Translations under genes and position numbers: made by a program | The notes under the pieces: model-generated | What the model was told of the DNA's origin: nothing | What the model saw: the letters and a program-made list of their open reading frames with translations, nothing else | Database searches by the model: none | In this document: positions 1 to 64,000 of the stretch, in pieces | Position numbering within the stretch: position 1 is the stretch's first letter | How the letters are laid out: each line of letters starts with the position of its first letter | Assembly: GCA_030424645.1 (NCBI GenBank) | Contig: JAUHWP010000003.1 | Location: forward strand, 1-64,000 | DNA: 64,000 bases | Source: Alphaproteobacteria bacterium | Lineage (GTDB): Bacteria; Pseudomonadota; Alphaproteobacteria; Rhodobacterales; Rhodobacteraceae | Direction: 5' to 3'

Positions 1-7
1 ACCCATT

Positions 8-496
8 GTGATTGAGTTTCTGGAAAAACATCATGCGGAGTTTACAAGCGAGCTTGACGAGGCGTTCCAAAAATCTGTCGTAAGTATTGAGGCGGATGGC
101 GCAACCGAAGCACTCAGCACTTGGAGCTACAACGAAATGGCGACTGCTGGTGGTGCGGCTGTGGTGACGATTGCCCCCTTGGCTGCATTACCATTTTTGA
201 CAGGGGGCCTTGTTACATCCGGCACGGTTGTTCTTGGATTCACCCTTAGTTCACCAGCGCTGATCCCGACTGCGGCGGTAGCAGCTGCAACCGGTCTGGT
301 TGTGGTCGCTGCCGGTCCAACGGTTCGCAATAAGGCCCTCAAAAAACTGAAGTCTAGCTTTAAGGAAGCTACGTTCAACGAGGCCCGCACCCGTGTTGTT
401 GGCGACCCCCAGAAACCTGAGATTGGCTCATTGAAGGGCTCGCTCCTGAACGGCCTAACGAATGTTGCGTTGAGAAGACTAGAGGTGTTGGCGTGA
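8..496 (+). CDS. Hypothetical protein with hydrophobic core, possibly 5'-incomplete
   Basis: I do not recognise this 162-residue protein. Residues about 45-105 form two or three glycine/alanine/valine-rich hydrophobic stretches compatible with membrane hairpins, followed by a basic tail (residues about 106-130, several Lys/Arg). The start shown is a GTG at the left edge; the frame remains open to base 2, so the true start may lie outside the window. Its stop overlaps the GTG start of the next gene by four bases, indicating translational coupling. Base composition is visibly poorer in GC than in the genes that follow, which suggests horizontal acquisition. Function cannot be assigned from sequence. 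Confidence 0.6.
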   Translation: MIEFLEKHHAEFTSELDEAFQKSVVSIEADGATEALSTWSYNEMATAGGAAVVTIAPLAALPFLTGGLVTSGTVVLGFTLSSPALIPTAAVAAATGLVVVAAGPTVRNKALKKLKSSFKEATFNEARTRVVGDPQKPEIGSLKGSLLNGLTNVALRRLEVLA

Positions 497-1452
497 ACCC
501 ATTTACCATTCCGTTCTCCGTTGCCGCGGAACACATACCAGGTTTGCTGAGTGGCCAAGTGGTGCGATACGGAGCAATTCTGAAAGATGCGTCGACCGGT
601 CGAATTCTTGGCCACGTTCAGGAAACCGGCATTGCACAAAAGATAATTCAGTCGGGTTTGTCATTTGATCCAACTGGTGTGACAGGTTTAATCGGAGTGG
701 CACAGAACATCGCCATTGCGCGCAAGTTGGACGCAATGCAGCAAGCACTTGGTAGCTTGCAAGTCGTTCAGTATGCGTCGTTGTTTTCGTCTGTTGTTGG
801 CGTTGGAGTAACGGCGGCGTCTACGGCGATGATCCTCAAGCGCCTTAGCGCTGTAGATGATGCTCTTTCAACGATCGAAGCTTCTATCGGTGACCTGCCG
901 ACAAAATGGCGTGAGCTTTCTCTTAGATCCAGACTGGTCGATGTATCCACTTCAGTAGAGAGGCTGCACGAAGCTAGCCTTCGATCTGATGGCTCAAAAG
1001 TTGTCTTGCAAGTTGAGAAGGATCTTCAAAAAGGATTCAACCATGTCCACGACGGTCTGTGTTCTGTCGTCGTAGAAACAAAGGTCAATCCAGGCTTGCT
1101 CAGGGCCCTTCTGGCTGGCCTTTCCTTGTGTGGGGCATCAGAGTTCAAGGCACTGGTTTGGCTGGACGAGAAGGACGCGGCACAACACCGATCCCGGGTT
1201 CAGTTTGAAAAACTGCGGCAGCTCGCCTTTTTGATGCCAAGAAACCAGTTGGCGTCGAGGTTAGGGGGCGATGAGGAACTGAGCTTCGGAATCTCAAGAG
1301 AGTGTTCGGAAATCAGGTATCGGGTAGCCTCGCAACCTGCGCTGATACAAAGTCTGATAGGCAGTGATATCAATGGGCGGGCTTACATTGAACAGATACA
1401 ACAAGAAGAAAAGGAACCATTGCTGCTGCTTCCGACACCCGAGAATAACTGA
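493..1452 (+). CDS. Hypothetical protein, partner of the preceding gene
   Basis: A 319-residue protein of unknown function, translated from a GTG that overlaps the stop of the upstream gene (GTGA). The N-terminal part contains a segment around residues 15-45 (LSGQVVRYGAI, ILGHVQETG), then a glycine/valine-rich hydrophobic stretch at about residues 95-115, then a helical, probably coiled-coil, region (about 120-185) and a mixed C-terminal half. No catalytic motif is evident. The line at 781-840 counts 32 G+C of 60, lower than typical lines in glnE next door. The two genes look like an accessory two-gene unit. A membrane-associated effector or defence role is conceivable but not shown. Confidence 0.65.
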   Translation: MNPFTIPFSVAAEHIPGLLSGQVVRYGAILKDASTGRILGHVQETGIAQKIIQSGLSFDPTGVTGLIGVAQNIAIARKLDAMQQALGSLQVVQYASLFSSVVGVGVTAASTAMILKRLSAVDDALSTIEASIGDLPTKWRELSLRSRLVDVSTSVERLHEASLRSDGSKVVLQVEKDLQKGFNHVHDGLCSVVVETKVNPGLLRALLAGLSLCGASEFKALVWLDEKDAAQHRSRVQFEKLRQLAFLMPRNQLASRLGGDEELSFGISRECSEIRYRVASQPALIQSLIGSDINGRAYIEQIQQEEKEPLLLLPTPENN

Positions 1453-1592
1453 AACCGGTCACATTAGGCTCACAACAGGTCGAATTCAGTCGCCCTCTCC
1501 ATTTTCTCAAACGGATGGGGCTTCGATCTGATCTGATTTCCTGTATATCGCGCTGTCTACAATGGCAGCAAAGTCCGCAAAGCCGCCCCCAA

Positions 1593-1865
1593 TCACCCCA
1601 CCCGTCCTTTCCGTCCGCCGCGCCGCTTAGGCGCCGCAGCGTCCTCCAGCGCCAGTTTCATCACCCGCGTCATCGGGTGGTCCGGCGCATCGGTGCCATA
1701 ATGCGCAATCAAAGTTTTGATCCGGTCTGCCTGCGGCATCTGGTGGTCATCGAACAGCGCCCAGTCCAGGAAGATGGATCGGCATTCCTCGATCCGGATC
1801 CCCTCGATGCGGTAGCTTTCGCGGATCAGGCCGCGCGGATCGATGGCTTTGATGAGGTCTGTCAT
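1593..1865 (-). CDS. Conserved hypothetical protein, 90 aa, downstream of glnE
   Basis: A small acidic protein with a basic C-terminal tail (KRRGGRKGR). It begins 28 nt after the glnE stop on the same strand, with a GGAGGG-type ribosome binding site, so it is probably the distal gene of a glnE operon. The sequence (for example ESYRIEGIRIEECRSIFLDWAL) looks globular and well conserved in character, and resembles uncharacterised proteins I associate with Rhodobacteraceae. No motif indicates a function. Codon use matches the surrounding high-GC genes, unlike the two genes to its left. Confidence 0.65.
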   Translation of the reverse strand: MTDLIKAIDPRGLIRESYRIEGIRIEECRSIFLDWALFDDHQMPQADRIKTLIAHYGTDAPDHPMTRVMKLALEDAAAPKRRGGRKGRVG

Positions 1866-1893
1866 GTTGCCCCTCCGGTGTGGCGATCCCGGA

Positions 1894-4695
1894 TCAATCC
1901 GGGGGTGACGCCAGCACCTCGTCTATGGCGCGGGCGGCGGCCCTTGCCCTGGTCTCCAGTTCCTTGACCAGCGCCGCCTCACTTTCGGCACCAGTCTCAC
2001 GCAAGAGCAAGTCCTGACCGCCCTTCCCCAGCGCGTCAAGGTCCAATGGACCTTCGGACAACAGTTTCGAGACCGCCTGCAACCGCCACATCAGGTCGTG
2101 ACTGTCCGCCATCGCCTGCCCCTGTGCGTCGGAAAACCAGCCAAGCGCCACCCCTTGCGCGATCTGCGCGGCGGGGGCGCGGGCGGTGTCATGGGACAGA
2201 AGGGCGGCAGCCTGCGCCACCAGCTCCACATCCTGCAAATGCCCGACGCCCAGCTTGGCATCCAGCGCACCACCGCCGGTTTTCGCCTCTGCGATCCGGC
2301 CCCGCATGTCGATCACATCGGCGACCACCTTCTTCGGGTCGCGATCAAACGCCATCACCTCGGCGCGTGCGGCGTCATAGGCGGCGGTCACATTGTCCGG
2401 GCCGGTTACGACGCGGGCGCGGGTCAGCGCCAGGTGTTCCCAGGTCCAAGCCTCGTCCCGTTGATAGGCGCGGAAGCTGCCGATCGAGGTTGCGACCGGC
2501 CCCTGCCGACCCGACGGGCGCAGGCGCATGTCGACCTCGTAAAGCCGCCCTTCGGCCATCGGCGCGGACAGGGCGGTCAGGAAGGCTTGCGTCAGGCGCG
2601 CGTAATAGGTGCGGGTGGCCAGCGGACGGCGGCCTTCGGATGTCTCTTCACCTTCGGGGTCATAAATCATGATCAGGTCAAGATCCGAGGTCGCCGTCAG
2701 GCTGCGCGCGCCCAGTGACCCCATCCCGATGATCGCCGCCCCTGCCCCCGGCGGGTCGCCATGTTTGGCGGCAAAGTTATCGACCACCACAGGCCAGATC
2801 GCCCGGATTACCGCGTCCGCCAGATCGCTGTATTGCGTGCCCGCCTCGCGCGCCGTGATCAGCCCGCGCAACAGATGCACCCCGATACGGAAATGCCATT
2901 CCTTCATCCAGCGTCGCGTGCCGTCCAGCCGCGCCTCGTAATCCGGCAGGGTGCGCAGGCGGCGGTCAAGCTGCGCCTGAAGCGCGTCGGCCCCGGGCCA
3001 ATCTTCGAAGAACCCACCACCGATCACCGCATCCAATACCTGTGCGTTATGTCCCAGATATGTCGCCAAAGCAGGTGCCGTGGCGGCGATATCGACAATC
3101 AAGTCTACCAATGTCGGGTTGGCTTCGAACAGCGAAAACAACTGCACACCGGCAGGCAGGCGCGACAGGAACCTGTCGAAATGGATCAGCGCCTCGTGCG
3201 GGCGCGGCGCATCCGCAAGCCGGGCCAGAAGGTCGGGCTTCAGGCGGTTGAAAATCTCGACCGCGCGGGCGGATCGCAGGCAGGGATAGCTTTCCCAGCG
3301 GCGCACGATCTCGACCTCGGTCTCGTCCAGCTCGGGCGTGTCCGCCGCCGACCCGTCCGGGGCAAAGAACCCTTCTGTGACGGTATGCACCTCGGACAAG
3401 GCATCGTGGATACGCGATTTCAGGGCATCGGTATCCCCTTCCCCCATCATGCGCGCCAAACGGTCGAACCCGTCTTCGGTCGACGGCAGCTTGTGCGTTT
3501 GCGCGTCGCGCATCATTTGCACCCTATGTTCGACCTCGCGATGAAAGCGGTAGTGATCGGTCAGCGTCTGCGCCACGTCACCGGGAATCCACCCCTTGCC
3601 CGCCAGTGCGGCCAGCCCGTCGACCGTGCCGCGCACCCGCAGGCTTTCATCGCGCCCGCCGGCGATGATCTGTCGGGTCTGGGTGAAAAACTCAATCTCG
3701 CGAATACCGCCGCGCCCCAGCTTCATATCGTGGTCGGGCAAGGTGATGTCGCCATGCAGCCCTTTGTGTTCGCGAATGCGCAGGCGCATGTCATGGGCGT
3801 CCTGGATGGCGGCGAAGTCCAGATGCTTGCGCCAGATGAACGGGCGCAACCGGGTCAGATAGGCATCCCCCGCCGCGATATCGCCGCCGCAAGGACGCGC
3901 CTTGATATGCGCCGCGCGTTCCCATGTGCGGCCAAGGCTTTCGTAATAGCGTTCGGCCGCCTCCATCGAGACACAAACCGGGGTGACGGCGGGATCGGGG
4001 CGCAGGCGCAGATCGGTGCGGAACACATAGCCATCGGCGGTCAGCTCTGAGAGCATCGCGCTCATCTTACGGGTGGCGCGGATATGGCTGGCGCGTGCCT
4101 CGTGAAAATCCGCGCCTTCGAAGCGGCTGTCATCGAACAGCATGATCAGGTCGATATCCGAGCTGTAGTTCAGCTCGTGCGCGCCCATCTTTCCCATCGC
4201 CAGCGCCACCATGCCGCCTGCCGTGGCAATGTCCTGATCGGTCATGCCGGGCAGCTTGCCGCGGCGGATTTCCTGTCCCACCTGGAATTGCATCGCGGTG
4301 TCGGTCGCGTGATCGGCCAGATCGGTCAGCGCGCCCGTCACCTGTTCCAGCACATAGACACCGGCCAGATCGGCAAGCCCCGCCAGCAGGGCAATGCGCT
4401 GCTTGGCAATGCGCAGGGTGGCGCGGAGGGCGCTGTCGCTGTCGGCCTCGGGTGACACCTCTGCCAGCACCGCGGCCATCGCGTCTTCGGGCGCACCGGC
4501 CAATGCTGTGCGCAACCATTCGGCCTGGCTTTCCATCAGCCCTTTCAGATAGGGCGAACACCCCGCCGTTCCGGCCAGCACCGCACGCAGCTCGGGCGGC
4601 AGGTCGGCAAACAGCGTGTCGATATCTTGGGCCGGTTCGGCCTCGAACGGAATCGGGCAACGGGTGACGCGGGCGGAAAAGGGCTTGTGGTTCAT
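1894..4695 (-). CDS. glnE: Bifunctional glutamine synthetase adenylyltransferase/deadenylase
   Basis: GlnE adenylylates and deadenylylates a tyrosine of glutamine synthetase in response to PII and glutamine, matching ammonia assimilation to nitrogen supply. The 933-residue length fits the family (E. coli about 946). Two nucleotidyltransferase modules are visible: an N-terminal one with GKMGAHELNYSSDIDLIMLF at about residues 168-187 (metal-binding Asp-x-Asp at 180/182) and a second with GSLGARSLTATSDLDLIMIY in the C-terminal half, which in this family correspond to deadenylylase and adenylylase domains. Helical linkers separate them. It is divergent from the YbaK-type gene and likely co-transcribed with the 90-residue gene downstream. 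Confidence 0.95.
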   Translation of the reverse strand: MNHKPFSARVTRCPIPFEAEPAQDIDTLFADLPPELRAVLAGTAGCSPYLKGLMESQAEWLRTALAGAPEDAMAAVLAEVSPEADSDSALRATLRIAKQRIALLAGLADLAGVYVLEQVTGALTDLADHATDTAMQFQVGQEIRRGKLPGMTDQDIATAGGMVALAMGKMGAHELNYSSDIDLIMLFDDSRFEGADFHEARASHIRATRKMSAMLSELTADGYVFRTDLRLRPDPAVTPVCVSMEAAERYYESLGRTWERAAHIKARPCGGDIAAGDAYLTRLRPFIWRKHLDFAAIQDAHDMRLRIREHKGLHGDITLPDHDMKLGRGGIREIEFFTQTRQIIAGGRDESLRVRGTVDGLAALAGKGWIPGDVAQTLTDHYRFHREVEHRVQMMRDAQTHKLPSTEDGFDRLARMMGEGDTDALKSRIHDALSEVHTVTEGFFAPDGSAADTPELDETEVEIVRRWESYPCLRSARAVEIFNRLKPDLLARLADAPRPHEALIHFDRFLSRLPAGVQLFSLFEANPTLVDLIVDIAATAPALATYLGHNAQVLDAVIGGGFFEDWPGADALQAQLDRRLRTLPDYEARLDGTRRWMKEWHFRIGVHLLRGLITAREAGTQYSDLADAVIRAIWPVVVDNFAAKHGDPPGAGAAIIGMGSLGARSLTATSDLDLIMIYDPEGEETSEGRRPLATRTYYARLTQAFLTALSAPMAEGRLYEVDMRLRPSGRQGPVATSIGSFRAYQRDEAWTWEHLALTRARVVTGPDNVTAAYDAARAEVMAFDRDPKKVVADVIDMRGRIAEAKTGGGALDAKLGVGHLQDVELVAQAAALLSHDTARAPAAQIAQGVALGWFSDAQGQAMADSHDLMWRLQAVSKLLSEGPLDLDALGKGGQDLLLRETGAESEAALVKELETRARAAARAIDEVLASPPD

Positions 4696-4826
4696 AGCCG
4701 CAAATTGCGCTTCTGCGCGGGTCGGGTCAACGGGCGACTGGGCTGTGCGGCAATAAGAACGGGTGCTTGTGCTTTAGCCGGTTTTGGATAACGTGGCCCG
4801 AAACCTGCACCAAAAGGAACACCCGC

Positions 4827-5300
4827 ATGTCGAAAAGCCTGAAACGCGTTGAAAAGGCCCTGGGCGATCTTGGGATCGACACCGAGATCCGCGAGATGTC
4901 CGAGGGCACGCGCACCGCTGCCGATGCGGCCCGCGCGGTCGGGTGCGAGATCGACCAGATCGCCAAATCCATCATCTTTCGGGGCGAAGACAGCGGGCAT
5001 GTGGTGCTGTTCCTGACCGCCGGCGGCAATCAGGTGGATGCGGACAAGGCGTCGGCCCTGGCGGGCGAGCCGTTGGGCAAGGCAGATGCCAGGCTGATCC
5101 GCACGGAAACCGGGTTTGCAATCGGCGGGGTCTCGCCCGTCGGGCTGACACAGCAAGTGCGTGCCTTTTATGACCCGCGCCTGATGGCGTTTGACACGGT
5201 CTGGGCCGCCGCAGGCACCCCGCGCCATGTCTTCCCTGCCCCGCCCGCGGCCCTGATCAACGCCGCGTCCGCGACACGCGGCGATTTCGTGGCGGCGTAA
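4827..5300 (+). CDS. YbaK/EbsC-type aminoacyl-tRNA deacylase
   Basis: A 157-residue single-domain protein of the YbaK/ProX family, whose members hydrolyse misacylated tRNAs (often Cys-tRNA(Pro)). Recognisable features are the conserved Lys in the AKSIIF segment at about residues 47-52, the hydrophobic VVLFLTAGGNQVD strand and the GFAIGGVSPVG loop near residues 95-105. I chose the ATG at 4827 because an AAAGGAAC ribosome binding site lies just upstream; an in-frame extension to 4767 adds non-homologous residues. It is divergently oriented from glnE. Which tRNA it edits cannot be told from sequence. Confidence 0.88.
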   Translation: MSKSLKRVEKALGDLGIDTEIREMSEGTRTAADAARAVGCEIDQIAKSIIFRGEDSGHVVLFLTAGGNQVDADKASALAGEPLGKADARLIRTETGFAIGGVSPVGLTQQVRAFYDPRLMAFDTVWAAAGTPRHVFPAPPAALINAASATRGDFVAA

Positions 5301-5335
5301 CCGGTTGGGTCGGTCGCACCTCACGCACCGTTAAC

Positions 5336-5376
5336 TTGCAACTGCAAGCTTTTGCAGCTATCCTTTCGACGGATAG
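5336..5376 (+). promoter_or_regulatory. Candidate promoter with internal dyad before cytochrome b561 gene
   Basis: TTGCAA at 5336-5341 and TATCCT at 5359-5364 are separated by 17 nt and fit a housekeeping promoter. The spacer carries a dyad, CTGCAA-GCTT-TTGCAG (5342-5357), well placed for a regulator. A second short hairpin, CTATCC/GGATAG (5358-5376), falls at the start of the transcript. Inferred from sequence only. Confidence 0.5.
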
Positions 5377-5415
5377 GATGCAACGCGACTCGCCATCGCC
5401 TCGGAGGCCACTTTC

Positions 5416-5946
5416 ATGACCCGCTATCATCCCGCCCTGGTCGCTTTGCACTGGATTCTTGCCGCTCTGGTCATCGGCGCCTTGTTCATGGGCAGCCAGG
5501 TGCTGGCCGCCCTGCCGAACGACAATCCCGACAAGATGTTCAGCCTGCGCGCCCATATGACGGTCGGGCTGGTGATCGGCGTCCTGATGCTGGTGCGTCT
5601 GGTCACACGGCTCAGAACCCCGCACCCGCCCAAGGCCGATGCCGGTCACGCCCTTCTGAACCTCGGCGCGCGCGCCGCGCATTGGGCGCTGTACGGGCTG
5701 GTTCTTCTGATGGTGGCAAGCGGGATCGGCATTGCAATCACCGCAGGCCTGCCCGCCATCGTGTTCGCAGGGGCAGACACCCCGCTGCCCGAGACCTTCG
5801 ACAACCTGACACCGCGCGCGGTGCATGGTCTCGTCGCCACCCTTCTGGTGCTGACGATCCTGGCCCATGTCGCGGGCTGGCTGTATCACCAATTCGTGCT
5901 GAAAGACGGGCTGATCCGCCGCATGTGGTTCGCACCGCGCCGCTGA
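5416..5946 (+). CDS. Cytochrome b561 family protein
   Basis: A 176-residue membrane protein with four predicted transmembrane helices (about residues 7-33, 45-65, 82-108, 135-160). Histidines appropriate for two b-type haems are present: HP and HW in the first helix (YHPALVALHW), H47 in RAHMTVG, H in AAHWALYG and HGLV/LAHVAGWLYH in the last helices. Family members such as CybB shuttle electrons between quinol and periplasmic or exogenous acceptors. An intrinsic terminator follows at 5972-5991. The start is supported by GGAGG 9 nt upstream. The physiological electron acceptor is unknown. Confidence 0.88.
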   Translation: MTRYHPALVALHWILAALVIGALFMGSQVLAALPNDNPDKMFSLRAHMTVGLVIGVLMLVRLVTRLRTPHPPKADAGHALLNLGARAAHWALYGLVLLMVASGIGIAITAGLPAIVFAGADTPLPETFDNLTPRAVHGLVATLLVLTILAHVAGWLYHQFVLKDGLIRRMWFAPRR

Positions 5947-5971
5947 CACGCCCAGATCACGATGGAAAAGC

Positions 5972-5991
5972 CGCCGATTTCGGCGTTTTTT
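5972..5991 (+). terminator. Intrinsic terminator after cytochrome b561 gene
   Basis: CGCCGA/TCGGCG stem (5972-5977 with 5980-5985) followed by six T residues, 25 nt after the stop codon. Confidence 0.75.
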
Positions 5992-6020
5992 ATCCTTTTA
6001 CATCAATGCCTTCGCAAAAT

Positions 6021-6099
6021 AATGTAAAAAAGTTTCACATTACCCCTTGATGGTTGAGGGGAAATGCCCACATCCTAGTCATGTGAAAGACATTCACAT
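6021..6099 (+). promoter_or_regulatory. Paired TGT-N11-ACA dyads upstream of the DUF2852 gene
   Basis: Two imperfect palindromes of the same type lie in an AT-rich leader: one at 6021-6041 (TGT at 6023, ACA at 6037) and one at 6081-6099 (ATGTGAA-AGACA-TTCACAT). Both have exactly 11 nt between TGT and ACA, and their centres are 59 nt apart. Between them is a short CCCCT/AGGGG hairpin (6043-6061). The arrangement resembles a pair of dimer binding sites for one regulator controlling the gene at 6125; the regulator is not identified. Confidence 0.45.
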
Positions 6100-6124
6100 T
6101 CAACGCCAAACACGGAGACCTACC

Positions 6125-6658
6125 ATGAACACCGCCGCTCAAACCGATTTCCCTGCCGCCCCGCGCGGTTGGTTTTCGCGAAGCGAAGCATGGCTGGACG
6201 AGCGCGGCAAAGGCGCCTGGATCGCCGCCATGGTCATCAGCTTCATCTTCTTCTGGCCCGTCGGGCTGGCCCTTCTTGCCTATATGATCTGGAGCAAACG
6301 CATGTTTTCGAAATGTAGCCACCGCCGATCAACCGAAACAACCGCGTGGAAAGACGCACATTATGCGCGCCGCCACGGGTTTTCGTCCTCGGGCAACACG
6401 GCCTTCGACGCCTATAAGGCCGAAACCCTGCGCCGTTTGATGAGCGAACAGGAAGCCTTCGAAGCCTTCCTTGAACGCCTGCGTGCCGCCAAGGATAAAT
6501 CCGAGTTCGACCAGTTCATGGAAGAACGCGCCAGTGCCGCCCAGGCCGCCCGCGCCGAAGCCGCCGAAGCCTATGACGACGATTATGCCGACGACGACGT
6601 GGACGATGTCGAGGTGCTGGACGAACCGGCCCGCGACAAGAAAAAGAAAAAGTCGTAA
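6125..6658 (+). CDS. DUF2852 domain-containing membrane protein
   Basis: A 177-residue protein of the DUF2852 family, common in alphaproteobacteria and without a known role. The N-terminal region carries an RGWFSRSEAWLDERGKGAWI segment followed by one transmembrane helix (about residues 38-56, MVISFIFFWPVGLALLAYMIW). After it comes a soluble region with FxAYKxETLRRLxxEQEAFEAFLERLRxAKDKxEFDQFM, the diagnostic helical motif, then an Ala/Asp-rich acidic stretch and a lysine-rich end. I chose the ATG at 6125, preceded by a GGAG-type site; the frame is open upstream, but that part is the regulatory dyad region. The acidic then basic tail is low complexity. Confidence 0.85.
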   Translation: MNTAAQTDFPAAPRGWFSRSEAWLDERGKGAWIAAMVISFIFFWPVGLALLAYMIWSKRMFSKCSHRRSTETTAWKDAHYARRHGFSSSGNTAFDAYKAETLRRLMSEQEAFEAFLERLRAAKDKSEFDQFMEERASAAQAARAEAAEAYDDDYADDDVDDVEVLDEPARDKKKKKS

Positions 6659-6751
6659 TCCGACCGCTGGCACATATATAAATGACGACCCCGCCCGGCC
6701 CCCCAATCGGCCGGGCGCTCTGCGAAACAGCCCATGCACACAGGATCGACC

Positions 6752-7240
6752 ATGTCCGATTATCCTCATGCCTATCACAGTGACGCTCACGGTCGCCGCC
6801 CCTATTGGGGGCTGCCCGACCCCGACACACAGGCCGAGTTCTATGACGATGTCACGCTGAAGCGCCTGTTTGCCTGGATCGTCGACGTGATCCTGATCGC
6901 GGCGATTTGCGTTCTGATCAGCCTGCTGACCTTCGGGATCGGTTTCTTCCTCTGGGGTCTGATCTATCTGGCGGTCAGCTTCGTCTATCGCGTCACCACG
7001 ATAGCCAACGCCTCGGCCACGCTTGGAATGCGCCTGACGGCCATCGAACTGCGCAACCACCGTGGCGAACGGTTCGACCGCACCACCGCCGCCCTGCACA
7101 CGCTGGGCTATTTCGTGTCGATGTCGACCTTTGTCGTTCAGGTGATCTCGATCGTGATGATGTTCACCACGCCGCGCCGCCAGGGGCTTGTCGACATGAT
7201 GCTGGGCACCGCCGCCGTGAACCGCGCCGCCGGGCGCTGA
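6752..7240 (+). CDS. RDD family membrane protein
   Basis: A 162-residue integral membrane protein of the RDD family. It has three to four hydrophobic helices: about residues 34-60 (RLFAWIVDVILIAAICVLIS), 60-85, and 115-140. The family signature is present in slightly altered form: R-x-x-A-W-I-V-D in place of R-x-x-A-x-x-x-D, and GMRLTAIELR in the cytoplasmic loop. RDD proteins include sodium/proton antiporters, but most are uncharacterised. The ATG at 6752 is preceded by AGGAT; an ATG six codons earlier is possible. A hairpin at 7259-7280 may end transcription. Confidence 0.82.
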   Translation: MSDYPHAYHSDAHGRRPYWGLPDPDTQAEFYDDVTLKRLFAWIVDVILIAAICVLISLLTFGIGFFLWGLIYLAVSFVYRVTTIANASATLGMRLTAIELRNHRGERFDRTTAALHTLGYFVSMSTFVVQVISIVMMFTTPRRQGLVDMMLGTAAVNRAAGR

Positions 7241-7258
7241 CCCCTGGCAAGCAACGCA

Positions 7259-7280
7259 TGTGGCGCCGCTGCGCGCCACA
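7259..7280 (+). terminator. Possible terminator hairpin after RDD gene
   Basis: TGTGGCGC (7259-7266) pairs with GCGCCACA (7273-7280), followed only by TTTACT, so termination would be weak or Rho-assisted. Confidence 0.4.
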
Positions 7281-7361
7281 TTTACTCTAAGACCTTCGGG
7301 GACTTGCCCGATGTGACTGTCCGGGCTAGTTTTTGAGGGATTGAGCAACCTCGAAAGTGTC

Positions 7362-8210
7362 ATGCGCCATACATTACCGCTTGCACCCCAGTTCTATGTG
7401 ACTGCACCACAGGAATGCCCTTACCTGGATGGCCGGATGGAACGCAAACTGTTCACCGCCCTGCAAGGCGAACATGCAAGCACCCTGAATGACACCCTGT
7501 CCAAGCAAGGCTTCCGCCGGTCGCAGAACGTGCTGTATCGTCCATCCTGCGCCGAATGTTCGGCCTGCCTGTCCGCCCGCATCCGGGTGGCGGATTTCGT
7601 GCCGACAAAAGGCCAGCGCCGCACCATGCGGCGCAATGACGATCTGGAACGCCGCGCCCGCGCCCCATGGGCCAGCGAAGATCAGTATGACCTGTTCCGC
7701 CGCTATCTGGATACCCGGCACGCTGATGGCGGCATGGCGGATATGGACGTGTTCGAATTTGCCGCGATGATCGAGGAAACACCGATCAAAAGCCGGGTGA
7801 TTGAATATTCCGAACGCGGTGCGGGTCAGGATCCCGGCGACGAACCCACCGGCCCCCTGCGCGCGGTCTGCCTGACCGATGTGCTGGATGACGGATTGTC
7901 GATGGTCTATTCGTTTTACGACCCGGACCGGACCAAGACCTCGCTCGGCACGCATATGATCCTGGATCATGTCGAGATCGCCCGCGAGGCGGGCCTGCCC
8001 TATGTCTATCTTGGCTATTGGGTGCCGGGCAGCCCGAAAATGGATTACAAGGCCCGGTTCTCGGCGCTTGAGATTTATCGCGGCGGGGAATGGACCGCCC
8101 TGAACGGGGACGAGGATTATGCCTCGGAACTGCATCCGCTTTCCACCGATCCCATTGCGGAACAGGTCGCCGGGATCACCTTGCCGGACACCGTGAAATC
8201 GGGTGGGTGA
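7362..8210 (+). CDS. bpt: Aspartate/glutamate leucyltransferase (bacterial N-end rule)
   Basis: A 282-residue member of the arginyl-tRNA-protein transferase superfamily. Bacterial Bpt enzymes use Leu-tRNA to add leucine to N-terminal Asp or Glu residues, marking proteins for ClpAP via ClpS. Conserved features are the N-terminal cysteine motif in [13 protein letters not shown], the [14 protein letters not shown] cysteine cluster at about residues 60-73, and the C-terminal half with GNAT-like fold containing YSFYDPD...[13 protein letters not shown] and [17 protein letters not shown]. The ATG at 7362 agrees with homologues starting MRHTLP; a TTG seven codons earlier is in frame but poorly spaced from a ribosome site. 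Confidence 0.93.
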
Positions 8211-8367
8211 AATCGGGCGGAAGCTGAACTGCGCCCGCCCTTGGCCGATTTCTGAATCCCACCCCGGACCACCCCCGTCTTTTCATTAGTTGCGTCAGGC
8301 GGCGCAATAATCGTCCGAAAATTTCAATATTTTCGCAACTGCGACACTTTATTCGCCCATTTCCCTG

Positions 8368-8394
8368 TTGACGCCCCTTCCCCCCCCTCATAAT
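8368..8394 (+). promoter_or_regulatory. Candidate ilvIH promoter
   Basis: TTGACG (8368-8373) and CATAAT (8389-8394) with a 15-nt, C-rich spacer lie 68 nt upstream of the leader peptide. The spacing is short, so this is a tentative call. Bases 8211-8367 otherwise hold nothing I can assign beyond AT-rich sequence. Confidence 0.35.
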
Positions 8395-8461
8395 GTCGCG
8401 CCACTATTGTCACAAAGCCCCACGGGCAAACCCGAAGGGCAAGGCCAAGGAACATGTTGCA

Positions 8462-8509
8462 ATGAGCGGCATCCTCGTACTTGTAAGGAAATGGCGCATG
8501 GGCCGGTAA
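8462..8509 (+). CDS. Branched-chain amino acid leader peptide (attenuation)
   Basis: A 15-codon reading frame, MSGILVLVRKWRMGR, has an AAGGAAC ribosome binding site at 8447-8453. Codons 4-8 read Ile-Leu-Val-Leu-Val (8471-8485), using GTA twice and CTT, codons that are uncommon in this GC-rich DNA. It lies just upstream of an antiterminator/terminator pair and of ilvI, whose product starts branched-chain amino acid synthesis. This is the classical design in which scarcity of Ile-, Leu- or Val-tRNA stalls the ribosome and allows read-through. It is too short for ordinary gene finding. Confidence 0.85.
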   Translation: MSGILVLVRKWRMGR

Positions 8510-8558
8510 CGGAACCATATTGGATCCCCATGCGCCCCCGAAAATCGGGGGCTTTTTT
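8493..8558 (+). promoter_or_regulatory. ilvIH transcription attenuator (antiterminator and terminator)
   Basis: GGCGCATGGG (8493-8502), inside the last codons of the leader peptide, is perfectly complementary to CCCATGCGCC (8527-8536). The 3' arm overlaps the 5' arm of a strong terminator: GCCCCCGA (8534-8541), loop AAA, TCGGGGGC (8545-8552), then six T. The two stems are mutually exclusive. A ribosome that reaches the stop codon (8507-8509) would cover 8493-8502 and let the terminator form; a ribosome stalled at 8471-8485 would leave it free to pair and allow read-through into ilvI. Confidence 0.88.
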
Positions 8559-8588
8559 GTGAAGAACGCACGTGGAACGGAGAGAGTG

Positions 8589-10343
8589 ATGACACGTCAG
8601 ATGACCGGAGCGAAAATGGTGGTGCAGGCCCTGAAGGATCAGGGTGTCGACACAGTATTCGGGTATCCGGGGGGCGCTGTCCTGCCGATCTATGACGAGA
8701 TTTTTCAGCAGAATGATATCCGGCACATACTGGTCCGCCACGAACAGGGCGCGGTGCATGCCGCCGAAGGCTATGCCCGCTCGACCGGCAAGCCCGGCGT
8801 TGTTCTTGTGACATCAGGCCCCGGCGCCACCAACGCGGTGACGGGCCTGACCGATGCGCTTCTGGATTCCATTCCCATCGTCGTGCTGACCGGACAGGTG
8901 CCGACCTTCATGATCGGCACTGACGGGTTTCAGGAAGCCGACACCGTGGGCATCACGCGCCCCTGCACCAAGCACAACTGGCTGGTGAAGGAAACCGACA
9001 AGCTGTCGGACGTGATCCATCAGGCCTTTCACGTGGCGACCACCGGCCGCCCCGGCCCGACACTTGTGGATATTCCCAAGGACGTGCAGTTCGCCACCGG
9101 CGACTATACCCCCCCCGCCAAGGCGGAAACCGGGCACTATGCCCCGCAGATCCGGGGGGATATCGACGCCATCACCGAGCTGGTGGCCGCGATGGAAACC
9201 GCGAAACGGCCGGTTTTCTATACCGGCGGCGGCGTGATCAACTCTGGCCCCGAGGCCTGCCAGTTGCTGCGCGAACTGGTGGATGCCACCGGCTTTCCCA
9301 TCACCTCGACCCTGATGGGGTTGGGCGCTTATCCGGCCAATGGCGACAACTGGCTGGGGATGCTGGGGATGCACGGGCTTTATGAAGCCAACATGGCGAT
9401 GCACGACTGCGACCTGATGATCTGTGTCGGCGCCCGGTTCGACGACCGGATCACCGGGCGCATCGACGCCTTCAGCCCGGGTTCGAAAAAGGCGCATATC
9501 GACATCGACCCCAGCTCGATCAACAAGGTCATTCATGTCGAGATCCCGATCATCGGCGATGTCGGACATGTGCTTGAAGACATGTTGAAAATCTGGAAAG
9601 CCCGCGGGCGCAAGACCGATGCTGACGCGTTGTCCGGCTGGGGCGCCAAGATCGACGAATGGCGCGCGCGCGATTGTCTGGCCTATCAACCGGACGACAA
9701 GGTCATCCAACCGCAATACGCGATGGAACGGCTTGAGGCGCTGACCAGGGACAAGGACCGCTATGTCGCGACCGAGGTCGGTCAGCACCAGATGTGGGCC
9801 GCGCAGCTCATGGGGTTCAACGACCCCAACCGTTGGCTGACCTCGGGAGGCCTTGGCACGATGGGATACGGCCTGCCCGCGTCGCTGGGCGCACAGATCG
9901 CACATCCCGACGCCTTGGTGATCAACGTGGCCGGCGATGCAAGCTGGCTGATGAACATGCAGGAAATGGGCACCGCCGTGCAGTTCCGTGCGCCGATCAA
10001 GCAGTTCATCCTGAACAACGAACGGCTGGGCATGGTGCGCCAGTGGCAAGAGCTGTTGCACGGCGAACGATACAGCCATAGCTGGTCGGAAAGCCTGCCC
10101 GATTTCGTGAAACTGGCGGAAGCCTTTGGCTGCAAGGGCCGGCAGGTGTCCGATCCGGCGGAACTGGACGACGCCATTCAGGAAATGCTGGATTATGACG
10201 GCCCGTTCATTCTGGACGTTCTGGTTGAAAAACACGCCAACTGCTTCCCGATGATCCCATCGGGCGAGCCGCATAACAAGATGCTTCTGGGCGAAGCCGA
10301 GACGCAGGGCGTCATCGGTTCCTCGGGCGCGACGCTGGTTTAA
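8589..10343 (+). CDS. ilvI: Acetolactate synthase large (catalytic) subunit
   Basis: A 584-residue ThDP-dependent enzyme condensing pyruvate with pyruvate or 2-oxobutyrate, the first common step of valine, leucine and isoleucine synthesis. Domains in order: N-terminal ThDP-binding region with FGYPGGAVLPIYD and the catalytic Glu in RHEQGAVHAAEGYAR; central FAD-binding-type domain; C-terminal ThDP pyrophosphate domain with GDASWLMNMQEMGTAVQF and LNNE. The ATG at 8589 follows GGAGAG and matches family starts (MTRQMTGAKMVVQAL); upstream in-frame codons overlap the attenuator. ilvH follows 13 nt downstream with AGGAGG. Confidence 0.96.
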   Translation: MTRQMTGAKMVVQALKDQGVDTVFGYPGGAVLPIYDEIFQQNDIRHILVRHEQGAVHAAEGYARSTGKPGVVLVTSGPGATNAVTGLTDALLDSIPIVVLTGQVPTFMIGTDGFQEADTVGITRPCTKHNWLVKETDKLSDVIHQAFHVATTGRPGPTLVDIPKDVQFATGDYTPPAKAETGHYAPQIRGDIDAITELVAAMETAKRPVFYTGGGVINSGPEACQLLRELVDATGFPITSTLMGLGAYPANGDNWLGMLGMHGLYEANMAMHDCDLMICVGARFDDRITGRIDAFSPGSKKAHIDIDPSSINKVIHVEIPIIGDVGHVLEDMLKIWKARGRKTDADALSGWGAKIDEWRARDCLAYQPDDKVIQPQYAMERLEALTRDKDRYVATEVGQHQMWAAQLMGFNDPNRWLTSGGLGTMGYGLPASLGAQIAHPDALVINVAGDASWLMNMQEMGTAVQFRAPIKQFILNNERLGMVRQWQELLHGERYSHSWSESLPDFVKLAEAFGCKGRQVSDPAELDDAIQEMLDYDGPFILDVLVEKHANCFPMIPSGEPHNKMLLGEAETQGVIGSSGATLV

Positions 10344-10356
10344 GGAGGGTCTGTAA

Positions 10357-10923
10357 ATGTCTGCACTCAAGATCAAAAAAGGCTCTTCGCGCAAATCGGC
10401 CTATGACCTGCGCGATCCGAATGCCGATATCATCGAACGCCATACGCTGGCGATTGTCGTCGACAACGAGGCCGGTGTTCTGGCCCGTGTGATCGGCTTG
10501 TTCTCGGGACGCGGTTACAACATCGAAAGCCTGACCGTGGCCGAGGTCGACCACCTGGGCCACCTGTCGCGGATCACCATCGTGACCACCGGCACACCCG
10601 CCGTGATCGAACAGATCAAGGCACAGCTTGGCCGGATCGTTCCTGTGCATGACGTTCATGACCTGACCGTCGAAGGCCCCGCCGTGGAACGTGAACTGGC
10701 CCTGTTCAAGGTCGCAGGATCGGGCGACAAGCGGGTCGAAGCCCTGAGGCTGGCCGACATCTTCCGCGCCAATGTGGTCGATTCCACACTGGACAGCTTC
10801 GTTTTTGAAATCACGGGAACCACGGAAAAGATCTCGGCGTTTTCCGAACTGATGCGACCGCTTGGCCTGATCGAAGTCGCCCGCACCGGGGTCGCCGCCC
10901 TGTCGCGCGGCACGCCCGAGTAA
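10357..10923 (+). CDS. ilvH: Acetolactate synthase small (regulatory) subunit
   Basis: A 188-residue regulatory partner of the upstream large subunit that confers valine feedback inhibition. An ACT domain is clear at about residues 27-100 (HTLAIVVDNEAGVLARVIGLFSGRGYNIESLTV), followed by the C-terminal ALS_ss domain with ERELALFKV and the SFVFEITGTTEKISAF segment. The N-terminus has an extra basic extension (LKIKKGSSRKSAYDLRDP) as in many alphaproteobacterial versions. It shares the attenuated transcript with ilvI. A hairpin with an 11-bp stem (10939-10949/10956-10966, one G-T pair) lies 15 nt after the stop but lacks a T run. Confidence 0.95.
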   Translation: MSALKIKKGSSRKSAYDLRDPNADIIERHTLAIVVDNEAGVLARVIGLFSGRGYNIESLTVAEVDHLGHLSRITIVTTGTPAVIEQIKAQLGRIVPVHDVHDLTVEGPAVERELALFKVAGSGDKRVEALRLADIFRANVVDSTLDSFVFEITGTTEKISAFSELMRPLGLIEVARTGVAALSRGTPE

Positions 10924-11006
10924 CGCTGGCGCTGTCCTGTGCCTGTCGGCCGTTACCGACGGGCACGGCGTGGCCGCATATGACAATGCCCCCGGCGGCT
11001 GTCCTT

Positions 11007-11306
11007 TCAGGCCACCACGCGCAACACGCTTCCGGACGACCGGTTGGATGAAGGCCGGTCAAATCCGGCCAGAACCTGCGCCGGGTCCACACCGCTCATC
11101 ACCACGGGCACGTCTTCGATCCGCACAACCTTGCGGAACCCGTTACTTTCTTCGCATTCGAACCAGATCTGCGCACCGCGCCCCAGGCCGCCTGTATTCT
11201 TGGGTGCCGCGACCTCGGGACCGACAAACGCCAGCGGCCCCTGGTCTTCGCACCACACCAGTCCAACGCCTTTTTGCGCGTTGTACCAGAGGATTATCCC
11301 CAACAT
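11007..11306 (-). CDS. Divergent cold-shock-domain-like small protein
   Basis: A 99-residue protein whose first 35 residues (GIILWYNAQKGVGLVWCEDQ, then LAFVGPEV) align by eye with the cold shock domain start GxVKWFNxxKGFGFI and the VFVH motif. The RNA-binding aromatics of RNP1 are replaced (KGVGLV in place of KGFGFI) and the RNP2 histidine is lost, so nucleic acid binding may be altered. The remainder is an unrecognised region ending in a Ser-rich tail. I chose the ATG at 11306 because GGAG lies six bases upstream; ATGs at 11318 and 11330 are alternatives. It converges on ilvH. Confidence 0.6.
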   Translation of the reverse strand: MLGIILWYNAQKGVGLVWCEDQGPLAFVGPEVAAPKNTGGLGRGAQIWFECEESNGFRKVVRIEDVPVVMSGVDPAQVLAGFDRPSSNRSSGSVLRVVA

Positions 11307-11745
11307 CACCTTCTCCATTTTTTCTAACATTTTAATGGTTAGATGCGGCAGGAACAGGGCAATATTTCGCCTAAGACAAGAAGTCGCGATAGAAATCTGT
11401 CCGTCAGGTTGTTTTATCAAAACAATCGCGGCGCCACCGGAAAATTGATGCCGTTACGTCAACCTGCGAATGACATCGCGCGTGCCGCAAAGTGCCCCGA
11501 CAGAATCAGTTTACCAGCGACGAGCACTCCCAGCGCCCCGTCCCAAAAAGAATGGGGCGCCCGAAGGCACCCCAGTTTCGCTGATAAGGCTCGTGATTGA
11601 TACCGCCCGGTTGTTTTTGCCTGCGGCCTTATCCGCGTCGGGGACGAGCGCACCCGCCCCGTGTGAAGATGGGGGGCGGCAAGCGGACCCCCACCCCATT
11701 TCTGCCGGGCACATCCCTTGGGACGTGGACGCGCCCGGCGGTTCC
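11307..11745. other. Intergenic stretch between cold-shock-like gene and nrdJ
   Basis: No convincing coding frame is seen in these 439 nt. The part nearest the cold-shock-like gene (11307-11460) is AT-rich and probably holds its promoter. The part nearest nrdJ holds two hairpins on the minus strand: one at 11704-11739 directly after the nrdJ stop, and the terminator at 11545-11573. Confidence 0.6.
11545..11573 (-). terminator. Intrinsic terminator downstream of nrdJ
   Basis: On the minus strand GGGGTGCC-TTCG-GGCGCCCC (11573 to 11554) is followed by ATTCTTTTT. The stem is eight pairs including one G-T, with a stable TTCG loop. It lies about 170 nt past the nrdJ stop; a long T-less hairpin (11704-11739) is closer to the gene. 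Confidence 0.7.
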
Positions 11746-14700
11746 TCAGCTACAGCCCGTGGTCGATCCGCAGGTGTTGCATTTCATGCAGGTGCCGTTG
11801 CGCACCAGCGTGTAGTTGCCGCATTCACCGCAAGGATCGCCCTCGTAGCCCTGCATCTTGGCCTTGGTCCGGGCGTCGATCTTGTTGATCGTGCCGGCGG
11901 ATACGGCGGTCTCGCTGACCAAGGTTTCCGTCACGGTGGTTTTCACCCCCGCGGTTTCCGGCACCAGCGTGTTCAGCGCGCCGACCGGATCGGTGCCCGT
12001 CAGGACCGCGCCTCCCAGATCGGCTCCACCCTGCAGCACCATCAGCTCTTGCGGCATCCGCTTGCGCAAATACCCGGTCGAACTGATTTGCTTCAACACT
12101 TCCAAGGACTTGGAGGCTGCTGTTTCCGTGATTTCCTGCACGTTCGACACGCCTTCCTCTTCGCCCCGGCCCAGATCGTCGAAGCTTGCGCCTTCGGGTT
12201 TCACATGGGCCAGATCGGTGCGGTCCAGATAGGACACGGCCAACTCGCGGAAGATGTAATCCAGGATCGACGTCGCGTTCTTGATCGAATCGTTGCCCTG
12301 CACCATCCCTGCCGGTTCGAACTTGGTGAAGGTGAAGGCATCGACGAATTCCTCAAGCGGTACACCGTATTGCAGGCCAACCGACACCGCGATGGCGAAA
12401 TTGTTCATCATCGCACGGAAGCCCGCGCCTTCCTTGTGCATGTCGATGAAGATCTCGCCCAGATTGCCGTCTTCATACTCGCCGGTGCGCAAATAGACCT
12501 TGTGCCCGCCGACGATGGCCTTCTGGGTATACCCCTTGCGACGCTCAGGCAGCTTTTCGCGGCCCCGCGCCACTTCCTTGATGACCACCTTTTCAATGAT
12601 CTTCTCGGCCAGTGTCACGGCTTTCTCATGCGGCGACCCCGAGGCAAGGATTTCTTCGGCCTCTTCGTCATCCTCGACCAAAGCAGCGGCCAGCGGCTGG
12701 CTGAGCTTCGAGCCGTCGCGATAGAGCGCGTTGGCCTTGATGCCCAGCGACCACGACAGTTCATAGGCTTTCTGGCAATCCTCGATCGTGGCGTCATTCG
12801 CCATGTTGATGGTTTTCGAGATCGCGCCCGAGATGAAGCTCTGCGCTGCGGCCATCATATAGATATGGCTGTCAACACTCAGGAAACGCTTGCCTTTCTT
12901 GCCGCACGGGTTGGCGCAGTCAAAGACGTTGTAGTGTTCTTCCTTCAGGTGCGGCGCCCCTTCCAGGGTCATCGTGCCGCAGACATGATCATTGGCGGTT
13001 TCGATGTCCTTGCGGGTGAAGCCCAGATGGCTCAGCAAGCTGAAATCGGGGTTGTTCAGCTTCTCTGCCGGGATGCCCAGCACGTTGGTGCAGAACTCCT
13101 CGCCCAGCGTCCACTGGTTGAACACGAACCGGATGTCGAAGGCCGACGGCAGCGCCGCTTCGATCTTGTTGATCTCGCTTTCGCCGAAGCCATGGCCGAT
13201 CAGGGTCGTGTGATTGATCCCCGGTGCATTGCCAAGGGTGCCGTGGCCCACGGCGTAGCTGATGATTTCCTCGATCTGCGACGAGGCATAGCCCAGCTTT
13301 TCAAGGGCTGCGGGAACCGAGCGGTTGATGATCTTGAAGTATCCGCCCCCGGCCAGTTTCTTGAACTTCACCAGCGCGAAGTCAGGCTCGATGCCCGTGG
13401 TGTCGCAATCCATCACCAGACCGATGGTGCCGGTAGGTGCAATCACGGACACCTGCGCGTTGCGATAGCCGTGCTTTTCACCCAGCGCCAGCGCCTCGTC
13501 CCACGCGCCCATCGCCAGATCGACCAGCTTCGCGTCAGGGCAATTGGCGTGATCCAGCGCCAGCGGTTTGATCTCAAGCCCCTCATAGCCCTCGGTCGCG
13601 CCGTAAGCCGCCGTGCGGTGGTTGCGGATAACGCGCAGCATGTGGTCCTTGTTGCGCTCGAACCCTTCGAACGCGCCCAACTCACCCGCCATTTCCGCAG
13701 ACGTGGCATAGGACACGCCCGACAGGATCGCGGTCAGCGCGCCACACATCGCCCGGCCTTCGGGCGAGTCGTAGCCAAAGCCCATATTCATCAGCAGACC
13801 GCCGATATTGGCATAGCCCAGCCCCAGCGTGCGGAAGACATAGCTGCGCTCGGCAATCTCTTTCGACGGGAACTGCGCCATCATCACCGAGATTTCCAGC
13901 GTGATCGTCCACAGGCGCGTGGCGTGCATGTAATCCTCGGCCTGGAACTCGCCATCCTTGAGGAAGGTCAGCAGGTTCATCGAGGCCAGGTTGCAGGCGG
14001 TGTCATCCAGGAACATGTATTCCGAACACGGGTTCGAGCCGCGAATCTCGCCGTCTTCCGGGCAGGTGTGCCAGGCGTTGACCGTGTCGTGATACTGGAT
14101 GCCGGGGTCCGCACAGGCCCATGCGGCGTGACCGATCTGGTCCCACAAGTCGCGCGCCTTGATGGTCTTGGCGACCGAACCATCGGTGCGGCGGATCAGT
14201 TCCCAGTCGGCATCGGCCTCGACCGCCTTCAGATAGGCATCGGTGACGCGCACCGAGTTGTTCGAGTTCTGGCCCGATACGGTCGCGTAGGCCTCTGAAT
14301 CCCAATCCGTGTCATAGGTCGGAAACTCGATCGAGCCGTAGCCCTGCTTGGCGTAATCCAGCACGCGCTTGACGTAAACCTCTGGAATTGCTACTTTTTT
14401 CGCGGCACGGATGGCCGCTTTCAGGGTGTCGTTGACCTTGGGGTCAAAGGCATCTTCCTCGGCGCCATCCCACGCGCGGATCGCGGCGAAGATGTGGTTC
14501 AGATGCTCTTCGTGCATCTTCGACCCGGCCACCAGCGAGGCGACTTTCTGCTCTTCCTTGACCTTCCAGTTGATGTATTCTTCGATATCTGGGTGGTCGC
14601 TGTCCACGATCACCATCTTGGCGGCGCGGCGCGTGGTGCCGCCCGACTTGATTGCGCCCGCCGCGCGGTCGCCAATTTTCAGAAATCCCATCAGGCCCGA

Positions 14701-15453
14701 GGATTTGCCACCGCCCGACAAGGGTTCGTTGGCCGCCCGCAGGGACGAGAAATTGGTGCCGGTGCCCGACCCGTATTTGAACAGGCGTGCCTCGCGGACC
14801 CACAGGTCCATGATGCCACCATCGCCCACCAGATCGTCGTCAATCGACTGGATAAAGCACGCGTGGGGCTGCGGATGCTCATAGCTCGACTTGGATTTGG
14901 TCAGCTTGCGGGTCTTGTGATCGACATAGTAATGGCCCTGCGCCGGACCGTCGATGCCATAAGCCCAATGCAGACCGGTGTTGAACCACTGGGGCGAGTT
15001 CGGTGCGGCGCGCTGGCTGGCCAGCATGTGGCGCATTTCATCGAAATAGGCCTTCGCATCGGCTTCGGTGGTGAAATAACCCCCCTTCCAGCCCCAATAG
15101 GTCCACGCCCCCGCCAGACGGTCAAACACCTGCTTGGCCGAGGTTTCACCGCCGAAGCGTTCTTCTTTGGGCAGATCGGCCAGCGCCTTTTCATCGGGAA
15201 CCGAGCGCCACAGGAATTCGGGAACGCCTTTTTCCTTCACCCGTTTCAGGGCGGCAGGCACACCGGCTTTGCGGAAATATTTCTGCGCGATCACGTCGGA
15301 TGCGACCTGGCTCCAATCCGCCGGCACCTCGCAATTGTCCAGCTTGAACACGATGGTCCCGTCCGGGTTGCGGATCTCGGACGAGGTCGAGATGAAATCC
15401 AGATCCAAATATGCGTCTTTGCCTGCCTTGGTGAATTTGCGTTCGATTTTCAT
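11746..15453 (-). CDS. nrdJ: Vitamin B12-dependent (class II) ribonucleotide reductase
   Basis: A 1235-residue adenosylcobalamin-dependent reductase that makes deoxyribonucleotides independent of oxygen. Visible features: the [15 protein letters not shown] and [12 protein letters not shown] glycine-rich segments near residues 225-260, the radical-bearing region around [21 protein letters not shown], the second active-site cysteines, and a C-terminal [28 protein letters not shown] cysteine cluster that re-reduces the active site by thioredoxin. The ATG at 15453 (MKIERKFTK) is the family start; a further in-frame 22 codons upstream look non-coding. A candidate NrdR box lies upstream. I looked for a cobalamin riboswitch in the leader and did not find one. 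Confidence 0.95.
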
Positions 15454-16194
15454 AGTGCCCCGTCGGTCCTTCGTACTCTGCGGTGTCGCCGTGTCCTGGC
15501 GTGGCGTCACCCTTCCCAAAAATCACGCTGATCACGAGGGCCCGAAACATGGCATAGAATATGACATGGAAAACCCTGCCCGAAGCGCGGTGTGAACCGC
15601 CCCGGTTAAGCCCAACCCATCAGGTTTGTCATATTTGTTTCACTGTCCCGCTGTAACCTGCCGCCACTATATGTTGTGGCTTGATGACCAGCACGCACAA
15701 GGTGGCGTATCTGACCCCAACAGGTCAACAAAAACTTCCCACCTATCCACAACTCTTTTCCGTTGACCTTGCCAGGGGTTTAGGCAAGCGCGGGATTAAC
15801 CATTTGATTCCTGATCGCGGGGCCTCTGTGGATGGTTTCCGATTTATTTATGTGACCGACGGACTTACACCCGGAAGGGGAAGTGATACCTCAATCCACG
15901 ACCGGCAAAGATGTATCGCTCGGTGGCGCGACAGACCGGTCCGGCAAGGCAAATCGGCAAATTTCGGTGAAAAACCATCGGGAATCGGGTTCTGTGGCAA
16001 ATCCGGCGCCCACCCCCTTCGATGTGGCTTTCCGGTGCCACCCGAATGGCGGGTTCGTCCGCGTGATGCGCGACAAAAAAAGAATCACCTTTCGGTTGCC
16101 GCGCGGGCAAAACCATAGGCCGTCGCCGATCTATCAACCTGCGGGCGGACAGCATCGCACAAACCACGGCAAGACATCACAAGAGATGGATGGA
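15454..16194. other. 741-nt region without a convincing gene between nrdJ and tRNA-Pro
   Basis: Open frames of 100-145 codons exist on both strands (for example 15681-16118 plus, 15865-16167 minus), but none has a ribosome site, family resemblance or good codon pattern. The part next to nrdJ is its leader and promoter region with the NrdR-like box. A single DnaA-box-like 9-mer (CTATCCACA, 15743-15751) and a TTGCC/GGCAA short hairpin (15770s) are present. The stretch 15860-16190 shows nothing I can name. Confidence 0.5.
15664..15679 (-). promoter_or_regulatory. Candidate NrdR box upstream of nrdJ
   Basis: CCACTATATGTTGTGG is a near-perfect 16-nt palindrome of the NrdR-box type (core ACWATATATWGT). 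It lies about 210 nt upstream of the nrdJ start, and on the minus strand contains CATATAGT, which could serve as a -10 element, so repressor binding would block initiation. A second box at the usual helical spacing is not clear. Confidence 0.55.
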
Positions 16195-16271
16195 TGGTCG
16201 GGACGGCAAGATTCGAACTTGCGACCTACGGTACCCAAAACCGTCGCGCTACCAGGCTGCGCTACGCCCCG
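16195..16271 (-). tRNA. tRNA-Pro (anticodon UGG)
   Basis: The minus strand folds as a 77-nt cloverleaf including encoded CCA. Acceptor CGGGGCG pairs with CGTCCCG (one G-U), the D arm is GCGC-AGCCTGGTA-GCGC, the anticodon stem ACGGT/ACCGT closes the loop TTTGGGT with anticodon TGG, and the T arm GCAAG-TTCGAAT-CTTGC is perfect. Discriminator base is A. It reads proline CCA and, with wobble, other CCN codons. It stands alone, downstream of the DUF192 gene on the same strand. Confidence 0.95.
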
Positions 16272-16352
16272 AACGCCCCTTCCTTAACGGGGGTTCCGGG
16301 TGAAGAAAAGGGCAAACTGACGACCCGCCGCAGCTTCAGTCCGACGACGGGC

Positions 16353-16853
16353 CTAGTCGGTCGCCGCACACGGCCATGCCGCGATCTTTTGATCCAGGCG
16401 CGGGTGGCGCAAAACGGTTCCTTCGACGATGCCAAACCGCTCGGCGATGCCGCCATTCACTTCAAGCACCGCAAGAATGTCGGACCCGCCGGGGATGGGC
16501 GACAGATCAAGCGGAACGGCGTTCCGGTGCACCCGCGCCACGGTCCCGTCCGCGGTCAGAAACAGCATGTCCAACGGGATCAGCGTGTTTTTCATCCAGA
16601 AGCTGACCGGCTGAGGGGCTTCGAACAGGAACAACATACCATGCGACATCGGCAGGGTTTCGCGATTCATCAAACCGGTGGCGCGTTCGCCGGGGTCGTC
16701 GGCAATCTCGACCGTGAAACGTGCCTGCCCCCAATCGCCGCGCAGGTCGACATGGGCGGGGTCGCAACCATCGGCCAGGGCCGGAGCACACAGCAAAAGG
16801 GCGCCCATGACAGACGCCCCGGTTCGAACTGCGATGTCCCGCACGCCTTTCAT
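16353..16853 (-). CDS. Secreted DUF192 family protein
   Basis: A 166-residue protein with an N-terminal signal peptide (about residues 1-26, ending ALLLCAPALADG) and one DUF192 domain. Diagnostic segments are RATGLMNRETLPMSHGMLFLF, FWMKNTLIPLDMLFL and ILAVLEVNGGIAERFGI. The family (YtqP/YceI-unrelated, PF02643) is widespread in envelopes and of unknown biochemical role. The ATG at 16853 begins one base after the stop of the double cold-shock-domain gene, so the two are co-transcribed and coupled. Upstream in-frame codons lie inside that gene. Confidence 0.87.
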   Translation of the reverse strand: MKGVRDIAVRTGASVMGALLLCAPALADGCDPAHVDLRGDWGQARFTVEIADDPGERATGLMNRETLPMSHGMLFLFEAPQPVSFWMKNTLIPLDMLFLTADGTVARVHRNAVPLDLSPIPGGSDILAVLEVNGGIAERFGIVEGTVLRHPRLDQKIAAWPCAATD

Positions 16854-16854
16854 A

Positions 16855-17394
16855 TCAGTCCTTTTGGCTGATCGCGGCGTCCCACGAGGACACGCTGACC
16901 GCCATGCAGCCCCGTTTGCCTGCCGCCGACCGAATCCCGATGGCTTCCCCCGGTTGCAAATCGGCAAGCCCGGACCGGCGCAACACCTCGACATGGATGA
17001 ACACGTCTTCCGAACGCCCGAACACATTGGCAAATCCGAACCCCTTGGCCTTGTCGAACCATTTGACACGCGCCGGTTCCAGCGGGCCGACGCTGTCGGG
17101 GTCCACGATCCCTTCGGCAAGCTCTTCAAGCTGATGCTCGGCCTCGCCCACGGGCGGCTGGATGGACAACACGCTGACGGCCTGGCGTCCACGCTCGGTC
17201 GATTGCACCGAAATCTCGATCACCGAGCCATCGGCGACCGAGCTTTGGCCGAAATTCCGCAACACGTTGGCATGGAGCAGAATATCCGCGCCGCCTTCAT
17301 CTGCGATAACGAAACCAAACCCTTTATTCGGGTCAAACCATTTGACCTGGCCACGCAGCACGATTGGCTCATGCGCGTCTGTTTCTTGCGCCAT
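16855..17394 (-). CDS. Double cold-shock-domain protein
   Basis: A 179-residue protein with two cold shock domains joined by an acidic linker. The first (about residues 14-78) has GQVKWFDPNKGFGFVIAD with RNP1 KGFGFV and an ILLHANVL second motif; the second (about residues 108-172) has ARVKWFDKAKGFGFANVFG and DVFIHVEVL. Such proteins bind single-stranded RNA or DNA and act as RNA chaperones or regulators. The ATG at 17394 has GAGGA upstream; an in-frame extension to 17466 is unlikely. The DUF192 gene follows after one base. Tandem domains in one chain are typical of several alphaproteobacteria. Confidence 0.9.
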   Translation of the reverse strand: MAQETDAHEPIVLRGQVKWFDPNKGFGFVIADEGGADILLHANVLRNFGQSSVADGSVIEISVQSTERGRQAVSVLSIQPPVGEAEHQLEELAEGIVDPDSVGPLEPARVKWFDKAKGFGFANVFGRSEDVFIHVEVLRRSGLADLQPGEAIGIRSAAGKRGCMAVSVSSWDAAISQKD

Positions 17395-17506
17395 AGTTGT
17401 CCTCAAAACTTCGCATCCCCGCCATACTATTGGGGTGTTTAGAATCCGGGTGCAAGCCTCTAACACATATACTTTTAGGCAGGTATAGCACGGAAATCCA
17501 AAGTAT

Positions 17507-18112
17507 TTAAGGATTTAAGCGTATAACTGACCAAGAGTCACCGTTTTCGGTTCGGGTCCACCGGAACCGGTCGTGAAGGCGGAACGCGCCGTCGGCCCAG
17601 AACTCGATTTCGGTCGGTCGAATGCGGTATCCCCCCCAGAAAGGCGGGCGGGACGGGTTTGCACCATGGGCCGCTGTCACCTTTGCCACTTCGGCCATCA
17701 GGGCAGCGCGCGACGCCAACGGCTGGCTTTGATGGGACGCCCAGGCCCCCAGCCGGCTTTTCAGCGACCGCGAGGCATAGTAGGCATCCGCCTGTGACCC
17801 GTCTTCCCGCGCGATCACGCCGCGCACGCGAATCTGGCGGCGCAGGCTTTTCCAGTGCATGACAAAAGCCGCCTTGCCCGCGTGATCGAGTTCCCGCGCC
17901 TTCACGGAACCATAGTTTGTATAGAAGACGAATGCGTCATCCTCGATGTCCTTCAACAGCACCATCCGCGCATTCGGAAGGCCATCGGCGTCGACCGTGG
18001 ACAGCGCAATCGCGTTGGGATCGTTGGGTTCGGATTTCTCCGCCTCGGCCAGCCAGTCCCGCGCAATGACAAACGGGTCATCGCCTGCAAATATCCCGCC
18101 ACGTTCCGCCAT
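17507..18112 (-). CDS. pdxH: Pyridoxamine 5'-phosphate oxidase
   Basis: A 201-residue FMN enzyme oxidising pyridoxine or pyridoxamine 5'-phosphate to pyridoxal phosphate, the last step or salvage step of vitamin B6 synthesis. Characteristic segments are [49 protein letters not shown] (FMN phosphate site), [10 protein letters not shown] and the C-terminal [17 protein letters not shown]...RLHDR signature. The ATG at 18112 follows AGGAGG by five bases and is preferred over the in-frame ATG at 18139. It is divergent from fabI. Confidence 0.94.
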
Positions 18113-18268
18113 CCCGGCCTCCTTTTCGTTACTTTCCAAACATATGGCCTGCGCGGTTCCGTGCCAACTCTGTTACAATACCGTTGCAAGGCGCCCGGCA
18201 CAGGCTTGAAGAGACACGACCAATCGCCTAAACCGGCTTAACGGAGTATCTCGGGACGGGGAACCAGA

Positions 18269-19087
18269 ATGTCGACCGAATTGATGAAGGGCAAACGCGG
18301 CCTGATTATGGGACTTGCCAATGACAAGTCCATTGCTTGGGGAATCGCGAAAGCCTGTGCCGATGCTGGTGCCGAACTGGCCTTTTCCTATCAGGGGGAA
18401 GCGTTGAAAAAACGCGTCGATCCGCTGGCCGCCCAATTGGGTTCGGATCTGGTGGTCGAATGCGACGTGTCCGACCAGGGGTCGATCGACACGCTGTTCG
18501 ACACGCTGAAACAGCAATGGGGCAAGCTGGATTTCGTTGTCCATGCCATTGGTTTCTCGGACAAAAACGAACTTCGCGGACGTTATGTCGATACCAGCCC
18601 GGAAAATTTCCGCGTGACGATGGACATCTCGGTCTATTCCTTCACCGCGGTGGCACGTCGCGCCGCCGACGTGATGCCCGATGGCGGGTCGCTTCTGACG
18701 CTGACGTATTACGGGGCCGAACAGGTCATGCCGCATTACAACGTGATGGGCGTGGCCAAGGCGGCACTTGAAGCCTCGGTGCGTTACATGGCCGAAGATC
18801 TGGGCAGGGACGGGATCCGGGTCAACGCGATCTCGGCGGGACCGATCAAGACGCTGGCAGCCTCGGGCATCGGGGATTTCCGTTACATCCTGAAATGGAA
18901 CGAACTGAACTCACCGCTGCGCCGCAATGTCACCACCGAGGATGTCGGCAACTCAGCCCTGTATCTGCTGTCCGATCTCGGCGCTGGCGTGACCGGCGAA
19001 ACGCATCATGTGGACAGCGGCTATCACGTCGTCGGCATGAAGGCGGTGGACGCCCCCGACATCGACGTGGCCACGGGCCGCAAGTAA
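18269..19087 (+). CDS. fabI: Enoyl-ACP reductase (NADH)
   Basis: A 272-residue short-chain dehydrogenase family member that reduces trans-2-enoyl-ACP in the last step of each fatty acid elongation cycle. It shows the FabI-type nucleotide motif GLANDKSIAWGIAKA (residues about 15-29), the catalytic pair Y-x6-K in YNVMGVAK (about 156-163), and the conserved SAGPIKTLAASGI loop. A four-residue C-terminal tail beyond the usual length is present. The leader contains CGGAGTATCT and GGGACGGGG upstream of the ATG. gpt follows 12 nt downstream and is probably in the same transcript. Confidence 0.95.
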   Translation: MSTELMKGKRGLIMGLANDKSIAWGIAKACADAGAELAFSYQGEALKKRVDPLAAQLGSDLVVECDVSDQGSIDTLFDTLKQQWGKLDFVVHAIGFSDKNELRGRYVDTSPENFRVTMDISVYSFTAVARRAADVMPDGGSLLTLTYYGAEQVMPHYNVMGVAKAALEASVRYMAEDLGRDGIRVNAISAGPIKTLAASGIGDFRYILKWNELNSPLRRNVTTEDVGNSALYLLSDLGAGVTGETHHVDSGYHVVGMKAVDAPDIDVATGRK

Positions 19088-19099
19088 GGAGCATCCCAC

Positions 19100-19603
19100 A
19101 TGAGCGACCGCCTGCCCCACGAAAAAGGCTTTCACATCAGCTGGGACCAAATCCACCGCGACAGCCGGGCGCTGGCATGGCGGCTGGATGGCCAAGGCCC
19201 GAAAGATACCGGATGGCGGGCGGTGGTTGCGATCACGCGCGGCGGGCTGGCCCCGGCGATGATCGTCGCCCGTGAACTGGACATCCGCACCGTCGACACC
19301 GTGTCGGTCAAATCCTATCACCACCAGTCCCAAGGCGAAGCCGAGCTTCTGAAAGCCCCCGACGCCGAGATGATGGGCGATGGCGAAGGGGTATTGATCA
19401 TCGACGACCTGGTCGACACCGGCAAGACGCTGGAACTGGTGCGCAACATGTATCCCAAGGCGCATTTCGCAACCGTTTACGCCAAGCCCAAGGGGCGCCC
19501 CCTGGTCGATACCTTCATCACCGAGGTCAGCCAGGACACATGGATTTTCTTCCCCTGGGACATGGCCCTGCAATATGTCGAGCCGTATCGCGGCACCGAC
19601 TGA
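19100..19603 (+). CDS. gpt: Xanthine-guanine phosphoribosyltransferase
   Basis: A 167-residue type I phosphoribosyltransferase salvaging guanine and xanthine to their nucleotides with PRPP. The PRPP-binding loop [17 protein letters not shown] is at about residues 96-112, the [19 protein letters not shown] pyrophosphate loop at about 42-60, and the C-terminal [12 protein letters not shown] hood segment fits E. coli Gpt. A ribosome site AAGGAG lies just before the ATG. The gene ends the fabI-gpt transcript at a strong terminator (19630-19655). Confidence 0.93.
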
Positions 19604-19629
19604 CCATCGGCACGCGCTGCATTGAACAA

Positions 19630-19655
19630 GCCCCGCCCTTCCGGCGGGGCTTTTT
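19630..19655 (+). terminator. Intrinsic terminator after gpt
   Basis: GCCCCGCC (19630-19637), loop CTTCC, GGCGGGGC (19643-19650), five T. Perfect 8-bp stem. Confidence 0.9.
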
Positions 19656-19696
19656 GTTGCGGGCGATCTGCTTTTTTGCGACCAATCGGCCGCATG

Positions 19697-19730
19697 AAAA
19701 ACCCGGCTCTGCGTTCGCAGGCCGGGTTTT
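19697..19730 (-). terminator. Terminator of the DUF4167 gene
   Basis: AAAACCCGGC (19698-19707) pairs with GCCGGGTTTT (19721-19730), with an inner CTGCG-TT-CGCAG stem. Flanking A and T runs make it usable in both directions; on the minus strand it lies 27 nt past the stop of the DUF4167 gene. Confidence 0.85.
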
Positions 19731-19756
19731 AGCTCGGTATAGCTTCGACGCTTGCC

Positions 19757-20323
19757 TTACTCGGCGGCTTCGGGCGCGTCCGGCGTGCCACCTGCGCTGT
19801 TTGCCTCGTTGTCCGAGGTGTCGGACTTTGCGGATTTGCGCGGTTTGCGGGGGCGGGCGGGCGCTTTCTTCGGTTTGCTTTCCGGGGTTTCGACCAGACC
19901 GCTGTCTGTATCGTCATCCACCGCGTCCGATTGCGGCGCGATATCGGGCTGATCGCCCTCGCCTGCGGCGGCCTGCGATGATTTCCGTTCTGCCCGCGCC
20001 TCGCGCTCTTCTTTCTCGCGCTGCTGGCGTTCACGGTTCTGTTGCTCGGATTGCTGGCGCCGGGCTTCCATCTCACGCTGCGCTTCGCTTAGAAGCCGGG
20101 TGTAATGTTCGGCGTGTTGCTGGAAATTTTCCCCCGCAACCCGGTCATTCGACAGAAACGCATCGCGCGCCAGTTGGGTGTATTTGTCGATGATCTGCTG
20201 CGGCGTCCCGCGCACCTTGCCCTCGGGGCCCGAGCTGTCATAGACGCGATTGATGATGTTGCCCGGATTGTTCCGGTTACGGTTCGACTTGTTATTCCGC
20301 GAACGTGATTTCGGCGATCTCAT
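19757..20323 (-). CDS. DUF4167 domain-containing protein
   Basis: A 188-residue protein with the alphaproteobacterial DUF4167 domain at the N-terminus: an Arg/Asn-rich start (RSRNNKSNRNRNNPGNIINRVYDS), then GPEGKVRGTPQQIIDKYTQLARDA and NDRVAGENFQQHAEHYTRLL, the diagnostic helical segment at residues about 35-80. The rest is low-complexity, Gln/Arg/Glu-rich, then acidic, then Lys/Pro/Arg-rich. The basic start suggests RNA or DNA contact, but the function is not known. It stands alone, with a long hairpin-bearing leader (20430-20464) upstream and its own terminator. Confidence 0.87.
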   Translation of the reverse strand: MRSPKSRSRNNKSNRNRNNPGNIINRVYDSSGPEGKVRGTPQQIIDKYTQLARDAFLSNDRVAGENFQQHAEHYTRLLSEAQREMEARRQQSEQQNRERQQREKEEREARAERKSSQAAAGEGDQPDIAPQSDAVDDDTDSGLVETPESKPKKAPARPRKPRKSAKSDTSDNEANSAGGTPDAPEAAE

Positions 20324-20429
20324 AAGCTTGTATTTCCAGCTTTGGCTTCCAACGCGCAGGGCAATTCCCGCGCTGTGTTTTCGAACAAGACACCAATCCG
20401 TGCCAAATCGTTCGAATTGTAGGGCTTAC

Positions 20430-20464
20430 CAGCGGTGGCTGTCGCAAGGACTGCGACACCGCTG
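20430..20464. other. Strong imperfect hairpin in the leader of the DUF4167 gene
   Basis: CAGCGG (20430-20435) pairs with CCGCTG (20459-20464), and TGTCGCA (20440-20446) with TGCGACA (20452-20458), leaving a 4-nt bulge and a 5-nt loop. No T run follows on either strand. It lies 107 nt upstream of the DUF4167 start and 120 nt downstream of prmC, so it may be a structured leader or a Rho-assisted end of prmC. Confidence 0.5.
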
Positions 20465-20583
20465 AAACCTGATTGTCATGTGGATCGCAGAAACACAAGT
20501 CTTATCTGGCAAAAACTGATCGAAACGGGGGATTTTGCCGGGACGTGGCGGCTTTCGCGGCTGATTTACACCGATTTGACCGG

Positions 20584-21435
20584 TCAAACCGGGGCGAACG
20601 GCCAGGTTGCGGTGATCACGCGATCATGCCCCGCCAGGTCTTTCAGAACCTGAATCCCGGTAAATCCCGCGTCTTGAAACAAGCCCTTGACTGCGGCGCC
20701 CTGCCCGGCGCCGATTTCGACCATCAGATGCCCACCCTGCGTCAGGTAACTGGGCGCCCGAGCGGTAATCTGACGATAGGCGGCAAGCCCGTCGCCACCG
20801 GGCGTCAGCGCCAGGTGCGGCTCCCAGTTTCGGACATCGGGGGCCAGGGCCGCCATCTCGTCGTCGGAAATATAAGGCGGGTTGGACACGATCAGGTCGA
20901 ACCGCGCATCATCTGCGATAGCATCGAACCATGACCCTTCCCGGAACACGGCACGATCCGCAACCTGCACCGCCCGCGCATTGGCCCCCGCAACTGTAAG
21001 CGCAGCCCGGGACAGATCGACCCCCTGCCCCCGCGTTCCGGGCCGTTCGGCCAGCAATGTCAACAGGATACAGCCCGATCCGGTGCCAAGATCCAACAGG
21101 GTTTCAAACGGAACGGACAGCGCGGTATCAACCAGAAGCTCGGTGTCCGGACGCGGGTCCAGCACGTCACCGGTGACGATGAAATCCCGGCCGTAGAAGG
21201 CACGCCTGCCGGTGATCTGCGCAACCGGTTGTCGGCTGGCACGGGCGGACACGGCGCGCTTGAAAGCCGCGACGGTATCCGGCCCGACCTCATCGGGCAG
21301 AACCAGCGTCAGGCGACTGCGATCAATGTCCAGCACATGCGCCAGCAACACGCGCGCATCGCGCGCCGCGTCATCGACGCCTGCCGCCCGCAGCGTCTGC
21401 GTGGCTGCAATCAGGAGCGCCGTGCCGGTGGTCAT
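20584..21435 (-). CDS. prmC: Peptide chain release factor N5-glutamine methyltransferase
   Basis: A 283-residue SAM-dependent enzyme that methylates the glutamine of the GGQ motif in release factors RF1 and RF2. It has the helical N-terminal substrate domain ([23 protein letters not shown]) and a Rossmann fold with [16 protein letters not shown] (SAM loop, about residues 116-131) and the catalytic [11 protein letters not shown] motif (about 180-190). Its ATG overlaps the prfA stop by four bases (ATGA), so enzyme and RF1 substrate are made from one message, the arrangement seen in many bacteria. Confidence 0.95.
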
Positions 21436-22487
21436 CCGTCCAGATCGGCCAGTTGCGCGGCCTGATCTTCGGCGATCAGGGCGTCGATCACCTCGTCCAG
21501 ATCACCCGCGATGATCTGGTCCAGCTTGTAAAGCGTCAGGTTGATCCGGTGATCGGTCATCCGGCCTTGCGGGAAGTTATAGGTGCGGATGCGTTCCGAC
21601 CGGTCGCCCGAGCCGACCTGCGCCTTGCGATCGGCGGCCCGCGCATCATCGACCCGCTGGCGTTCCAGATCGAAAAGCCGCGTTTTCAGAACCTGCATCG
21701 CAATCTCGCGGTTGCGGTGCTGACTTTTTTCCGAGCTTGTGACCATGATCCCCGTTGGCAGGTGGGTGATGCGCACCGCGCTGTCGGTGGTGTTCACGTG
21801 CTGACCGCCAGAGCCCGACGCCCGCATCGTGTCGATGCGGATGTCATTCGCATCAATCTGAATGTCCACGTCCTCGGCCTCGGGCAGGACGGCGACGGTG
21901 GCGGCCGATGTATGAATGCGCCCGCCGCTTTCGGTTTCCGGCACCCGCTGCACCCGATGCACACCGCTTTCATATTTCAGGCGGGCGAACACGCCCTCGC
22001 CCTTCACATGCGCAACCACTTCCTTGATGCCGCCCAACTCGGTCAGGGATTGCTCCATGATCTCGAACTTCCAGCCCCGCGCTTCGGCATAGCGTTGATA
22101 CATGCGCAGAAGATCGGCGGCGAACAATGAGGCCTCGTCGCCACCGGTGCCGGGGCGTATTTCGATCATCGCCGGGCGGGCATCGGCGGCGTCCTTGGGC
22201 AAAAGCACCAGCCGCATTGCCTGTTCGACCTCGGGCAGCCGTTCCTTCAGGGTGGGCAGCTCCTCCTCGGCAAGTTCGCGCATGTCGGGATCGTTCATCA
22301 TCGCCTCGGCCTCGGCGATGTCATCGAGCAGGCGGCGATAACCTGCAATTTCCTCGACCACCGGCTTCAGTTCGGCATATTCGCGCCCGACCCGCGCAAT
22401 TTCGTCGCCCGACAGGCCCTGGGCCATGCGGGCTTCCAGAAACTCGAACCGTTCCGTGATCGCCGAGAGTTTTTCCAAAGGAACCAT
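21432..22487 (-). CDS. prfA: Peptide chain release factor 1
   Basis: A 351-residue class I release factor reading UAA and UAG. The GGQ loop is in [19 protein letters not shown]; the codon-recognition tripeptide region reads [14 protein letters not shown], with PET where E. coli has PAT, as I expect for alphaproteobacteria. The N-terminal helical domain and the C-terminal [20 protein letters not shown] segment complete the family. No obvious Shine-Dalgarno sequence precedes the ATG. It is coupled to prmC. prfB, the second release factor, lies elsewhere in the window (45232-46359). Confidence 0.96.
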
Positions 22488-22514
22488 GGTGGCGGTGTCC
22501 CTTATCCCAGGGGT

Positions 22515-22543
22515 TTGGTCAAGAGGCTGGATTGTGCTAGGCT
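22515..22543 (+). promoter_or_regulatory. Promoter giving a probably leaderless mRNA
   Basis: TTGGTC (22515-22520), 17-nt spacer, TAGGCT (22538-22543). The ATG of the next gene is at 22549, where transcription would be expected to begin, and no Shine-Dalgarno sequence is present. Confidence 0.5.
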
Positions 22544-22548
22544 AAGCC

Positions 22549-22854
22549 ATGTTCAGAATTGCGCCCCTTTTGCTTGTCGCGGGCGGATTGTTCGCGGAAC
22601 CGGTGCTGGCGGATGTCACCACGCCGGGCGGAAAAGTCATCGACTGTTATTGCACGGATACAGCAGGCAGCCGGGTCGAACTGGGGGAAAGCATCTGCCT
22701 GTTCGTGAACGGCCGCGCCTTCATGGCCCGGTGCGAGATGAGCCTGAATGTGCCCATGTGGCGCGATACCGGCAAAGGGTGCGTGTCGGCACAGGTGGCA
22801 CATCCGGGGGCATTGCCCAAGAGCGACGCCCCAACCGAATGGCCCGCCCTTTAG
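22549..22854 (+). CDS. Small secreted cysteine-containing protein
   Basis: A 101-residue protein with a signal peptide (about residues 1-21, ending FAEPVLAD). The mature part of about 80 residues contains four cysteines (CYC, C in SICLFV, C in ARCEM, C in KGCVS), likely paired in the periplasm. I recognise no family motif by name, although similar short exported proteins occur in Rhodobacteraceae. Its 3' end overlaps the convergent DUF1499 gene by four bases. Translation is probably leaderless. Function unknown. Confidence 0.72.
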   Translation: MFRIAPLLLVAGGLFAEPVLADVTTPGGKVIDCYCTDTAGSRVELGESICLFVNGRAFMARCEMSLNVPMWRDTGKGCVSAQVAHPGALPKSDAPTEWPAL

Positions 22855-23303
22855 AACTCATCGTCCATGTTGTCGTCGTCAAGATGCCTGAGCTGGTCAA
22901 GCCAGGCGTCCACGCGCGCCTCGTTCACACCCATATCGCTTTTGCCATAGACCAGATGAGCATGAATATGCAGCGCGTCGTCGGCCACCCAGGCCACGGT
23001 AATATCGGGAAAGCCGATCCGGCGCGACCGGGTGACCACGGCGAACAGGTCGTCCTCCTGATACTTCAAATGCGTCCGCGGGGCCTCCAGGGCAATCCAG
23101 GCCAGGTGATCCAGTGCACCCTCGGGCAGAATGCGCAGCGGGATCACGTATTTCACACCGCCCGGCAGCTTGTGCGTGCCCGGATTGTTCGGACCGGGCC
23201 GGGCCGAGAACCGGTCGGTTGGCAACGGGGCAAGACGCACCCAGCCAAGCGCCAGAACGGCCAGGAAAAGAAGCCCCAAAAATGCAGCGACAAGATAATT
23301 CAC
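22851..23303 (-). CDS. DUF1499 domain-containing membrane-anchored protein
   Basis: A 150-residue protein with one N-terminal transmembrane anchor (about residues 3-23) and a DUF1499-type domain. Recognisable family traits are the VTRSRRIGFPDITVAWVADD segment and the SDMGVNEARVDAWLDQL end, resembling the family's SRSRxGxSDLGVNRxRI. The start is a GTG. The acidic tail (DDDNMDDEF) overlaps the convergent upstream gene by four bases. The domain has no established function. Confidence 0.75.
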   Translation of the reverse strand: MNYLVAAFLGLLFLAVLALGWVRLAPLPTDRFSARPGPNNPGTHKLPGGVKYVIPLRILPEGALDHLAWIALEAPRTHLKYQEDDLFAVVTRSRRIGFPDITVAWVADDALHIHAHLVYGKSDMGVNEARVDAWLDQLRHLDDDNMDDEF

Positions 23304-23493
23304 ACACGCCCCCGAACCCTCCGCCCCCCAGCGGATCGTGACACATCAACTATTGGTAGCGATAGATGAGCCGGGCAAACGCCGCAAGCCTATTCCTGCA
23401 AGGGGATTGCGGTGGCCGACAGATATTGCAACATCGCGACGCAACGAAACAAGAGGGTCGGCCCCTGCCGCATCGGGGTCTTTCGGTCCGCAC

Positions 23494-24456
23494 TTAACCG
23501 CGCCGGGTCACGGCCCACAGGTTCAGGATTTCCATCGCCACATGCGCGCCCGCGATGGCCGTGGCGCCGGTGGTGTCAAACGGGGGTGAGACTTCGACCA
23601 CATCCCCGCCGACAAGGTTGATCCCGGCCAGATCGCGCAGGATCATCGACACCTGCGCCGAGGTCAGGCCGCCCCAGACCGGCGTGCCCGTGCCGGGCGC
23701 GAAGGCAGGGTCCAACGCGTCGATATCAAAGGTCAGATAGGTTTTGCGGTCGCCCAGGATCGACTTGATCTTGTCCACGACACCAGCGGGACCGGTTTCA
23801 TGCACTTCACGTGCGTCGATGATGTTCACGCCCATCGTGTCGGCGTTATGGGTGCGGATGCCCACCTGAACCGAGCGCGCCGGGTCGATCAGCCCCTCTT
23901 TCACCGCCTTATAGAACATCGTGCCGTGATCGACACGGGTCATGTCGTCATCCTGCCAGGTGTCCGTGTGCGCATCGAACTGCAACAGGCTGAGCGGCCC
24001 GTGCTTCTTCACATGCGCACGCAGGATCGGGAAGGTGATGTAATGATCGCCCCCCAGCGTCAGGCAGGCCGCACCCTGATCCAGAATGCCGCTGATATGC
24101 GCCTCGAGCGCTGCGGGAAACTGGTCGATATGGGCATAGTCAAACGGCATGTCGCCATAATCGGCGATGGCAAATTCGCTCATCACATCGAAATCCCAGC
24201 CATAGGCCTGATCGGGCGATTGCAGGCAGGAAGCCTCGCGGATGGCGCGGGGGCCAAGGCGGGTGCCGGGGCGGTTGGTAACGGCCTGATCGAAGGGAAT
24301 GCCGGTAACGGCAATATCAACGCCGGTCAGATTCTTCGAATAGGTGCGGCGCAGGAACGACAAGGCCCCGCCGAATGTGTTTTCAAAGGCCAGCCCTTTG
24401 AACCCGTCCCGTGTGAACGCCGTGTCCACCTGTGTTTTCGCGTCTTCCAAAGCCAT
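23494..24456 (-). CDS. speB: Agmatinase-type ureohydrolase
   Basis: A 320-residue binuclear manganese hydrolase of the arginase/agmatinase family. Metal ligands are visible in GGDHYITFPILRAH (about residues 136-150), LQFDAHTDTW (D-A-H-x-D, about 158-167) and FDIDALDPAFAPGTGTP (D-x-D, about 240-256). Agmatinase releases urea and putrescine; guanidinobutyrase and guanidinopropionase share this fold, so the substrate is not certain. An 18-nt palindrome lies 53 nt upstream of the start. An M20 amidohydrolase gene lies just upstream on the same strand. The ATG follows GGGAGG. Confidence 0.87.
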   Translation of the reverse strand: MALEDAKTQVDTAFTRDGFKGLAFENTFGGALSFLRRTYSKNLTGVDIAVTGIPFDQAVTNRPGTRLGPRAIREASCLQSPDQAYGWDFDVMSEFAIADYGDMPFDYAHIDQFPAALEAHISGILDQGAACLTLGGDHYITFPILRAHVKKHGPLSLLQFDAHTDTWQDDDMTRVDHGTMFYKAVKEGLIDPARSVQVGIRTHNADTMGVNIIDAREVHETGPAGVVDKIKSILGDRKTYLTFDIDALDPAFAPGTGTPVWGGLTSAQVSMILRDLAGINLVGGDVVEVSPPFDTTGATAIAGAHVAMEILNLWAVTRRG

Positions 24457-24508
24457 TGGTGCCTCCCTGCTTTCACATCGGTTAGCACAGCGGGACGGAC
24501 CTGACCAG

Positions 24509-24526
24509 ATAATTTGATCAAATTAT
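24509..24526 (-). promoter_or_regulatory. Perfect 18-nt palindrome upstream of speB
   Basis: ATAATTTGATCAAATTAT is perfectly self-complementary and sits between the stop of the amidohydrolase gene and the start of the ureohydrolase gene, both on the minus strand. Its AT-rich symmetry and position point to an operator for the ureohydrolase; the cognate regulator is unknown. Confidence 0.5.
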
Positions 24527-24537
24527 GCGTTGCCGCA

Positions 24538-25701
24538 TTAAATGGGGTTCAACCGCTCGACCAACCGCGCGAAGAAACTGGCCCCGTATGGCGCGGCTTC
24601 GTCGTTGAAATCATAGGCCGGGTGATGAACACCTGCGCGCCCTTCGCCTTGCCCCAGGAACAGATAGGCGCCGGGGCGCTCTTCCAGCATATAGGCGAAA
24701 TCCTCGGCCCCCATCTCGCGCCCTTCATTGGCAAACACCCGGTCCGCGCCGCTGATTTCACGCGCCACGGCAGCGGCTTTTTCAACCGCCTCGGCATCGT
24801 TCACGGTCGGCGGATAACCCAGCTCATAGTCGATATCGGCGGTGACACCGAAACTGGCCGCCTGCCCCTCGATCACCTCACGCAGGCGTCGCTGCACCAT
24901 CTCGCGCACGTCTGGGGTGAAGGATCGGATCGTGGCAGCGAACCATGCGTCCTCGGGAATGATATTGTCCGCTGTGCCACCGCCGATCATCGTGACCGAG
25001 ACCACAAGGTTGTCCATCGGTGACAGGTTGCGGCTGACGATGGATTGCACCGCCTGCACCATCGACACCACCGCCATGATGGGATCGGCCGTATCCTGCG
25101 GATAGGCCGCATGACCACCCCGCCCCGTCACCTTGACCTTCAGCGTATCGACCGCGGCCATGATCGGGCCGGGCGTGGTATAGAACTTGCCCACCTCATG
25201 CCCCGGCATGTTGTGCAGGGCATAGACCTCGGTAATGCCGAAACGGTCCATCAAGCCTTCGTCGCACATGTATTTCGCGCCACCGTCGATTTCTTCGGCG
25301 GGCTGGAAAATCAGCGCCACACGTCCCTTGAAGTTCCGCGTTTCCGCCAGATAGCGCGCAGCCCCCAGCAACATCGTTGTATGACCATCATGGCCACAGG
25401 CGTGCATCCGCCCCGGCACGGTCGAGGCATAATCAAGCCCCGTCACCTCGTTCATCGGCAGGGCGTCCATATCGGCGCGCAGCCCGATGGTCGGCCCGTC
25501 GCCCTGCCCGTTGATGATGCCGACAACACCCGACACGCCGATCTTCTGGTGAATCTCGTCCACCCCGAAGTCACGCAGGTGTTTCACCACATAGGCCGCT
25601 GTGTCGTGACACTCCAACCCCAGTTCGGGATGCGCGTGCAGATGCCGCCGCCATGTTTTCATGTCGCCTGCAAATTCGCCAATGCGGTTGATGATCGCCA
25701 T
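24538..25701 (-). CDS. M20 family metal-dependent amidohydrolase
   Basis: A 387-residue zinc amidohydrolase of the hippurate hydrolase / N-acyl-amino acid hydrolase type. Metal-binding motifs are present: MHACGHDGHTTMLLGAARYL (about residues 95-114), IFQPAEEIDGGAKYM (about 130-144), an HNMPG histidine, and GAEDFAYMLE (about 343-352) near the C-terminus. The dimerisation domain sits between. Likely substrates are N-acyl or N-carbamoyl amino acids, but specificity cannot be predicted. Its neighbour is the agmatinase-type gene, so the pair may contribute to use of nitrogenous compounds. Confidence 0.88.
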   Translation of the reverse strand: MAIINRIGEFAGDMKTWRRHLHAHPELGLECHDTAAYVVKHLRDFGVDEIHQKIGVSGVVGIINGQGDGPTIGLRADMDALPMNEVTGLDYASTVPGRMHACGHDGHTTMLLGAARYLAETRNFKGRVALIFQPAEEIDGGAKYMCDEGLMDRFGITEVYALHNMPGHEVGKFYTTPGPIMAAVDTLKVKVTGRGGHAAYPQDTADPIMAVVSMVQAVQSIVSRNLSPMDNLVVSVTMIGGGTADNIIPEDAWFAATIRSFTPDVREMVQRRLREVIEGQAASFGVTADIDYELGYPPTVNDAEAVEKAAAVAREISGADRVFANEGREMGAEDFAYMLEERPGAYLFLGQGEGRAGVHHPAYDFNDEAAPYGASFFARLVERLNPI

Positions 25702-25755
25702 GACTTCCTCCTATCAAGGGTGGGACGAAACAATCCTGATTTGGACCATGATGCA

Positions 25756-26601
25756 ATGAGCAAAACCCAAGATCTTTCCCCCTCTGACAGTCTGGTTCAT
25801 GATCCACAAGGGGGGATGGATCGCCTGCGCGAAATCATGCGTCGGTTGCGTGACCCGCAAAATGGTTGCCCTTGGGATGTCGAACAGAGTTTCGCCACCA
25901 TCGCCCCTTACACCATCGAGGAAGCCTATGAAGTGGCCGATGCGATCGAGCGTCAGGCCTGGGACGAGTTGAAGGGCGAGTTGGGAGATTTGCTGTTCCA
26001 ATCGGTCTTTCATGCCCAGATGGCGGAAGAGGCCGGGTTGTTCACCTTCGACGATGTGGCAGATACGATGTCCGACAAGATGGTCGCCCGTCATCCGCAT
26101 GTGTTCGGGGACGAATCCCGCGACAAATCCGCCGAGCAGCAAACCCGCGACTGGGAAACCATCAAGGCGGCCGAGCGGGCAGGCAAAGCCCAGAAGGGTG
26201 TGCTGGACGGTGTGGCCATCGGACTGCCTGCCCTGCTGCGGGCGGTGAAACTGCAAAAACGCGCGGCACGGGTGGGGTTCGACTGGCCGGATATCGGCCC
26301 GGTTCTGGACAAGATCACCGAAGAGGCCCGCGAACTGGCCGAGGCCCGCGACACGATGGGCCATGACGAGGTGCGCGAGGAACTGGGCGACCTTCTGTTC
26401 GTCATGGCCAATCTGGCCCGCCACCTTGACGTCGAACCGGAAGAGGCCCTGCGCCACGCCAATGCGAAATTCGAACGTCGTTTCAAGGGGATCGAACGTC
26501 GATTGGCCGCCGAGGGACGCGCGCCTGCCGACGCAACACTCGATGAAATGGACGCATATTGGGAGGCCGAGAAAAAAACGGAACGGAAACACAGCGCCTG
26601 A
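25756..26601 (+). CDS. mazG: Nucleoside triphosphate pyrophosphohydrolase
   Basis: A 281-residue all-alpha NTP pyrophosphatase with two MazG repeats: the first (about residues 40-110) carries CPWD..SFATIAPYTIEEAYEVADAI and ELGDLLFQSVFHAQMAEE; the second (about 180-250) carries KITEEARELAEARD and EELGDLLFVMANLARHL. The EExxE and ExxD metal ligands are intact in both. It hydrolyses (d)NTPs, including aberrant ones, to monophosphate and pyrophosphate. I place the start at the ATG at 25756; an ATG at 25817 matches shorter homologues, and neither has a convincing ribosome site. Divergent from the amidohydrolase. Confidence 0.92.
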   Translation: MSKTQDLSPSDSLVHDPQGGMDRLREIMRRLRDPQNGCPWDVEQSFATIAPYTIEEAYEVADAIERQAWDELKGELGDLLFQSVFHAQMAEEAGLFTFDDVADTMSDKMVARHPHVFGDESRDKSAEQQTRDWETIKAAERAGKAQKGVLDGVAIGLPALLRAVKLQKRAARVGFDWPDIGPVLDKITEEARELAEARDTMGHDEVREELGDLLFVMANLARHLDVEPEEALRHANAKFERRFKGIERRLAAEGRAPADATLDEMDAYWEAEKKTERKHSA

Positions 26602-26683
26602 TTTCCGATCAAAACAATCAGGTATTGACCAGAGCAAATTACTCGGGTTTAAGCGCTGTGCGATTACAAGGAGACTCAGCGCG

Positions 26684-27700
26684 ATGAAAACGATCCACAC
26701 CCTTGCAACGGCCCTGTTTGCCGCCACCGCCCTTACGCCCGTCGCGGCCAGCGCCGAGGAAGTAAACGTCTACTCCTACCGTCAACCGGAGCTGATCCAG
26801 CCCCTGACGGACGCCTTCACCGAAGAAACCGGCATCCCGGTCAATGTCGCATTCCTGAACCAAGGCATGATCGAACGGCTGGAGGCCGAGGGCCAACGCA
26901 GCCCCGCCGACCTGATCTTCACCGTCGATATCTCGCGTCTTGCAGGCGTGGTGGATGCCGGTCTGACCCAGCCGGTCGAAAACGACACGCTGACCGCCAA
27001 TATTCCGGCCGAATACCGCGACCCCGGCAACCAGTGGTTCGGCCTGACCACCCGCGCCCGCATCGTCTATGCCTCGAAAGAGCGCGTGGCCGACGGGGAG
27101 GTGACGACCTATGAAGACCTGGCCGACCCGAAATGGAAGGGCCGTATCTGCACCCGGTCGGGCACCCATGCCTATACGCTGGCGCTGGTCTCGGCCTATA
27201 TCCAACATCATGGCATTGAAGACGCCAAGACCTGGCTGGAAGGCGTGAAAGCCAACCTTGCCCGCAAACCGCAAGGCAACGACCGTGCTCAGGTCAAGGC
27301 CATCTGGGCCGGCGAATGCGATATCTCGATCGGCAACACCTATTACATGGGCCAGATGCTGAAAGACCCGGAACAGAAGGAATGGGCCGACAGCGTCAAC
27401 GTCGTCTTCCCCGTGTTCGAAGGGGCTGGCACCCATGTGAACGTGTCGGGCATGGCGCTGGCCAAACACGCCCCGAACAAGGACGCGGCGCTTAAGATGA
27501 TGGAGTTCCTGGCCTCACCGACAGCGCAGGAAATCTATGCCTCGCAAAACTATGAATACCCGATTGCCCCGGGCACCGAAGCAGATGATCTGGTGAAAAG
27601 CTGGGGGTCATTCACGCCGGACAGCGTGAACCTGATGGAAGTCGCCGGACATCGCGCCGAGGCTTTGAAACTGGTTCAGGAAGTCGATTTCGACGGTTGA
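26684..27700 (+). CDS. Iron(III)-type ABC transporter substrate-binding protein (orphan)
   Basis: A 338-residue periplasmic binding protein with a signal peptide (about residues 1-24, ending PVAASAEE). It resembles the FbpA/AfuA/FutA ferric-binding family: VNVYSYRQPELIQPLTDAFTEETGIPVNV at the mature N-terminus, ADLIFTVDISRL, PKWKGRICTRSG, and the tyrosine-rich NTYYMGQML, which in this family supplies iron ligands. No permease or ATPase gene is next to it; mazG precedes and uvrA converges, so it must work with components encoded elsewhere. It starts at 26684 after AAGGAG and ends at a clear terminator. Confidence 0.87.
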   Translation: MKTIHTLATALFAATALTPVAASAEEVNVYSYRQPELIQPLTDAFTEETGIPVNVAFLNQGMIERLEAEGQRSPADLIFTVDISRLAGVVDAGLTQPVENDTLTANIPAEYRDPGNQWFGLTTRARIVYASKERVADGEVTTYEDLADPKWKGRICTRSGTHAYTLALVSAYIQHHGIEDAKTWLEGVKANLARKPQGNDRAQVKAIWAGECDISIGNTYYMGQMLKDPEQKEWADSVNVVFPVFEGAGTHVNVSGMALAKHAPNKDAALKMMEFLASPTAQEIYASQNYEYPIAPGTEADDLVKSWGSFTPDSVNLMEVAGHRAEALKLVQEVDFDG

Positions 27701-27725
27701 CCCCGGATCGACCGACCAAGGGAAA

Positions 27726-27751
27726 GCCCGGCCATGCTGCCGGGCTTTTTT
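27726..27751 (+). terminator. Intrinsic terminator after the binding-protein gene
   Basis: GCCCGGC (27726-27732), loop CATGCT, GCCGGGC (27739-27745), six T. It may also serve uvrA on the opposite strand. Confidence 0.9.
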
Positions 27752-27754
27752 GCG

Positions 27755-30625
27755 TCATTCACCCGCTTCGCGCATGGGCGTCAGCATCTGTGCCAGATAC
27801 TGCCCGGTATAGCTTTCGCGAACCTGCGCCACCTCTTCGGGCGTGCCGGTGGCAACGATGCGCCCGCCCCCGTCGCCGCCCTCGGGTCCGATATCAATAA
27901 GGTGATCGGCGGTTTTCACCACGTCCAGGTTGTGTTCGATCACGATGACCGTATTGCCCTGGTCGACCAGTTCATGCAGCACCTCAAGCAGCTTGCGCAC
28001 GTCCTCGAAATGCAGGCCGGTGGTCGGCTCGTCGAGGATATAGAGCGTGCGTCCAGTGGACCGTTTGGACAGCTCTTTCGACAGCTTGACCCGCTGTGCC
28101 TCGCCCCCTGACAGGGTCGTGGCTTGTTGGCCCACCTTGATATAGCCCAGCCCGACCCGCATCAGCGCGTCCATCTTGTCACGGATCGACGGCACCGCCT
28201 GAAAGAAGGTCTGCGCATCCTCGACCGTCATGTCCAGCACATCTGCGATGGACTTGCCCTTGAACTGCACCTCAAGCGTTTCGCGGTTGTAACGTTTGCC
28301 CTTGCAGGTCTCGCAGGTGACATAGACGTCGGGCAGGAAATGCATCTCGATCTTGATGACCCCGTCGCCCTGACAGGCTTCGCACCGCCCGCCTTTCACG
28401 TTGAAGCTGAACCGCCCAGGCTTGTAGCCGCGCGTCTTGGCTTCGGGCAGCCCGGCGAACCATTCGCGAATGGGCGTAAAGGCCCCGGTATAGGTCGCAG
28501 GGTTCGACCGTGGCGTGCGCCCGATGGGGCGCTGGTCGATGTCGATCACCTTGTCCAGATGCTCCAACCCCTTGATGGTTTCGCAAGGCGCAGGCGTCTG
28601 GCGGGCACCGTTCAGGCGCATCGACGCCGTCTTGAACAACGTTTCAATGGTCAGCGTGGATTTGCCCCCGCCCGACACACCGGTGACGCAGACGAACTGC
28701 CCCAGTGGAAAATCGGCGGTGACGTCTTGCAGGTTGTTGCCCGTGGCCTTTACCACCCGCACCGATTTGCCATTGCCCTTGCGCCGCCGGGACGGCACCG
28801 CGATTTCCCGCGCCCCGGTCAGGTATTGCCCTGTGATCGACGCCGCGCAGGCCGCGATATCGGCGGGCGCACCATGGGCGATCACCTCGCCACCATGCAC
28901 CCCGGCCCCCGGCCCCATGTCAAAGACATAATCCGCCTCGCGGATGGCTTCTTCGTCATGTTCCACGACGATCACCGTGTTGCCCTGATCGCGCAGGTTC
29001 TTCAGCGTGGTCAGAAGCCGCCCGTTGTCGCGCTGGTGCAACCCGATGGATGGCTCGTCCAGCACGTAAAGCACCCCGGTCAGGCCCGACCCGATCTGGC
29101 TGGCCAGCCGGATCCGCTGGCTTTCCCCCCCCGACAAGGTGCCGGAGTTGCGGCTGAGCGTCAGGTATTCCAGCCCCACATTGTTCAGAAAACCAAGGCG
29201 TTCGCGGATTTCCTTCAGGATGGCACGGGCGATCTCGTTCTTCTGGGCGGACAGGTGGTTGGGCGCATCCTCGACCCAGGCCAGTGCCTCGCGGATCGAC
29301 ATTTCGACCACCTGACCCACATGCAAAAGCTGATCGCCCGACCCGATCTTCACGGCCAATGCCTCATTCCGCAGGCGATAGCCGCCGCAGGCCCCGCAGG
29401 GGCGGTTGTTCTGATAGCGTTCAAATTCCTCGCGAATCCAGTTCGAATCCGTTTCGCGATAGCGGCGTTCCATGTTGGGAATCACGCCTTCGAAGGGGCG
29501 CGTCACCTCATAGACCCGCCCGCCTTCGTCGAAGCGGAACTTGATCTCTTCCTCGCCCGAGCCATACAGGAACACCTGCTGGACATGCGGGGGCAGATCC
29601 TTCCACGGCGTGTTCTTGTCGAACTCGTAATGGCGCGCGATCGACTCGATGGTTTGCAGGAAGTAAGGCGACTTGCCCTTGCGCCACGGCGCCAAGGCCC
29701 CGTCATAGATTTGCAGCGTCGCGTCCGGCACCACAAGACGTTCGTCAAAGAACAGCTCTTTACCCAACCCGTCGCATTCCGGGCAGGCCCCGAAGGGGGC
29801 GTTGAAGGAAAACAGCCGCGGTTCGATCTCGGGGATGGTAAAACCCGAGACCGGGCAAGCGAAGTTTTCCGAGAAGGTGATGATCTCGCCGTCACCGTCT
29901 TTCGGGGCGGTTTCGAACAGGGCGATCCCGTCGGCCAGATCAAGTGCGGTGCGGAAGCTGTCGGCCAGCCGCTGCTCCATCCCTTCCCGCACGACGATAC
30001 GGTCGACCACCACGTCGATATTGTGCCGGAATTTCTTGTCCAGCGTCGGCGGGGCATCCAGTTCATACATCTCGCCATTGACCTTGACGCGCTGGAAGCC
30101 CTTCTTCTGAAGCTCTTGAAATTCCTTGCGATATTCACCTTTCCGGTCGCGCACGATGGGGGCGAGCAGATAGGCACGGGTGCCCTCCTCCATCGTCATG
30201 ACGCGGTCGACCATGTCCTGCACCTGCTGGGCTTCGATGGGCAGGCCGGTGGCGGGGGAATAAGGCGTGCCGGCGCGGGCAAACAGAAGCCGCAGATAGT
30301 CGTAAATCTCGGTCACGGTGCCGACGGTGGAACGCGGGTTTTTCGAGGTGGTTTTCTGCTCGATGGAAATCGCCGGAGACAGCCCCGCGATATGATCCAC
30401 ATCGGGCTTTTCCATCATGTCCAGGAACTGGCGTGCATAGGCTGACAGGCTTTCGACATAGCGCCGCTGCCCTTCCGCATAGATCGTGTCAAACGCCAGC
30501 GACGACTTGCCGGACCCGGACAGACCGGTGATCACCACCAACTGGTCGCGCGGAATGTCCACATCAATGGATTTTAGGTTGTGTTCACGCGCACCGCGGA
30601 CCTGTATTTCTTTCAACTCGGCCAT
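27755..30625 (-). CDS. uvrA: Excinuclease ABC subunit A
   Basis: A 956-residue damage-recognition ATPase of nucleotide excision repair; it scans DNA with UvrB. Two ABC modules are visible, each with Walker A ([19 protein letters not shown] near residue 30; [16 protein letters not shown] near 650) and signature motifs ([12 protein letters not shown] and [11 protein letters not shown]). Zinc fingers appear as [10 protein letters not shown] and [16 protein letters not shown]...[13 protein letters not shown]. Length is normal. A GTTC-N7-GTTC LexA site lies upstream on the coding strand, indicating SOS induction. Confidence 0.97.
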
Positions 30626-30692
30626 TCTGACCCCCAGTTCACCATTGCTTAACGGTTAGGCCAAACCGCGCGGCGGGACAATCGAAAAATTA

Positions 30693-30707
30693 GAACATTT
30701 GAAGAAC
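30693..30707 (-). promoter_or_regulatory. LexA (SOS) box upstream of uvrA
   Basis: On the minus strand GTTC-TTCAAAT-GTTC is a direct repeat with 7-nt spacing, the LexA-binding sequence established for Rhodobacter-type alphaproteobacteria. It lies 68 nt upstream of the uvrA ATG, overlapping a possible TCTAAT -10 element. Confidence 0.8.
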
Positions 30708-30774
30708 ACGCACAATCACGCCGCCTCGCCTGATACATTATATTCACTTTTTCGAATTTTTATTTACGATCCCA

Positions 30775-30802
30775 TTGACCTGTATACGGCACCGTCTATA
30801 TC
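30775..30802 (+). promoter_or_regulatory. Promoter of the rhodanese gene
   Basis: TTGACC (30775-30780), 16-nt spacer, TATATC (30797-30802), followed by a 27-nt leader containing CAGGAG before the ATG at 30836. Confidence 0.6.
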
Positions 30803-30835
30803 CCAGATCAAACCCCAACCGGGACAGGAGCAAAC

Positions 30836-31189
30836 ATGTTTGGTTTCATGATGGGTGGCGCAAAGATGGACCCGCGCGAGGCAGTTGCCAAGGCACGGGC
30901 CGGTGACATCACCGTGATCGACGTGCGCGACCACGGCGAGGTGCAGATGACCGGCAAGGCCAAGGGCGCGCTTGTCGTTCCGCTGACCGTCATGCCGTTC
31001 CAGTGCAACCCCAAGGGGCCGGATTTCAATGCGGATATCGACCCGGACAAGCCCGTTGCCCTGTATTGCGCCTCTGGCGCACGTTCGGCGCAGGGGGCGC
31101 AGGTATTGAAACGGCTGGGCTATGCCGAGGTTTACAATATCGGCGGGCTGGGCCATTGGCACCAGGCTGGCGGCGAGATCGAGCGTTAA
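30836..31189 (+). CDS. Rhodanese-like sulfurtransferase domain protein
   Basis: A 117-residue single rhodanese domain. The catalytic cysteine lies in the loop CASGARSAQGAQVLKRLGY (Cys at about residue 80), and the conserved VIDVRDHGEVQMTGKAKGALVVPL segment marks the domain start. Single-domain rhodaneses carry persulfide sulfur between donors and acceptors in the cytoplasm. There is no signal peptide; the MFGFMMGG start is only mildly hydrophobic. It is transcribed alone, converging on lpd with a shared bidirectional terminator. Confidence 0.88.
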   Translation: MFGFMMGGAKMDPREAVAKARAGDITVIDVRDHGEVQMTGKAKGALVVPLTVMPFQCNPKGPDFNADIDPDKPVALYCASGARSAQGAQVLKRLGYAEVYNIGGLGHWHQAGGEIER

Positions 31190-31217
31190 CGCCGCCCAAC
31201 GCACACACGATATAAAG

Positions 31218-31242
31218 AAGGCCGGGGGGTTCCCGGCCTTTT
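31218..31242. terminator. Bidirectional terminator between rhodanese gene and lpd
   Basis: AAGGCCGGG (31218-31226) pairs with CCCGGCCTT (31232-31240), loop GGGTT, with TTTT on the plus strand and TTCTTTA on the minus strand. Confidence 0.88.
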
Positions 31243-31249
31243 CTGTTAC

Positions 31250-32659
<1,410 letters not shown>

Positions 32660-32813
32660 GGGAACTCCTCCTCATTTTCAAGATAGTTTGGCATTAAACT
32701 ATTTTGTTGAACGGATCAATGACCCTGGGGAAACCCCGCTAGTCGCTGAGCGAAACCCGGCAGGTCAGGAAGGTCATCGGACCACAGCTGCACAAGGCAG
32801 GCAACAGCCAAGA

Positions 32814-33401
32814 CTATCCGCCCTCTGCCTCGAATGTCTTGCGCAGCGCGGTATAGCCACCGTCTTCGATGAACGCGATCTCCTCGGGCGTGCTGTCGCG
32901 CCCCAGCGCCGCGTTCCGATAGGGAAACCGGCCAAAGCGCTCGATGATCGCCCGGTGGACGCGAGCGTGCAGGGTGTCGCCCTGCCCCGGCGTGTCGGCC
33001 ATCCGCTCGGCCATCAGGGCGATACAACGCTCCTGATCCTCCATCGCCTCGCTGTGCATGAAGGGCAGATAGAAGAACTGCCGGTCCGGCAGCGGGATCT
33101 TCATGTCGAGGCTACGCGCAATGGCATGGTCGGCACAGGCGCGGGCCGCCGGATCGGTCGCAAAGGACCGCGCGTCGCCGCGAAACATGTTGCGTGGGAA
33201 CTGGTCGGTCAGGATCAGGAAGGCCAGCGCGCCCTTGGGATCGTCGCGCCAGTCGGTTCGCGCGCCATCCCGTGCGGCCTCGTATTCCGCCATGAACCGG
33301 TCGCGGATGGTGTTGTCCAGCTTGTCTGATGCTTCGTACCAGCCCTGCGGTCCGACCTCGTCAATCCAGAAGGTGATAATCTCTTGCGGTGTGGTCATCA
33401 T
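32814..33401 (-). CDS. DUF924 family protein
   Basis: A 195-residue helical protein of the DUF924 family (TPR-like fold, unknown function). The family signature runs through ITFWIDEVGPQGWYEAS at the N-terminus, LAFLILTDQFPRNMFRGDARSFATD in the middle, FFYLPFMHSEAMEDQERC, and HRAIIERFGRFPYRNAALGRDSTPEE near the end. Two ATG codons are adjacent at the start; the first is used here. An intergenic palindromic element follows upstream on the map (33429-33543). Confidence 0.9.
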   Translation of the reverse strand: MMTTPQEIITFWIDEVGPQGWYEASDKLDNTIRDRFMAEYEAARDGARTDWRDDPKGALAFLILTDQFPRNMFRGDARSFATDPAARACADHAIARSLDMKIPLPDRQFFYLPFMHSEAMEDQERCIALMAERMADTPGQGDTLHARVHRAIIERFGRFPYRNAALGRDSTPEEIAFIEDGGYTALRKTFEAEGG

Positions 33402-33428
33402 CGTTCCCTTCCCTGTGTTCCTTCACCC

Positions 33429-33543
33429 TAAAGCGTTTCGCGAAAAACCTGAATCACAGATTTTCGCGAAACGCAGGTGACATATCAGCGTGGTGCGCGG
33501 TTCGCCTTTAGCTGATGTCTCAGGTCAAAGGCGAAACGCTTTA
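33429..33543. repeat. Palindromic double-hairpin repeat element, copy A
   Basis: A 115-nt intergenic element bounded by perfect 12-nt terminal inverted repeats TAAAGCGTTTCG and CGAAACGCTTTA. The left half forms a hairpin with 14-nt perfect arms (GCGTTTCGCGAAAA, 33433-33446, with 33461-33474); the right half contains TTCGCCTTT/AAAGGCGAA. The motif ATCACAG in the first loop is shared with copy B at 45098-45210. It lies between the DUF924 and MFS genes and carries no coding sequence. It resembles a REP- or MITE-type element. Confidence 0.75.
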
Positions 33544-33585
33544 ACGGGTGTTTGAAACTGTGCAAGGCAGGGGTGGCGCGCGGCG

Positions 33586-34839
33586 CTATTCTTCCTCTTC
33601 TTCTTCCGCCTCTTCGGCCCAGACCTCCTGCGCCATGTCCACGGCGACGGGCGATGCCGCCGGCGACATGGTCATATAGGCCCCGGTGTCCTTCGGCCCC
33701 GCTCCGGTCCGCTGCGTCATCCGCCACAGGCCATAGATCAGGAACCCGGCCAGCAGAAGCGCCATGTAGCCGAAGAACCCAAGCGGCCCCATGATCCCCA
33801 TGACCCAACCTGTCACCACCGGACCCGCAATCGCGCCCATCCCGTTGATGAAGATCAGCCCGGCCGACGCGGCCGGCATGTCATCGGGTTCCAGAAAGTC
33901 GTTCACATAGGCCAGAAGCAACGCATAGAGCGGGTTGGTCATCCCGCCCAGAAGGAAGGCCGCAACCAGCAAAAGCTCGTAACGCACGCCAAACACCACC
34001 GGCAACAGCGCCGACACTGCCGAGATCGCCGTCACGATCACGATCAGCAACCGCCGGTCCATGCGGTCGGATATCCAGCCGATGGGATATTGCAGCACCA
34101 GCCCCCCGATATACAGCGCCGAGACAAAGGCCGAGATCTGCCCGACCGACAGTCCGATCTGCTGACCGAACACCGATGCCATCCCGAACTGCGCGGAAAA
34201 CACCCCGCCCAGCAACATGAAGCCGACGCAGCCCAAGGGCGAGATATCAAACAGCTCGCGCAGGCTCATCCCCTTGGTGGTTTCAAAGGCCGGGGTCGGG
34301 TTGACGGACAGAAGAATCGGCGCAAAGGCAATGGACACAAGCACCGAGGGCAGGATGAACAGGATGAACCCACCGGGGTCGCCAATCACCATAAGACCCT
34401 GCGCCGCGATGATACCAATCATCTGCACGAACATATACAGCGACAATGCCTTGCCCCGGTTCTGGTTGTCGGCGGCATTGTTCAGCCAGCTTTCCGCCGT
34501 GACATACACGCCCGAGAAACTGAACCCCACGATCACGCGCAGCACCGTCCAGGCCCAGGGGTCGGTCAGCGCCGGATACAGGATCAGCACCGCCGAGATG
34601 AAGGACCCAAGCGCGGCAAAGACCCGCACATGCCCCACCCGCCGGATCATGATCGGCGCCATGCGCGACCCGATCAGGAAGCCCGCGAAATAGCCGGACA
34701 TGACCATGGACAGCTGGAAGGTGGAAAACCCTTCCAACCCGCCCCGGATCCCCAGCAGCGTGCCTTGCACGCCGTTGCCCACCATCAAAAGCATCATGCC
34801 AAGAAGCAGCGCCCAAGAGCTCGACAAGACCTGTAGCAT
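33586..34839 (-). CDS. MFS transporter
   Basis: A 417-residue major facilitator with twelve predicted helices, from SSWALLLGMMLLMVGNGVQGTLL to the last helix near residue 385. The loop after helix 2 carries GYFAGFLIGSRMAPIMIRRVGHVR, the MFS motif A region, and the second half has a comparable GWISDRMDRRLLIVIV. The C-terminus ends in an acidic run of glutamates. It resembles the YcaD-type subfamily, of unknown substrate. It is not linked by operon to a metabolic gene, so no substrate can be inferred. Confidence 0.87.
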   Translation of the reverse strand: MLQVLSSSWALLLGMMLLMVGNGVQGTLLGIRGGLEGFSTFQLSMVMSGYFAGFLIGSRMAPIMIRRVGHVRVFAALGSFISAVLILYPALTDPWAWTVLRVIVGFSFSGVYVTAESWLNNAADNQNRGKALSLYMFVQMIGIIAAQGLMVIGDPGGFILFILPSVLVSIAFAPILLSVNPTPAFETTKGMSLRELFDISPLGCVGFMLLGGVFSAQFGMASVFGQQIGLSVGQISAFVSALYIGGLVLQYPIGWISDRMDRRLLIVIVTAISAVSALLPVVFGVRYELLLVAAFLLGGMTNPLYALLLAYVNDFLEPDDMPAASAGLIFINGMGAIAGPVVTGWVMGIMGPLGFFGYMALLLAGFLIYGLWRMTQRTGAGPKDTGAYMTMSPAASPVAVDMAQEVWAEEAEEEEEE

Positions 34840-34933
34840 GGAGTTCTCCTGTTTGCGTCAATACCAGCCTATCAGGGCACCGTAACCGACAAACGACGGT
34901 TCACGACATCTGATCGCCTCTCACCGGCCCGGT

Positions 34934-36004
34934 TTATGCTTCATTCCGCTTATCGGGCAGAAGCAGCGAACTGTCACCATAGGAAAAGAACCGATAGCGC
35001 CCGGCGATGGCGTGATCATAGATCGCGCGCATCCGATCCGTTCCCATCAGCGCCGACACCAGCATCATGAGCGTCGATTTCGGCAGGTGGAAATTTGTCA
35101 TCAGCCCGTCGGTGATGTTGAAGCGAAAGCCGGGGGTGATGAAGATATCGGTGTCGCCCTGCCACGGGGCAATCCTGCCGGGCGCCGTGGCCGCGCTTTC
35201 GATCAGGCGCAGCGCCGTGGTGCCGACCGGGATGACCCGCCCCCCGGCGGCGATTGTCGCCTCGATCTGATCTGCCGCCGTGGCGCTGACATGCCCCCAT
35301 TCCGCGTGCATCTTGTGCTGCGCGATGTCATCGACCTTGACCGGCAGGAAGGTGCCCGCCCCGACATGCAGTGTGACATGGGTCAGCCCGACGCCCATCG
35401 CCGCGATCCGGTCCAGAAGCGCGGTATCGAAATGAAGCGAGGCCGTGGGTGCCGCCACCGCGCCGGAATAGCGGGCGAAAACGGTCTGATAATCCTCGTT
35501 GTCCTGCGCATCGGCGGCGCGTTTGGCGGCGATATAGGGCGGCAGGGGCATGTTGCCGACCGCGGCCAGCGCCGTGTCGAATGCGTCGCCTTCCAGATTG
35601 AAGCGGATCAGCGCCTGATCGTCATCGCGCCCCATAAACCGGGCGGACAGATCATCTGAGAAGACGATCTCATCGCCCTCGCGCAGCTTGCGCAGGGGTT
35701 TTGCCATCACATGCCATTGCCCTGCGCCATCCGGCGACAGCAACGTGAGCTCGATCCTGGCGACCCCTTCGCCGGGGGCCTGGCCCGCCCGTGAGCGGGT
35801 GCCGAACAGGCGGCCGGGAATGACCTTGGTGTCGTTCAGCACCAGCCGGTCGCCGGGGCGCAGCCAGCGGGTCAGGTCGCTGACCTGTGCATCGGTGATC
35901 CGGTCGGGTGTGGCCACCAACAGACGGCTTGACGTGCGCGGCCGCGCGGGGCGCGTCGCGATCAGGTCATCCGGTAGGTCGAAGTCGAAATCACTCAGTT
36001 TCAT
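34934..36004 (-). CDS. queA: S-adenosylmethionine:tRNA ribosyltransferase-isomerase
   Basis: A 356-residue enzyme that transfers and isomerises the ribosyl moiety of SAM onto preQ1-modified tRNA to form epoxyqueuosine at position 34. Family segments: [69 protein letters not shown], and [29 protein letters not shown] near the end. The ATG at 36004 is the family start, although no clear ribosome site is present; a TTG further upstream is in frame. It lies downstream of the AsmA-like gene on the same strand. Confidence 0.95.
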
Positions 36005-36067
36005 GGCGGCGCGTGTAGGGGGCTTGCCTGCCCGCGTCAACGGGTTCCTGCGGATTGCGGGCCTTCT

Positions 36068-39000
36068 TCACTGGCCCTGCGGTCGTGGCAGCGGGTTGCG
36101 GCGGAAAATATCGCGGAAGAATCCGGGCGTGAAAAGCGATAGCGGATTGACCCCTACTTGCGGATCAGAGGCCGTGCCCTTGAGCGTATAGTTGAACCCC
36201 ACCAACCCCTCGCCCTTGCGCGCGAAGATGCGCCCGGCCGAGTTCACCACATAGAAAGGCGAGATCACCCCCTGCATATCCATCTGCCCGGACCCGAGGA
36301 AATAATACCCGTCCATCGAAATGCCCATGGAATGGCCTGTCGCGGCACCTTCATACACCGTGACCTTATCAGGATCGAGCCGGAAGCGCGCATCCACATC
36401 GGTGAAGGGAATGCCCTGCCCACCCAGTTGCTGCAACAGCCCCACCACCGAGATAGCCGACAGAAGCTCGGCCATGGCGGGGGCGTCATGCACGTCGATA
36501 TTCTTGATCTTCAGGCTGCCGTCATAGACACCCTTGCTGCCGCCGGGGGCCAGGATCAGTTCCAGATCGCCCTTGCGGGCCGATTTCAGCACGCCCGCCG
36601 CCCGCAAAACCCCACCCGCATCCTTGCTGGTCAGACGGAACGCCGTGCCCTTGGGTTGCGGCGCGGCGGTGCCACGGATGGCGGGTCCGCCGCCAATCTG
36701 TCCCCGGAACGTGCCGTTCAGCCCGCCACCCGCGCGGGTGAAATCGCCTTCGAACCCGGTGATCGAAATCCCTTGCGAGATGATGAGCCGGTCCAGCAGA
36801 AGCGAGATCGGCACAGCCTGTCCTGATCCGCCGCTGCCCCCCGACCCCAGCGTGGCCTTGCGCATGTCCACGGTGCCGCCCTTGACCGTGACCGAAACAG
36901 GCTGCCCCGGCCCGCGCCCGGTCAGGGTCACGGGCGCATCCAGCCACCCGCCCAGCGTCACCCGGTCGAACTGCGCGGCCACCAGCCCCCCGCCTTCGGC
37001 CAGAATGACACTGCCATTGGCATCAAGCCCGGGGGCCCGCAGGGTCAGGTTTTCGATCACCGGCACCGGCCCCAGCTTGCCGGTCACGGTCAGCTGTCCG
37101 TTGCTGCCCTGCGATTTCGACCAGCCCAGCGGTGGAATGCTCAGACCGATACCGTCCAGAGCTGCCTCCAACGCGATGCGCGGTGCCTCGCCACGTTCCA
37201 GCGTGATCTCGTAGGTGCTTCTTGTCGAACCGGTCACACTGCCCTCGGGCAACCCGATCGAGAAGGCGTCCAGAAACTCCTGGTTCAACGTCATTTCGCC
37301 GGTGACGGTCGATTGTCCCGTGGACTTGCCATCGTCGAATGCCTGCGCCCATTCCCCTGTCACCGGCACCCCGGACAAACGGCCCTGCCCGGTGATGCTG
37401 ACACCTTCCCGGCTGACCGCCAGATCTGCAAGCGGCAGCTCCAGAAGCCGCCCGTTCACGATGGTTTCGCTTCTGACGCTGCTCAGCGTGCCCGCCAGAC
37501 GGTAATCAATTGCGCTGCGCGGTGTTTTGGGCTGCATCGCGATGTCGATCCGCCCGCCAAGCGCGACGCGACCGCTGGCCATGTCGGGGCCAATGGCCCC
37601 CTCGGGCGCATCGCGGAAGATGCGAAACGGTTTGTCGTCCAACAGGTGCAGCGCCGCCTTCAATGGCCCCGACACCGACAGGTCCACCCAGGCGGGCACC
37701 GGCGGGCGGGGCGCATCCGGGTCTTCGGGACGCCGCGCCATTTGCGGAATGACAAAGCTGGTGCCCGAGGCGTCCAGCACACCGGCCACCTTCCCCTGAC
37801 GATCCAGCGGGCGCAACACGCCCCGATCCGCCGTCACCACGAGCCGCCGCCCGTCAATCGTGAACTGGCCCGACGCATTTTCGATCGGCACCATTTCTTT
37901 GACCGCACGCACGGTCACGCCCTGAAACGCGGCGCTCAGCGCCGTATGGGCAGGGTGTCCCTGGTCTTTGCGCCATGCCACAGTGACATCGGTAAACGAC
38001 CCCCTGGTCACGTTATCCCGCGCCCAGGCACGGGTGCGTATCCCGTTGGTCAAAGGCCAGAACGCCGTGACCTGATCAGGGCTGACATGATCGGCGGCAG
38101 CGTCGATGGCCACCGACCAGCCATCAGACCCGATGCCGATCCGCGCCGTGCCCGTGGCCAGCGCGTCATCATGGGTGATCGCAAACTGACCCACATCGAC
38201 CCGGAACGGGTTGAGGCTGAGCCGGAAATCGGCCGATCCCTGCCCCAGCACCAGCGGCTTTTCGAACATATCGGGCGGGCTGACACGCGCATGGGTCACA
38301 TTCAACTGGCCCAAAAGCTCGGTCGGCCAGCCGCCCGACCAGCCACGCAGATAGGAATGGCCATCGGCCTGTATCTCGCCCCAGTCCGATTGCACCGACG
38401 CCTGCGCGAAATTCATCCGCTCGCGTTCCGGGTCGTAATCCAGATAGACCTTGCCCCCGGTAAACTTGACCGGCTTGGCCGCCGGATCGGGCGACAGGCT
38501 GCCCGCGCCGAACTTCAGCGTGCCGGCCAGCCCCGACACTTGCCCGGTGTCGTCAATCACCGTCCGCAGCGCCCCCGAGATCGGCGCATCCACCAGCCCC
38601 AGAAAGGTCAGCAACGGGGTCTGGGCGGCGATGTCGCGCGCGCGCGCATTCTGAAACGTCGCGGTCAGACGCGCCGATGAACTGCCCTTGACCGAGCGGA
38701 AGCCCAGCACGGTCTCGGCCAGTTCCTCGGTCTGGTTGAACACGTCGAAAGACAGGGTCATGTCGACAGCGGTGTCGGTTTGCGTGACGCTCAGACCGCC
38801 ATCTGTCACCTGCCACAAACGGCCTGACCGTGCATCTTCCAGCGTGATGGTCAGGTTCGTGGCGTCGATGCTGTCGGTATTCGACAGGATGCCGGTCGTG
38901 AACACAGCGTCGATACGATCAAGGACCGAGGCCAGATCGCCGCTTGCCCCGACCCCTTGCCCCAGGCTCAGATCGAAAGATCCGTCCCGGCTGCGCCGGA

Positions 39001-39694
39001 TGGTGATCTGCGCGCCGCGCAGGGACAGGCTTGCCGGTTCGACCCGGCCAGACAGGACCGGCGCCAGCAACAGCGATCCTTCAACCGCGTTCAGCCGCCC
39101 GATCTCAAGCCCCGTTTCATCGCGCACCCCAAGATCGACCAGCCGCAAGCGGGGCAATCCCGTCCGCGTCAACCCCAGTTCGACCTGCGACAGTGACAGC
39201 TTCACCCGGTTTGTCCGGCTGTTGATCTGTTGCTCGATCTGTTCGGTCGCCCATTTCGGCAAGACGAAAACATGCCCCGTGACCGACATCGACAACAGCG
39301 CCAGAAACACCGCCGCAAGGGCAATCATCACGAAGGACCAGATGCCGAAATGCCATTTCAGCCGCTTGCGGCGGCGGGCGCGCAGTTCGGGTGGCACCTC
39401 GTGCTTTTCCAACCCGTTGGTTTTCTTCCGCCCCGGGAAGCGGGCCGTGGCGACAAGCGCGCTGGACGCTTCTGTTGCATCCTCTTCCGGCGGTATCGGG
39501 GCATCGTCGACCGCCGCCGCATCCCCGCCACCATCGTTCCTGGTATCGGAGTCCTTGAGGTCCACCTCGTCCTGCCCGGCGTGCTCTGGTGCCGGTTCGA
39601 CCCGTTCGTCAGACGCTGACGGCAGGTCGCCATCGCAGACAGGGCGCGCATCGTCTGCGTCCTCTTGTTCTGTTGGCTTGTCGTCTTTGGTCAT
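36068..39694 (-). CDS. Giant AsmA/YhdP-like inner-membrane protein
   Basis: A 1208-residue protein. Residues 1 to about 95 are acidic and low-complexity (cytoplasmic), followed by a basic ARRRKRLKWH stretch, one transmembrane helix (about residues 117-138) and a long periplasmic region rich in beta-strand repeats typical of DUF3971/AsmA-C family proteins. The C-terminal segment (FTDVDARFRLDPDKVTVYEGAATG...GYYFLGSGQMDMQGVISPFYVVN) is the conserved AsmA-like end. Relatives such as YhdP and TamB act in lipid transport to the outer membrane, so an envelope role is likely. The start at 39694 (MTKDDKP) was chosen over an upstream in-frame codon. Confidence 0.82.
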   Translation of the reverse strand: MTKDDKPTEQEDADDARPVCDGDLPSASDERVEPAPEHAGQDEVDLKDSDTRNDGGGDAAAVDDAPIPPEEDATEASSALVATARFPGRKKTNGLEKHEVPPELRARRRKRLKWHFGIWSFVMIALAAVFLALLSMSVTGHVFVLPKWATEQIEQQINSRTNRVKLSLSQVELGLTRTGLPRLRLVDLGVRDETGLEIGRLNAVEGSLLLAPVLSGRVEPASLSLRGAQITIRRSRDGSFDLSLGQGVGASGDLASVLDRIDAVFTTGILSNTDSIDATNLTITLEDARSGRLWQVTDGGLSVTQTDTAVDMTLSFDVFNQTEELAETVLGFRSVKGSSSARLTATFQNARARDIAAQTPLLTFLGLVDAPISGALRTVIDDTGQVSGLAGTLKFGAGSLSPDPAAKPVKFTGGKVYLDYDPERERMNFAQASVQSDWGEIQADGHSYLRGWSGGWPTELLGQLNVTHARVSPPDMFEKPLVLGQGSADFRLSLNPFRVDVGQFAITHDDALATGTARIGIGSDGWSVAIDAAADHVSPDQVTAFWPLTNGIRTRAWARDNVTRGSFTDVTVAWRKDQGHPAHTALSAAFQGVTVRAVKEMVPIENASGQFTIDGRRLVVTADRGVLRPLDRQGKVAGVLDASGTSFVIPQMARRPEDPDAPRPPVPAWVDLSVSGPLKAALHLLDDKPFRIFRDAPEGAIGPDMASGRVALGGRIDIAMQPKTPRSAIDYRLAGTLSSVRSETIVNGRLLELPLADLAVSREGVSITGQGRLSGVPVTGEWAQAFDDGKSTGQSTVTGEMTLNQEFLDAFSIGLPEGSVTGSTRSTYEITLERGEAPRIALEAALDGIGLSIPPLGWSKSQGSNGQLTVTGKLGPVPVIENLTLRAPGLDANGSVILAEGGGLVAAQFDRVTLGGWLDAPVTLTGRGPGQPVSVTVKGGTVDMRKATLGSGGSGGSGQAVPISLLLDRLIISQGISITGFEGDFTRAGGGLNGTFRGQIGGGPAIRGTAAPQPKGTAFRLTSKDAGGVLRAAGVLKSARKGDLELILAPGGSKGVYDGSLKIKNIDVHDAPAMAELLSAISVVGLLQQLGGQGIPFTDVDARFRLDPDKVTVYEGAATGHSMGISMDGYYFLGSGQMDMQGVISPFYVVNSAGRIFARKGEGLVGFNYTLKGTASDPQVGVNPLSLFTPGFFRDIFRRNPLPRPQGQ

Positions 39695-39811
39695 ACAGAT
39701 CGCCCAGATGCCGATTGGCCGCGTGGCCTCGTGCCTTTCATCCTGCTGCGAAACGGCATAGAAGGAAAGTTCGGGAAACACTAGTGACTCAGCGCGGAGA
39801 ATGCCAAGACG

Positions 39812-40294
39812 ATGACCGATAACATGCTGAAGACAGGCGATAATGCGCCGGATTTCACCCTTCCGCAGGACGGTGGCGCACCGGTAACATTGTCCGGCCT
39901 CGCCCCGGCGCCGGTGGTGCTGTATTTCTATCCCAAGGACAACACGCCCGGTTGCACCACAGAAGCTTTGGATTTCTCGGCCCTGCTGCCGGAGTTTCGC
40001 GCCCTTGGCGCGCAGGTCTTCGGTATCTCAAAAGACAGCCTGAAGAAGCACGAGAACTTCCGCACCAAGCAAGACCTCAGCGTGCCGCTGCTGTCGGATG
40101 CAGAAGGCGATGTGTGCGAGCGTTACGGCGTGTGGGGCGAGAAAAAGAACTATGGCCGCACCTATATGGGGATCACCCGCGCCACGTTCCTGATCGGGCC
40201 GGATGGCAAGATCGCGCAGGTCTGGAACAAGGTGAAAGTGAAGGGCCACGCGGACGAGGTTCTGGCCGCCACCCGCGATCTGGCCGGTTCATGA
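39812..40294 (+). CDS. bcp: Thioredoxin-dependent peroxiredoxin (Bcp/PrxQ type)
   Basis: A 160-residue peroxiredoxin reducing hydroperoxides. The peroxidatic cysteine sits in YPKDNTPGCTTEALDFS at about residue 49. The resolving cysteine found five residues later in E. coli Bcp is replaced (Leu in TEAL), and the only other cysteine is in DVCERYG, so the catalytic cycle is probably 1-Cys-like or uses an unusual partner. The ATG at 39812 is used; an internal ATG four codons on is possible. Its stop overlaps the DUF455 start (ATGA), coupling the two. Confidence 0.92.
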   Translation: MTDNMLKTGDNAPDFTLPQDGGAPVTLSGLAPAPVVLYFYPKDNTPGCTTEALDFSALLPEFRALGAQVFGISKDSLKKHENFRTKQDLSVPLLSDAEGDVCERYGVWGEKKNYGRTYMGITRATFLIGPDGKIAQVWNKVKVKGHADEVLAATRDLAGS

Positions 40295-41163
40295 CGGCCC
40301 TGTCGCGCCCTCTGTCACAGATGGCGGATGCGGTCCTGCGCACGGCCGATGGGCGTGCCAAGACCGCGTTGTCGCGCAGATACGCCGCCGAATGGGTCGC
40401 GGCGCGCGCGGACGGCGCCATTACCGCCCCGCTTGAGGATCGCGACCGGATCATCGGCACCGCCACCCCGCCCGACTTTCCCGCCCGGCCCGACCGGCCC
40501 GAACTGAAAGACCCCCGCGATGTGCCCCGCCGCCGCCCCGGCAGACGCGAGGGGCAGATCGCGCTTCTGCACGCCGTGGCGCATATCGAACTGAACGCCG
40601 TGGACCTGCACTGGGACATCATCGCGCGCTTCACCGACACGCCGATGCCGCTGGGCTTCTATGATGACTGGGTCAAGGCCGCAGACGAGGAATCAAAGCA
40701 TTTCAATCTGGTAAGCGACTGCCTTGAAGCGCTGGGCAGCCATTATGGTGCATTGGCCGCCCATGCGGGTATGTGGCGGGCGGCGGAAGATACGGCCAGC
40801 GATCTGCTGGGGCGGCTTGCCGTCGTGCCGATGGTGCTTGAGGCCCGCGGGCTGGACGTCACCCCCGGTATGATCGGGATCTTCCGCAAGGCAAAGCTTG
40901 ACGACACGGTGGCCGCGCTTGAAGTGATCTATGCCGAGGAAGTCGGGCATGTGGCCTATGGCTCAAAGTGGTTCCACTTCCTGTGCGGGCGGCACGAGCT
41001 TGATCCGAAAGAGACATTCCATGGTCTCGTGCGCCGCTATTTCCACGGTGCGCTGAAGCCCCCCTTCAACGAAGAAAAACGTGCCGAGGCCGGGTTGCCG
41101 CCGGATTTCTATTGGCCGCTGGCCGAAAAAACCCCGGCACAATCGCGCGGAACGCCAGAGTGA
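40291..41163 (+). CDS. DUF455 ferritin-like domain protein
   Basis: A 290-residue protein of the DUF455 family with a ferritin-like helical bundle. Probable metal ligands are in AHIELNAVDLHWD (Glu and His), ADEESKHFNL (E-x-x-H), LEARGLDVTP, and AEEVGHVAYG (E-x-x-H), which is the di-iron carboxylate pattern. The N-terminal part (about residues 1-90) is variable and Arg/Pro-rich. It is translationally coupled to the peroxiredoxin bcp, so a redox or iron-related role is plausible but unproven. The enzymatic reaction is unknown. Confidence 0.87.
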   Translation: MTALSRPLSQMADAVLRTADGRAKTALSRRYAAEWVAARADGAITAPLEDRDRIIGTATPPDFPARPDRPELKDPRDVPRRRPGRREGQIALLHAVAHIELNAVDLHWDIIARFTDTPMPLGFYDDWVKAADEESKHFNLVSDCLEALGSHYGALAAHAGMWRAAEDTASDLLGRLAVVPMVLEARGLDVTPGMIGIFRKAKLDDTVAALEVIYAEEVGHVAYGSKWFHFLCGRHELDPKETFHGLVRRYFHGALKPPFNEEKRAEAGLPPDFYWPLAEKTPAQSRGTPE

Positions 41164-41232
41164 ACCCGAGGGAAACGGCGCGCTGCGACGGCACCCGTCG
41201 GCAGAAATTCGCTTGAAACCATGACAATTGTT

Positions 41233-41252
41233 AAGGAATTTCAAAATTCCTT
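41233..41252. other. 20-nt palindrome upstream of the M23 peptidase gene
   Basis: AAGGAATTT-CA-AAATTCCTT is a perfect 9+2+9 inverted repeat, 70 nt after the DUF455 stop and 104 nt before the peptidase start. No T run follows it, so an operator is as likely as a terminator. Confidence 0.45.
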
Positions 41253-41355
41253 GCGTGAATGTGTCACCCACGTTAAGGACCACGGGTCTGCGGGGGGTCG
41301 CCTTTAGAAGCCGGATAACCCAAGGACATGGGATCAAAGGGATGAATTCGGGGCG

Positions 41356-42681
41356 TTGGATTTGCATACCAGCTTGATGAACAAGGTTAATCACCTTTTG
41401 GAACGTGTCTTCCCGGAACAGCGGCTTTTCCTGCGGTCGGAAACGGGCACACGGTTCATCCGACTGTCCCCCCTGACACAGGCGCTTGGCTGGACCGGTT
41501 CGGCGGCTTTCATCGCATGGTCGATCATCGCCACCGCCGTGCTGCTGATGGACTCGATCGGGTCGGGCAACATGCGCGACCAGGCACAGCGCGAGAAACT
41601 GCTTTACGAGCAGCGCCTGCAAACCCTGTCCGAAGAACGCGATGCCCGCGCCGCCGAAGCGGCCGCCGCGCAGGAACGCTTCAACCTTGCCCTCAGCGAG
41701 ATTTCCGAGATGCAAAGCGAATTGCTGGCATCCGAAGAACGCCGCAAGGAGTTTGAAACCGGCATCGGGGTGATCCAGTCCACGCTGCGCCGCACAATGG
41801 GCGAGCGTGACAAGGCCAAGGACAGCCTTGAAACAATGCAGGCCGCCGCTGAACAAGACCAAACCACCGGCGGATCGGGTGCTGCCCCCGCACAGGCCAA
41901 CGCGACGCTGGCCTTCCTGACATCCGAACTGTCGCGCACCGCCGCAGAACGCGATCTTGTGGCACAAAACGCGGTCGAGGCCGAACGCTTCGCGCAAGAC
42001 ATGATCTATGAAGCCCGCCTGCGCGACGAACGCAACGACCAGATTTTCCGCCAGCTTGAGGACGCGGTAACGATCTCTCTGGAACCCCTGGACAAGATGT
42101 TTGCCAAATCCGGCATGTCGGTCGATCACATCCTCGATCAGGTCCGTCGCGGCTATTCGGGTCAGGGTGGTCCGCTGACGCCGCTGATCCTGTCGACCCG
42201 CGGTCAGGCCCCCGACCCCGACGCGGAACGCGCCAACAATATCCTGAGCGAACTGGACAAGATGAACCTGTATCGCATCGCCGCCCAGAAAATGCCGTTC
42301 GGGATGCCGGTGAAGGACAGGTTCCGCTTCACCTCGGGCTTCGGGTCGCGCTGGGGCCGGATGCACAACGGCACTGATTTCGCCGCCCCGATCGGCACCG
42401 CTGTCTATGCCCCCGCCGATGGCGTTGTGATCAGCGCCTCGTGGAGCTCGGGCTATGGTCGGCTTATCAAGATCCAGCACGAATTCGGTATCGAAACGCG
42501 CTATGCCCATCTTTCGCGCATGAACGTGCAAAAGGGACAAAGGGTCTCGCGCGGGGATAGAATTGGTGATATTGGAAACTCCGGGCGGTCGACCGGACCG
42601 CATCTTCACTATGAGGTGCGCGTCGGCGGCAAGCCCATCAACCCGATGGTCTATATCAAGGCAGCAAAAGATGTTCTCTAA
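41356..42681 (+). CDS. M23 family metallopeptidase with coiled coil
   Basis: A 441-residue membrane-anchored cell wall endopeptidase. After a short basic start come one transmembrane helix (about residues 43-65), a long coiled coil (about 70-150 and 180-215) and a C-terminal LytM domain. The zinc ligands are present in MHNGTDFAAP (H-x3-D) and GPHLHYEVRVG (H-x-H), so the enzyme should be active. It would cut peptidoglycan cross-links. I use TTG at 41356, which gives the usual spacing to ERVFPEQRLFLRS; ATG at 41377 is an alternative. The bactofilin gene overlaps its 3' end by 11 nt. Confidence 0.88.
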   Translation: MDLHTSLMNKVNHLLERVFPEQRLFLRSETGTRFIRLSPLTQALGWTGSAAFIAWSIIATAVLLMDSIGSGNMRDQAQREKLLYEQRLQTLSEERDARAAEAAAAQERFNLALSEISEMQSELLASEERRKEFETGIGVIQSTLRRTMGERDKAKDSLETMQAAAEQDQTTGGSGAAPAQANATLAFLTSELSRTAAERDLVAQNAVEAERFAQDMIYEARLRDERNDQIFRQLEDAVTISLEPLDKMFAKSGMSVDHILDQVRRGYSGQGGPLTPLILSTRGQAPDPDAERANNILSELDKMNLYRIAAQKMPFGMPVKDRFRFTSGFGSRWGRMHNGTDFAAPIGTAVYAPADGVVISASWSSGYGRLIKIQHEFGIETRYAHLSRMNVQKGQRVSRGDRIGDIGNSGRSTGPHLHYEVRVGGKPINPMVYIKAAKDVL

Positions 42682-43183
42682 AAGCAGGATCAATGAACCC
42701 GGCCCCAAAGCCGGTGACAAGGAAACCAAAACCGAGGCGAAGGCTGACAAGCCTGCATCCTCCGCCCCGGCCGTTCCGCCCGCACCGTCGTCGGCTGCCC
42801 CGAAGGTCAAGCCGCCCGCATCCACCCTGTCCTCGGACCTGGTGATCAAGGGCGACGTCAAGTCGACCGGCGACATCCTGGTCGAAGGCACGGTGGAAGG
42901 CGACATTCGCGCCCACCAGCTGACCATTGGCGAAACCGCCACCGTGAAGGGTGAGGTCGTCGGCGATGACGTTGTGATCAACGGTCGCATCATTGGCCGC
43001 CTGCGTGGTCTGAAGGTGCGCCTGACCTCGTCGGCCCGTGTGGAAGGCGACATCATCCACAAAACCATCGCCATCGAAAGCGGTGCGCATTTCGAAGGTT
43101 CTGTGCAGCGTCAGGATGACCCGCTGGGCGGTGCCAAACCCGCACCACAAGCCCCGGCCGCGCCGAAATCCGACAACGGCTGA
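42671..43183 (+). CDS. Bactofilin (polymer-forming cytoskeletal protein)
   Basis: A 170-residue bactofilin. The Lys/Pro/Ala-rich N-terminal tail (about residues 1-50) is followed by a right-handed beta-helix core (about 52-145) with repeats such as SSDLVIKGDVKSTGDILVEGTVEGDIRAHQLTIGETATVKGEV and SARVEGDIIHKTIAIESGAHFEG, and a Pro/Ala-rich tail. Bactofilins polymerise without nucleotide and position cell wall enzymes. The start overlaps the M23 peptidase gene by 11 nt, a gene pairing seen in many bacteria, supporting joint action in cell shape. A terminator follows. Confidence 0.93.
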   Translation: MFSKSRINEPGPKAGDKETKTEAKADKPASSAPAVPPAPSSAAPKVKPPASTLSSDLVIKGDVKSTGDILVEGTVEGDIRAHQLTIGETATVKGEVVGDDVVINGRIIGRLRGLKVRLTSSARVEGDIIHKTIAIESGAHFEGSVQRQDDPLGGAKPAPQAPAAPKSDNG

Positions 43184-43207
43184 GCCGGATCGCAGCTTCG
43201 AACGAAC

Positions 43208-43236
43208 AAGGCCGCCCATCGGGCGGCCTTCTATTT
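43208..43236 (+). terminator. Intrinsic terminator after the bactofilin gene
   Basis: AAGGCCGCCC (43208-43217), loop ATC, GGGCGGCCTT (43221-43230), then CTATTTT. Perfect 10-bp stem. Confidence 0.85.
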
Positions 43237-43275
43237 TCAAGCATGGCGTAGGATCCCAATCCTTGCCGCATCTGC

Positions 43276-44064
43276 CTAATCTTCGAAGCTCATGACGCGG
43301 CGATACAGATGCCAAGTGGCGTGGCCCAGGATCGGCAGCACCACGAACAGGCCCAGAAAAAACGGCAGCATCCCGATCAGCATCAGGATCGCGATCACCA
43401 GCCCCCACCCCACCATCGGCACCAGGTTCTGCAAGACCGACTGGAACGAATAAATCATCGCCGTGATGAAATCCAATTCGCGATCCAAAAGCATCGGCAG
43501 GCTGGTGACGGTCAGCGAGAACAGGCAAAAGGCCAACACCGCCCCGACCGCCGTGCCCACGATCAGCATGGTGATCCCGTTCCGGTTCATGAGCGCATCC
43601 TGCCAGTTCGAGGTGATGTTGGTCAGCGGCTCTAGCCCCATGAAGATGGCAAAGACCAGATGGGCCACGAACACCCAGAACATGAAGATCATGATGATCA
43701 CCATGGCGATGGACGGGAACTGCCGATCCTTCTGGTTGAACACCACCCCCAACACCTGCGCCCAGTCCAGCGCCTCTCCGGCCTCAAGGCGTCGGCTGAC
43801 CTCGTAGAGGCCGACAGCGAGGAACGGGGCCAGCAACGGGAAGCCCAACGCGACGGGGATGATCCAGTAACTTTGATCCAGCACGTCAAGCTGCAGATAG
43901 ATCACGATCCCCATGATCACATAAAACCCGGCAAAGAACAGACCGAAGGCCGGCGCGCGCGTGAAATCATGAAGTCCTGCCTTCAACGCGGCGATGATAT
44001 CCGCAAAGCCGATGGTTTCGATGCTTGGGGGCGCAGAGGCCTCCAGGTGAGTTGAGTCAGACAT
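43276..44064 (-). CDS. DUF2189 domain-containing membrane protein
   Basis: A 262-residue integral membrane protein of the DUF2189 family with five or six predicted helices. The N-terminal signature IGFADIIAALKAGLHDFTRAPAFGLFFAGFYVIMG and the VALGFPLLAPFLAVGLYEVSRRLEAGE segment are typical. Conserved aromatic residues near the C-terminus (LGHATWHLYRRVM) complete it. The ATG at 44064 follows GGAGGA; an upstream in-frame start adds only non-homologous residues. Function is unknown. Divergent from the lytic transglycosylase gene. Confidence 0.88.
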   Translation of the reverse strand: MSDSTHLEASAPPSIETIGFADIIAALKAGLHDFTRAPAFGLFFAGFYVIMGIVIYLQLDVLDQSYWIIPVALGFPLLAPFLAVGLYEVSRRLEAGEALDWAQVLGVVFNQKDRQFPSIAMVIIMIFMFWVFVAHLVFAIFMGLEPLTNITSNWQDALMNRNGITMLIVGTAVGAVLAFCLFSLTVTSLPMLLDRELDFITAMIYSFQSVLQNLVPMVGWGLVIAILMLIGMLPFFLGLFVVLPILGHATWHLYRRVMSFED

Positions 44065-44289
44065 ATCTCCTCCGTCGCCTGTCGTTGCGGGTTCGCGCGC
44101 GTGACATGAGTTTTGCGGCTTGCACATGATCCGTCAAGTTAATGAATGTGTTAAAGTCTTTGCCGGGTCCATGCCCGGTTCATGATTGTCCCCGCACGGC
44201 AAAATTCGTGCTAAGATCGCAACCACACGACCTTTACGGTCGATACACAAGCCATATTATTCGTCACGCCGAACGAAGGAAGTTTCTTC

Positions 44290-45093
44290 ATGTCCGTATT
44301 CAGAACGCTCTCAGCGACGGGATTTATCTTTGCCCTGACCGTCGCGACCGCCACCGCAGCCCCCTGCGGCAACAATGCCAACGGGTTTGAAAGCTGGAAG
44401 GCCGCATTTGCCAAAGACGCAAAGGCCGCCGGGGTCGGCCAACGCGGATTGCAGGCGCTGGCCTCGGCGCGCTATTCGACCTCGACCATCCAGGCCGACC
44501 GCAACCAGAGGTCATTCAAATATTCCCTGTCCAAGTTCATGGCGGTGCGCGGGGCCGACACCATCGTGGCGCAGGGCCGCAAACGCAAGGCGGGCAATCC
44601 GGGGTTCTATCAATCGCTGGAAAAACATTTCGGCGTGCCCGCCGGTGTCCTGCTGGCCATCCACGGGATGGAGACCGGCTTTGGCGGCTTCATGGGCGAC
44701 ACGCCCGTGGTCTCGGCGATCACCACGCTGGCCTATGATTGCCGCCGCCCGCAGTTTTTCACCCCGCACGCCATCGGCGCGCTGAAACTGGTGGATCGCG
44801 GCACGATCACTGCCAACACGCGTGGCGCAAAGCACGGTGAATTGGGTCATACGCAGTTCCTGCCGGGCAATGCCTATACCTATGGCATAGATGCCTCAGG
44901 CGACGGGCGCGTGGACCTTTACAACCTTGCCGATGCGCTGGCCTCGACCGCCAATTTCCTGCGCAAGAAAGGCTGGAAACCCGGCAGGGGCTATCAGGAA
45001 GGTCAGACCAACTTCCGCGTGATCAAGGAATGGAACGCGGCCAGTGTCTATCAGCAGGCGATTGCGATCATGGGCGCGCGGATTGACGGCTGA
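44290..45093 (+). CDS. MltB-like lytic murein transglycosylase
   Basis: A 267-residue secreted enzyme with a signal peptide (about residues 1-23, ending ATATAAP). The transglycosylase domain follows: VGQRGLQALASARYSTSTIQADRNQRSFK, then the catalytic Glu in LLAIHGMETGFGGFMG (about residue 129), GELGHTQFLPGNAYTYGID and LYNLADALASTANFLRKKGWKPGRGY, all typical of MltB. It cleaves peptidoglycan glycan strands to 1,6-anhydro products. It lacks the C-terminal peptidoglycan-binding domain of some relatives. A repeat element (copy B) begins five nt after its stop. Confidence 0.9.
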   Translation: MSVFRTLSATGFIFALTVATATAAPCGNNANGFESWKAAFAKDAKAAGVGQRGLQALASARYSTSTIQADRNQRSFKYSLSKFMAVRGADTIVAQGRKRKAGNPGFYQSLEKHFGVPAGVLLAIHGMETGFGGFMGDTPVVSAITTLAYDCRRPQFFTPHAIGALKLVDRGTITANTRGAKHGELGHTQFLPGNAYTYGIDASGDGRVDLYNLADALASTANFLRKKGWKPGRGYQEGQTNFRVIKEWNAASVYQQAIAIMGARIDG

Positions 45094-45097
45094 TAAC

Positions 45098-45210
45098 AGC
45101 GTTTCGAGATTAAGCTGGATCACAGCTTGATTTCGAAACGCCCACGACATCAATAGGGTCCGAGCGTTTCGAAGTATCGTTGTGCATAAACGACAAATCG
45201 AAACGCTTTA
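45098..45210. repeat. Palindromic double-hairpin repeat element, copy B
   Basis: A 113-nt element between the transglycosylase and prfB genes. It ends with CGAAACGCTTTA, identical to copy A, and begins AGCGTTTCG, lacking the outer TAA of copy A. Two hairpins are formed: GCGTTTCGA (45099-45107) with TCGAAACGC (45133-45141), and GCGTTTCGA (45164-45172) with TCGAAACGC (45198-45206). The loop motif ATCACAG is shared with copy A while the arms differ, with compensating changes that keep pairing. Confidence 0.75.
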
Positions 45211-45231
45211 GTCGTCGGCATTCGCCGCTTG

Positions 45232-46359
45232 TCAGTCGTCGGCATTCGCCTCGGCGCGCGACTTCCCGGCCACATCCTGCGCCAGAACGGCGGCCATGAA
45301 CGCGCCCAGATCGCCGTCCAGAACCCCCTTGGTGTCCGAGGTTTCATGCCCCGTGCGCAGGTCTTTCACCATCTGATAGGGTTGCAGCACGTAAGACCGG
45401 ATCTGGTTGCCCCACCCCGCGTCACCCTTGCTTTCATGGGCTTCATTGATCGCGGCGTTGCGGCGATCCAGTTCCATCTGATACAGCCGCGATTTCAGCG
45501 CCTTCATGGCGATGTCGCGGTTCTGGTGCTGGGACTTCTCGGAACTCGTGGTCACGATACCGGTCGGGATGTGGGTGATCCGCACCGCCGAGTCGGTCGT
45601 GTTCACGTGCTGACCACCGGCACCGGACGAGCGGTAGGTGTCGATGCGGATGTCCGCCGGGTTCACCTCGATCTCGATATTGTCGTCCACCACCGGATAG
45701 ACCCAGACCGAGCTGAAAGAGGTATGCCGCTTGGCAGCCGAGTCATAAGGCGAGATGCGCACCAGACGATGCACGCCGCTTTCCGATTTCAGCCAGCCAT
45801 ACGCATTGTGCCCGGAAATCTTGTAGGCTGCGGATTTGATCCCCGCCTCGTCGCCCGCGCTTTCCGACTGAAGTTCGACCTTATAGCCCTGCTTCTCCGC
45901 CCAGCGGACATACATGCGCGCCAGCATCGACGCCCAGTCGCAGCTTTCCGTGCCGCCCGCGCCAGCGTTGATTTCCAGAAACGTATCGTTCGAGTCCGCT
46001 TCGCCGTCCAGCAGCGCCTCCAACTCGGCGGCGGCGGCTTTTTCGACCAGCCGGGCAATCGCGGCTTCGGCATCCGCGACGACCTCATCATCTTCTTCCA
46101 TTTCACCCAGTTCGATCAGGTCGATATTATCCTGAAGGTCCTGCGCCATGGCCTTGTAACTGTTGACGGAATCCAAAAGCGCCTGACGTTCGCGCATCAG
46201 CTTCTGCGCCCGCTCGGGATCGTTCCACAGGTCCGGGTCTTCGGTCATCGCGTTGAATTCCTCCAACCGATGTTCCGCCGTGTCCCAACCGATCCGCTGA
46301 CGCAACAGCGCCAGAGATTTCTCGATTGCGTCAACGTTGTTCTGAGCCTCTGCCCGCAT
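45232..46359 (-). CDS. prfB: Peptide chain release factor 2
   Basis: A 375-residue class I release factor reading UGA and UAA. GGQ is in [19 protein letters not shown]; the codon-reading region is [20 protein letters not shown], with SPY where E. coli has SPF. The reading frame is continuous from ATG at 46359, so there is no sign of the programmed +1 frameshift that controls RF2 in E. coli. The N-terminus ([26 protein letters not shown]) is the alphaproteobacterial type. Upstream of it lies aglK on the same strand, with 92 nt between. Confidence 0.95.
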
Positions 46360-46451
46360 GGGTGCGTCCCTTGTCCGAAAACCTGCCCCCCGCAATATCA
46401 ACAGGGGCGCGGATGGGCAAGACGTGGCCCTCGGGCCGAGACCCTAAAACG

Positions 46452-47561
46452 TCACCCCCGCATTGTCACCCCGTCATGGAAGATTTGCAGCTTGGCGGGG
46501 TCGGCGGTCAGCTTCACCACCTTGTTTTTCAGGTCATCATGGATGCCCGGCACCTTGGCGATCAGGTGGGTCTGGTTGGCGCTGTCCGCCCCCTCGCCCA
46601 CCGACATCTTCGAGGGGATGTAGAGCAGCGTGACCTCTCCCAGCGCTTCGACGATCTCGACCGTCCCGGTGAAGATCGCCTCGCCCTCGGTCTGCACGAA
46701 GTCCTCGGGCCGCACGCCAAGGTTCACGACCTTGCCCAACTCGGCGTCGGTGGTGGCAATATCGGTGCGCGCGACGCCGCCTGCATCCAGCGTCACCTCG
46801 GTCTGGGCGCCCGTTGCGGTGATCTTGCCGGGCAGCAGGTTCATGGCGGGCGAGCCGATGAACTGCGCCACAAACTCGGTGCGGGGGCGTTCGTAAAGCT
46901 CCAGCGGGCTGCCGACCTGCGCGATGCCCTTGTTGGCCAGCACCACGATCCGGTCGGCCAGCGTCATCGCCTCGACCTGATCATGGGTCACATAGATCAT
47001 CGTGCTGTCCGGCATTGCCTCTTTCAGTTGCGAAATCTCGATCCGGGTCGCGACACGCAGCGCGGCGTCGAGATTCGACAGCGGTTCATCGAACAGATAG
47101 ACCTTGGGGTCGCGCACGATGGCCCGCCCGATGGCAACCCGCTGCCGCTGCCCGCCGGACAGCGCCTTTGGCAGACGGTCCAGATAGGGCTCAAGCTGAA
47201 GCGCCTTGGCGGCCTTGTCGACGGCGGCGTCAATCTCGGCTTTCGGTTTCCTGGCGATGTTCAGGGCAAAGGCCATGTTGTCGCGCACGGTCATGTGCGG
47301 ATAAAGCGCATAGGACTGGAACACCATCGCGATCCCGCGCTGGCTGGGCGGCACGTCGTTCACCACCTGACCGTCGATTTCCAGCGTGCCATCGGTGAAC
47401 TTTTCCAGCCCTGCGATCATCCGCAACAGCGTGGACTTGCCACAGCCCGAGGGGCCGACGAACACGATCAACTCGCCGGTCGCGATGTCGAGGTTGATGT
47501 CACGCAGGACATTCACCTTGCCATAGGTCTTGACGACATCCGTCAGTTTCAGATCGGCCAT
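46452..47561 (-). CDS. aglK: Alpha-glucoside ABC transporter ATP-binding protein
   Basis: A 369-residue MalK/UgpC-type ATPase. Walker A is GPSGCGKSTLLRMIAG (about residues 35-50), the signature is LSGGQRQRVAIGRAI, Walker B is VYLFDEPLSNLD, and the switch histidine is in YVTHDQVEAMTL. A C-terminal TOBE-like regulatory domain (about 240-365) is present. It energises the AglF-AglG permease. The start codon abuts the stop of aglA without a gap, consistent with one operon. It is the last gene of the aglEFGAK series. Confidence 0.93.
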   Translation of the reverse strand: MADLKLTDVVKTYGKVNVLRDINLDIATGELIVFVGPSGCGKSTLLRMIAGLEKFTDGTLEIDGQVVNDVPPSQRGIAMVFQSYALYPHMTVRDNMAFALNIARKPKAEIDAAVDKAAKALQLEPYLDRLPKALSGGQRQRVAIGRAIVRDPKVYLFDEPLSNLDAALRVATRIEISQLKEAMPDSTMIYVTHDQVEAMTLADRIVVLANKGIAQVGSPLELYERPRTEFVAQFIGSPAMNLLPGKITATGAQTEVTLDAGGVARTDIATTDAELGKVVNLGVRPEDFVQTEGEAIFTGTVEIVEALGEVTLLYIPSKMSVGEGADSANQTHLIAKVPGIHDDLKNKVVKLTADPAKLQIFHDGVTMRG

Positions 47562-49220
47562 TTACGCGTCCCCCTTGGGTTTCATCACCAACGACTGCCA
47601 CGCCCCAAGGGCATGTGTCCCGCTACCAGACAACGTGATCTTTTCGTCTTCCACCGACACCCAGTCGCCGTCCGGCAAGGTGACGGTCTGGTCATCGGCA
47701 CCGATGTTGAACATGCACAGGTAGTGCGCATCGCCCAGACGTCGATGGAACATCAGCACGTCACCGTCCACGCGCATCTCCTCCATCCTGCCCTGCGCGA
47801 GCGCCGGGTGCGCCCGCCGAAGCGCAATGACATGCCGATAGTGATGCAACAGCGCCTGATCATCCTGTTCGGCCACGGCCACGGCGTTGCGCAAATGCTC
47901 GGACGCCACGGGAAGCCATGGTTTCGCCGCTGTCGTAAACCCGCCATTTGAGTTCGATGCGTCCCAAACCATTGGCGTGCGACATCCGTCACGACCCTTG
48001 AATTCCGGCCAGAACTCGATGCCATAGGGGTCTTGCAGGTCCTCGAATGACACATCCGCCTCGGTCAGGCCAAGCTCTTCGCCCTGATAGATGCAGGCCG
48101 ATCCGCGCAGGCACATCAGAAGCGTTGCAAACAGTTTCTGCGCCTCCTGCGTCAGGTTCCAGCGGGTCGCGTGGCGCATCACGTCATGGTTGGAATAGGC
48201 CCAGCAGGCCCAGCCATCCTTGGCCACGCGGGCCACATGCGCCATCAGGTCCGCGATGCTGGCGGCGTCGGGTTGGTCGCCGGACAACAGTTCGAACGCG
48301 TAACACATCTGCACCAGATCGTCGCCAGCGGTGTATTCGCCCATGATCTCAAGCCCGCGTTGGGCATCGCCCACTTCGCCCACGGCAGCCGCGCCATAGG
48401 GGTTCATTACGGCCCGCAGCTTGCGCAGGAACTCCAGCGTTTCCGGGCGGTTCTTGTCGTAAAGATGCTGTTGGTGGTTATACGGGTTCACCGCGGGGGC
48501 GATGGTGTTGTTGCGATCTTCGGGTGCCAGTGCCGGGTTGTCGCGCAACCGGGCGTCATGGGTATAGAAATTGATCGTATCCAGCCGGAACCCGTCAACG
48601 CCACGTTCCAGCCAGAACCGGGCGACATCCAGCAGCGCATCCTGCACCGCAGGTTCGTGGAAGTTCAGGTCCGGTTGCGACACAAGGAAATTGTGCAGGT
48701 AATACTGGCAGCGCCGCGCATCCCACGTCCAGGCCGACCCGCCGAAGATCGACAGCCAGTTGTTGGGCGGCGTGCCATCCGGTTTGGCATCGGCCCAGAC
48801 ATACCAGTTGGCCTTGTCATTATCCCGGTCGGCCCGGCTTTCGGCAAACCACGGGTGCTGGTCCGAACTGTGGCTCAGCACAAGGTCGATCATCACCTTC
48901 AGGCCCAGACCATGCGCCCCCCGCACCAGCGCATCGAAATCGGCCAGTGTCCCGAACATCGGGTCCACGTCGCAGTAATCGGCCACGTCATAGCCGAAAT
49001 CCTTCATCGGCGAGGTGAAGAAGGGCGAGATCCAGATCGCGTCCACCCCAAGGCTGGCAATATAGGGCAAACGCCGCGTGATCCCGCGCAAATCGCCGAT
49101 CCCGTCGCCGGTATCGTCCTGAAAGCTGCGCGGATAGATCTGATAGATCACCGCCCCGCGCCACCAGTCGGCGGGTTTTTCCAGATGGGTCAGATCACGT
49201 TTCGTGACAGTTGCGTTCAT
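47562..49220 (-). CDS. aglA: Alpha-glucosidase (GH13)
   Basis: A 552-residue glycoside hydrolase family 13 enzyme. The catalytic triad is visible: nucleophile Asp in GVDGFRLDTINFYTHD, acid/base Glu in AAAVGEVGDAQRG, and the third Asp in YSNHDVMRH. It begins with the typical DWWRGAVIYQIYPRSFQD. It hydrolyses terminal alpha-linked glucose from imported disaccharides such as sucrose, maltose or trehalose; which is preferred is not evident. No signal peptide, so it acts in the cytoplasm after transport. It lies between aglG and aglK in the order seen in Sinorhizobium. Confidence 0.93.
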   Translation of the reverse strand: MNATVTKRDLTHLEKPADWWRGAVIYQIYPRSFQDDTGDGIGDLRGITRRLPYIASLGVDAIWISPFFTSPMKDFGYDVADYCDVDPMFGTLADFDALVRGAHGLGLKVMIDLVLSHSSDQHPWFAESRADRDNDKANWYVWADAKPDGTPPNNWLSIFGGSAWTWDARRCQYYLHNFLVSQPDLNFHEPAVQDALLDVARFWLERGVDGFRLDTINFYTHDARLRDNPALAPEDRNNTIAPAVNPYNHQQHLYDKNRPETLEFLRKLRAVMNPYGAAAVGEVGDAQRGLEIMGEYTAGDDLVQMCYAFELLSGDQPDAASIADLMAHVARVAKDGWACWAYSNHDVMRHATRWNLTQEAQKLFATLLMCLRGSACIYQGEELGLTEADVSFEDLQDPYGIEFWPEFKGRDGCRTPMVWDASNSNGGFTTAAKPWLPVASEHLRNAVAVAEQDDQALLHHYRHVIALRRAHPALAQGRMEEMRVDGDVLMFHRRLGDAHYLCMFNIGADDQTVTLPDGDWVSVEDEKITLSGSGTHALGAWQSLVMKPKGDA

Positions 49221-49223
49221 GTC

Positions 49224-50357
49224 TCAGCCCCCTTTGACCGAGCCGGCCAGAAGACCGCGCACAAGATAGCGTTGTAGTGAAAAGAAGACGGCGATCGGCA
49301 CCGCAATGGACACGAAGGCTGACGCCGCAAGGATTTCCCAATCCCCCCCGCGCGAGCCCAGAAGGTCGACGATACGACCGGTCATCACGACCTGATCCTC
49401 GCCGGTGCCAAGGAACACCTTGGCCACCAGAAGGTCGTTCCAGACCCACAGGAACTGGAAGATCGCAAACGACGCCAGCGCCGGGAAGCTGAGCGGCAGG
49501 ATGATCTTGCGGAAGATCGCGAAATCCGAGGCGCCATCAACACGGGCACTTTCGATGATCTCGCCCGGCAGTCCGACCATGTAGTTGCGTAACAGGAACA
49601 CCGCCAGTGGCAGGCCGAACCCCGTATGCGCCAGCCAGATGCCCAGATACCCCTTCCCGATGCCGATATTGTTGTGCAGTTTCAGAAGCGGGATGAAGGC
49701 GACCTGCAACGGCACGACCAGCAGGCCGACGATGCCCGCGATCAGAAGCGCACGACCCGGCATTTCCATCCACGCCAGCGCATAGGCGGCGAACGCGGCC
49801 ACAAGGATCGGGATGATCGTGGCAGGGATCGTCACCGTCAGCGTGTTCAGAAGCGCCTTGCCCATCCCTTCGGCAAACAGCACCTCGCGGTAATTGTCGA
49901 GCGTGAAACCGGGTGGACTCTCGGCCCGCACGAACAGGCGCTGGCCGCGGCTGCCCGACGGTTGTTCGCGATAGGTGATCTGGTAATCGCCGTTCTGGTC
50001 CACCGTGATTTCGTGACCCTGTGCATGGGTCGCGATCTCGCCCGGTGCGAACGCCTCTGGCTCGCGCGAGGTGATGCCGAAGGCGGTGACGGTGCCGTCG
50101 CCCGTGTCGAAAACATTGCCGGTAATGATCCAGTCGCTTCCGTTCTGCACCGCATTATCCGGGGCATCCGCCCGCACGATGACGTTTTGTTCGGACGCTG
50201 ACAGCGCGGTCCACCAGCCCGAGGTCGAAATCGCGTCGCGATCCCGGAACGAACTGACCAGAAGGCCGAAGGTCGGGATGATCCACAACAGGACCAGAAA
50301 CCCGACGGCCAGGTTGACCGCCCATGTCAGGCGGGATTTGGTGCCAGCCATTTCCAT
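49224..50357 (-). CDS. aglG: Alpha-glucoside ABC transporter permease AglG
   Basis: A 377-residue inner-membrane permease of the carbohydrate uptake family. Helix 1 (about residues 10-33) is followed by an unusually long periplasmic insertion of roughly 100 residues (about 45-150), which appears to be a subfamily trait, then five further helices. The EAA loop coupling to the ATPase reads ESARVDGASDFAIFRKIILPLSFPA. It overlaps aglF by one base (stop/start), and aglA follows after three bases. It pairs with AglF to form the channel. Confidence 0.92.
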   Translation of the reverse strand: MEMAGTKSRLTWAVNLAVGFLVLLWIIPTFGLLVSSFRDRDAISTSGWWTALSASEQNVIVRADAPDNAVQNGSDWIITGNVFDTGDGTVTAFGITSREPEAFAPGEIATHAQGHEITVDQNGDYQITYREQPSGSRGQRLFVRAESPPGFTLDNYREVLFAEGMGKALLNTLTVTIPATIIPILVAAFAAYALAWMEMPGRALLIAGIVGLLVVPLQVAFIPLLKLHNNIGIGKGYLGIWLAHTGFGLPLAVFLLRNYMVGLPGEIIESARVDGASDFAIFRKIILPLSFPALASFAIFQFLWVWNDLLVAKVFLGTGEDQVVMTGRIVDLLGSRGGDWEILAASAFVSIAVPIAVFFSLQRYLVRGLLAGSVKGG

Positions 50358-51352
50358 CAGCGGTTCTCCTTATGGGCATTCGAGATGTTCCAGATCATCA
50401 CCGGTGTCACCAGAAGCATGATCACCATGACAATGGCCGACCCGCGCCCGAAATCCGGCGATCCGCGAAACATCCAGTCATACATGAGGTTGGCCAGAAC
50501 CTGCGTGCCCCACTGGCCGTTGGTCATGGCAAACACGATGTCGAACACCTTCAACACCGTCACGGTAATGGTGGTCCAGACCACGGCGATCGTGCCCCAG
50601 ATCTGCGGAATCTTGATCTTGAAGAAGATCTGAAGCGGCGTCGCCCCGTCCAGATAGGCCGCTTCGATGGTTTCTTCGCTGATGCCCTTCAGGGCGGCAG
50701 ACAGGATCACCATGGCAAAGCCGGTCTGGATCCAGATCAGGATCACCATCAGGAACAGGTTGTTCCAGAATGGCACGGTGATCCAGGCCTGCGCATCGCC
50801 ACCTAAGCTTTCGACAACCGCGTTCAGAAGCCCGATCTGTTCGCCCTGGTTTTCACCGCGATAATCATAGATGAATTTCCAGATGACCGAGGCACCGACG
50901 AAGCTGATCGCCATCGGCATGAAGATCAGGCTTTGCGCGACCGATCCCCATTTGATCCGGTCCGTCAGCCCGGCTGAAATCAACCCGAAAAAGGTCGAGG
51001 CCGCAGGCACGATGACCAGCCACAGCAGGTTATTGCCAAGGCTTTCGCGAAACTTGTCGTCGCCCGCAAGCCAGACATAATTGTCCGCCCCGATGAAGTT
51101 CCCGCGCGTATCGCGCAGCGACAGGAAAAAGGTCGAGAACACCGGATAGACAAGATAGAGCGCCAGAACCAGAAGTGCAGGCAGCACGAACAGCCATGGC
51201 CGGATCGCGTTGGCCTTGTTGATATTGGCGCCCGCATTCGGGCCGCTGGCCGGAAGCATCCGGTCCAGGATGATATTCGAGAAATAGAAGTAGGCGACAC
51301 ATCCAAATACGCCCACGACGATCGTCGAAACCGCGAAAAGCAGCTGGTCCAT
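50357..51352 (-). CDS. aglF: Alpha-glucoside ABC transporter permease AglF
   Basis: A 331-residue permease with an extra N-terminal helix (about residues 5-27) and six core helices. The EAA motif lies in EAAYLDGATPLQIFFKIKIPQIWGT. It contains the family segment YVWLAGDDKFRESLGNNLLWLVIV before helix 3. It follows the binding-protein gene aglE by 91 nt and overlaps aglG by one base. It forms the transmembrane heterodimer with AglG. Confidence 0.92.
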   Translation of the reverse strand: MDQLLFAVSTIVVGVFGCVAYFYFSNIILDRMLPASGPNAGANINKANAIRPWLFVLPALLVLALYLVYPVFSTFFLSLRDTRGNFIGADNYVWLAGDDKFRESLGNNLLWLVIVPAASTFFGLISAGLTDRIKWGSVAQSLIFMPMAISFVGASVIWKFIYDYRGENQGEQIGLLNAVVESLGGDAQAWITVPFWNNLFLMVILIWIQTGFAMVILSAALKGISEETIEAAYLDGATPLQIFFKIKIPQIWGTIAVVWTTITVTVLKVFDIVFAMTNGQWGTQVLANLMYDWMFRGSPDFGRGSAIVMVIMLLVTPVMIWNISNAHKENR

Positions 51353-51443
51353 GACATCCCCCCATCACCGGCTAACGGTCAGTCGTTTCTGTCGGGATCC
51401 GGCCACCGACGGCGGCCGAACCCCATGGTGCAGTAAGAGGTTT

Positions 51444-52796
51444 CTATTTGATGCTGTCCCAGGTTGCCTGTATCGACGCGGCCACTTCGGCGGCATCTTT
51501 GCCCCCGGCATAATCGACCATGCCGGTCCAGAACGCACCGGTGCCGATGGCGCCGGGCATCAGGTCGGACCCGTCAAACCGGAACGTGTCCGCGTTCAGC
51601 AGGATATCGTTCATCTTGGCGACGGTGGGATCGGTGTAAACCTCGGTGTTCACGCCCTTATGCGGGGTCAGGAAGCCCTTTTGCGCCATCCATATTTCAT
51701 GCGCAATCGGGGATTTCAGGAACTCCATGAACGCCTGCGCCCCGGCGGAATCGCTGGTCACGCCCCAAACCGTGCCAGCGCCCAGAACGGGTTTGCCAAG
51801 GTCCTTTTCAGCGTAGGCCGGGAAATAGAAGAAATCCGCATCCACGCCCACTTCGGTCCCTTCCGGGAAGAAGGTCGGAATGAAGCTGGCCTGACGGTGC
51901 ATGTAACATTGCGGCGGCGAGGCGAACAGGCCTTGCGGACTGTCGCGGAAATCGGTGGTCGCAACCGCCCCCGCTCCACCCGAAACATAGGCGTCGTTGC
52001 GGGCAAAGGCACCGAACTCCTCGATCGCGGCAATCACTTTGGGGTCGTCGAATTTCAATTCGTTCGTCGTCCAGGCGTCATAGTCCTCGGGCGTATTGAT
52101 GCGCAGCATCATGTCTTCGACCCAGTCGGTCGCAGGCCAGCCGGTCGCACCGCCCGACCCCAAACCGATGCACCATGGCACTTCGCCATCGGCCACGATC
52201 TGATCGGTCAGCGCCTTCAGCTCTTCCATCGTCTGCGGCACCTCATATCCCGCATCCTCGAAGTTTTCGGGCACATACCAGACCAAGGATTTCACATCGA
52301 CCTTGTAGAAGAAACCATAAAGCGCCTCGGCCCCGTCAGCCCCGGCATAGGTGCCAAGATCGACCCAGCTTTGCCCGGCGGCGTAATTGTCGCGAATCCA
52401 GTCGCCGGTTTCTGCGGGCAACGGCGCCAATAGCCCCTTCGACGCCAGATCGGCCGCCAGACCCGGTTGCGGAAAGATCGCGATGTTGGGCGGGCTGCCA
52501 GCCTCGGCGTCGATAACGATCTGCTGTTCGAAACTGTCAGACCCGGCATATTCGACATCCGCACCGGTTGCGTCCTCGAAATAGGCGATGACGCTTTCAA
52601 TCAGCTCCTTGTCCGGGCCAAGCCACGGGCCAAGGATCGAAATGCTTTCGCCCGACAGGTCCACCGCCTTCAGGGCCTCGTAACTGTCCCAGCTGAACGC
52701 CCCCTCGCCGGGCGCGAACTTCAGTTGCGCCTGGGCTTGTGTCGTGCCCGCCACCAGCGCCAGCATTGCCGCACTTGCGTAAAATACGTGTTTCAT
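51444..52796 (-). CDS. aglE: Alpha-glucoside ABC transporter substrate-binding protein
   Basis: A 450-residue periplasmic binding protein with a signal peptide (about residues 1-23, ending GTTQAQA). The mature protein opens LKFAPGEGAFSWDSYEALKAVDLSGESISILGPWLG and has the long sugar-binding fold of AglE-type solute receptors. It is the first gene of the aglEFGAK operon. The ATG at 52796 follows GGAGGAAC; in-frame sequence further upstream is the promoter region and does not encode family residues. An AglR-type operator lies 117 nt upstream. Confidence 0.92.
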   Translation of the reverse strand: MKHVFYASAAMLALVAGTTQAQAQLKFAPGEGAFSWDSYEALKAVDLSGESISILGPWLGPDKELIESVIAYFEDATGADVEYAGSDSFEQQIVIDAEAGSPPNIAIFPQPGLAADLASKGLLAPLPAETGDWIRDNYAAGQSWVDLGTYAGADGAEALYGFFYKVDVKSLVWYVPENFEDAGYEVPQTMEELKALTDQIVADGEVPWCIGLGSGGATGWPATDWVEDMMLRINTPEDYDAWTTNELKFDDPKVIAAIEEFGAFARNDAYVSGGAGAVATTDFRDSPQGLFASPPQCYMHRQASFIPTFFPEGTEVGVDADFFYFPAYAEKDLGKPVLGAGTVWGVTSDSAGAQAFMEFLKSPIAHEIWMAQKGFLTPHKGVNTEVYTDPTVAKMNDILLNADTFRFDGSDLMPGAIGTGAFWTGMVDYAGGKDAAEVAASIQATWDSIK

Positions 52797-52912
52797 TGTT
52801 CCTCCCAATGGTCCGGCCGGACCTCCCAGGTTTTGAGGTCGACCAACCGACCCCGACGCCAGACGCGCCCGATGACTGCGCCAAAGAAAACAGGCGATAG
52901 ATTCGCCGCTTT

Positions 52913-52928
52913 TCCAAAGCGCTTTGAA
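52913..52928. promoter_or_regulatory. LacI-family operator, aglE side
   Basis: TCCAAAGCGCTTTGAA with palindromic core CAAAGCGCTTTG (52915-52926) and central CG, the form recognised by LacI/GalR regulators. It coincides with the predicted aglE transcription start. Confidence 0.82.
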
Positions 52929-53069
52929 TATCCCAAACTCGCGCAGAAACACCCACCTGTCAACAATGATGTTAGCGCAAACGTAAATCTCGCATATTTT
53001 TGTTATTTTCAATGTTAATTTCAATTCTTCCTTTGACGCTTCGACCAGCCCCCGGTAACGTCTATGCAA

Positions 53070-53085
53070 TCCAAAGCGCTTTGAA
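53070..53085. promoter_or_regulatory. LacI-family operator, aglR side
   Basis: A second copy identical over 16 nt to the site at 52913-52928 (core 53072-53083), located at the predicted aglR transcription start, 17 nt before the ATG. Suggests autorepression. Confidence 0.82.
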
Positions 53086-53101
53086 CGACAGCAGCACCAC
53101 C

Positions 53102-54142
53102 ATGACACTGAAAGAACTCTCGGATCTTCTGGGCCTGTCCCCGACCACCGTCAGCCGTGCGTTGAACGGCTATCCCGAAGTGTCCGAGGCAACGCGCAAA
53201 CGGGTGGTGGCTGCCGCGCGCGAACATGGCTATGCGCCCAACACCCGCGCCCGGTCGCTGGCCACGGGGCGCGCGATGGCGATCGGTCACGTGATTCCGA
53301 TCAGCGCGAAACACGAGATGGTGAACCCGGTCTTTGCCGATTTCATCGCGGGCGCGGGCGAGGTGTATTCCCGCAACGGGTATGACATGCTGCTGTCCGT
53401 CGTCCCCGATGATGACGAGGATGCCGCCTATCGCAGTTTCCTGACCAAGCGGAACGTGGATGGGATCATCCTGCACGCGCCCACCCTGAACGACCCGCGC
53501 ATCCCGCTTCTGAACACGCTGGGCTTGCCCTATGTGGTGCATGGGCGCAGTTCGGATACCGACGCGCCTTATTCTTGGGTGGACGTCAACAACAAGCGCG
53601 CCTTTCAGCGCGCCACCGATTTCCTTCTGGACCTGGGCCACCGGCGCATCGCGCTGGTCAACGGGCTGGAGCATATGGATTTCGCCATTCGCCGTCGCGC
53701 GGGATACGAGGCAGCGCTGACCGCCCGTGGCATCCCGCCCGATCCGACCCTGATGTATGCCGGCGAAATGACAGAAGCCCAGGGCCACGACCTGACCCGA
53801 AAGCTGCTGGCCAGACCCGACCCGCCCACCGCGCTGCTTGTCAGTTCGATGATCACCGCCATCGGCGTCCGCCGCGGGATCGAGGAACTGGGCCTGACAA
53901 TGGGGCGTGATGTGTCGCTGATCACCCATGATGACGACCTGAGCTATTTTCGCAACGGGGCCGACATCCCGGTCTACACCGCCACCCGATCTTCGGTGCG
54001 GGATGCCGGACGCAAAGCCGCAGAAATGCTGATCGACATCATGCAAGGGCGCGACACCCCCCATCACATTATGCTTGAGGCCGATTTGACCCTGGGCCTG
54101 TCCACTGGCCCCGCCACGCGGCTGGCCGCCGGAACCGGCTAG
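53102..54142 (+). CDS. aglR: LacI-family transcriptional regulator of the agl system
   Basis: A 346-residue repressor. The N-terminal helix-turn-helix MTLKELSDLLGLSPTTVSRALNGYPEVSEATRKRVVAAAREHGY is a textbook LacI domain (residues 1-45), with hinge NTRARSLATGRAMAIGHVIP, followed by a periplasmic-binding-like effector domain. It is divergent from aglE and upstream of the GH1 and glucokinase genes. The start at 53102 begins the HTH; the upstream frame runs through its own operator. The inducer is presumably an alpha-glucoside. It likely controls both transcripts through the two operators. Confidence 0.92.
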   Translation: MTLKELSDLLGLSPTTVSRALNGYPEVSEATRKRVVAAAREHGYAPNTRARSLATGRAMAIGHVIPISAKHEMVNPVFADFIAGAGEVYSRNGYDMLLSVVPDDDEDAAYRSFLTKRNVDGIILHAPTLNDPRIPLLNTLGLPYVVHGRSSDTDAPYSWVDVNNKRAFQRATDFLLDLGHRRIALVNGLEHMDFAIRRRAGYEAALTARGIPPDPTLMYAGEMTEAQGHDLTRKLLARPDPPTALLVSSMITAIGVRRGIEELGLTMGRDVSLITHDDDLSYFRNGADIPVYTATRSSVRDAGRKAAEMLIDIMQGRDTPHHIMLEADLTLGLSTGPATRLAAGTG

Positions 54143-54197
54143 GAGCGCCCGGCCAATCGCCCAGCTGCCACCATAACCTGCGAGAAACGAGATCACG

Positions 54198-55532
54198 ATG
54201 CTGCCACATCGCAATGAATTCCCTGACGATTTCCTGTTCGGAACGGCCACGTCCGCCTATCAGATCGAAGGCCATGCCAAGGGGGGCGCCGGGCGCACCC
54301 ATTGGGACGATTTCGCCGCCACGCCGGGCAATGTCGCCGGGGCCGAAAACGGGGCCATTGCCTGCGGGCATCTGGACCGCTGGGCCGAGGATCTTGACCT
54401 TGTGCAGGGCGCCGGGTTTGACGTCTATCGTTTCTCGACCTCGTGGGCGCGGGTCCTGCCCGAGGGGCGCGGCACGCCCAATCCGAAGGGTCTGGATTTC
54501 TATGACCGCCTGGTCGACGGGATGCTGGAGCGCGGCATAAAGCCCGCCGCCACGCTGTATCACTGGGAGCTGCCCTCGCCGCTGGCCGATCTGGGGGGCT
54601 GGCGCAATCGTGACATTGCAAACTGGTTTGCCGATTTCACCGAGGTGATCATGTCACGTATCGGCGACCGCCTGTGGTCCGCCGCCCCGATCAACGAACC
54701 GTGGTGCGTGTCCTGGCTCAGCCATTTCGAAGGCCACCATGCGCCCGGTATCCGCGACATTCGCGCCACCGCCCGCGCCATGCACCACGTGTTATTGGCC
54801 CATGGCCGCACCACGCAGGTGATGCGCGGGTTGGGCATGTCGAATCTGGGCGCGGTCTGCAACATGGAATACGCAACCCCGGTGGATCACAGCCCGGCGG
54901 CGCAACGGGCCGCGCGGGTGCAGGACGCGATATACAACCGGTTCTTCCTGTCGGGCATCACGAAGGGCACCTATCCCACCGATGTCTTGGAGGGGATCGA
55001 ACCGTATCTGCCGCAGGGCTGGCAGGACGATTTCGCCACCATCACCACCTCTATCGACTGGATCGGGGTAAATTACTACACCCGCAAGATCCATGGCCCG
55101 GCAGACGACCCGTCCGCCCCCTGGCCCGCAACCCACGAACATGACGGCCCCCTGCCCAAGACCGCCATGGGGTGGGAGGTCTTTCCCGAGGGGTTGGGGC
55201 ATTTCCTGAAGATGGCGGCAACCGAATACACCGGCGACCTGCCCATCTATGTCACCGAAAACGGCATGGCCGGTCTGGTCGAACGCAAGGGCGATCCGAC
55301 CAACGACCCCGACCGCATTTCCTATCTGGCCGATCACATGCACGTGGTGCAGAACGCAATCGCAGATGGCATTCCGGTAAAAGGCTACTTTACCTGGTCG
55401 CTTCTGGACAATTATGAATGGGCCCTGGGTTACGCCCCGCGCTTCGGGCTGGTCCATGTCGATTTCGAAACCCTCACACGCACGCCAAAGGCGTCCTATC
55501 ACGCACTCAGAAAGGCCCTGACGCGCCCATGA
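54198..55532 (+). CDS. Beta-glucosidase (GH1)
   Basis: A 444-residue glycoside hydrolase family 1 enzyme. It opens with DFLFGTATSAYQIEGHAKGGAGRTHWDDF and has the acid/base Glu in PINEPWCVSWL and the nucleophile Glu in PIYVTENGMAG. The aglycone-site ends in GYFTWSLLDNYEWALGYAPRFGLVHVDFETLTRTPKAS. No signal peptide. It would hydrolyse beta-glucosides in the cytoplasm, which complements the alpha-glucosidase in this island. It overlaps the glucokinase start (ATGA). Confidence 0.94.
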   Translation: MLPHRNEFPDDFLFGTATSAYQIEGHAKGGAGRTHWDDFAATPGNVAGAENGAIACGHLDRWAEDLDLVQGAGFDVYRFSTSWARVLPEGRGTPNPKGLDFYDRLVDGMLERGIKPAATLYHWELPSPLADLGGWRNRDIANWFADFTEVIMSRIGDRLWSAAPINEPWCVSWLSHFEGHHAPGIRDIRATARAMHHVLLAHGRTTQVMRGLGMSNLGAVCNMEYATPVDHSPAAQRAARVQDAIYNRFFLSGITKGTYPTDVLEGIEPYLPQGWQDDFATITTSIDWIGVNYYTRKIHGPADDPSAPWPATHEHDGPLPKTAMGWEVFPEGLGHFLKMAATEYTGDLPIYVTENGMAGLVERKGDPTNDPDRISYLADHMHVVQNAIADGIPVKGYFTWSLLDNYEWALGYAPRFGLVHVDFETLTRTPKASYHALRKALTRP

Positions 55533-56488
55533 CCACATATTCGCTTGTCGCCGATGTTGGCGGCACCAATACCCGTGTTGCGCTGGCAGAGGGCACGAAC
55601 CTTTTGTCCGACAGCATCATCAAGCACCGAAACAGCGATTATGCGGGGCTTGCCGAATTGCTGGCGGCCTATCTGAAGGGCCGGGGCAACCCTGCCTGTG
55701 ACCGCGCCGCAGTTGCGATAGCGGGGCCGGTGAAAGACGGTGCCGGACGCCTGACCAATCTGAACTGGGAATTCGACAAGGACACGCTGGCGCAGGTCTC
55801 GGGCGCAGGTCGCAGCGCGGTGATGAACGATTTGCAGGCCCAGGGGCACGCGCTGGGGCATATCGACCAGGCCAATCTGGTCACACTGAAACAGGGCGCG
55901 GACGAAAACCCGAACGCCGCAATGCTGGTCATCGGCGTGGGCACCGGGTTCAACTGCGCCCCGGTGTTCCAGACCGCCAAGGGCCGGTTCGTGCCCCCGT
56001 CCGAGGCCGGGCACCTGACCTTTGCCGCGCGCGGGGCGGACCAATGGGACCTGTCGCAATTTCTGGAAGCGAAGCTGGGCCATGTCGGGGTCGAGGACAT
56101 CCTGTCGGGACGCGGGATGGAGCGATGCTATGCCTGGGCGTCGGCCCGGACCGGGGCGAATGAAACGGCCACGGCCGCCGACATTTTCGCTGCCGCCGAC
56201 GCGGGCGACCCGACCGCGATCCGCGCCATCGGGGCCTTCGTCACCGCACTTGGCAACGTGACCGGCGATCTGGCCCTGACCCTTCTGCCCTTTGGCGGCA
56301 TCTATCTGATCGGCGGCATGTCCCGCGCTGTGGCCCCGTGGTTCGACCGCTGCGGCTTTGACGCCGCGATGACCGACAAGGGGCGGTTCGGCGAGTTCCT
56401 GAACGCCTTCTCGGTCCGGTTGGTGGAAGACGATTATGCCGCACTGTCGGGCTGCGCGCATTTTCTGGCACGTTCCGACAATCAGTAA
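55529..56488 (+). CDS. glk: Glucokinase
   Basis: A 319-residue sugar kinase of the Glk family (PF02685) that phosphorylates glucose with ATP. The phosphate loop LVADVGGTNTRVALAEG (about residues 6-22), LTNLNWEFDK substrate segment, VIGVGTGFNCAPVF and the SEAGHLTFAARGADQW (Glu and His active site) segments are present. It overlaps the upstream GH1 stop by four bases, so glucose released by AglA and by GH1 can be fed into central metabolism. It completes the aglR-GH1-glk transcript. Confidence 0.93.
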   Translation: MTTYSLVADVGGTNTRVALAEGTNLLSDSIIKHRNSDYAGLAELLAAYLKGRGNPACDRAAVAIAGPVKDGAGRLTNLNWEFDKDTLAQVSGAGRSAVMNDLQAQGHALGHIDQANLVTLKQGADENPNAAMLVIGVGTGFNCAPVFQTAKGRFVPPSEAGHLTFAARGADQWDLSQFLEAKLGHVGVEDILSGRGMERCYAWASARTGANETATAADIFAAADAGDPTAIRAIGAFVTALGNVTGDLALTLLPFGGIYLIGGMSRAVAPWFDRCGFDAAMTDKGRFGEFLNAFSVRLVEDDYAALSGCAHFLARSDNQ

Positions 56489-56525
56489 TAGAAGCGCAGC
56501 GTAATCCCAGGAAACGGAGGCAACC

Positions 56526-57182
56526 ATGTCCGGGTGGATCGAGTATATTCTGGCGTTCGTTGCGTTTTTCCTGACGCATTCCATTCCGGTGCGCCCGGCG
56601 GTGAAGTCGCGGCTGGTGGCGATGCTGGGCGCGCGTGGGTTCACCATCGCCTATTCGTTCCTGTCCATCGCCGCCCTGACCTGGGTGATCGTCGCTGCCG
56701 GGCGCGCGCCCTATGTGGGGCTGTGGGATTGGGCACCGTGGCATAACCATGTGACACTGACCGTGATGTTCGTGGTCTGCGTGATTGCCGCCTTGGCCAT
56801 CGGTCGCCCCAACCCCCTGTCATTCGGCGGCGCTGGAAACGAACGCTTCGACCCCGACCATTCCGGCCTGATCGGCTGGATGCGCCACCCGCTGTTGGTC
56901 GCGCTGTTCCTGTGGGCCTTTGGGCATATGATCCCGAACGGAAACCTTGCCCATGTGATCCTGTTCGCGGTGTTCGGGGGATTTGCCCTGTTGGGGATGC
57001 GGATCATCGACCGGCGTCAGAAACGTATCATGGGGGCCAGCCAATGGGCACAACTGGCGAACACAACGCGCGAGATCACGGTGACGCGCAACGGCTTGAT
57101 CCGCCTTGCGATTGCGGTGGCGGTCTATGCGGTGCTGTTGTCTCTGCACGGCCCGGTCATCGGGGTTGAGCCGCTGCTCTGA
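56526..57182 (+). CDS. NnrU family membrane protein
   Basis: A 218-residue membrane protein with six predicted helices, of the NnrU family. Typical segments are FLTHSIPVRPAVKSRLVAMLGARGFTIAYSFLSIAALTWVIVAAGRAPYVGLWD, FDPDHSGLIGWMRHPLLVALFLWAFGHM and GNLAHVILFAVFGGFALLGMRIID. NnrU was named from denitrification clusters, but no denitrification gene lies in this window. The ATG follows GGAGG. Its last 26 nt overlap the convergent regulator gene. Confidence 0.88.
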   Translation: MSGWIEYILAFVAFFLTHSIPVRPAVKSRLVAMLGARGFTIAYSFLSIAALTWVIVAAGRAPYVGLWDWAPWHNHVTLTVMFVVCVIAALAIGRPNPLSFGGAGNERFDPDHSGLIGWMRHPLLVALFLWAFGHMIPNGNLAHVILFAVFGGFALLGMRIIDRRQKRIMGASQWAQLANTTREITVTRNGLIRLAIAVAVYAVLLSLHGPVIGVEPLL

Positions 57183-58131
57183 CCGGCGCGTTGCGCGCGA
57201 TGTCGCGCGGGGTCAGGCCAAATTCCAACCGAAACGCACGGCTGAACGCACTGGCATCGCCATAGCCGGCCCGCAGCGCCACCTCGGCAATTGACAACCC
57301 GCCCGCCGCCAGCATCCGCCGCGCCGCATTCAGACGCAAACGGCGATAGACCTGCAGTGGCGACGCGCCGAATTGGCGTTCAAACCGTTGCTCCAGATCC
57401 CTCTGGCGACAGCCCGACCGACGCGCCAGTTCGGGGATTGGCAAGGGTGTTTCGATATGTGCATCCATCTCGCGCAGGCAGTGCTCGACCCGGCGGTCAC
57501 CACGCACTTGGGTCAATGCGTGCGGGGTGGCCATGCTGTCGGACATGAACAGTTGCGTGATCTCAAGCAGCAAGGCCGCGCCGTGATCTTCCTTGATCAG
57601 GTCACAGGTCAGTTCATAGGCCGCCATGCCGCCGCTACAGGTGATGCGGTTGCCATCGCGCACCCAGCGGGCACGCTCGACCTCGATACTCGGAAACCGT
57701 TCGGCAAAGGCATCCAGCAGGTCATGGTGGATCGTCGCACGACAGCCATCCAGAAGCCCCGCCGACGCCAGAAGCCAGCCGCCCGTATCGACCCCCGCCA
57801 TGATCCGGAACCGCCCCGCCAGCGCCCGCAGCCGCCTTGCATTGGTCAGCGTGGCATGGCTTGGGTGGTCATAGCTGGCCACGGCATACAAAAGATCGCC
57901 TTTTTCAAGATCGGACAGTCCGACCGTCGGCATCACCGGTAAGCCGCTGGAGGAATGCACGACCCCGTCATCCGGCGTGCATATCTGCCATTCATAGCCT
58001 TTGCGCCCCAACAGCATGTTGGCCGCGCGCAACGGCTCCAAAAGGTTGGCAAGGGCAAGGTTCGAAAACCGGTCAAACAGCAAAAAGCCGATGCGGTGGG
58101 GTTTCGTGCCGGATTTCGACCAAATCTGCAT
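57157..58131 (-). CDS. cdhR: GlxA/CdhR-type AraC-family regulator
   Basis: A 324-residue regulator with an N-terminal DJ-1/PfpI-like domain (HRIGFLLFDRFSNLALANLLEPLRAANMLLG, about residues 12-180) and a C-terminal AraC-type double helix-turn-helix (RSGCRQRDLEQRFERQFGASPLQVYRRLRLNAARRML ... GYGDASAFSRAFRLEFGLTPRDIARN). CdhR in Pseudomonas activates carnitine catabolism with this architecture. It is divergent from the carnitine operon, which supports the same job here. It overlaps nnrU at its 3' end by 26 nt. Confidence 0.88.
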   Translation of the reverse strand: MQIWSKSGTKPHRIGFLLFDRFSNLALANLLEPLRAANMLLGRKGYEWQICTPDDGVVHSSSGLPVMPTVGLSDLEKGDLLYAVASYDHPSHATLTNARRLRALAGRFRIMAGVDTGGWLLASAGLLDGCRATIHHDLLDAFAERFPSIEVERARWVRDGNRITCSGGMAAYELTCDLIKEDHGAALLLEITQLFMSDSMATPHALTQVRGDRRVEHCLREMDAHIETPLPIPELARRSGCRQRDLEQRFERQFGASPLQVYRRLRLNAARRMLAAGGLSIAEVALRAGYGDASAFSRAFRLEFGLTPRDIARNAPVRAAAQPR

Positions 58132-58210
58132 AGTTTTGATTAAATCTGCACAACAACGTCGTCAATCCCGGTGATCATGAATGAACGCTCATGACACATC
58201 CGAGGACCCC

Positions 58211-59122
58211 ATGCCGCTTTCCATGAACACCGACGTTTTCATCACCTGCGCCGTCACCGGATCAGGCAGCACGCAGGACCGATCCCCTCATGTGCCGCGC
58301 AGCCCGAAGCAGATCGCCGACAGCGCGATAGCCGCGGCAAAGGCAGGGGCCGCCGTGGTGCACTGCCACGTGCGCGACCCCGACACCGGCACACCATCGC
58401 GCGACCTGTCTTACTACCGCGAAGTGACCGAGCGTATTCGCGCCGCCGATGTGGACGTGGTTCTGAACCTGACCGCCGGCATGGGCGGTGACATCACCTT
58501 CGGCCCGACCGACGCCCCGATGCCGGTCAACGACGCGGGCACCGACATGATCGGCGCCGCCGACCGCGTGGCCCATATCGCCGACTGCCTGCCGGAAATC
58601 TGCACGCTGGATTGCGGCACGATGAATTTCGCCGAGGCGGATTATGTCATGACCAACACCCCCGGCATGTTGCGCGCCATGGGGCAGATGATGACCGATC
58701 TTGGCGTGAAACCCGAAATCGAAGCCTTCGATACCGGCCATCTGTGGTTCGCCAAGGAACTGGTGAAGGAAGGTGTGCTGGACAGCCCTGCCCTTGTGCA
58801 ACTGTGCATGGGCGTGCCGTGGGGCGCGCCGGACGACCTGAACACCTTCATGGCGATGGTGAACAACGTGCCGGACGACTGGACCTTTTCCGCCTTCGGG
58901 CTGGGGCGCAACCAGATGGCCTATGTCGCCGCCGCCGTGCTGGCAGGCGGCAATGTGCGCGTCGGGCTTGAGGATAACCTGTGGCTGGCCAAGGGCGAGC
59001 TTGCGACCAACGAACAGCTCGTCACCCGCGCGCGGGGCATCGTCGAAGGCATGGGCGCCCGTGTGATCGGCCCCGATGCGGTCCGCGAGAAACTCGGGCT
59101 TGTGAAAAGGGCCCCCAAATGA
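58211..59122 (+). CDS. cdhC: Dehydrocarnitine cleavage enzyme (BKACE family)
   Basis: A 303-residue member of the beta-keto acid cleavage family (DUF849). It transfers an acetyl group from acetyl-CoA to 3-dehydrocarnitine, giving betainyl-CoA and acetoacetate. Zinc ligands are visible in VHCHVRDPDTG (H-x-H) and ALVQLCMGVPWGA; VLNLTAGMGGDI and AFGLGRNQMAY segments are characteristic. Carnitine as substrate is inferred from the neighbours, since family members differ in specificity. ATG 58211 follows CCGAGGA; 58223 is an alternative. It overlaps the dehydrogenase gene by four bases. Confidence 0.9.
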   Translation: MPLSMNTDVFITCAVTGSGSTQDRSPHVPRSPKQIADSAIAAAKAGAAVVHCHVRDPDTGTPSRDLSYYREVTERIRAADVDVVLNLTAGMGGDITFGPTDAPMPVNDAGTDMIGAADRVAHIADCLPEICTLDCGTMNFAEADYVMTNTPGMLRAMGQMMTDLGVKPEIEAFDTGHLWFAKELVKEGVLDSPALVQLCMGVPWGAPDDLNTFMAMVNNVPDDWTFSAFGLGRNQMAYVAAAVLAGGNVRVGLEDNLWLAKGELATNEQLVTRARGIVEGMGARVIGPDAVREKLGLVKRAPK

Positions 59123-60513
59123 AGGCCGCGATCATTGGCGGCGGTGTGATCGGCGGGGGATGGGCTGCCCGGTTCCTGCTGAACGGATGGGACGTGGCCG
59201 TGTTCGACCCCGACCCCGAGGCCGAACGCAAAATCGGCGAAGTGCTGATGAACGCCCGCCGCGCGCTGCCCGGCCTTTACGACACCGCGCTGCCGCCCGA
59301 GGGCAAGCTGACCTACCACAGCGATCTGGCCGAGGCCGTCACGGGCGCCGACTGGGTGCAGGAAAGCGTGCCGGAACGGTTGGACCTGAAGCACAAGGTG
59401 CTGGCCGACCTGATGGCACATGCGCCCGACGGGGCAGTCATAGGTTCCTCAACATCGGGCTTCAAACCCTCGGAACTGAACGAAAAAGGCGCGCGCGCCA
59501 TCGTCGCGCACCCGTTCAACCCGGTCTATCTTCTGCCACTGATCGAACTTGTGGGCGATGGCGACACCTGCGCCCGCGCCGCCGATATGCTCAGCCGCAT
59601 CGGCATGTTCCCCCTGACGGTGCGCAAGGAGATCGACGCCCATATCGCCGACCGTTTCCTTGAAGCCGTCTGGCGCGAGGCGCTGTGGCTGGTCAAGGAC
59701 GGCATCGCCACCACCGAGGAAATCGACGAGGCGATCCGCATGGGCTTCGGCCTTCGCTGGGCGCAGATGGGGCTGTTTGAAACCTATCGCGTGGCCGGTG
59801 GCGAAGCGGGCATGAAACACTTCATGGCCCAGTTCGGCCCCTGCCTCACCTCGCCCTGGACCAAGCTGATGGATGTGCCGGAGTTCACCGACGACCTGGT
59901 CGACCTGATCGCAGGCCAGTCCGATGCGCAGTCGGGTCACATGTCGATCCGGGAGCTGGAACGCCTGCGCGACAACAACCTTGTGTCGATGCTGCGCGCC
60001 TTGAAGGCGCGCGGGCCGGGATCCGGCGCAGGCCGCGTGATCCGTGACCACGAGGCCGGACTATGGCCCCCGATGGATGACACCGCCCCCTTGCGCACCG
60101 TGACGCGTGATGTGCCCATCGACTGGACGGACTACAACGGCCACATGAACGAAGGCCGCTATGGACAGGTCTTTTCCGACGCCGCCGACCGCGTGATGGC
60201 CCATGTGGGCGCGGATGCGGACTATGTCGCCTCCGGTCTCAGCTATTTCACCGCCGAAACCAACATCCGCTATCTGGATGAATGTCACGCGGGCGATGCC
60301 GTCTATGTGGACAGCACCGTGACGCTGGGCGACGGCAAGAAACTGCGGCTCTGGCATGAAATGCGTCGCGCCTCGGATGGCGACCTGCTGGCCACCTGCG
60401 ACCAGTTCCTGCTGCATGTCGACCTGACCACCCGCAAGTCATGTCCGCCGCGCGCAGACGTGGAAGCGAGAGTCGAGGCGCTAGCCGCCTTACACGCGAA
60501 AGGAGGCGTCTGA
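59119..60513 (+). CDS. L-carnitine dehydrogenase fused to betainyl-CoA thioesterase
   Basis: A 464-residue fusion. Residues 1 to about 315 form a 3-hydroxyacyl-CoA-dehydrogenase-type enzyme with the Rossmann motif IIGGGVIGGGWAARFLLNG and the GSSTSGFKPSEL and HPFNPVYLLPLIELV catalytic segments. Residues about 325-455 form a hotdog thioesterase with VPIDWTDYNGHMNEGRYGQVFSDAADRV. The first half oxidises L-carnitine to 3-dehydrocarnitine; the second would hydrolyse betainyl-CoA produced by the BKACE enzyme upstream. In Pseudomonas these are separate genes (cdhA and cdhB). The ATG overlaps the preceding stop by four bases, and its own stop overlaps the next start by one. Confidence 0.92.
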   Translation: MKAAIIGGGVIGGGWAARFLLNGWDVAVFDPDPEAERKIGEVLMNARRALPGLYDTALPPEGKLTYHSDLAEAVTGADWVQESVPERLDLKHKVLADLMAHAPDGAVIGSSTSGFKPSELNEKGARAIVAHPFNPVYLLPLIELVGDGDTCARAADMLSRIGMFPLTVRKEIDAHIADRFLEAVWREALWLVKDGIATTEEIDEAIRMGFGLRWAQMGLFETYRVAGGEAGMKHFMAQFGPCLTSPWTKLMDVPEFTDDLVDLIAGQSDAQSGHMSIRELERLRDNNLVSMLRALKARGPGSGAGRVIRDHEAGLWPPMDDTAPLRTVTRDVPIDWTDYNGHMNEGRYGQVFSDAADRVMAHVGADADYVASGLSYFTAETNIRYLDECHAGDAVYVDSTVTLGDGKKLRLWHEMRRASDGDLLATCDQFLLHVDLTTRKSCPPRADVEARVEALAALHAKGGV

Positions 60514-61673
60514 TGCATTTTGGTCTATCCGACGAACAAGAAATGATTGTCTCGACCGTGCGCAGCTTTGTCGAGAACGAGATCTATCCGCACGAGGATA
60601 TGGTCGAACTCACGGGCCAGGTGCCATACGAGCTTGGGCAGGAAATCAAGCAAAAGGTCATCGACCTGGGATTCTACGCCTGCAATTTCCCCGAAGAGGT
60701 GGGCGGCGCGGGGCTGAGCCACCTCGATTTTACGCTGGTCGAACGGGAACTTGGGCGCGGCTCCATGGCACTGACCCATTTCTTCGGGCGCCCACAGAAT
60801 ATCTTGATGGCCTGCACAGGCGACCAGCGCGACCGTTACCTTCTGCCCGCCGTGCGGGGCGCAAAGATGGATGCACTCGCCATGACCGAACCCGACGCCG
60901 GATCGGACGTGCGGGGTATGAAATGCTCGGCGGTGCGCGATGGTGGCGACTGGATTGTGAACGGCTCCAAGCACTTCATCTCTGGCGCGGAACACGCGGA
61001 TTTCTTTATCGTTTTCGTCGCCACCGGCGTGGATGACACGCCACGCGGCCCGAAGAAACGCATCACCTGTTTCCTGGTCGATCGTGGCACCCCGGGGTTT
61101 ACGGTGCGTGACGGTTACGCCTCGGTCAGTCACAAGGGGTACAGGAACTGCATCCTCGATTTCGACAATTGCCGCCTGCCCGACGCGCAGGTGCTGGGCG
61201 CGGTCGATGGCGGCTTTGCGGTGATGAACGACTGGCTCTATGCCACCCGGCTGACCGTGGCCGCCTTCTGTGTCGGGCGCGCACGGCGCTGTTTCGACTT
61301 GGCGCTGAACTACGCCGCCCAGCGCAAGCAGTTCGGCCAGCCCATCGCGAAGTTTCAGGGGGTCAGCTTCCAGGTCGCCGACATGATCACCGAAATCGAC
61401 GCCGCCGACTGGCTGACCCTGGCCGGTGCATGGCGGCTGGACCAAGACTTGTCTGCCAACCGCGAGATTGCGTCGGCCAAGCTCTACGCGTCCGAAATGC
61501 TGGCTCGTGTGACCGACACGACCCTCCAGATCTTTGGCGGCATGGGTTTGATGAACGACTTTCCCATCGAACGGTTCTGGCGCGATGCGCGGGTCGAACG
61601 GATCTGGGACGGTACATCCGAGATCCAGCGCCACATCATCAGCCGCGACCTGTTTCGCCCCCTGGGAGCATGA
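60513..61673 (+). CDS. Acyl-CoA dehydrogenase of the carnitine cluster
   Basis: A 386-residue FAD acyl-CoA dehydrogenase. Family segments include LAMTEPDAGSDVRGMKCSAVRDGGDWIVNGSKHFISGA, QRKQFGQPIAKFQGVSFQVADM, and the C-terminal ERIWDGTSEIQRHIISRDL, where the Glu of TSEIQR is expected. It likely oxidises a saturated CoA thioester; given its operon, gamma-butyrobetainyl-CoA to crotonobetainyl-CoA is the attractive reading (inference). AAAGGAGG lies seven bases upstream; the start overlaps the fusion gene stop by one base. Confidence 0.9.
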   Translation: MHFGLSDEQEMIVSTVRSFVENEIYPHEDMVELTGQVPYELGQEIKQKVIDLGFYACNFPEEVGGAGLSHLDFTLVERELGRGSMALTHFFGRPQNILMACTGDQRDRYLLPAVRGAKMDALAMTEPDAGSDVRGMKCSAVRDGGDWIVNGSKHFISGAEHADFFIVFVATGVDDTPRGPKKRITCFLVDRGTPGFTVRDGYASVSHKGYRNCILDFDNCRLPDAQVLGAVDGGFAVMNDWLYATRLTVAAFCVGRARRCFDLALNYAAQRKQFGQPIAKFQGVSFQVADMITEIDAADWLTLAGAWRLDQDLSANREIASAKLYASEMLARVTDTTLQIFGGMGLMNDFPIERFWRDARVERIWDGTSEIQRHIISRDLFRPLGA

Positions 61674-61692
61674 GATTCAATGCCTTCGGCGA

Positions 61693-61859
61693 GGATATTT
61701 TCAGCCAGAAGAAACGCAGGAGGATCACAGCGATCCCCCCGCGTTCTGAAACACCTGTTCGTGCTTCTCCTGGCGCGGTCATCGGCGTCCCCGCCTGTCC
61801 CGCCCCTCTTTCCTGACCGAACTTGGTTAAGAACTGGTTTCTTCTGGCAAAAAATATCC
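61693..61859. repeat. Inverted 22-nt repeat within the carnitine operon spacer
   Basis: A 22-nt sequence at 61693-61714 (GGATATTTTCAGCCAGAAGA plus two A) recurs in reverse orientation at 61838-61859, with 20 of 22 positions identical. The 123-nt interval between the arms holds a GGATC/GATCC hairpin and no gene. The spacer (61674-61947, 274 nt) separates the acyl-CoA dehydrogenase from the CoA synthetase gene. Confidence 0.65.
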
Positions 61860-61947
61860 CGGGGTGAATTGGCCAGAGGCCAAGAGGGGCAGCGCCCCTT
61901 CCTCTGCACCGTCCGGACGGGGATCACAGACACGGCAGGCGGTGATC

Positions 61948-63978
61948 ATGCCCCGTAACCTCGACCGGCTGTTCCGGCCCCGGTCCATCGCTGTCATCGG
62001 CGGCGGCGCCTGGTGTGCCGACGTGATAGCGCAGTGTCGGCGAATTGGGTTTTCGGGCGATATCTGGCCCGTTCATCGCACGCGGGCGACCGTCGAAGAC
62101 CTGCCTGCGTTCCCGTCGATCGAGGCCCTGCCGTCGGCCCCTGATGCCGCGTTTGTCGGCATTAACCGGCATGCCACGATCGAGGCCGTCGCCGCGTTGT
62201 CGGCACGCGGCGCGGGTGGTGCGATCTGTTTCGCGTCGGGCTTTGCCGAGGCAACGGCGGAAAGCAATGACGGAGCAGACATGCAGGGAAGGCTGCTGGC
62301 CGCCGCGGGGGACATGCCGATCATCGGCCCGAATTGCTATGGGTTTCTCAACTATCTCGACCGGGTGGTGTTGTGGCCCGACCAGCATGGTGGCCTGCCC
62401 TGCGACACCGGTGTGGCCCTGATCACCCAAAGCTCGAACATCGCGATCAACCTGACCATGCAGACCCGCGGTTTGCCGATTGCCTATGTGGTGACGGTGG
62501 GCAATCAGGCCCAGACCGGGCTGGCCGAGATCGGGGTAGCATTGCTGGAGGACGCGCGCGTGACCGCGCTGGGGCTTCATATCGAGGGGGTCGGAGATCT
62601 TCGCGCGCTCGAGGCCCTGGCCGCAAAGGCGCGCGCGCTTGGCAAGCCCATCGTCGCGCTGAAGGTGGGGCAATCCGATCACGCGCAGGCCGCCGCGATT
62701 TCCCACACCGCATCGCTTGCGGGCAGTGACGCGGGCGCACGGGCGCTGTTGGCGCGGTTGGGGATTGGGCAGCTTTCCACCCTGCCCGCCTTTCTGGAAG
62801 CGTTGAAGCTCTTGCATGTGGTGGGGCCGCTGACCTCGGACCGGATTGCGTCCATGTCCTGCTCGGGCGGCGAGGCAAGTCTTGTCGCCGATGCGGCGCA
62901 CGGTCGGGACATGTGTTTCCCGACGCTGAACCCAACCCAGTCCAACGCGCTGCGCGCTGCGCTCGGTCCGATGGTCGCGCTGGCCAACCCGTTGGATTAC
63001 CACACCTATATCTGGGGCAACCTTCAGGCGATGACGGATACATTCACCGCCATGATGTGCGCCGATCTGGGTTTTGGCATGGTGGTGCTGGACTTTCCGC
63101 GCCCCGACCGCTGCACCGCTCCGGCTTGGGAACTGGTGATCGAGGCGGTTGAACGGGCGGGTGATGCCAGCGGTGTTCCGATGGGCATCGTGTCCTCCCT
63201 TCCCGAGACGATGTCGGAAGGCGTCGCGACGCGCTTGCTGTCCAAGGGCATCGTGCCGCTGTGTGGGCTGGACCACGCGATTGACGCGATCGAGGTCGCC
63301 GCGACCCTTGGCCAGCCGTATGACAGCCCGGCGCCGATCTTTCTGGGTACGCCGCAGGGTCATGGCGTGCTGAGCGAACGGGACGCCAAGCAGGCGCTAT
63401 CGGCGCAGGGCGTGCGTGTTCCGCAGTCCCGACACGCGCAATCGCCCGAGGACGCCGTCGACATGGCCCGCGAGATCGGCTTCCCCGTGGTTTTGAAGGG
63501 CGAAGGCCACGCGCATAAGTCCGAGGCTGGGGCGGTTCGGTTGAACCTGACGAGCGGGACCGAGGTGCTGGACGCCGCGCGCGGCATGGGCTGCGATACG
63601 TTTCTGGTCGAGGAGATGATCACCGGCGGCATCGCCGAGTTGCTTGTCGGTGTGACGCGCGATCCGGGGCATGGCTATGTTCTGACGCTTGCAGCAGGCG
63701 GGGTGCTGACGGAAATCCTGCAAGACAGCCAGTCGCTTCTGGTGCCGTCCACCCGCGCGCAGGTGCGGGCGGCCCTGATGCGCCTGAAGATCGCGCCGGT
63801 GTTGCGCGGATATCGTGGTGCACCCGCCGGCGACATCGAGGCGCTACTTGACAACGTGATGGCGGTGCAGGCCCATGTGATGGCCGCCCCCGCCGACGAG
63901 GTCGAGATCAACCCGCTGATCGTCACCCCACATGGCGCGGTGGCCGCCGATGCGCTGATACGAACAGGAGACAAATGA
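61948..63978 (+). CDS. ADP-forming acyl-CoA synthetase
   Basis: A 676-residue fused ADP-forming CoA ligase. Domains in order: CoA-binding Rossmann domain (about residues 1-125), succinyl-CoA-ligase-like domains with the catalytic His in AAISHTASLAGSDAG (about 250-265), and an ATP-grasp domain (about 455-670) with GFPVVLKGEGHAHKSEAGAVRLNL and EVEINPLIV. It forms an acyl-CoA with ATP going to ADP. In this cluster the acid is plausibly gamma-butyrobetaine, crotonobetaine or carnitine (inference). ATG at 61948; the upstream frame lies in the repeat-bearing spacer. Confidence 0.9.
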   Translation: MPRNLDRLFRPRSIAVIGGGAWCADVIAQCRRIGFSGDIWPVHRTRATVEDLPAFPSIEALPSAPDAAFVGINRHATIEAVAALSARGAGGAICFASGFAEATAESNDGADMQGRLLAAAGDMPIIGPNCYGFLNYLDRVVLWPDQHGGLPCDTGVALITQSSNIAINLTMQTRGLPIAYVVTVGNQAQTGLAEIGVALLEDARVTALGLHIEGVGDLRALEALAAKARALGKPIVALKVGQSDHAQAAAISHTASLAGSDAGARALLARLGIGQLSTLPAFLEALKLLHVVGPLTSDRIASMSCSGGEASLVADAAHGRDMCFPTLNPTQSNALRAALGPMVALANPLDYHTYIWGNLQAMTDTFTAMMCADLGFGMVVLDFPRPDRCTAPAWELVIEAVERAGDASGVPMGIVSSLPETMSEGVATRLLSKGIVPLCGLDHAIDAIEVAATLGQPYDSPAPIFLGTPQGHGVLSERDAKQALSAQGVRVPQSRHAQSPEDAVDMAREIGFPVVLKGEGHAHKSEAGAVRLNLTSGTEVLDAARGMGCDTFLVEEMITGGIAELLVGVTRDPGHGYVLTLAAGGVLTEILQDSQSLLVPSTRAQVRAALMRLKIAPVLRGYRGAPAGDIEALLDNVMAVQAHVMAAPADEVEINPLIVTPHGAVAADALIRTGDK

Positions 63979-64000
63979 ATGACCGACACCCCCATCAAGA
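63979..64000 (+). CDS. 5' end of a further operon gene (truncated by window edge)
   Basis: ATG at 63979 directly follows the TGA of the synthetase gene, with AGGAG at 63966-63970. Only seven residues, MTDTPIK, are visible. Such a start is reminiscent of enoyl-CoA hydratase or carnitinyl-CoA dehydratase proteins, which would fit the operon, but this cannot be established from seven residues. Confidence 0.5.

What the first reader, a model, noticed from the sequence alone, without database searches (positions are those of the whole stretch)
8462..8558. Ribosome-mediated attenuator of ilvIH with an ILVLV leader peptide
The sequence shows a complete set: a ribosome-bound 15-codon peptide with five consecutive branched-chain codons (two of them GTA), a perfect 10-bp antiterminator whose 5' arm lies in the final leader codons, and a strong terminator sharing three bases with the 3' arm. 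Unlike the four-segment trp design, only two stems are seen, and the translating ribosome itself would block the antiterminator.
Basis: partly seen in the sequence, partly recalled or inferred. Interest (0 to 1): 0.75.

Follow-up and report, generated by a model that had tools for sequence, protein, structure and literature searches.

The report
Branched-chain attenuator before ilvIH
A marine bacterium switches on its genes for making isoleucine, leucine and valine by letting a ribosome stall on a tiny run of those same codons in front of the genes; this is a well-preserved example of a known kind of switch, with an unusually small overlap between its two RNA hairpins and close cousins found in front of a drug-efflux-type transporter gene in other bacteria.

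Summary
A 15-codon ORF (MSGILVLVRKWRMGR*, 8462-8509) with five consecutive Ile/Leu/Val codons, a perfect 10-bp stem A (8493-8502/8527-8536) and an intrinsic terminator (8534-8558) sharing three bases lie directly before ilvI-ilvH. The genus is Aliiroseovarius. The reading as ribosome-mediated attenuation is supported. A covariance model finds the element in 130 of 150 Rhodobacteraceae genera, almost always just upstream of ilvI. The codons stay Ile/Leu/Val, strongly biased to rare GTA and CTA, and all stems show compensatory changes. It is a member of a known kind: alphaproteobacterial ilvIH attenuators were predicted in 2004, and attenuation of Caulobacter ilvBN was reported in 1994.

(1) The stop codon sits in the apical loop of a covarying hairpin inside stem A. 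(2) Stem A captures only about 3 nt of the terminator, against 5-9 nt in five E. coli attenuators, and essentially none in five divergent genera, so exclusion by alternative pairing cannot be the whole story. (3) The same RNA, mostly Val-rich, precedes a Bcr/CflA-type MFS transporter gene in about ten other alphaproteobacterial families and four Rhodobacteraceae; one copy matches Rfam "sRNA" Atu_C8. Regulation was not measured.

The parts
8368..8396 (+). Putative promoter: TTGACG (8368-8373) and a CATAATGT -10 region (8389-8396)
   Evidence: Sequence; GTTGACGCC...CATAATGT is conserved at this place in the other Aliiroseovarius species. The transcription start was not mapped.
8462..8509 (+). 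Leader peptide ORF, 15 codons + TAA: MSGILVLVRKWRMGR*
   Evidence: the I/L/V run is conserved in 93 analysed leaders, mostly 5 codons.
8471..8485 (+). Regulatory codons ATC CTC GTA CTT GTA (Ile Leu Val Leu Val)
   Evidence: In leaders of the family GTA is 50% of Val codons and CTA 33% of Leu codons; in five CDSs of the window GTA is 4.6% of 197 Val codons and CTA is absent from 287 Leu codons.
8493..8502 (+). Stem A (antiterminator), 5' arm GGCGCATGGG, inside leader codons 11-14
   Evidence: pairing 94% of cells over 48 leaders, with two compensated pairs.
8503..8512 (+). Hairpin B, CCG-GUAA-CGG, with the UAA stop codon in its loop
   Evidence: All three pairs show changes on both sides. The stop codon falls in a hairpin loop in 57 of 94 unique interiors, against 21 +/- 4 in shuffles.
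8527..8536 (+). Stem A, 3' arm CCCATGCGCC; its last 3 nt are the first 3 of the terminator
8534..8558 (+). Intrinsic terminator GCCCCCGA-aaa-TCGGGGGC + T6
   Evidence: four of eight pairs have changes on both sides, 95.6% of cells paired.
8589..10343 (+). ilvI, acetolactate synthase large subunit (regulated gene)
   Evidence: NCBIfam PRK09107, 1117.4 bits, cut-off 974.
10357..10923 (+). ilvH, acetolactate synthase small subunit (regulated gene)
   Evidence: NCBIfam PRK11895, 219.7 bits, cut-off 119.

Best explanation
This is a ribosome-mediated transcription attenuator of the ilvIH operon that reads the charging of tRNA-Ile, tRNA-Leu and tRNA-Val. When these tRNAs are charged, the leading ribosome runs through ILVLV to the UAA in the loop of hairpin B. 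It thereby covers and melts the 5' arm of stem A, so the terminator forms unhindered and transcription stops before ilvI. When a branched-chain amino acid is short, the ribosome stalls on one of codons 4-8, upstream of stem A. Stem A, which is made before the terminator's 3' arm, then folds and holds the bottom of the terminator's 5' arm, so RNA polymerase reads on into ilvIH. There is no protector stem, so a leader that is not translated at all should read through (default ON). Shown here: the anatomy, its conservation, codon choice and covariation. Inferred: the switch itself, its direction, and how a 3-nt overlap suffices. My preferred inference for the last point is that competition acts exactly at the terminator base, whose last pairs drive release, helped by the bulk of stem A next to the RNA exit channel.
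For: Exact anatomy. Element in 13/13 genus genomes and 130/150 Rhodobacteraceae genera by covariance model, with only five hits away from ilvI. The I/L/V run is kept while the codons vary, with enrichment of rare GTA and CTA. In 72 of 93 leaders stem A starts 7-8 nt after the last branched-chain codon of the run. Compensatory changes in stem A and hairpin B (5 of 13 pairs, 0/500 shuffles) and in the terminator (4 of 8 pairs, 0/500). Divergent genera have different-sequence stems in the same place, for example GCGCAGTCGC/GCGACTGCGC in L052 and GCGCGGG/CCCGCGC in L060 and L103. With the 5' arm masked the terminator's bottom pair forms with P about 0.98; with it free, 0.38. Ribosome-profiling work shows a translated leader CDS before Caulobacter ilvIH and cites Tarleton, Malakooti and Ely 1994 for ilvBN attenuation (PMC4117421). 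An ilvIH cis element in S. meliloti is credited to Vitreschak et al. 2004 (PMC2573895).
Against: Stem A captures only about 3 nt firmly (about 4 with partial pairing) of the terminator 5' arm, against 5-9 in E. coli thr, leu, trp, ilv and his leaders. In six divergent genera there is a 2-5 nt gap instead of an overlap, and in five of them almost nothing is sequestered. By the usual footprint, a ribosome stalled on the last GTA would itself cover the three shared pairs and remove the competition. No expression, read-through or ribosome-profiling data exist here for this organism. Equilibrium folding cannot decide, because it favours the terminator even in the proven E. coli cases.
Confidence: 0.88

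Rival explanations
1. Proximity antitermination. Stem A is not mainly an alternative pairing partner. It is a looped-out spacer (or an adjacent rigid helix) that brings the stalled ribosome, and itself, against the RNA exit channel just when the terminator should zip, so the terminator is blocked sterically.
For: Stem A abuts the terminator without sharing bases in six divergent Rhodobacteraceae genera (+2 to +5 nt), in ilvI leaders of other families (about +5 to +7, L016, L134, L137) and in the MFS leader L110 (+8). With stem A looped out, the P-site of a ribosome stalled on the last branched-chain codon lies 35-43 nt (median 39) from the seventh U, close to the 41-47 nt reported for the factor-assisted expressome and a little beyond the 26-34 nt of collided ones (PMC10953045). 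A closely trailing ribosome is known to prevent terminator hairpins (abstract of PMC5021804).
Against: The distances were not predicted beforehand, and geometry of this kind fits many designs. Most family members do share 1-3 bases. Nothing mechanical was measured.
Confidence: 0.25
2. The leader RNA or its peptide also works in trans, as rnTrpL and peTrpL do in Sinorhizobium, which would explain why stem A and the RMGR end hardly vary.
For: Stem A is far more uniform than hairpin B or the terminator in the same alignment. The 3' arm CCCATGCGCC persists in several MFS-linked leaders whose 5' arm no longer pairs perfectly. Atu_C8 is curated by Rfam as an sRNA. Precedent: rnTrpL and peTrpL (PMC7298713 abstract; PMC10117765).
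Against: Divergent genera have quite different stems and peptide ends (L052, L060, L063, L099, L103), so neither is essential to the basic function. Double coding plus pairing also slows change.
Confidence: 0.12
3. Chance or non-regulatory 5' UTR: a terminator of an upstream transcript with a fortuitous small ORF.
For: None beyond the general abundance of short ORFs.
Against: Conservation, codon class, covariation and position before ilvI in 130 of 150 genera.
Confidence: 0.01

Closest known systems
Branched-chain attenuators of alphaproteobacterial ilvIH/ilvBN (predicted by Vitreschak et al. 2004 FEMS Microbiol Lett 234:357; Caulobacter ilvBN, Tarleton et al. 1994 J Bacteriol 176:3765)
   Same: Same operon, same class of bacteria, leader with branched-chain codons before a terminator; translated leader CDS seen before Caulobacter ilvIH (PMC4117421).
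   Different: The two primary papers are not in the library, so their structures could not be compared base by base with this one.
E. coli ilvL (ilvXGMEDA) and the trp, thr, leu and his leaders
   Same: Leader ORF with codons of the product amino acid, stem in the leader competing with an intrinsic terminator, upstream of biosynthetic genes.
   Different: No protector stem; 15 codons instead of the 32 of ilvL; overlap of 3 nt instead of 5-9 sequestered nt; stop codon in the loop of the antiterminator hairpin.
Rfam RF02502 Atu_C8 ('Rhizobiales sRNA')
   Same: GCGCAUGGGC / CCCAUGCGC stem and an in-frame Val/Ile-rich ORF; a genuine member (L110, 98.8 bits) has leader ORF, stop codon in a hairpin loop and a terminator.
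   Different: The window scores 18.7 bits against a gathering score of 50. The one above-threshold hit found lies before an MFS transporter gene, not ilvI, and its terminator is 8 nt away from stem A.
uORFC-8-2 (cysS leader of Rhodobacterales, PMC8632094)
   Same: Short ORF with codons for the relevant amino acid plus two stems in the same order of bacteria.
   Different: Cys codons before cysS; another sequence.

Membership tests
Ribosome-mediated transcription attenuator | Short ORF with a start codon, conserved in frame | tested here: met
   15 codons in the window; ORF recovered in 93 analysed Rhodobacteraceae leaders.
Ribosome-mediated transcription attenuator | Run of codons for the product amino acids of the downstream operon | tested here: met
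   ILVLV before ilvIH; 83 of 93 leaders have an uninterrupted I/L/V run of 4-6 codons.
Ribosome-mediated transcription attenuator | Intrinsic terminator between leader ORF and first gene | tested here: met
   8534-8558; covarying.
Ribosome-mediated transcription attenuator | Antiterminator whose 5' arm the translating ribosome covers and which excludes the terminator | tested here: inconclusive
   The 5' arm lies in codons 11-14 and covaries, but overlap is only 3 nt in the window and absent in six divergent genera.
Ribosome-mediated transcription attenuator | Read-through rises when the cognate aminoacyl-tRNA is short | not testable with these tools
   Needs reporter or RNA-seq data.
trp-type four-segment attenuator | Protector (1:2) stem upstream | tested here: not met
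   No protector stem is conserved in the alignments; some relatives have very short 5' UTRs.
Alphaproteobacterial ilvIH attenuator (Vitreschak 2004) | Attenuator with branched-chain codons before ilvIH in Alphaproteobacteria | tested here: met
   Gene, class and codons agree; an S. meliloti ilvIH cis element is credited to that paper. The paper itself could not be read.
Rfam RF02502 Atu_C8 | Score at or above the gathering score of 50 bits | tested here: not met
   18.7 bits. Resemblance only; no filing under this family.
Any other Rfam 15 family | Gathering-score match | tested here: not met
   Only a tRNA in the 64-kb window.

The most novel reading that the evidence does not exclude
A family of attenuators in which antitermination does not rest on mutually exclusive pairing. 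A hairpin with the leader's stop codon at its tip, placed between stalled ribosome and terminator, blocks the terminator by nearness. The same module controls ilvIH in Rhodobacterales and a Bcr/CflA-type MFS transporter gene across Alphaproteobacteria (including what Rfam calls sRNA Atu_C8), so that a transporter of unknown substrate is tied to valine or branched-chain tRNA charging.
Probability: 0.22. Interest if true: 0.65.

Novelty: new member of a known kind. Interest (0 to 1): 0.42.

Why it matters
It adds a compact, near-universal branched-chain attenuator for Rhodobacteraceae, an abundant marine group, that no Rfam 15 family covers. The small or absent overlap between stem A and terminator gives a natural series (-3, -2, -1, +2 to +8 nt) for testing how a ribosome-controlled hairpin prevents termination. 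The shared leader before an MFS transporter predicts what regulates that transporter and suggests that a catalogued 'sRNA' is a terminated attenuator leader.

Tried and rejected
Equilibrium folding as proof against mutual exclusion: stem A lowers terminator formation only to P 0.38, but the same calculation favours the terminator in five proven E. coli attenuators at every ribosome position, so it was dropped in favour of counting terminator 5'-arm bases sequestered before the 3' arm is made. First thought that Atu_C8 is the rhizobial ilvI leader: wrong for the one above-threshold hit, which lies before an MFS gene while ilvI is on another contig; the weak hits G338 and G398 are ilvI leaders. 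Looking for leaders upstream of ilvI across the class by ORF alone gave only a handful of clear cases (L016, L127, L134, L135, L137, L145); my terminator finder failed on many others, so absence there is not shown. Other copies in the window's own genome: only one, with incomplete assembly. The R1 hit G141:C6 (L324) has no start codon and no transporter behind it and is taken as a false positive. Literature searches for a Val-rich leader before an MFS gene in Alphaproteobacteria found nothing, within an open-access library only.

Full report
What is there. One search shows, on the + strand: a putative promoter (TTGACG 8368, CATAATGT 8389), an ORF of 15 codons (8462-8509, MSGILVLVRKWRMGR*), stem A (8493-8502 with 8527-8536, 10 perfect pairs), a terminator (8534-8541 with 8545-8552, then six T) and ilvI from 8589, followed by ilvH from 10357. 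NCBIfam confirms both genes. Folding energies are 2.3 (leader) and 3.2 (terminator) standard deviations below shuffled sequence.

Where it lives. The contig lengths of G004 and G006 equal those of Aliiroseovarius halocynthiae and A. zhejiangensis records returned by a pattern scan, so the window's genus is Aliiroseovarius. All 13 genomes of the genus have the element. An exact pattern for its core (CGCATGGGCCGGTAACGG...CCCATGCG) returned at least 118 stretches in a collection of 84,980 species; those listed are from Rhodobacteraceae or records consistent with that family.

Conservation test. I took ilvI in 150 Rhodobacteraceae genomes of different genera, read about 100 upstream regions and aligned 48. 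A covariance model built from them finds the element in 130 of 150 genera. Comparing positions by eye, all hits but five lie directly upstream of ilvI; a few genomes had no ilvI position to compare. In 93 leaders the longest I/L/V run is 5 codons in 65, 6 in 10 and 4 in 8. GTA makes up 50% of Val codons and CTA 33% of Leu codons in the leaders, against 4.6% and 0% in five CDSs of the window: rare codons, as expected of a charging sensor. Stem A starts 7 or 8 nt after the last codon of the run in 72 of 93 leaders.

Covariation. Over 48 distinct leaders, stem A plus hairpin B has five of 13 pairs with changes on both sides (none of 500 shuffles reaches this), and sliding the partners destroys the pairing (92.8% down to 27-57%). 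The terminator has four of eight such pairs, 95.6% of cells paired. Divergent genera, left out of that alignment, carry stems of other sequence in the same place (L052, L060, L063, L099, L103).

A third element. Inside stem A a small hairpin carries the leader's stop codon in its loop: CCG-GUAA-CGG in the window. All three pairs covary. In 94 unique interiors the stop codon is in a hairpin loop in 57, against 21 +/- 4 after shuffling around a fixed stop codon; the sequences are related, so this is not a strict probability. Unrelated hairpins in other lineages do the same, for example GAACC-UGA-GGUUC in L134 and CUGGC-CUGAC-GCCAG in L137. A ribosome that finishes the peptide therefore stands on the tip of the hairpin it has just opened.

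How it would work. The standard logic of attenuation fits: stalling on codons 4-8 leaves stem A free, reaching the stop covers its 5' arm. No protector stem is seen, so an untranslated leader should read through. The weak point is exclusion. Before the terminator's 3' arm exists, E. coli antiterminators hold 5 (trp), 6 (leu), 7 (ilv), 8 (his) and 9 (thr) bases of the terminator's 5' arm; the window holds three firmly (expected value 4.4 with partial pairing), the main clade a median of 3.9 and five of six non-overlapping genera at most 1.3. A simple equilibrium calculation cannot be used as evidence either way, because it favours the terminator in the E. coli cases as well. Two accounts remain: competition at the very base of the terminator, where the last pairs matter most, or blocking by nearness of stem A and the stalled ribosome. 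The nt distances fit the second (median 39 nt from P-site to the seventh U with stem A looped out, compared with values in PMC10953045), but that is suggestive only.

A wider family. A class-wide search with the same model found 11 hits outside Rhodobacteraceae, in about ten families; none is before ilvI and all are directly before an MFS transporter gene. Two of those transporters were tested and meet NCBIfam's Bcr/CflA cut-off. The leaders include MNPKSVVVVVSRRCMVR*, MHILIVVVGERRLDR* and MNTGVVLVGSRRMDR*. Four Rhodobacteraceae carry a copy there too (L323, L325, L326, L327). Not every relative of the transporter gene has it. The only genome above the Rfam threshold for Atu_C8 has that RNA before the same kind of gene. 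So Atu_C8 is probably a terminated attenuator leader; PMC3738593 notes that 32 Agrobacterium sRNAs from the earlier sequencing study look like parts of long 5' UTRs, but I found no statement about C8 itself.

What is known. Branched-chain attenuation before ilvIH or ilvBN in Alphaproteobacteria is known: Caulobacter (PMC4117421 citing Tarleton et al. 1994) and the comparative prediction of Vitreschak et al. 2004, credited for S. meliloti ilvIH in PMC2573895 and cited for Gram-negative bacteria in PMC6123439. From memory, the abstract of the 2004 paper states the prediction for alphaproteobacterial ilvIH outright; neither primary paper could be opened (for Tarleton). The finding is therefore a new member of a known kind. 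What I did not find described are the stop-codon hairpin, the small or absent overlap, and the MFS branch.

Limits. No expression data; genomes without names outside the genus; the sample of other orders is thin and my terminator finder missed many; counts of sequences are not counts of independent events.

Noticed in passing
L307-L317, L110 (downstream ORF about 50-130 nt after the leader RNA); L323, L325, L326, L327: The same leader RNA with mostly Val-rich ORFs precedes a Bcr/CflA-type MFS transporter gene in about ten other alphaproteobacterial families and in four Rhodobacteraceae. The substrate is unknown; regulation by valine or branched-chain tRNA charging is predicted.
   Followed up: partly
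L110 1501-1620: Rfam RF02502 Atu_C8 (98.8 bits), curated as an sRNA, has an ORF MMQVSVVVGRRMGKAA* with its TAG in the loop of GGCGGC-GUA-GCCGCC and a terminator: it looks like a terminated attenuator leader.
   Followed up: partly
window 8493-8502 / 8527-8536 and relatives: Stem A is much more uniform in sequence over Rhodobacteraceae than hairpin B or the terminator, and its 3' arm persists in MFS-linked leaders whose 5' arm has mismatches; pairing alone does not explain this.
   Followed up: no
L016, L127, L134, L135, L137, L145 (ilvI upstream regions outside Rhodobacteraceae): ilvI leaders with unrelated sequence, mostly with the same plan: branched-chain codons, hairpin with the stop codon in its loop, separate terminator a few nt downstream. 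In L135 the start codon may lie at the transcription start (leaderless).
   Followed up: partly
L331, L334, L336, L338, L339: Close relatives of the MFS transporter gene (53-66% identity) without any such leader, so the leader has been gained or lost several times.
   Followed up: no
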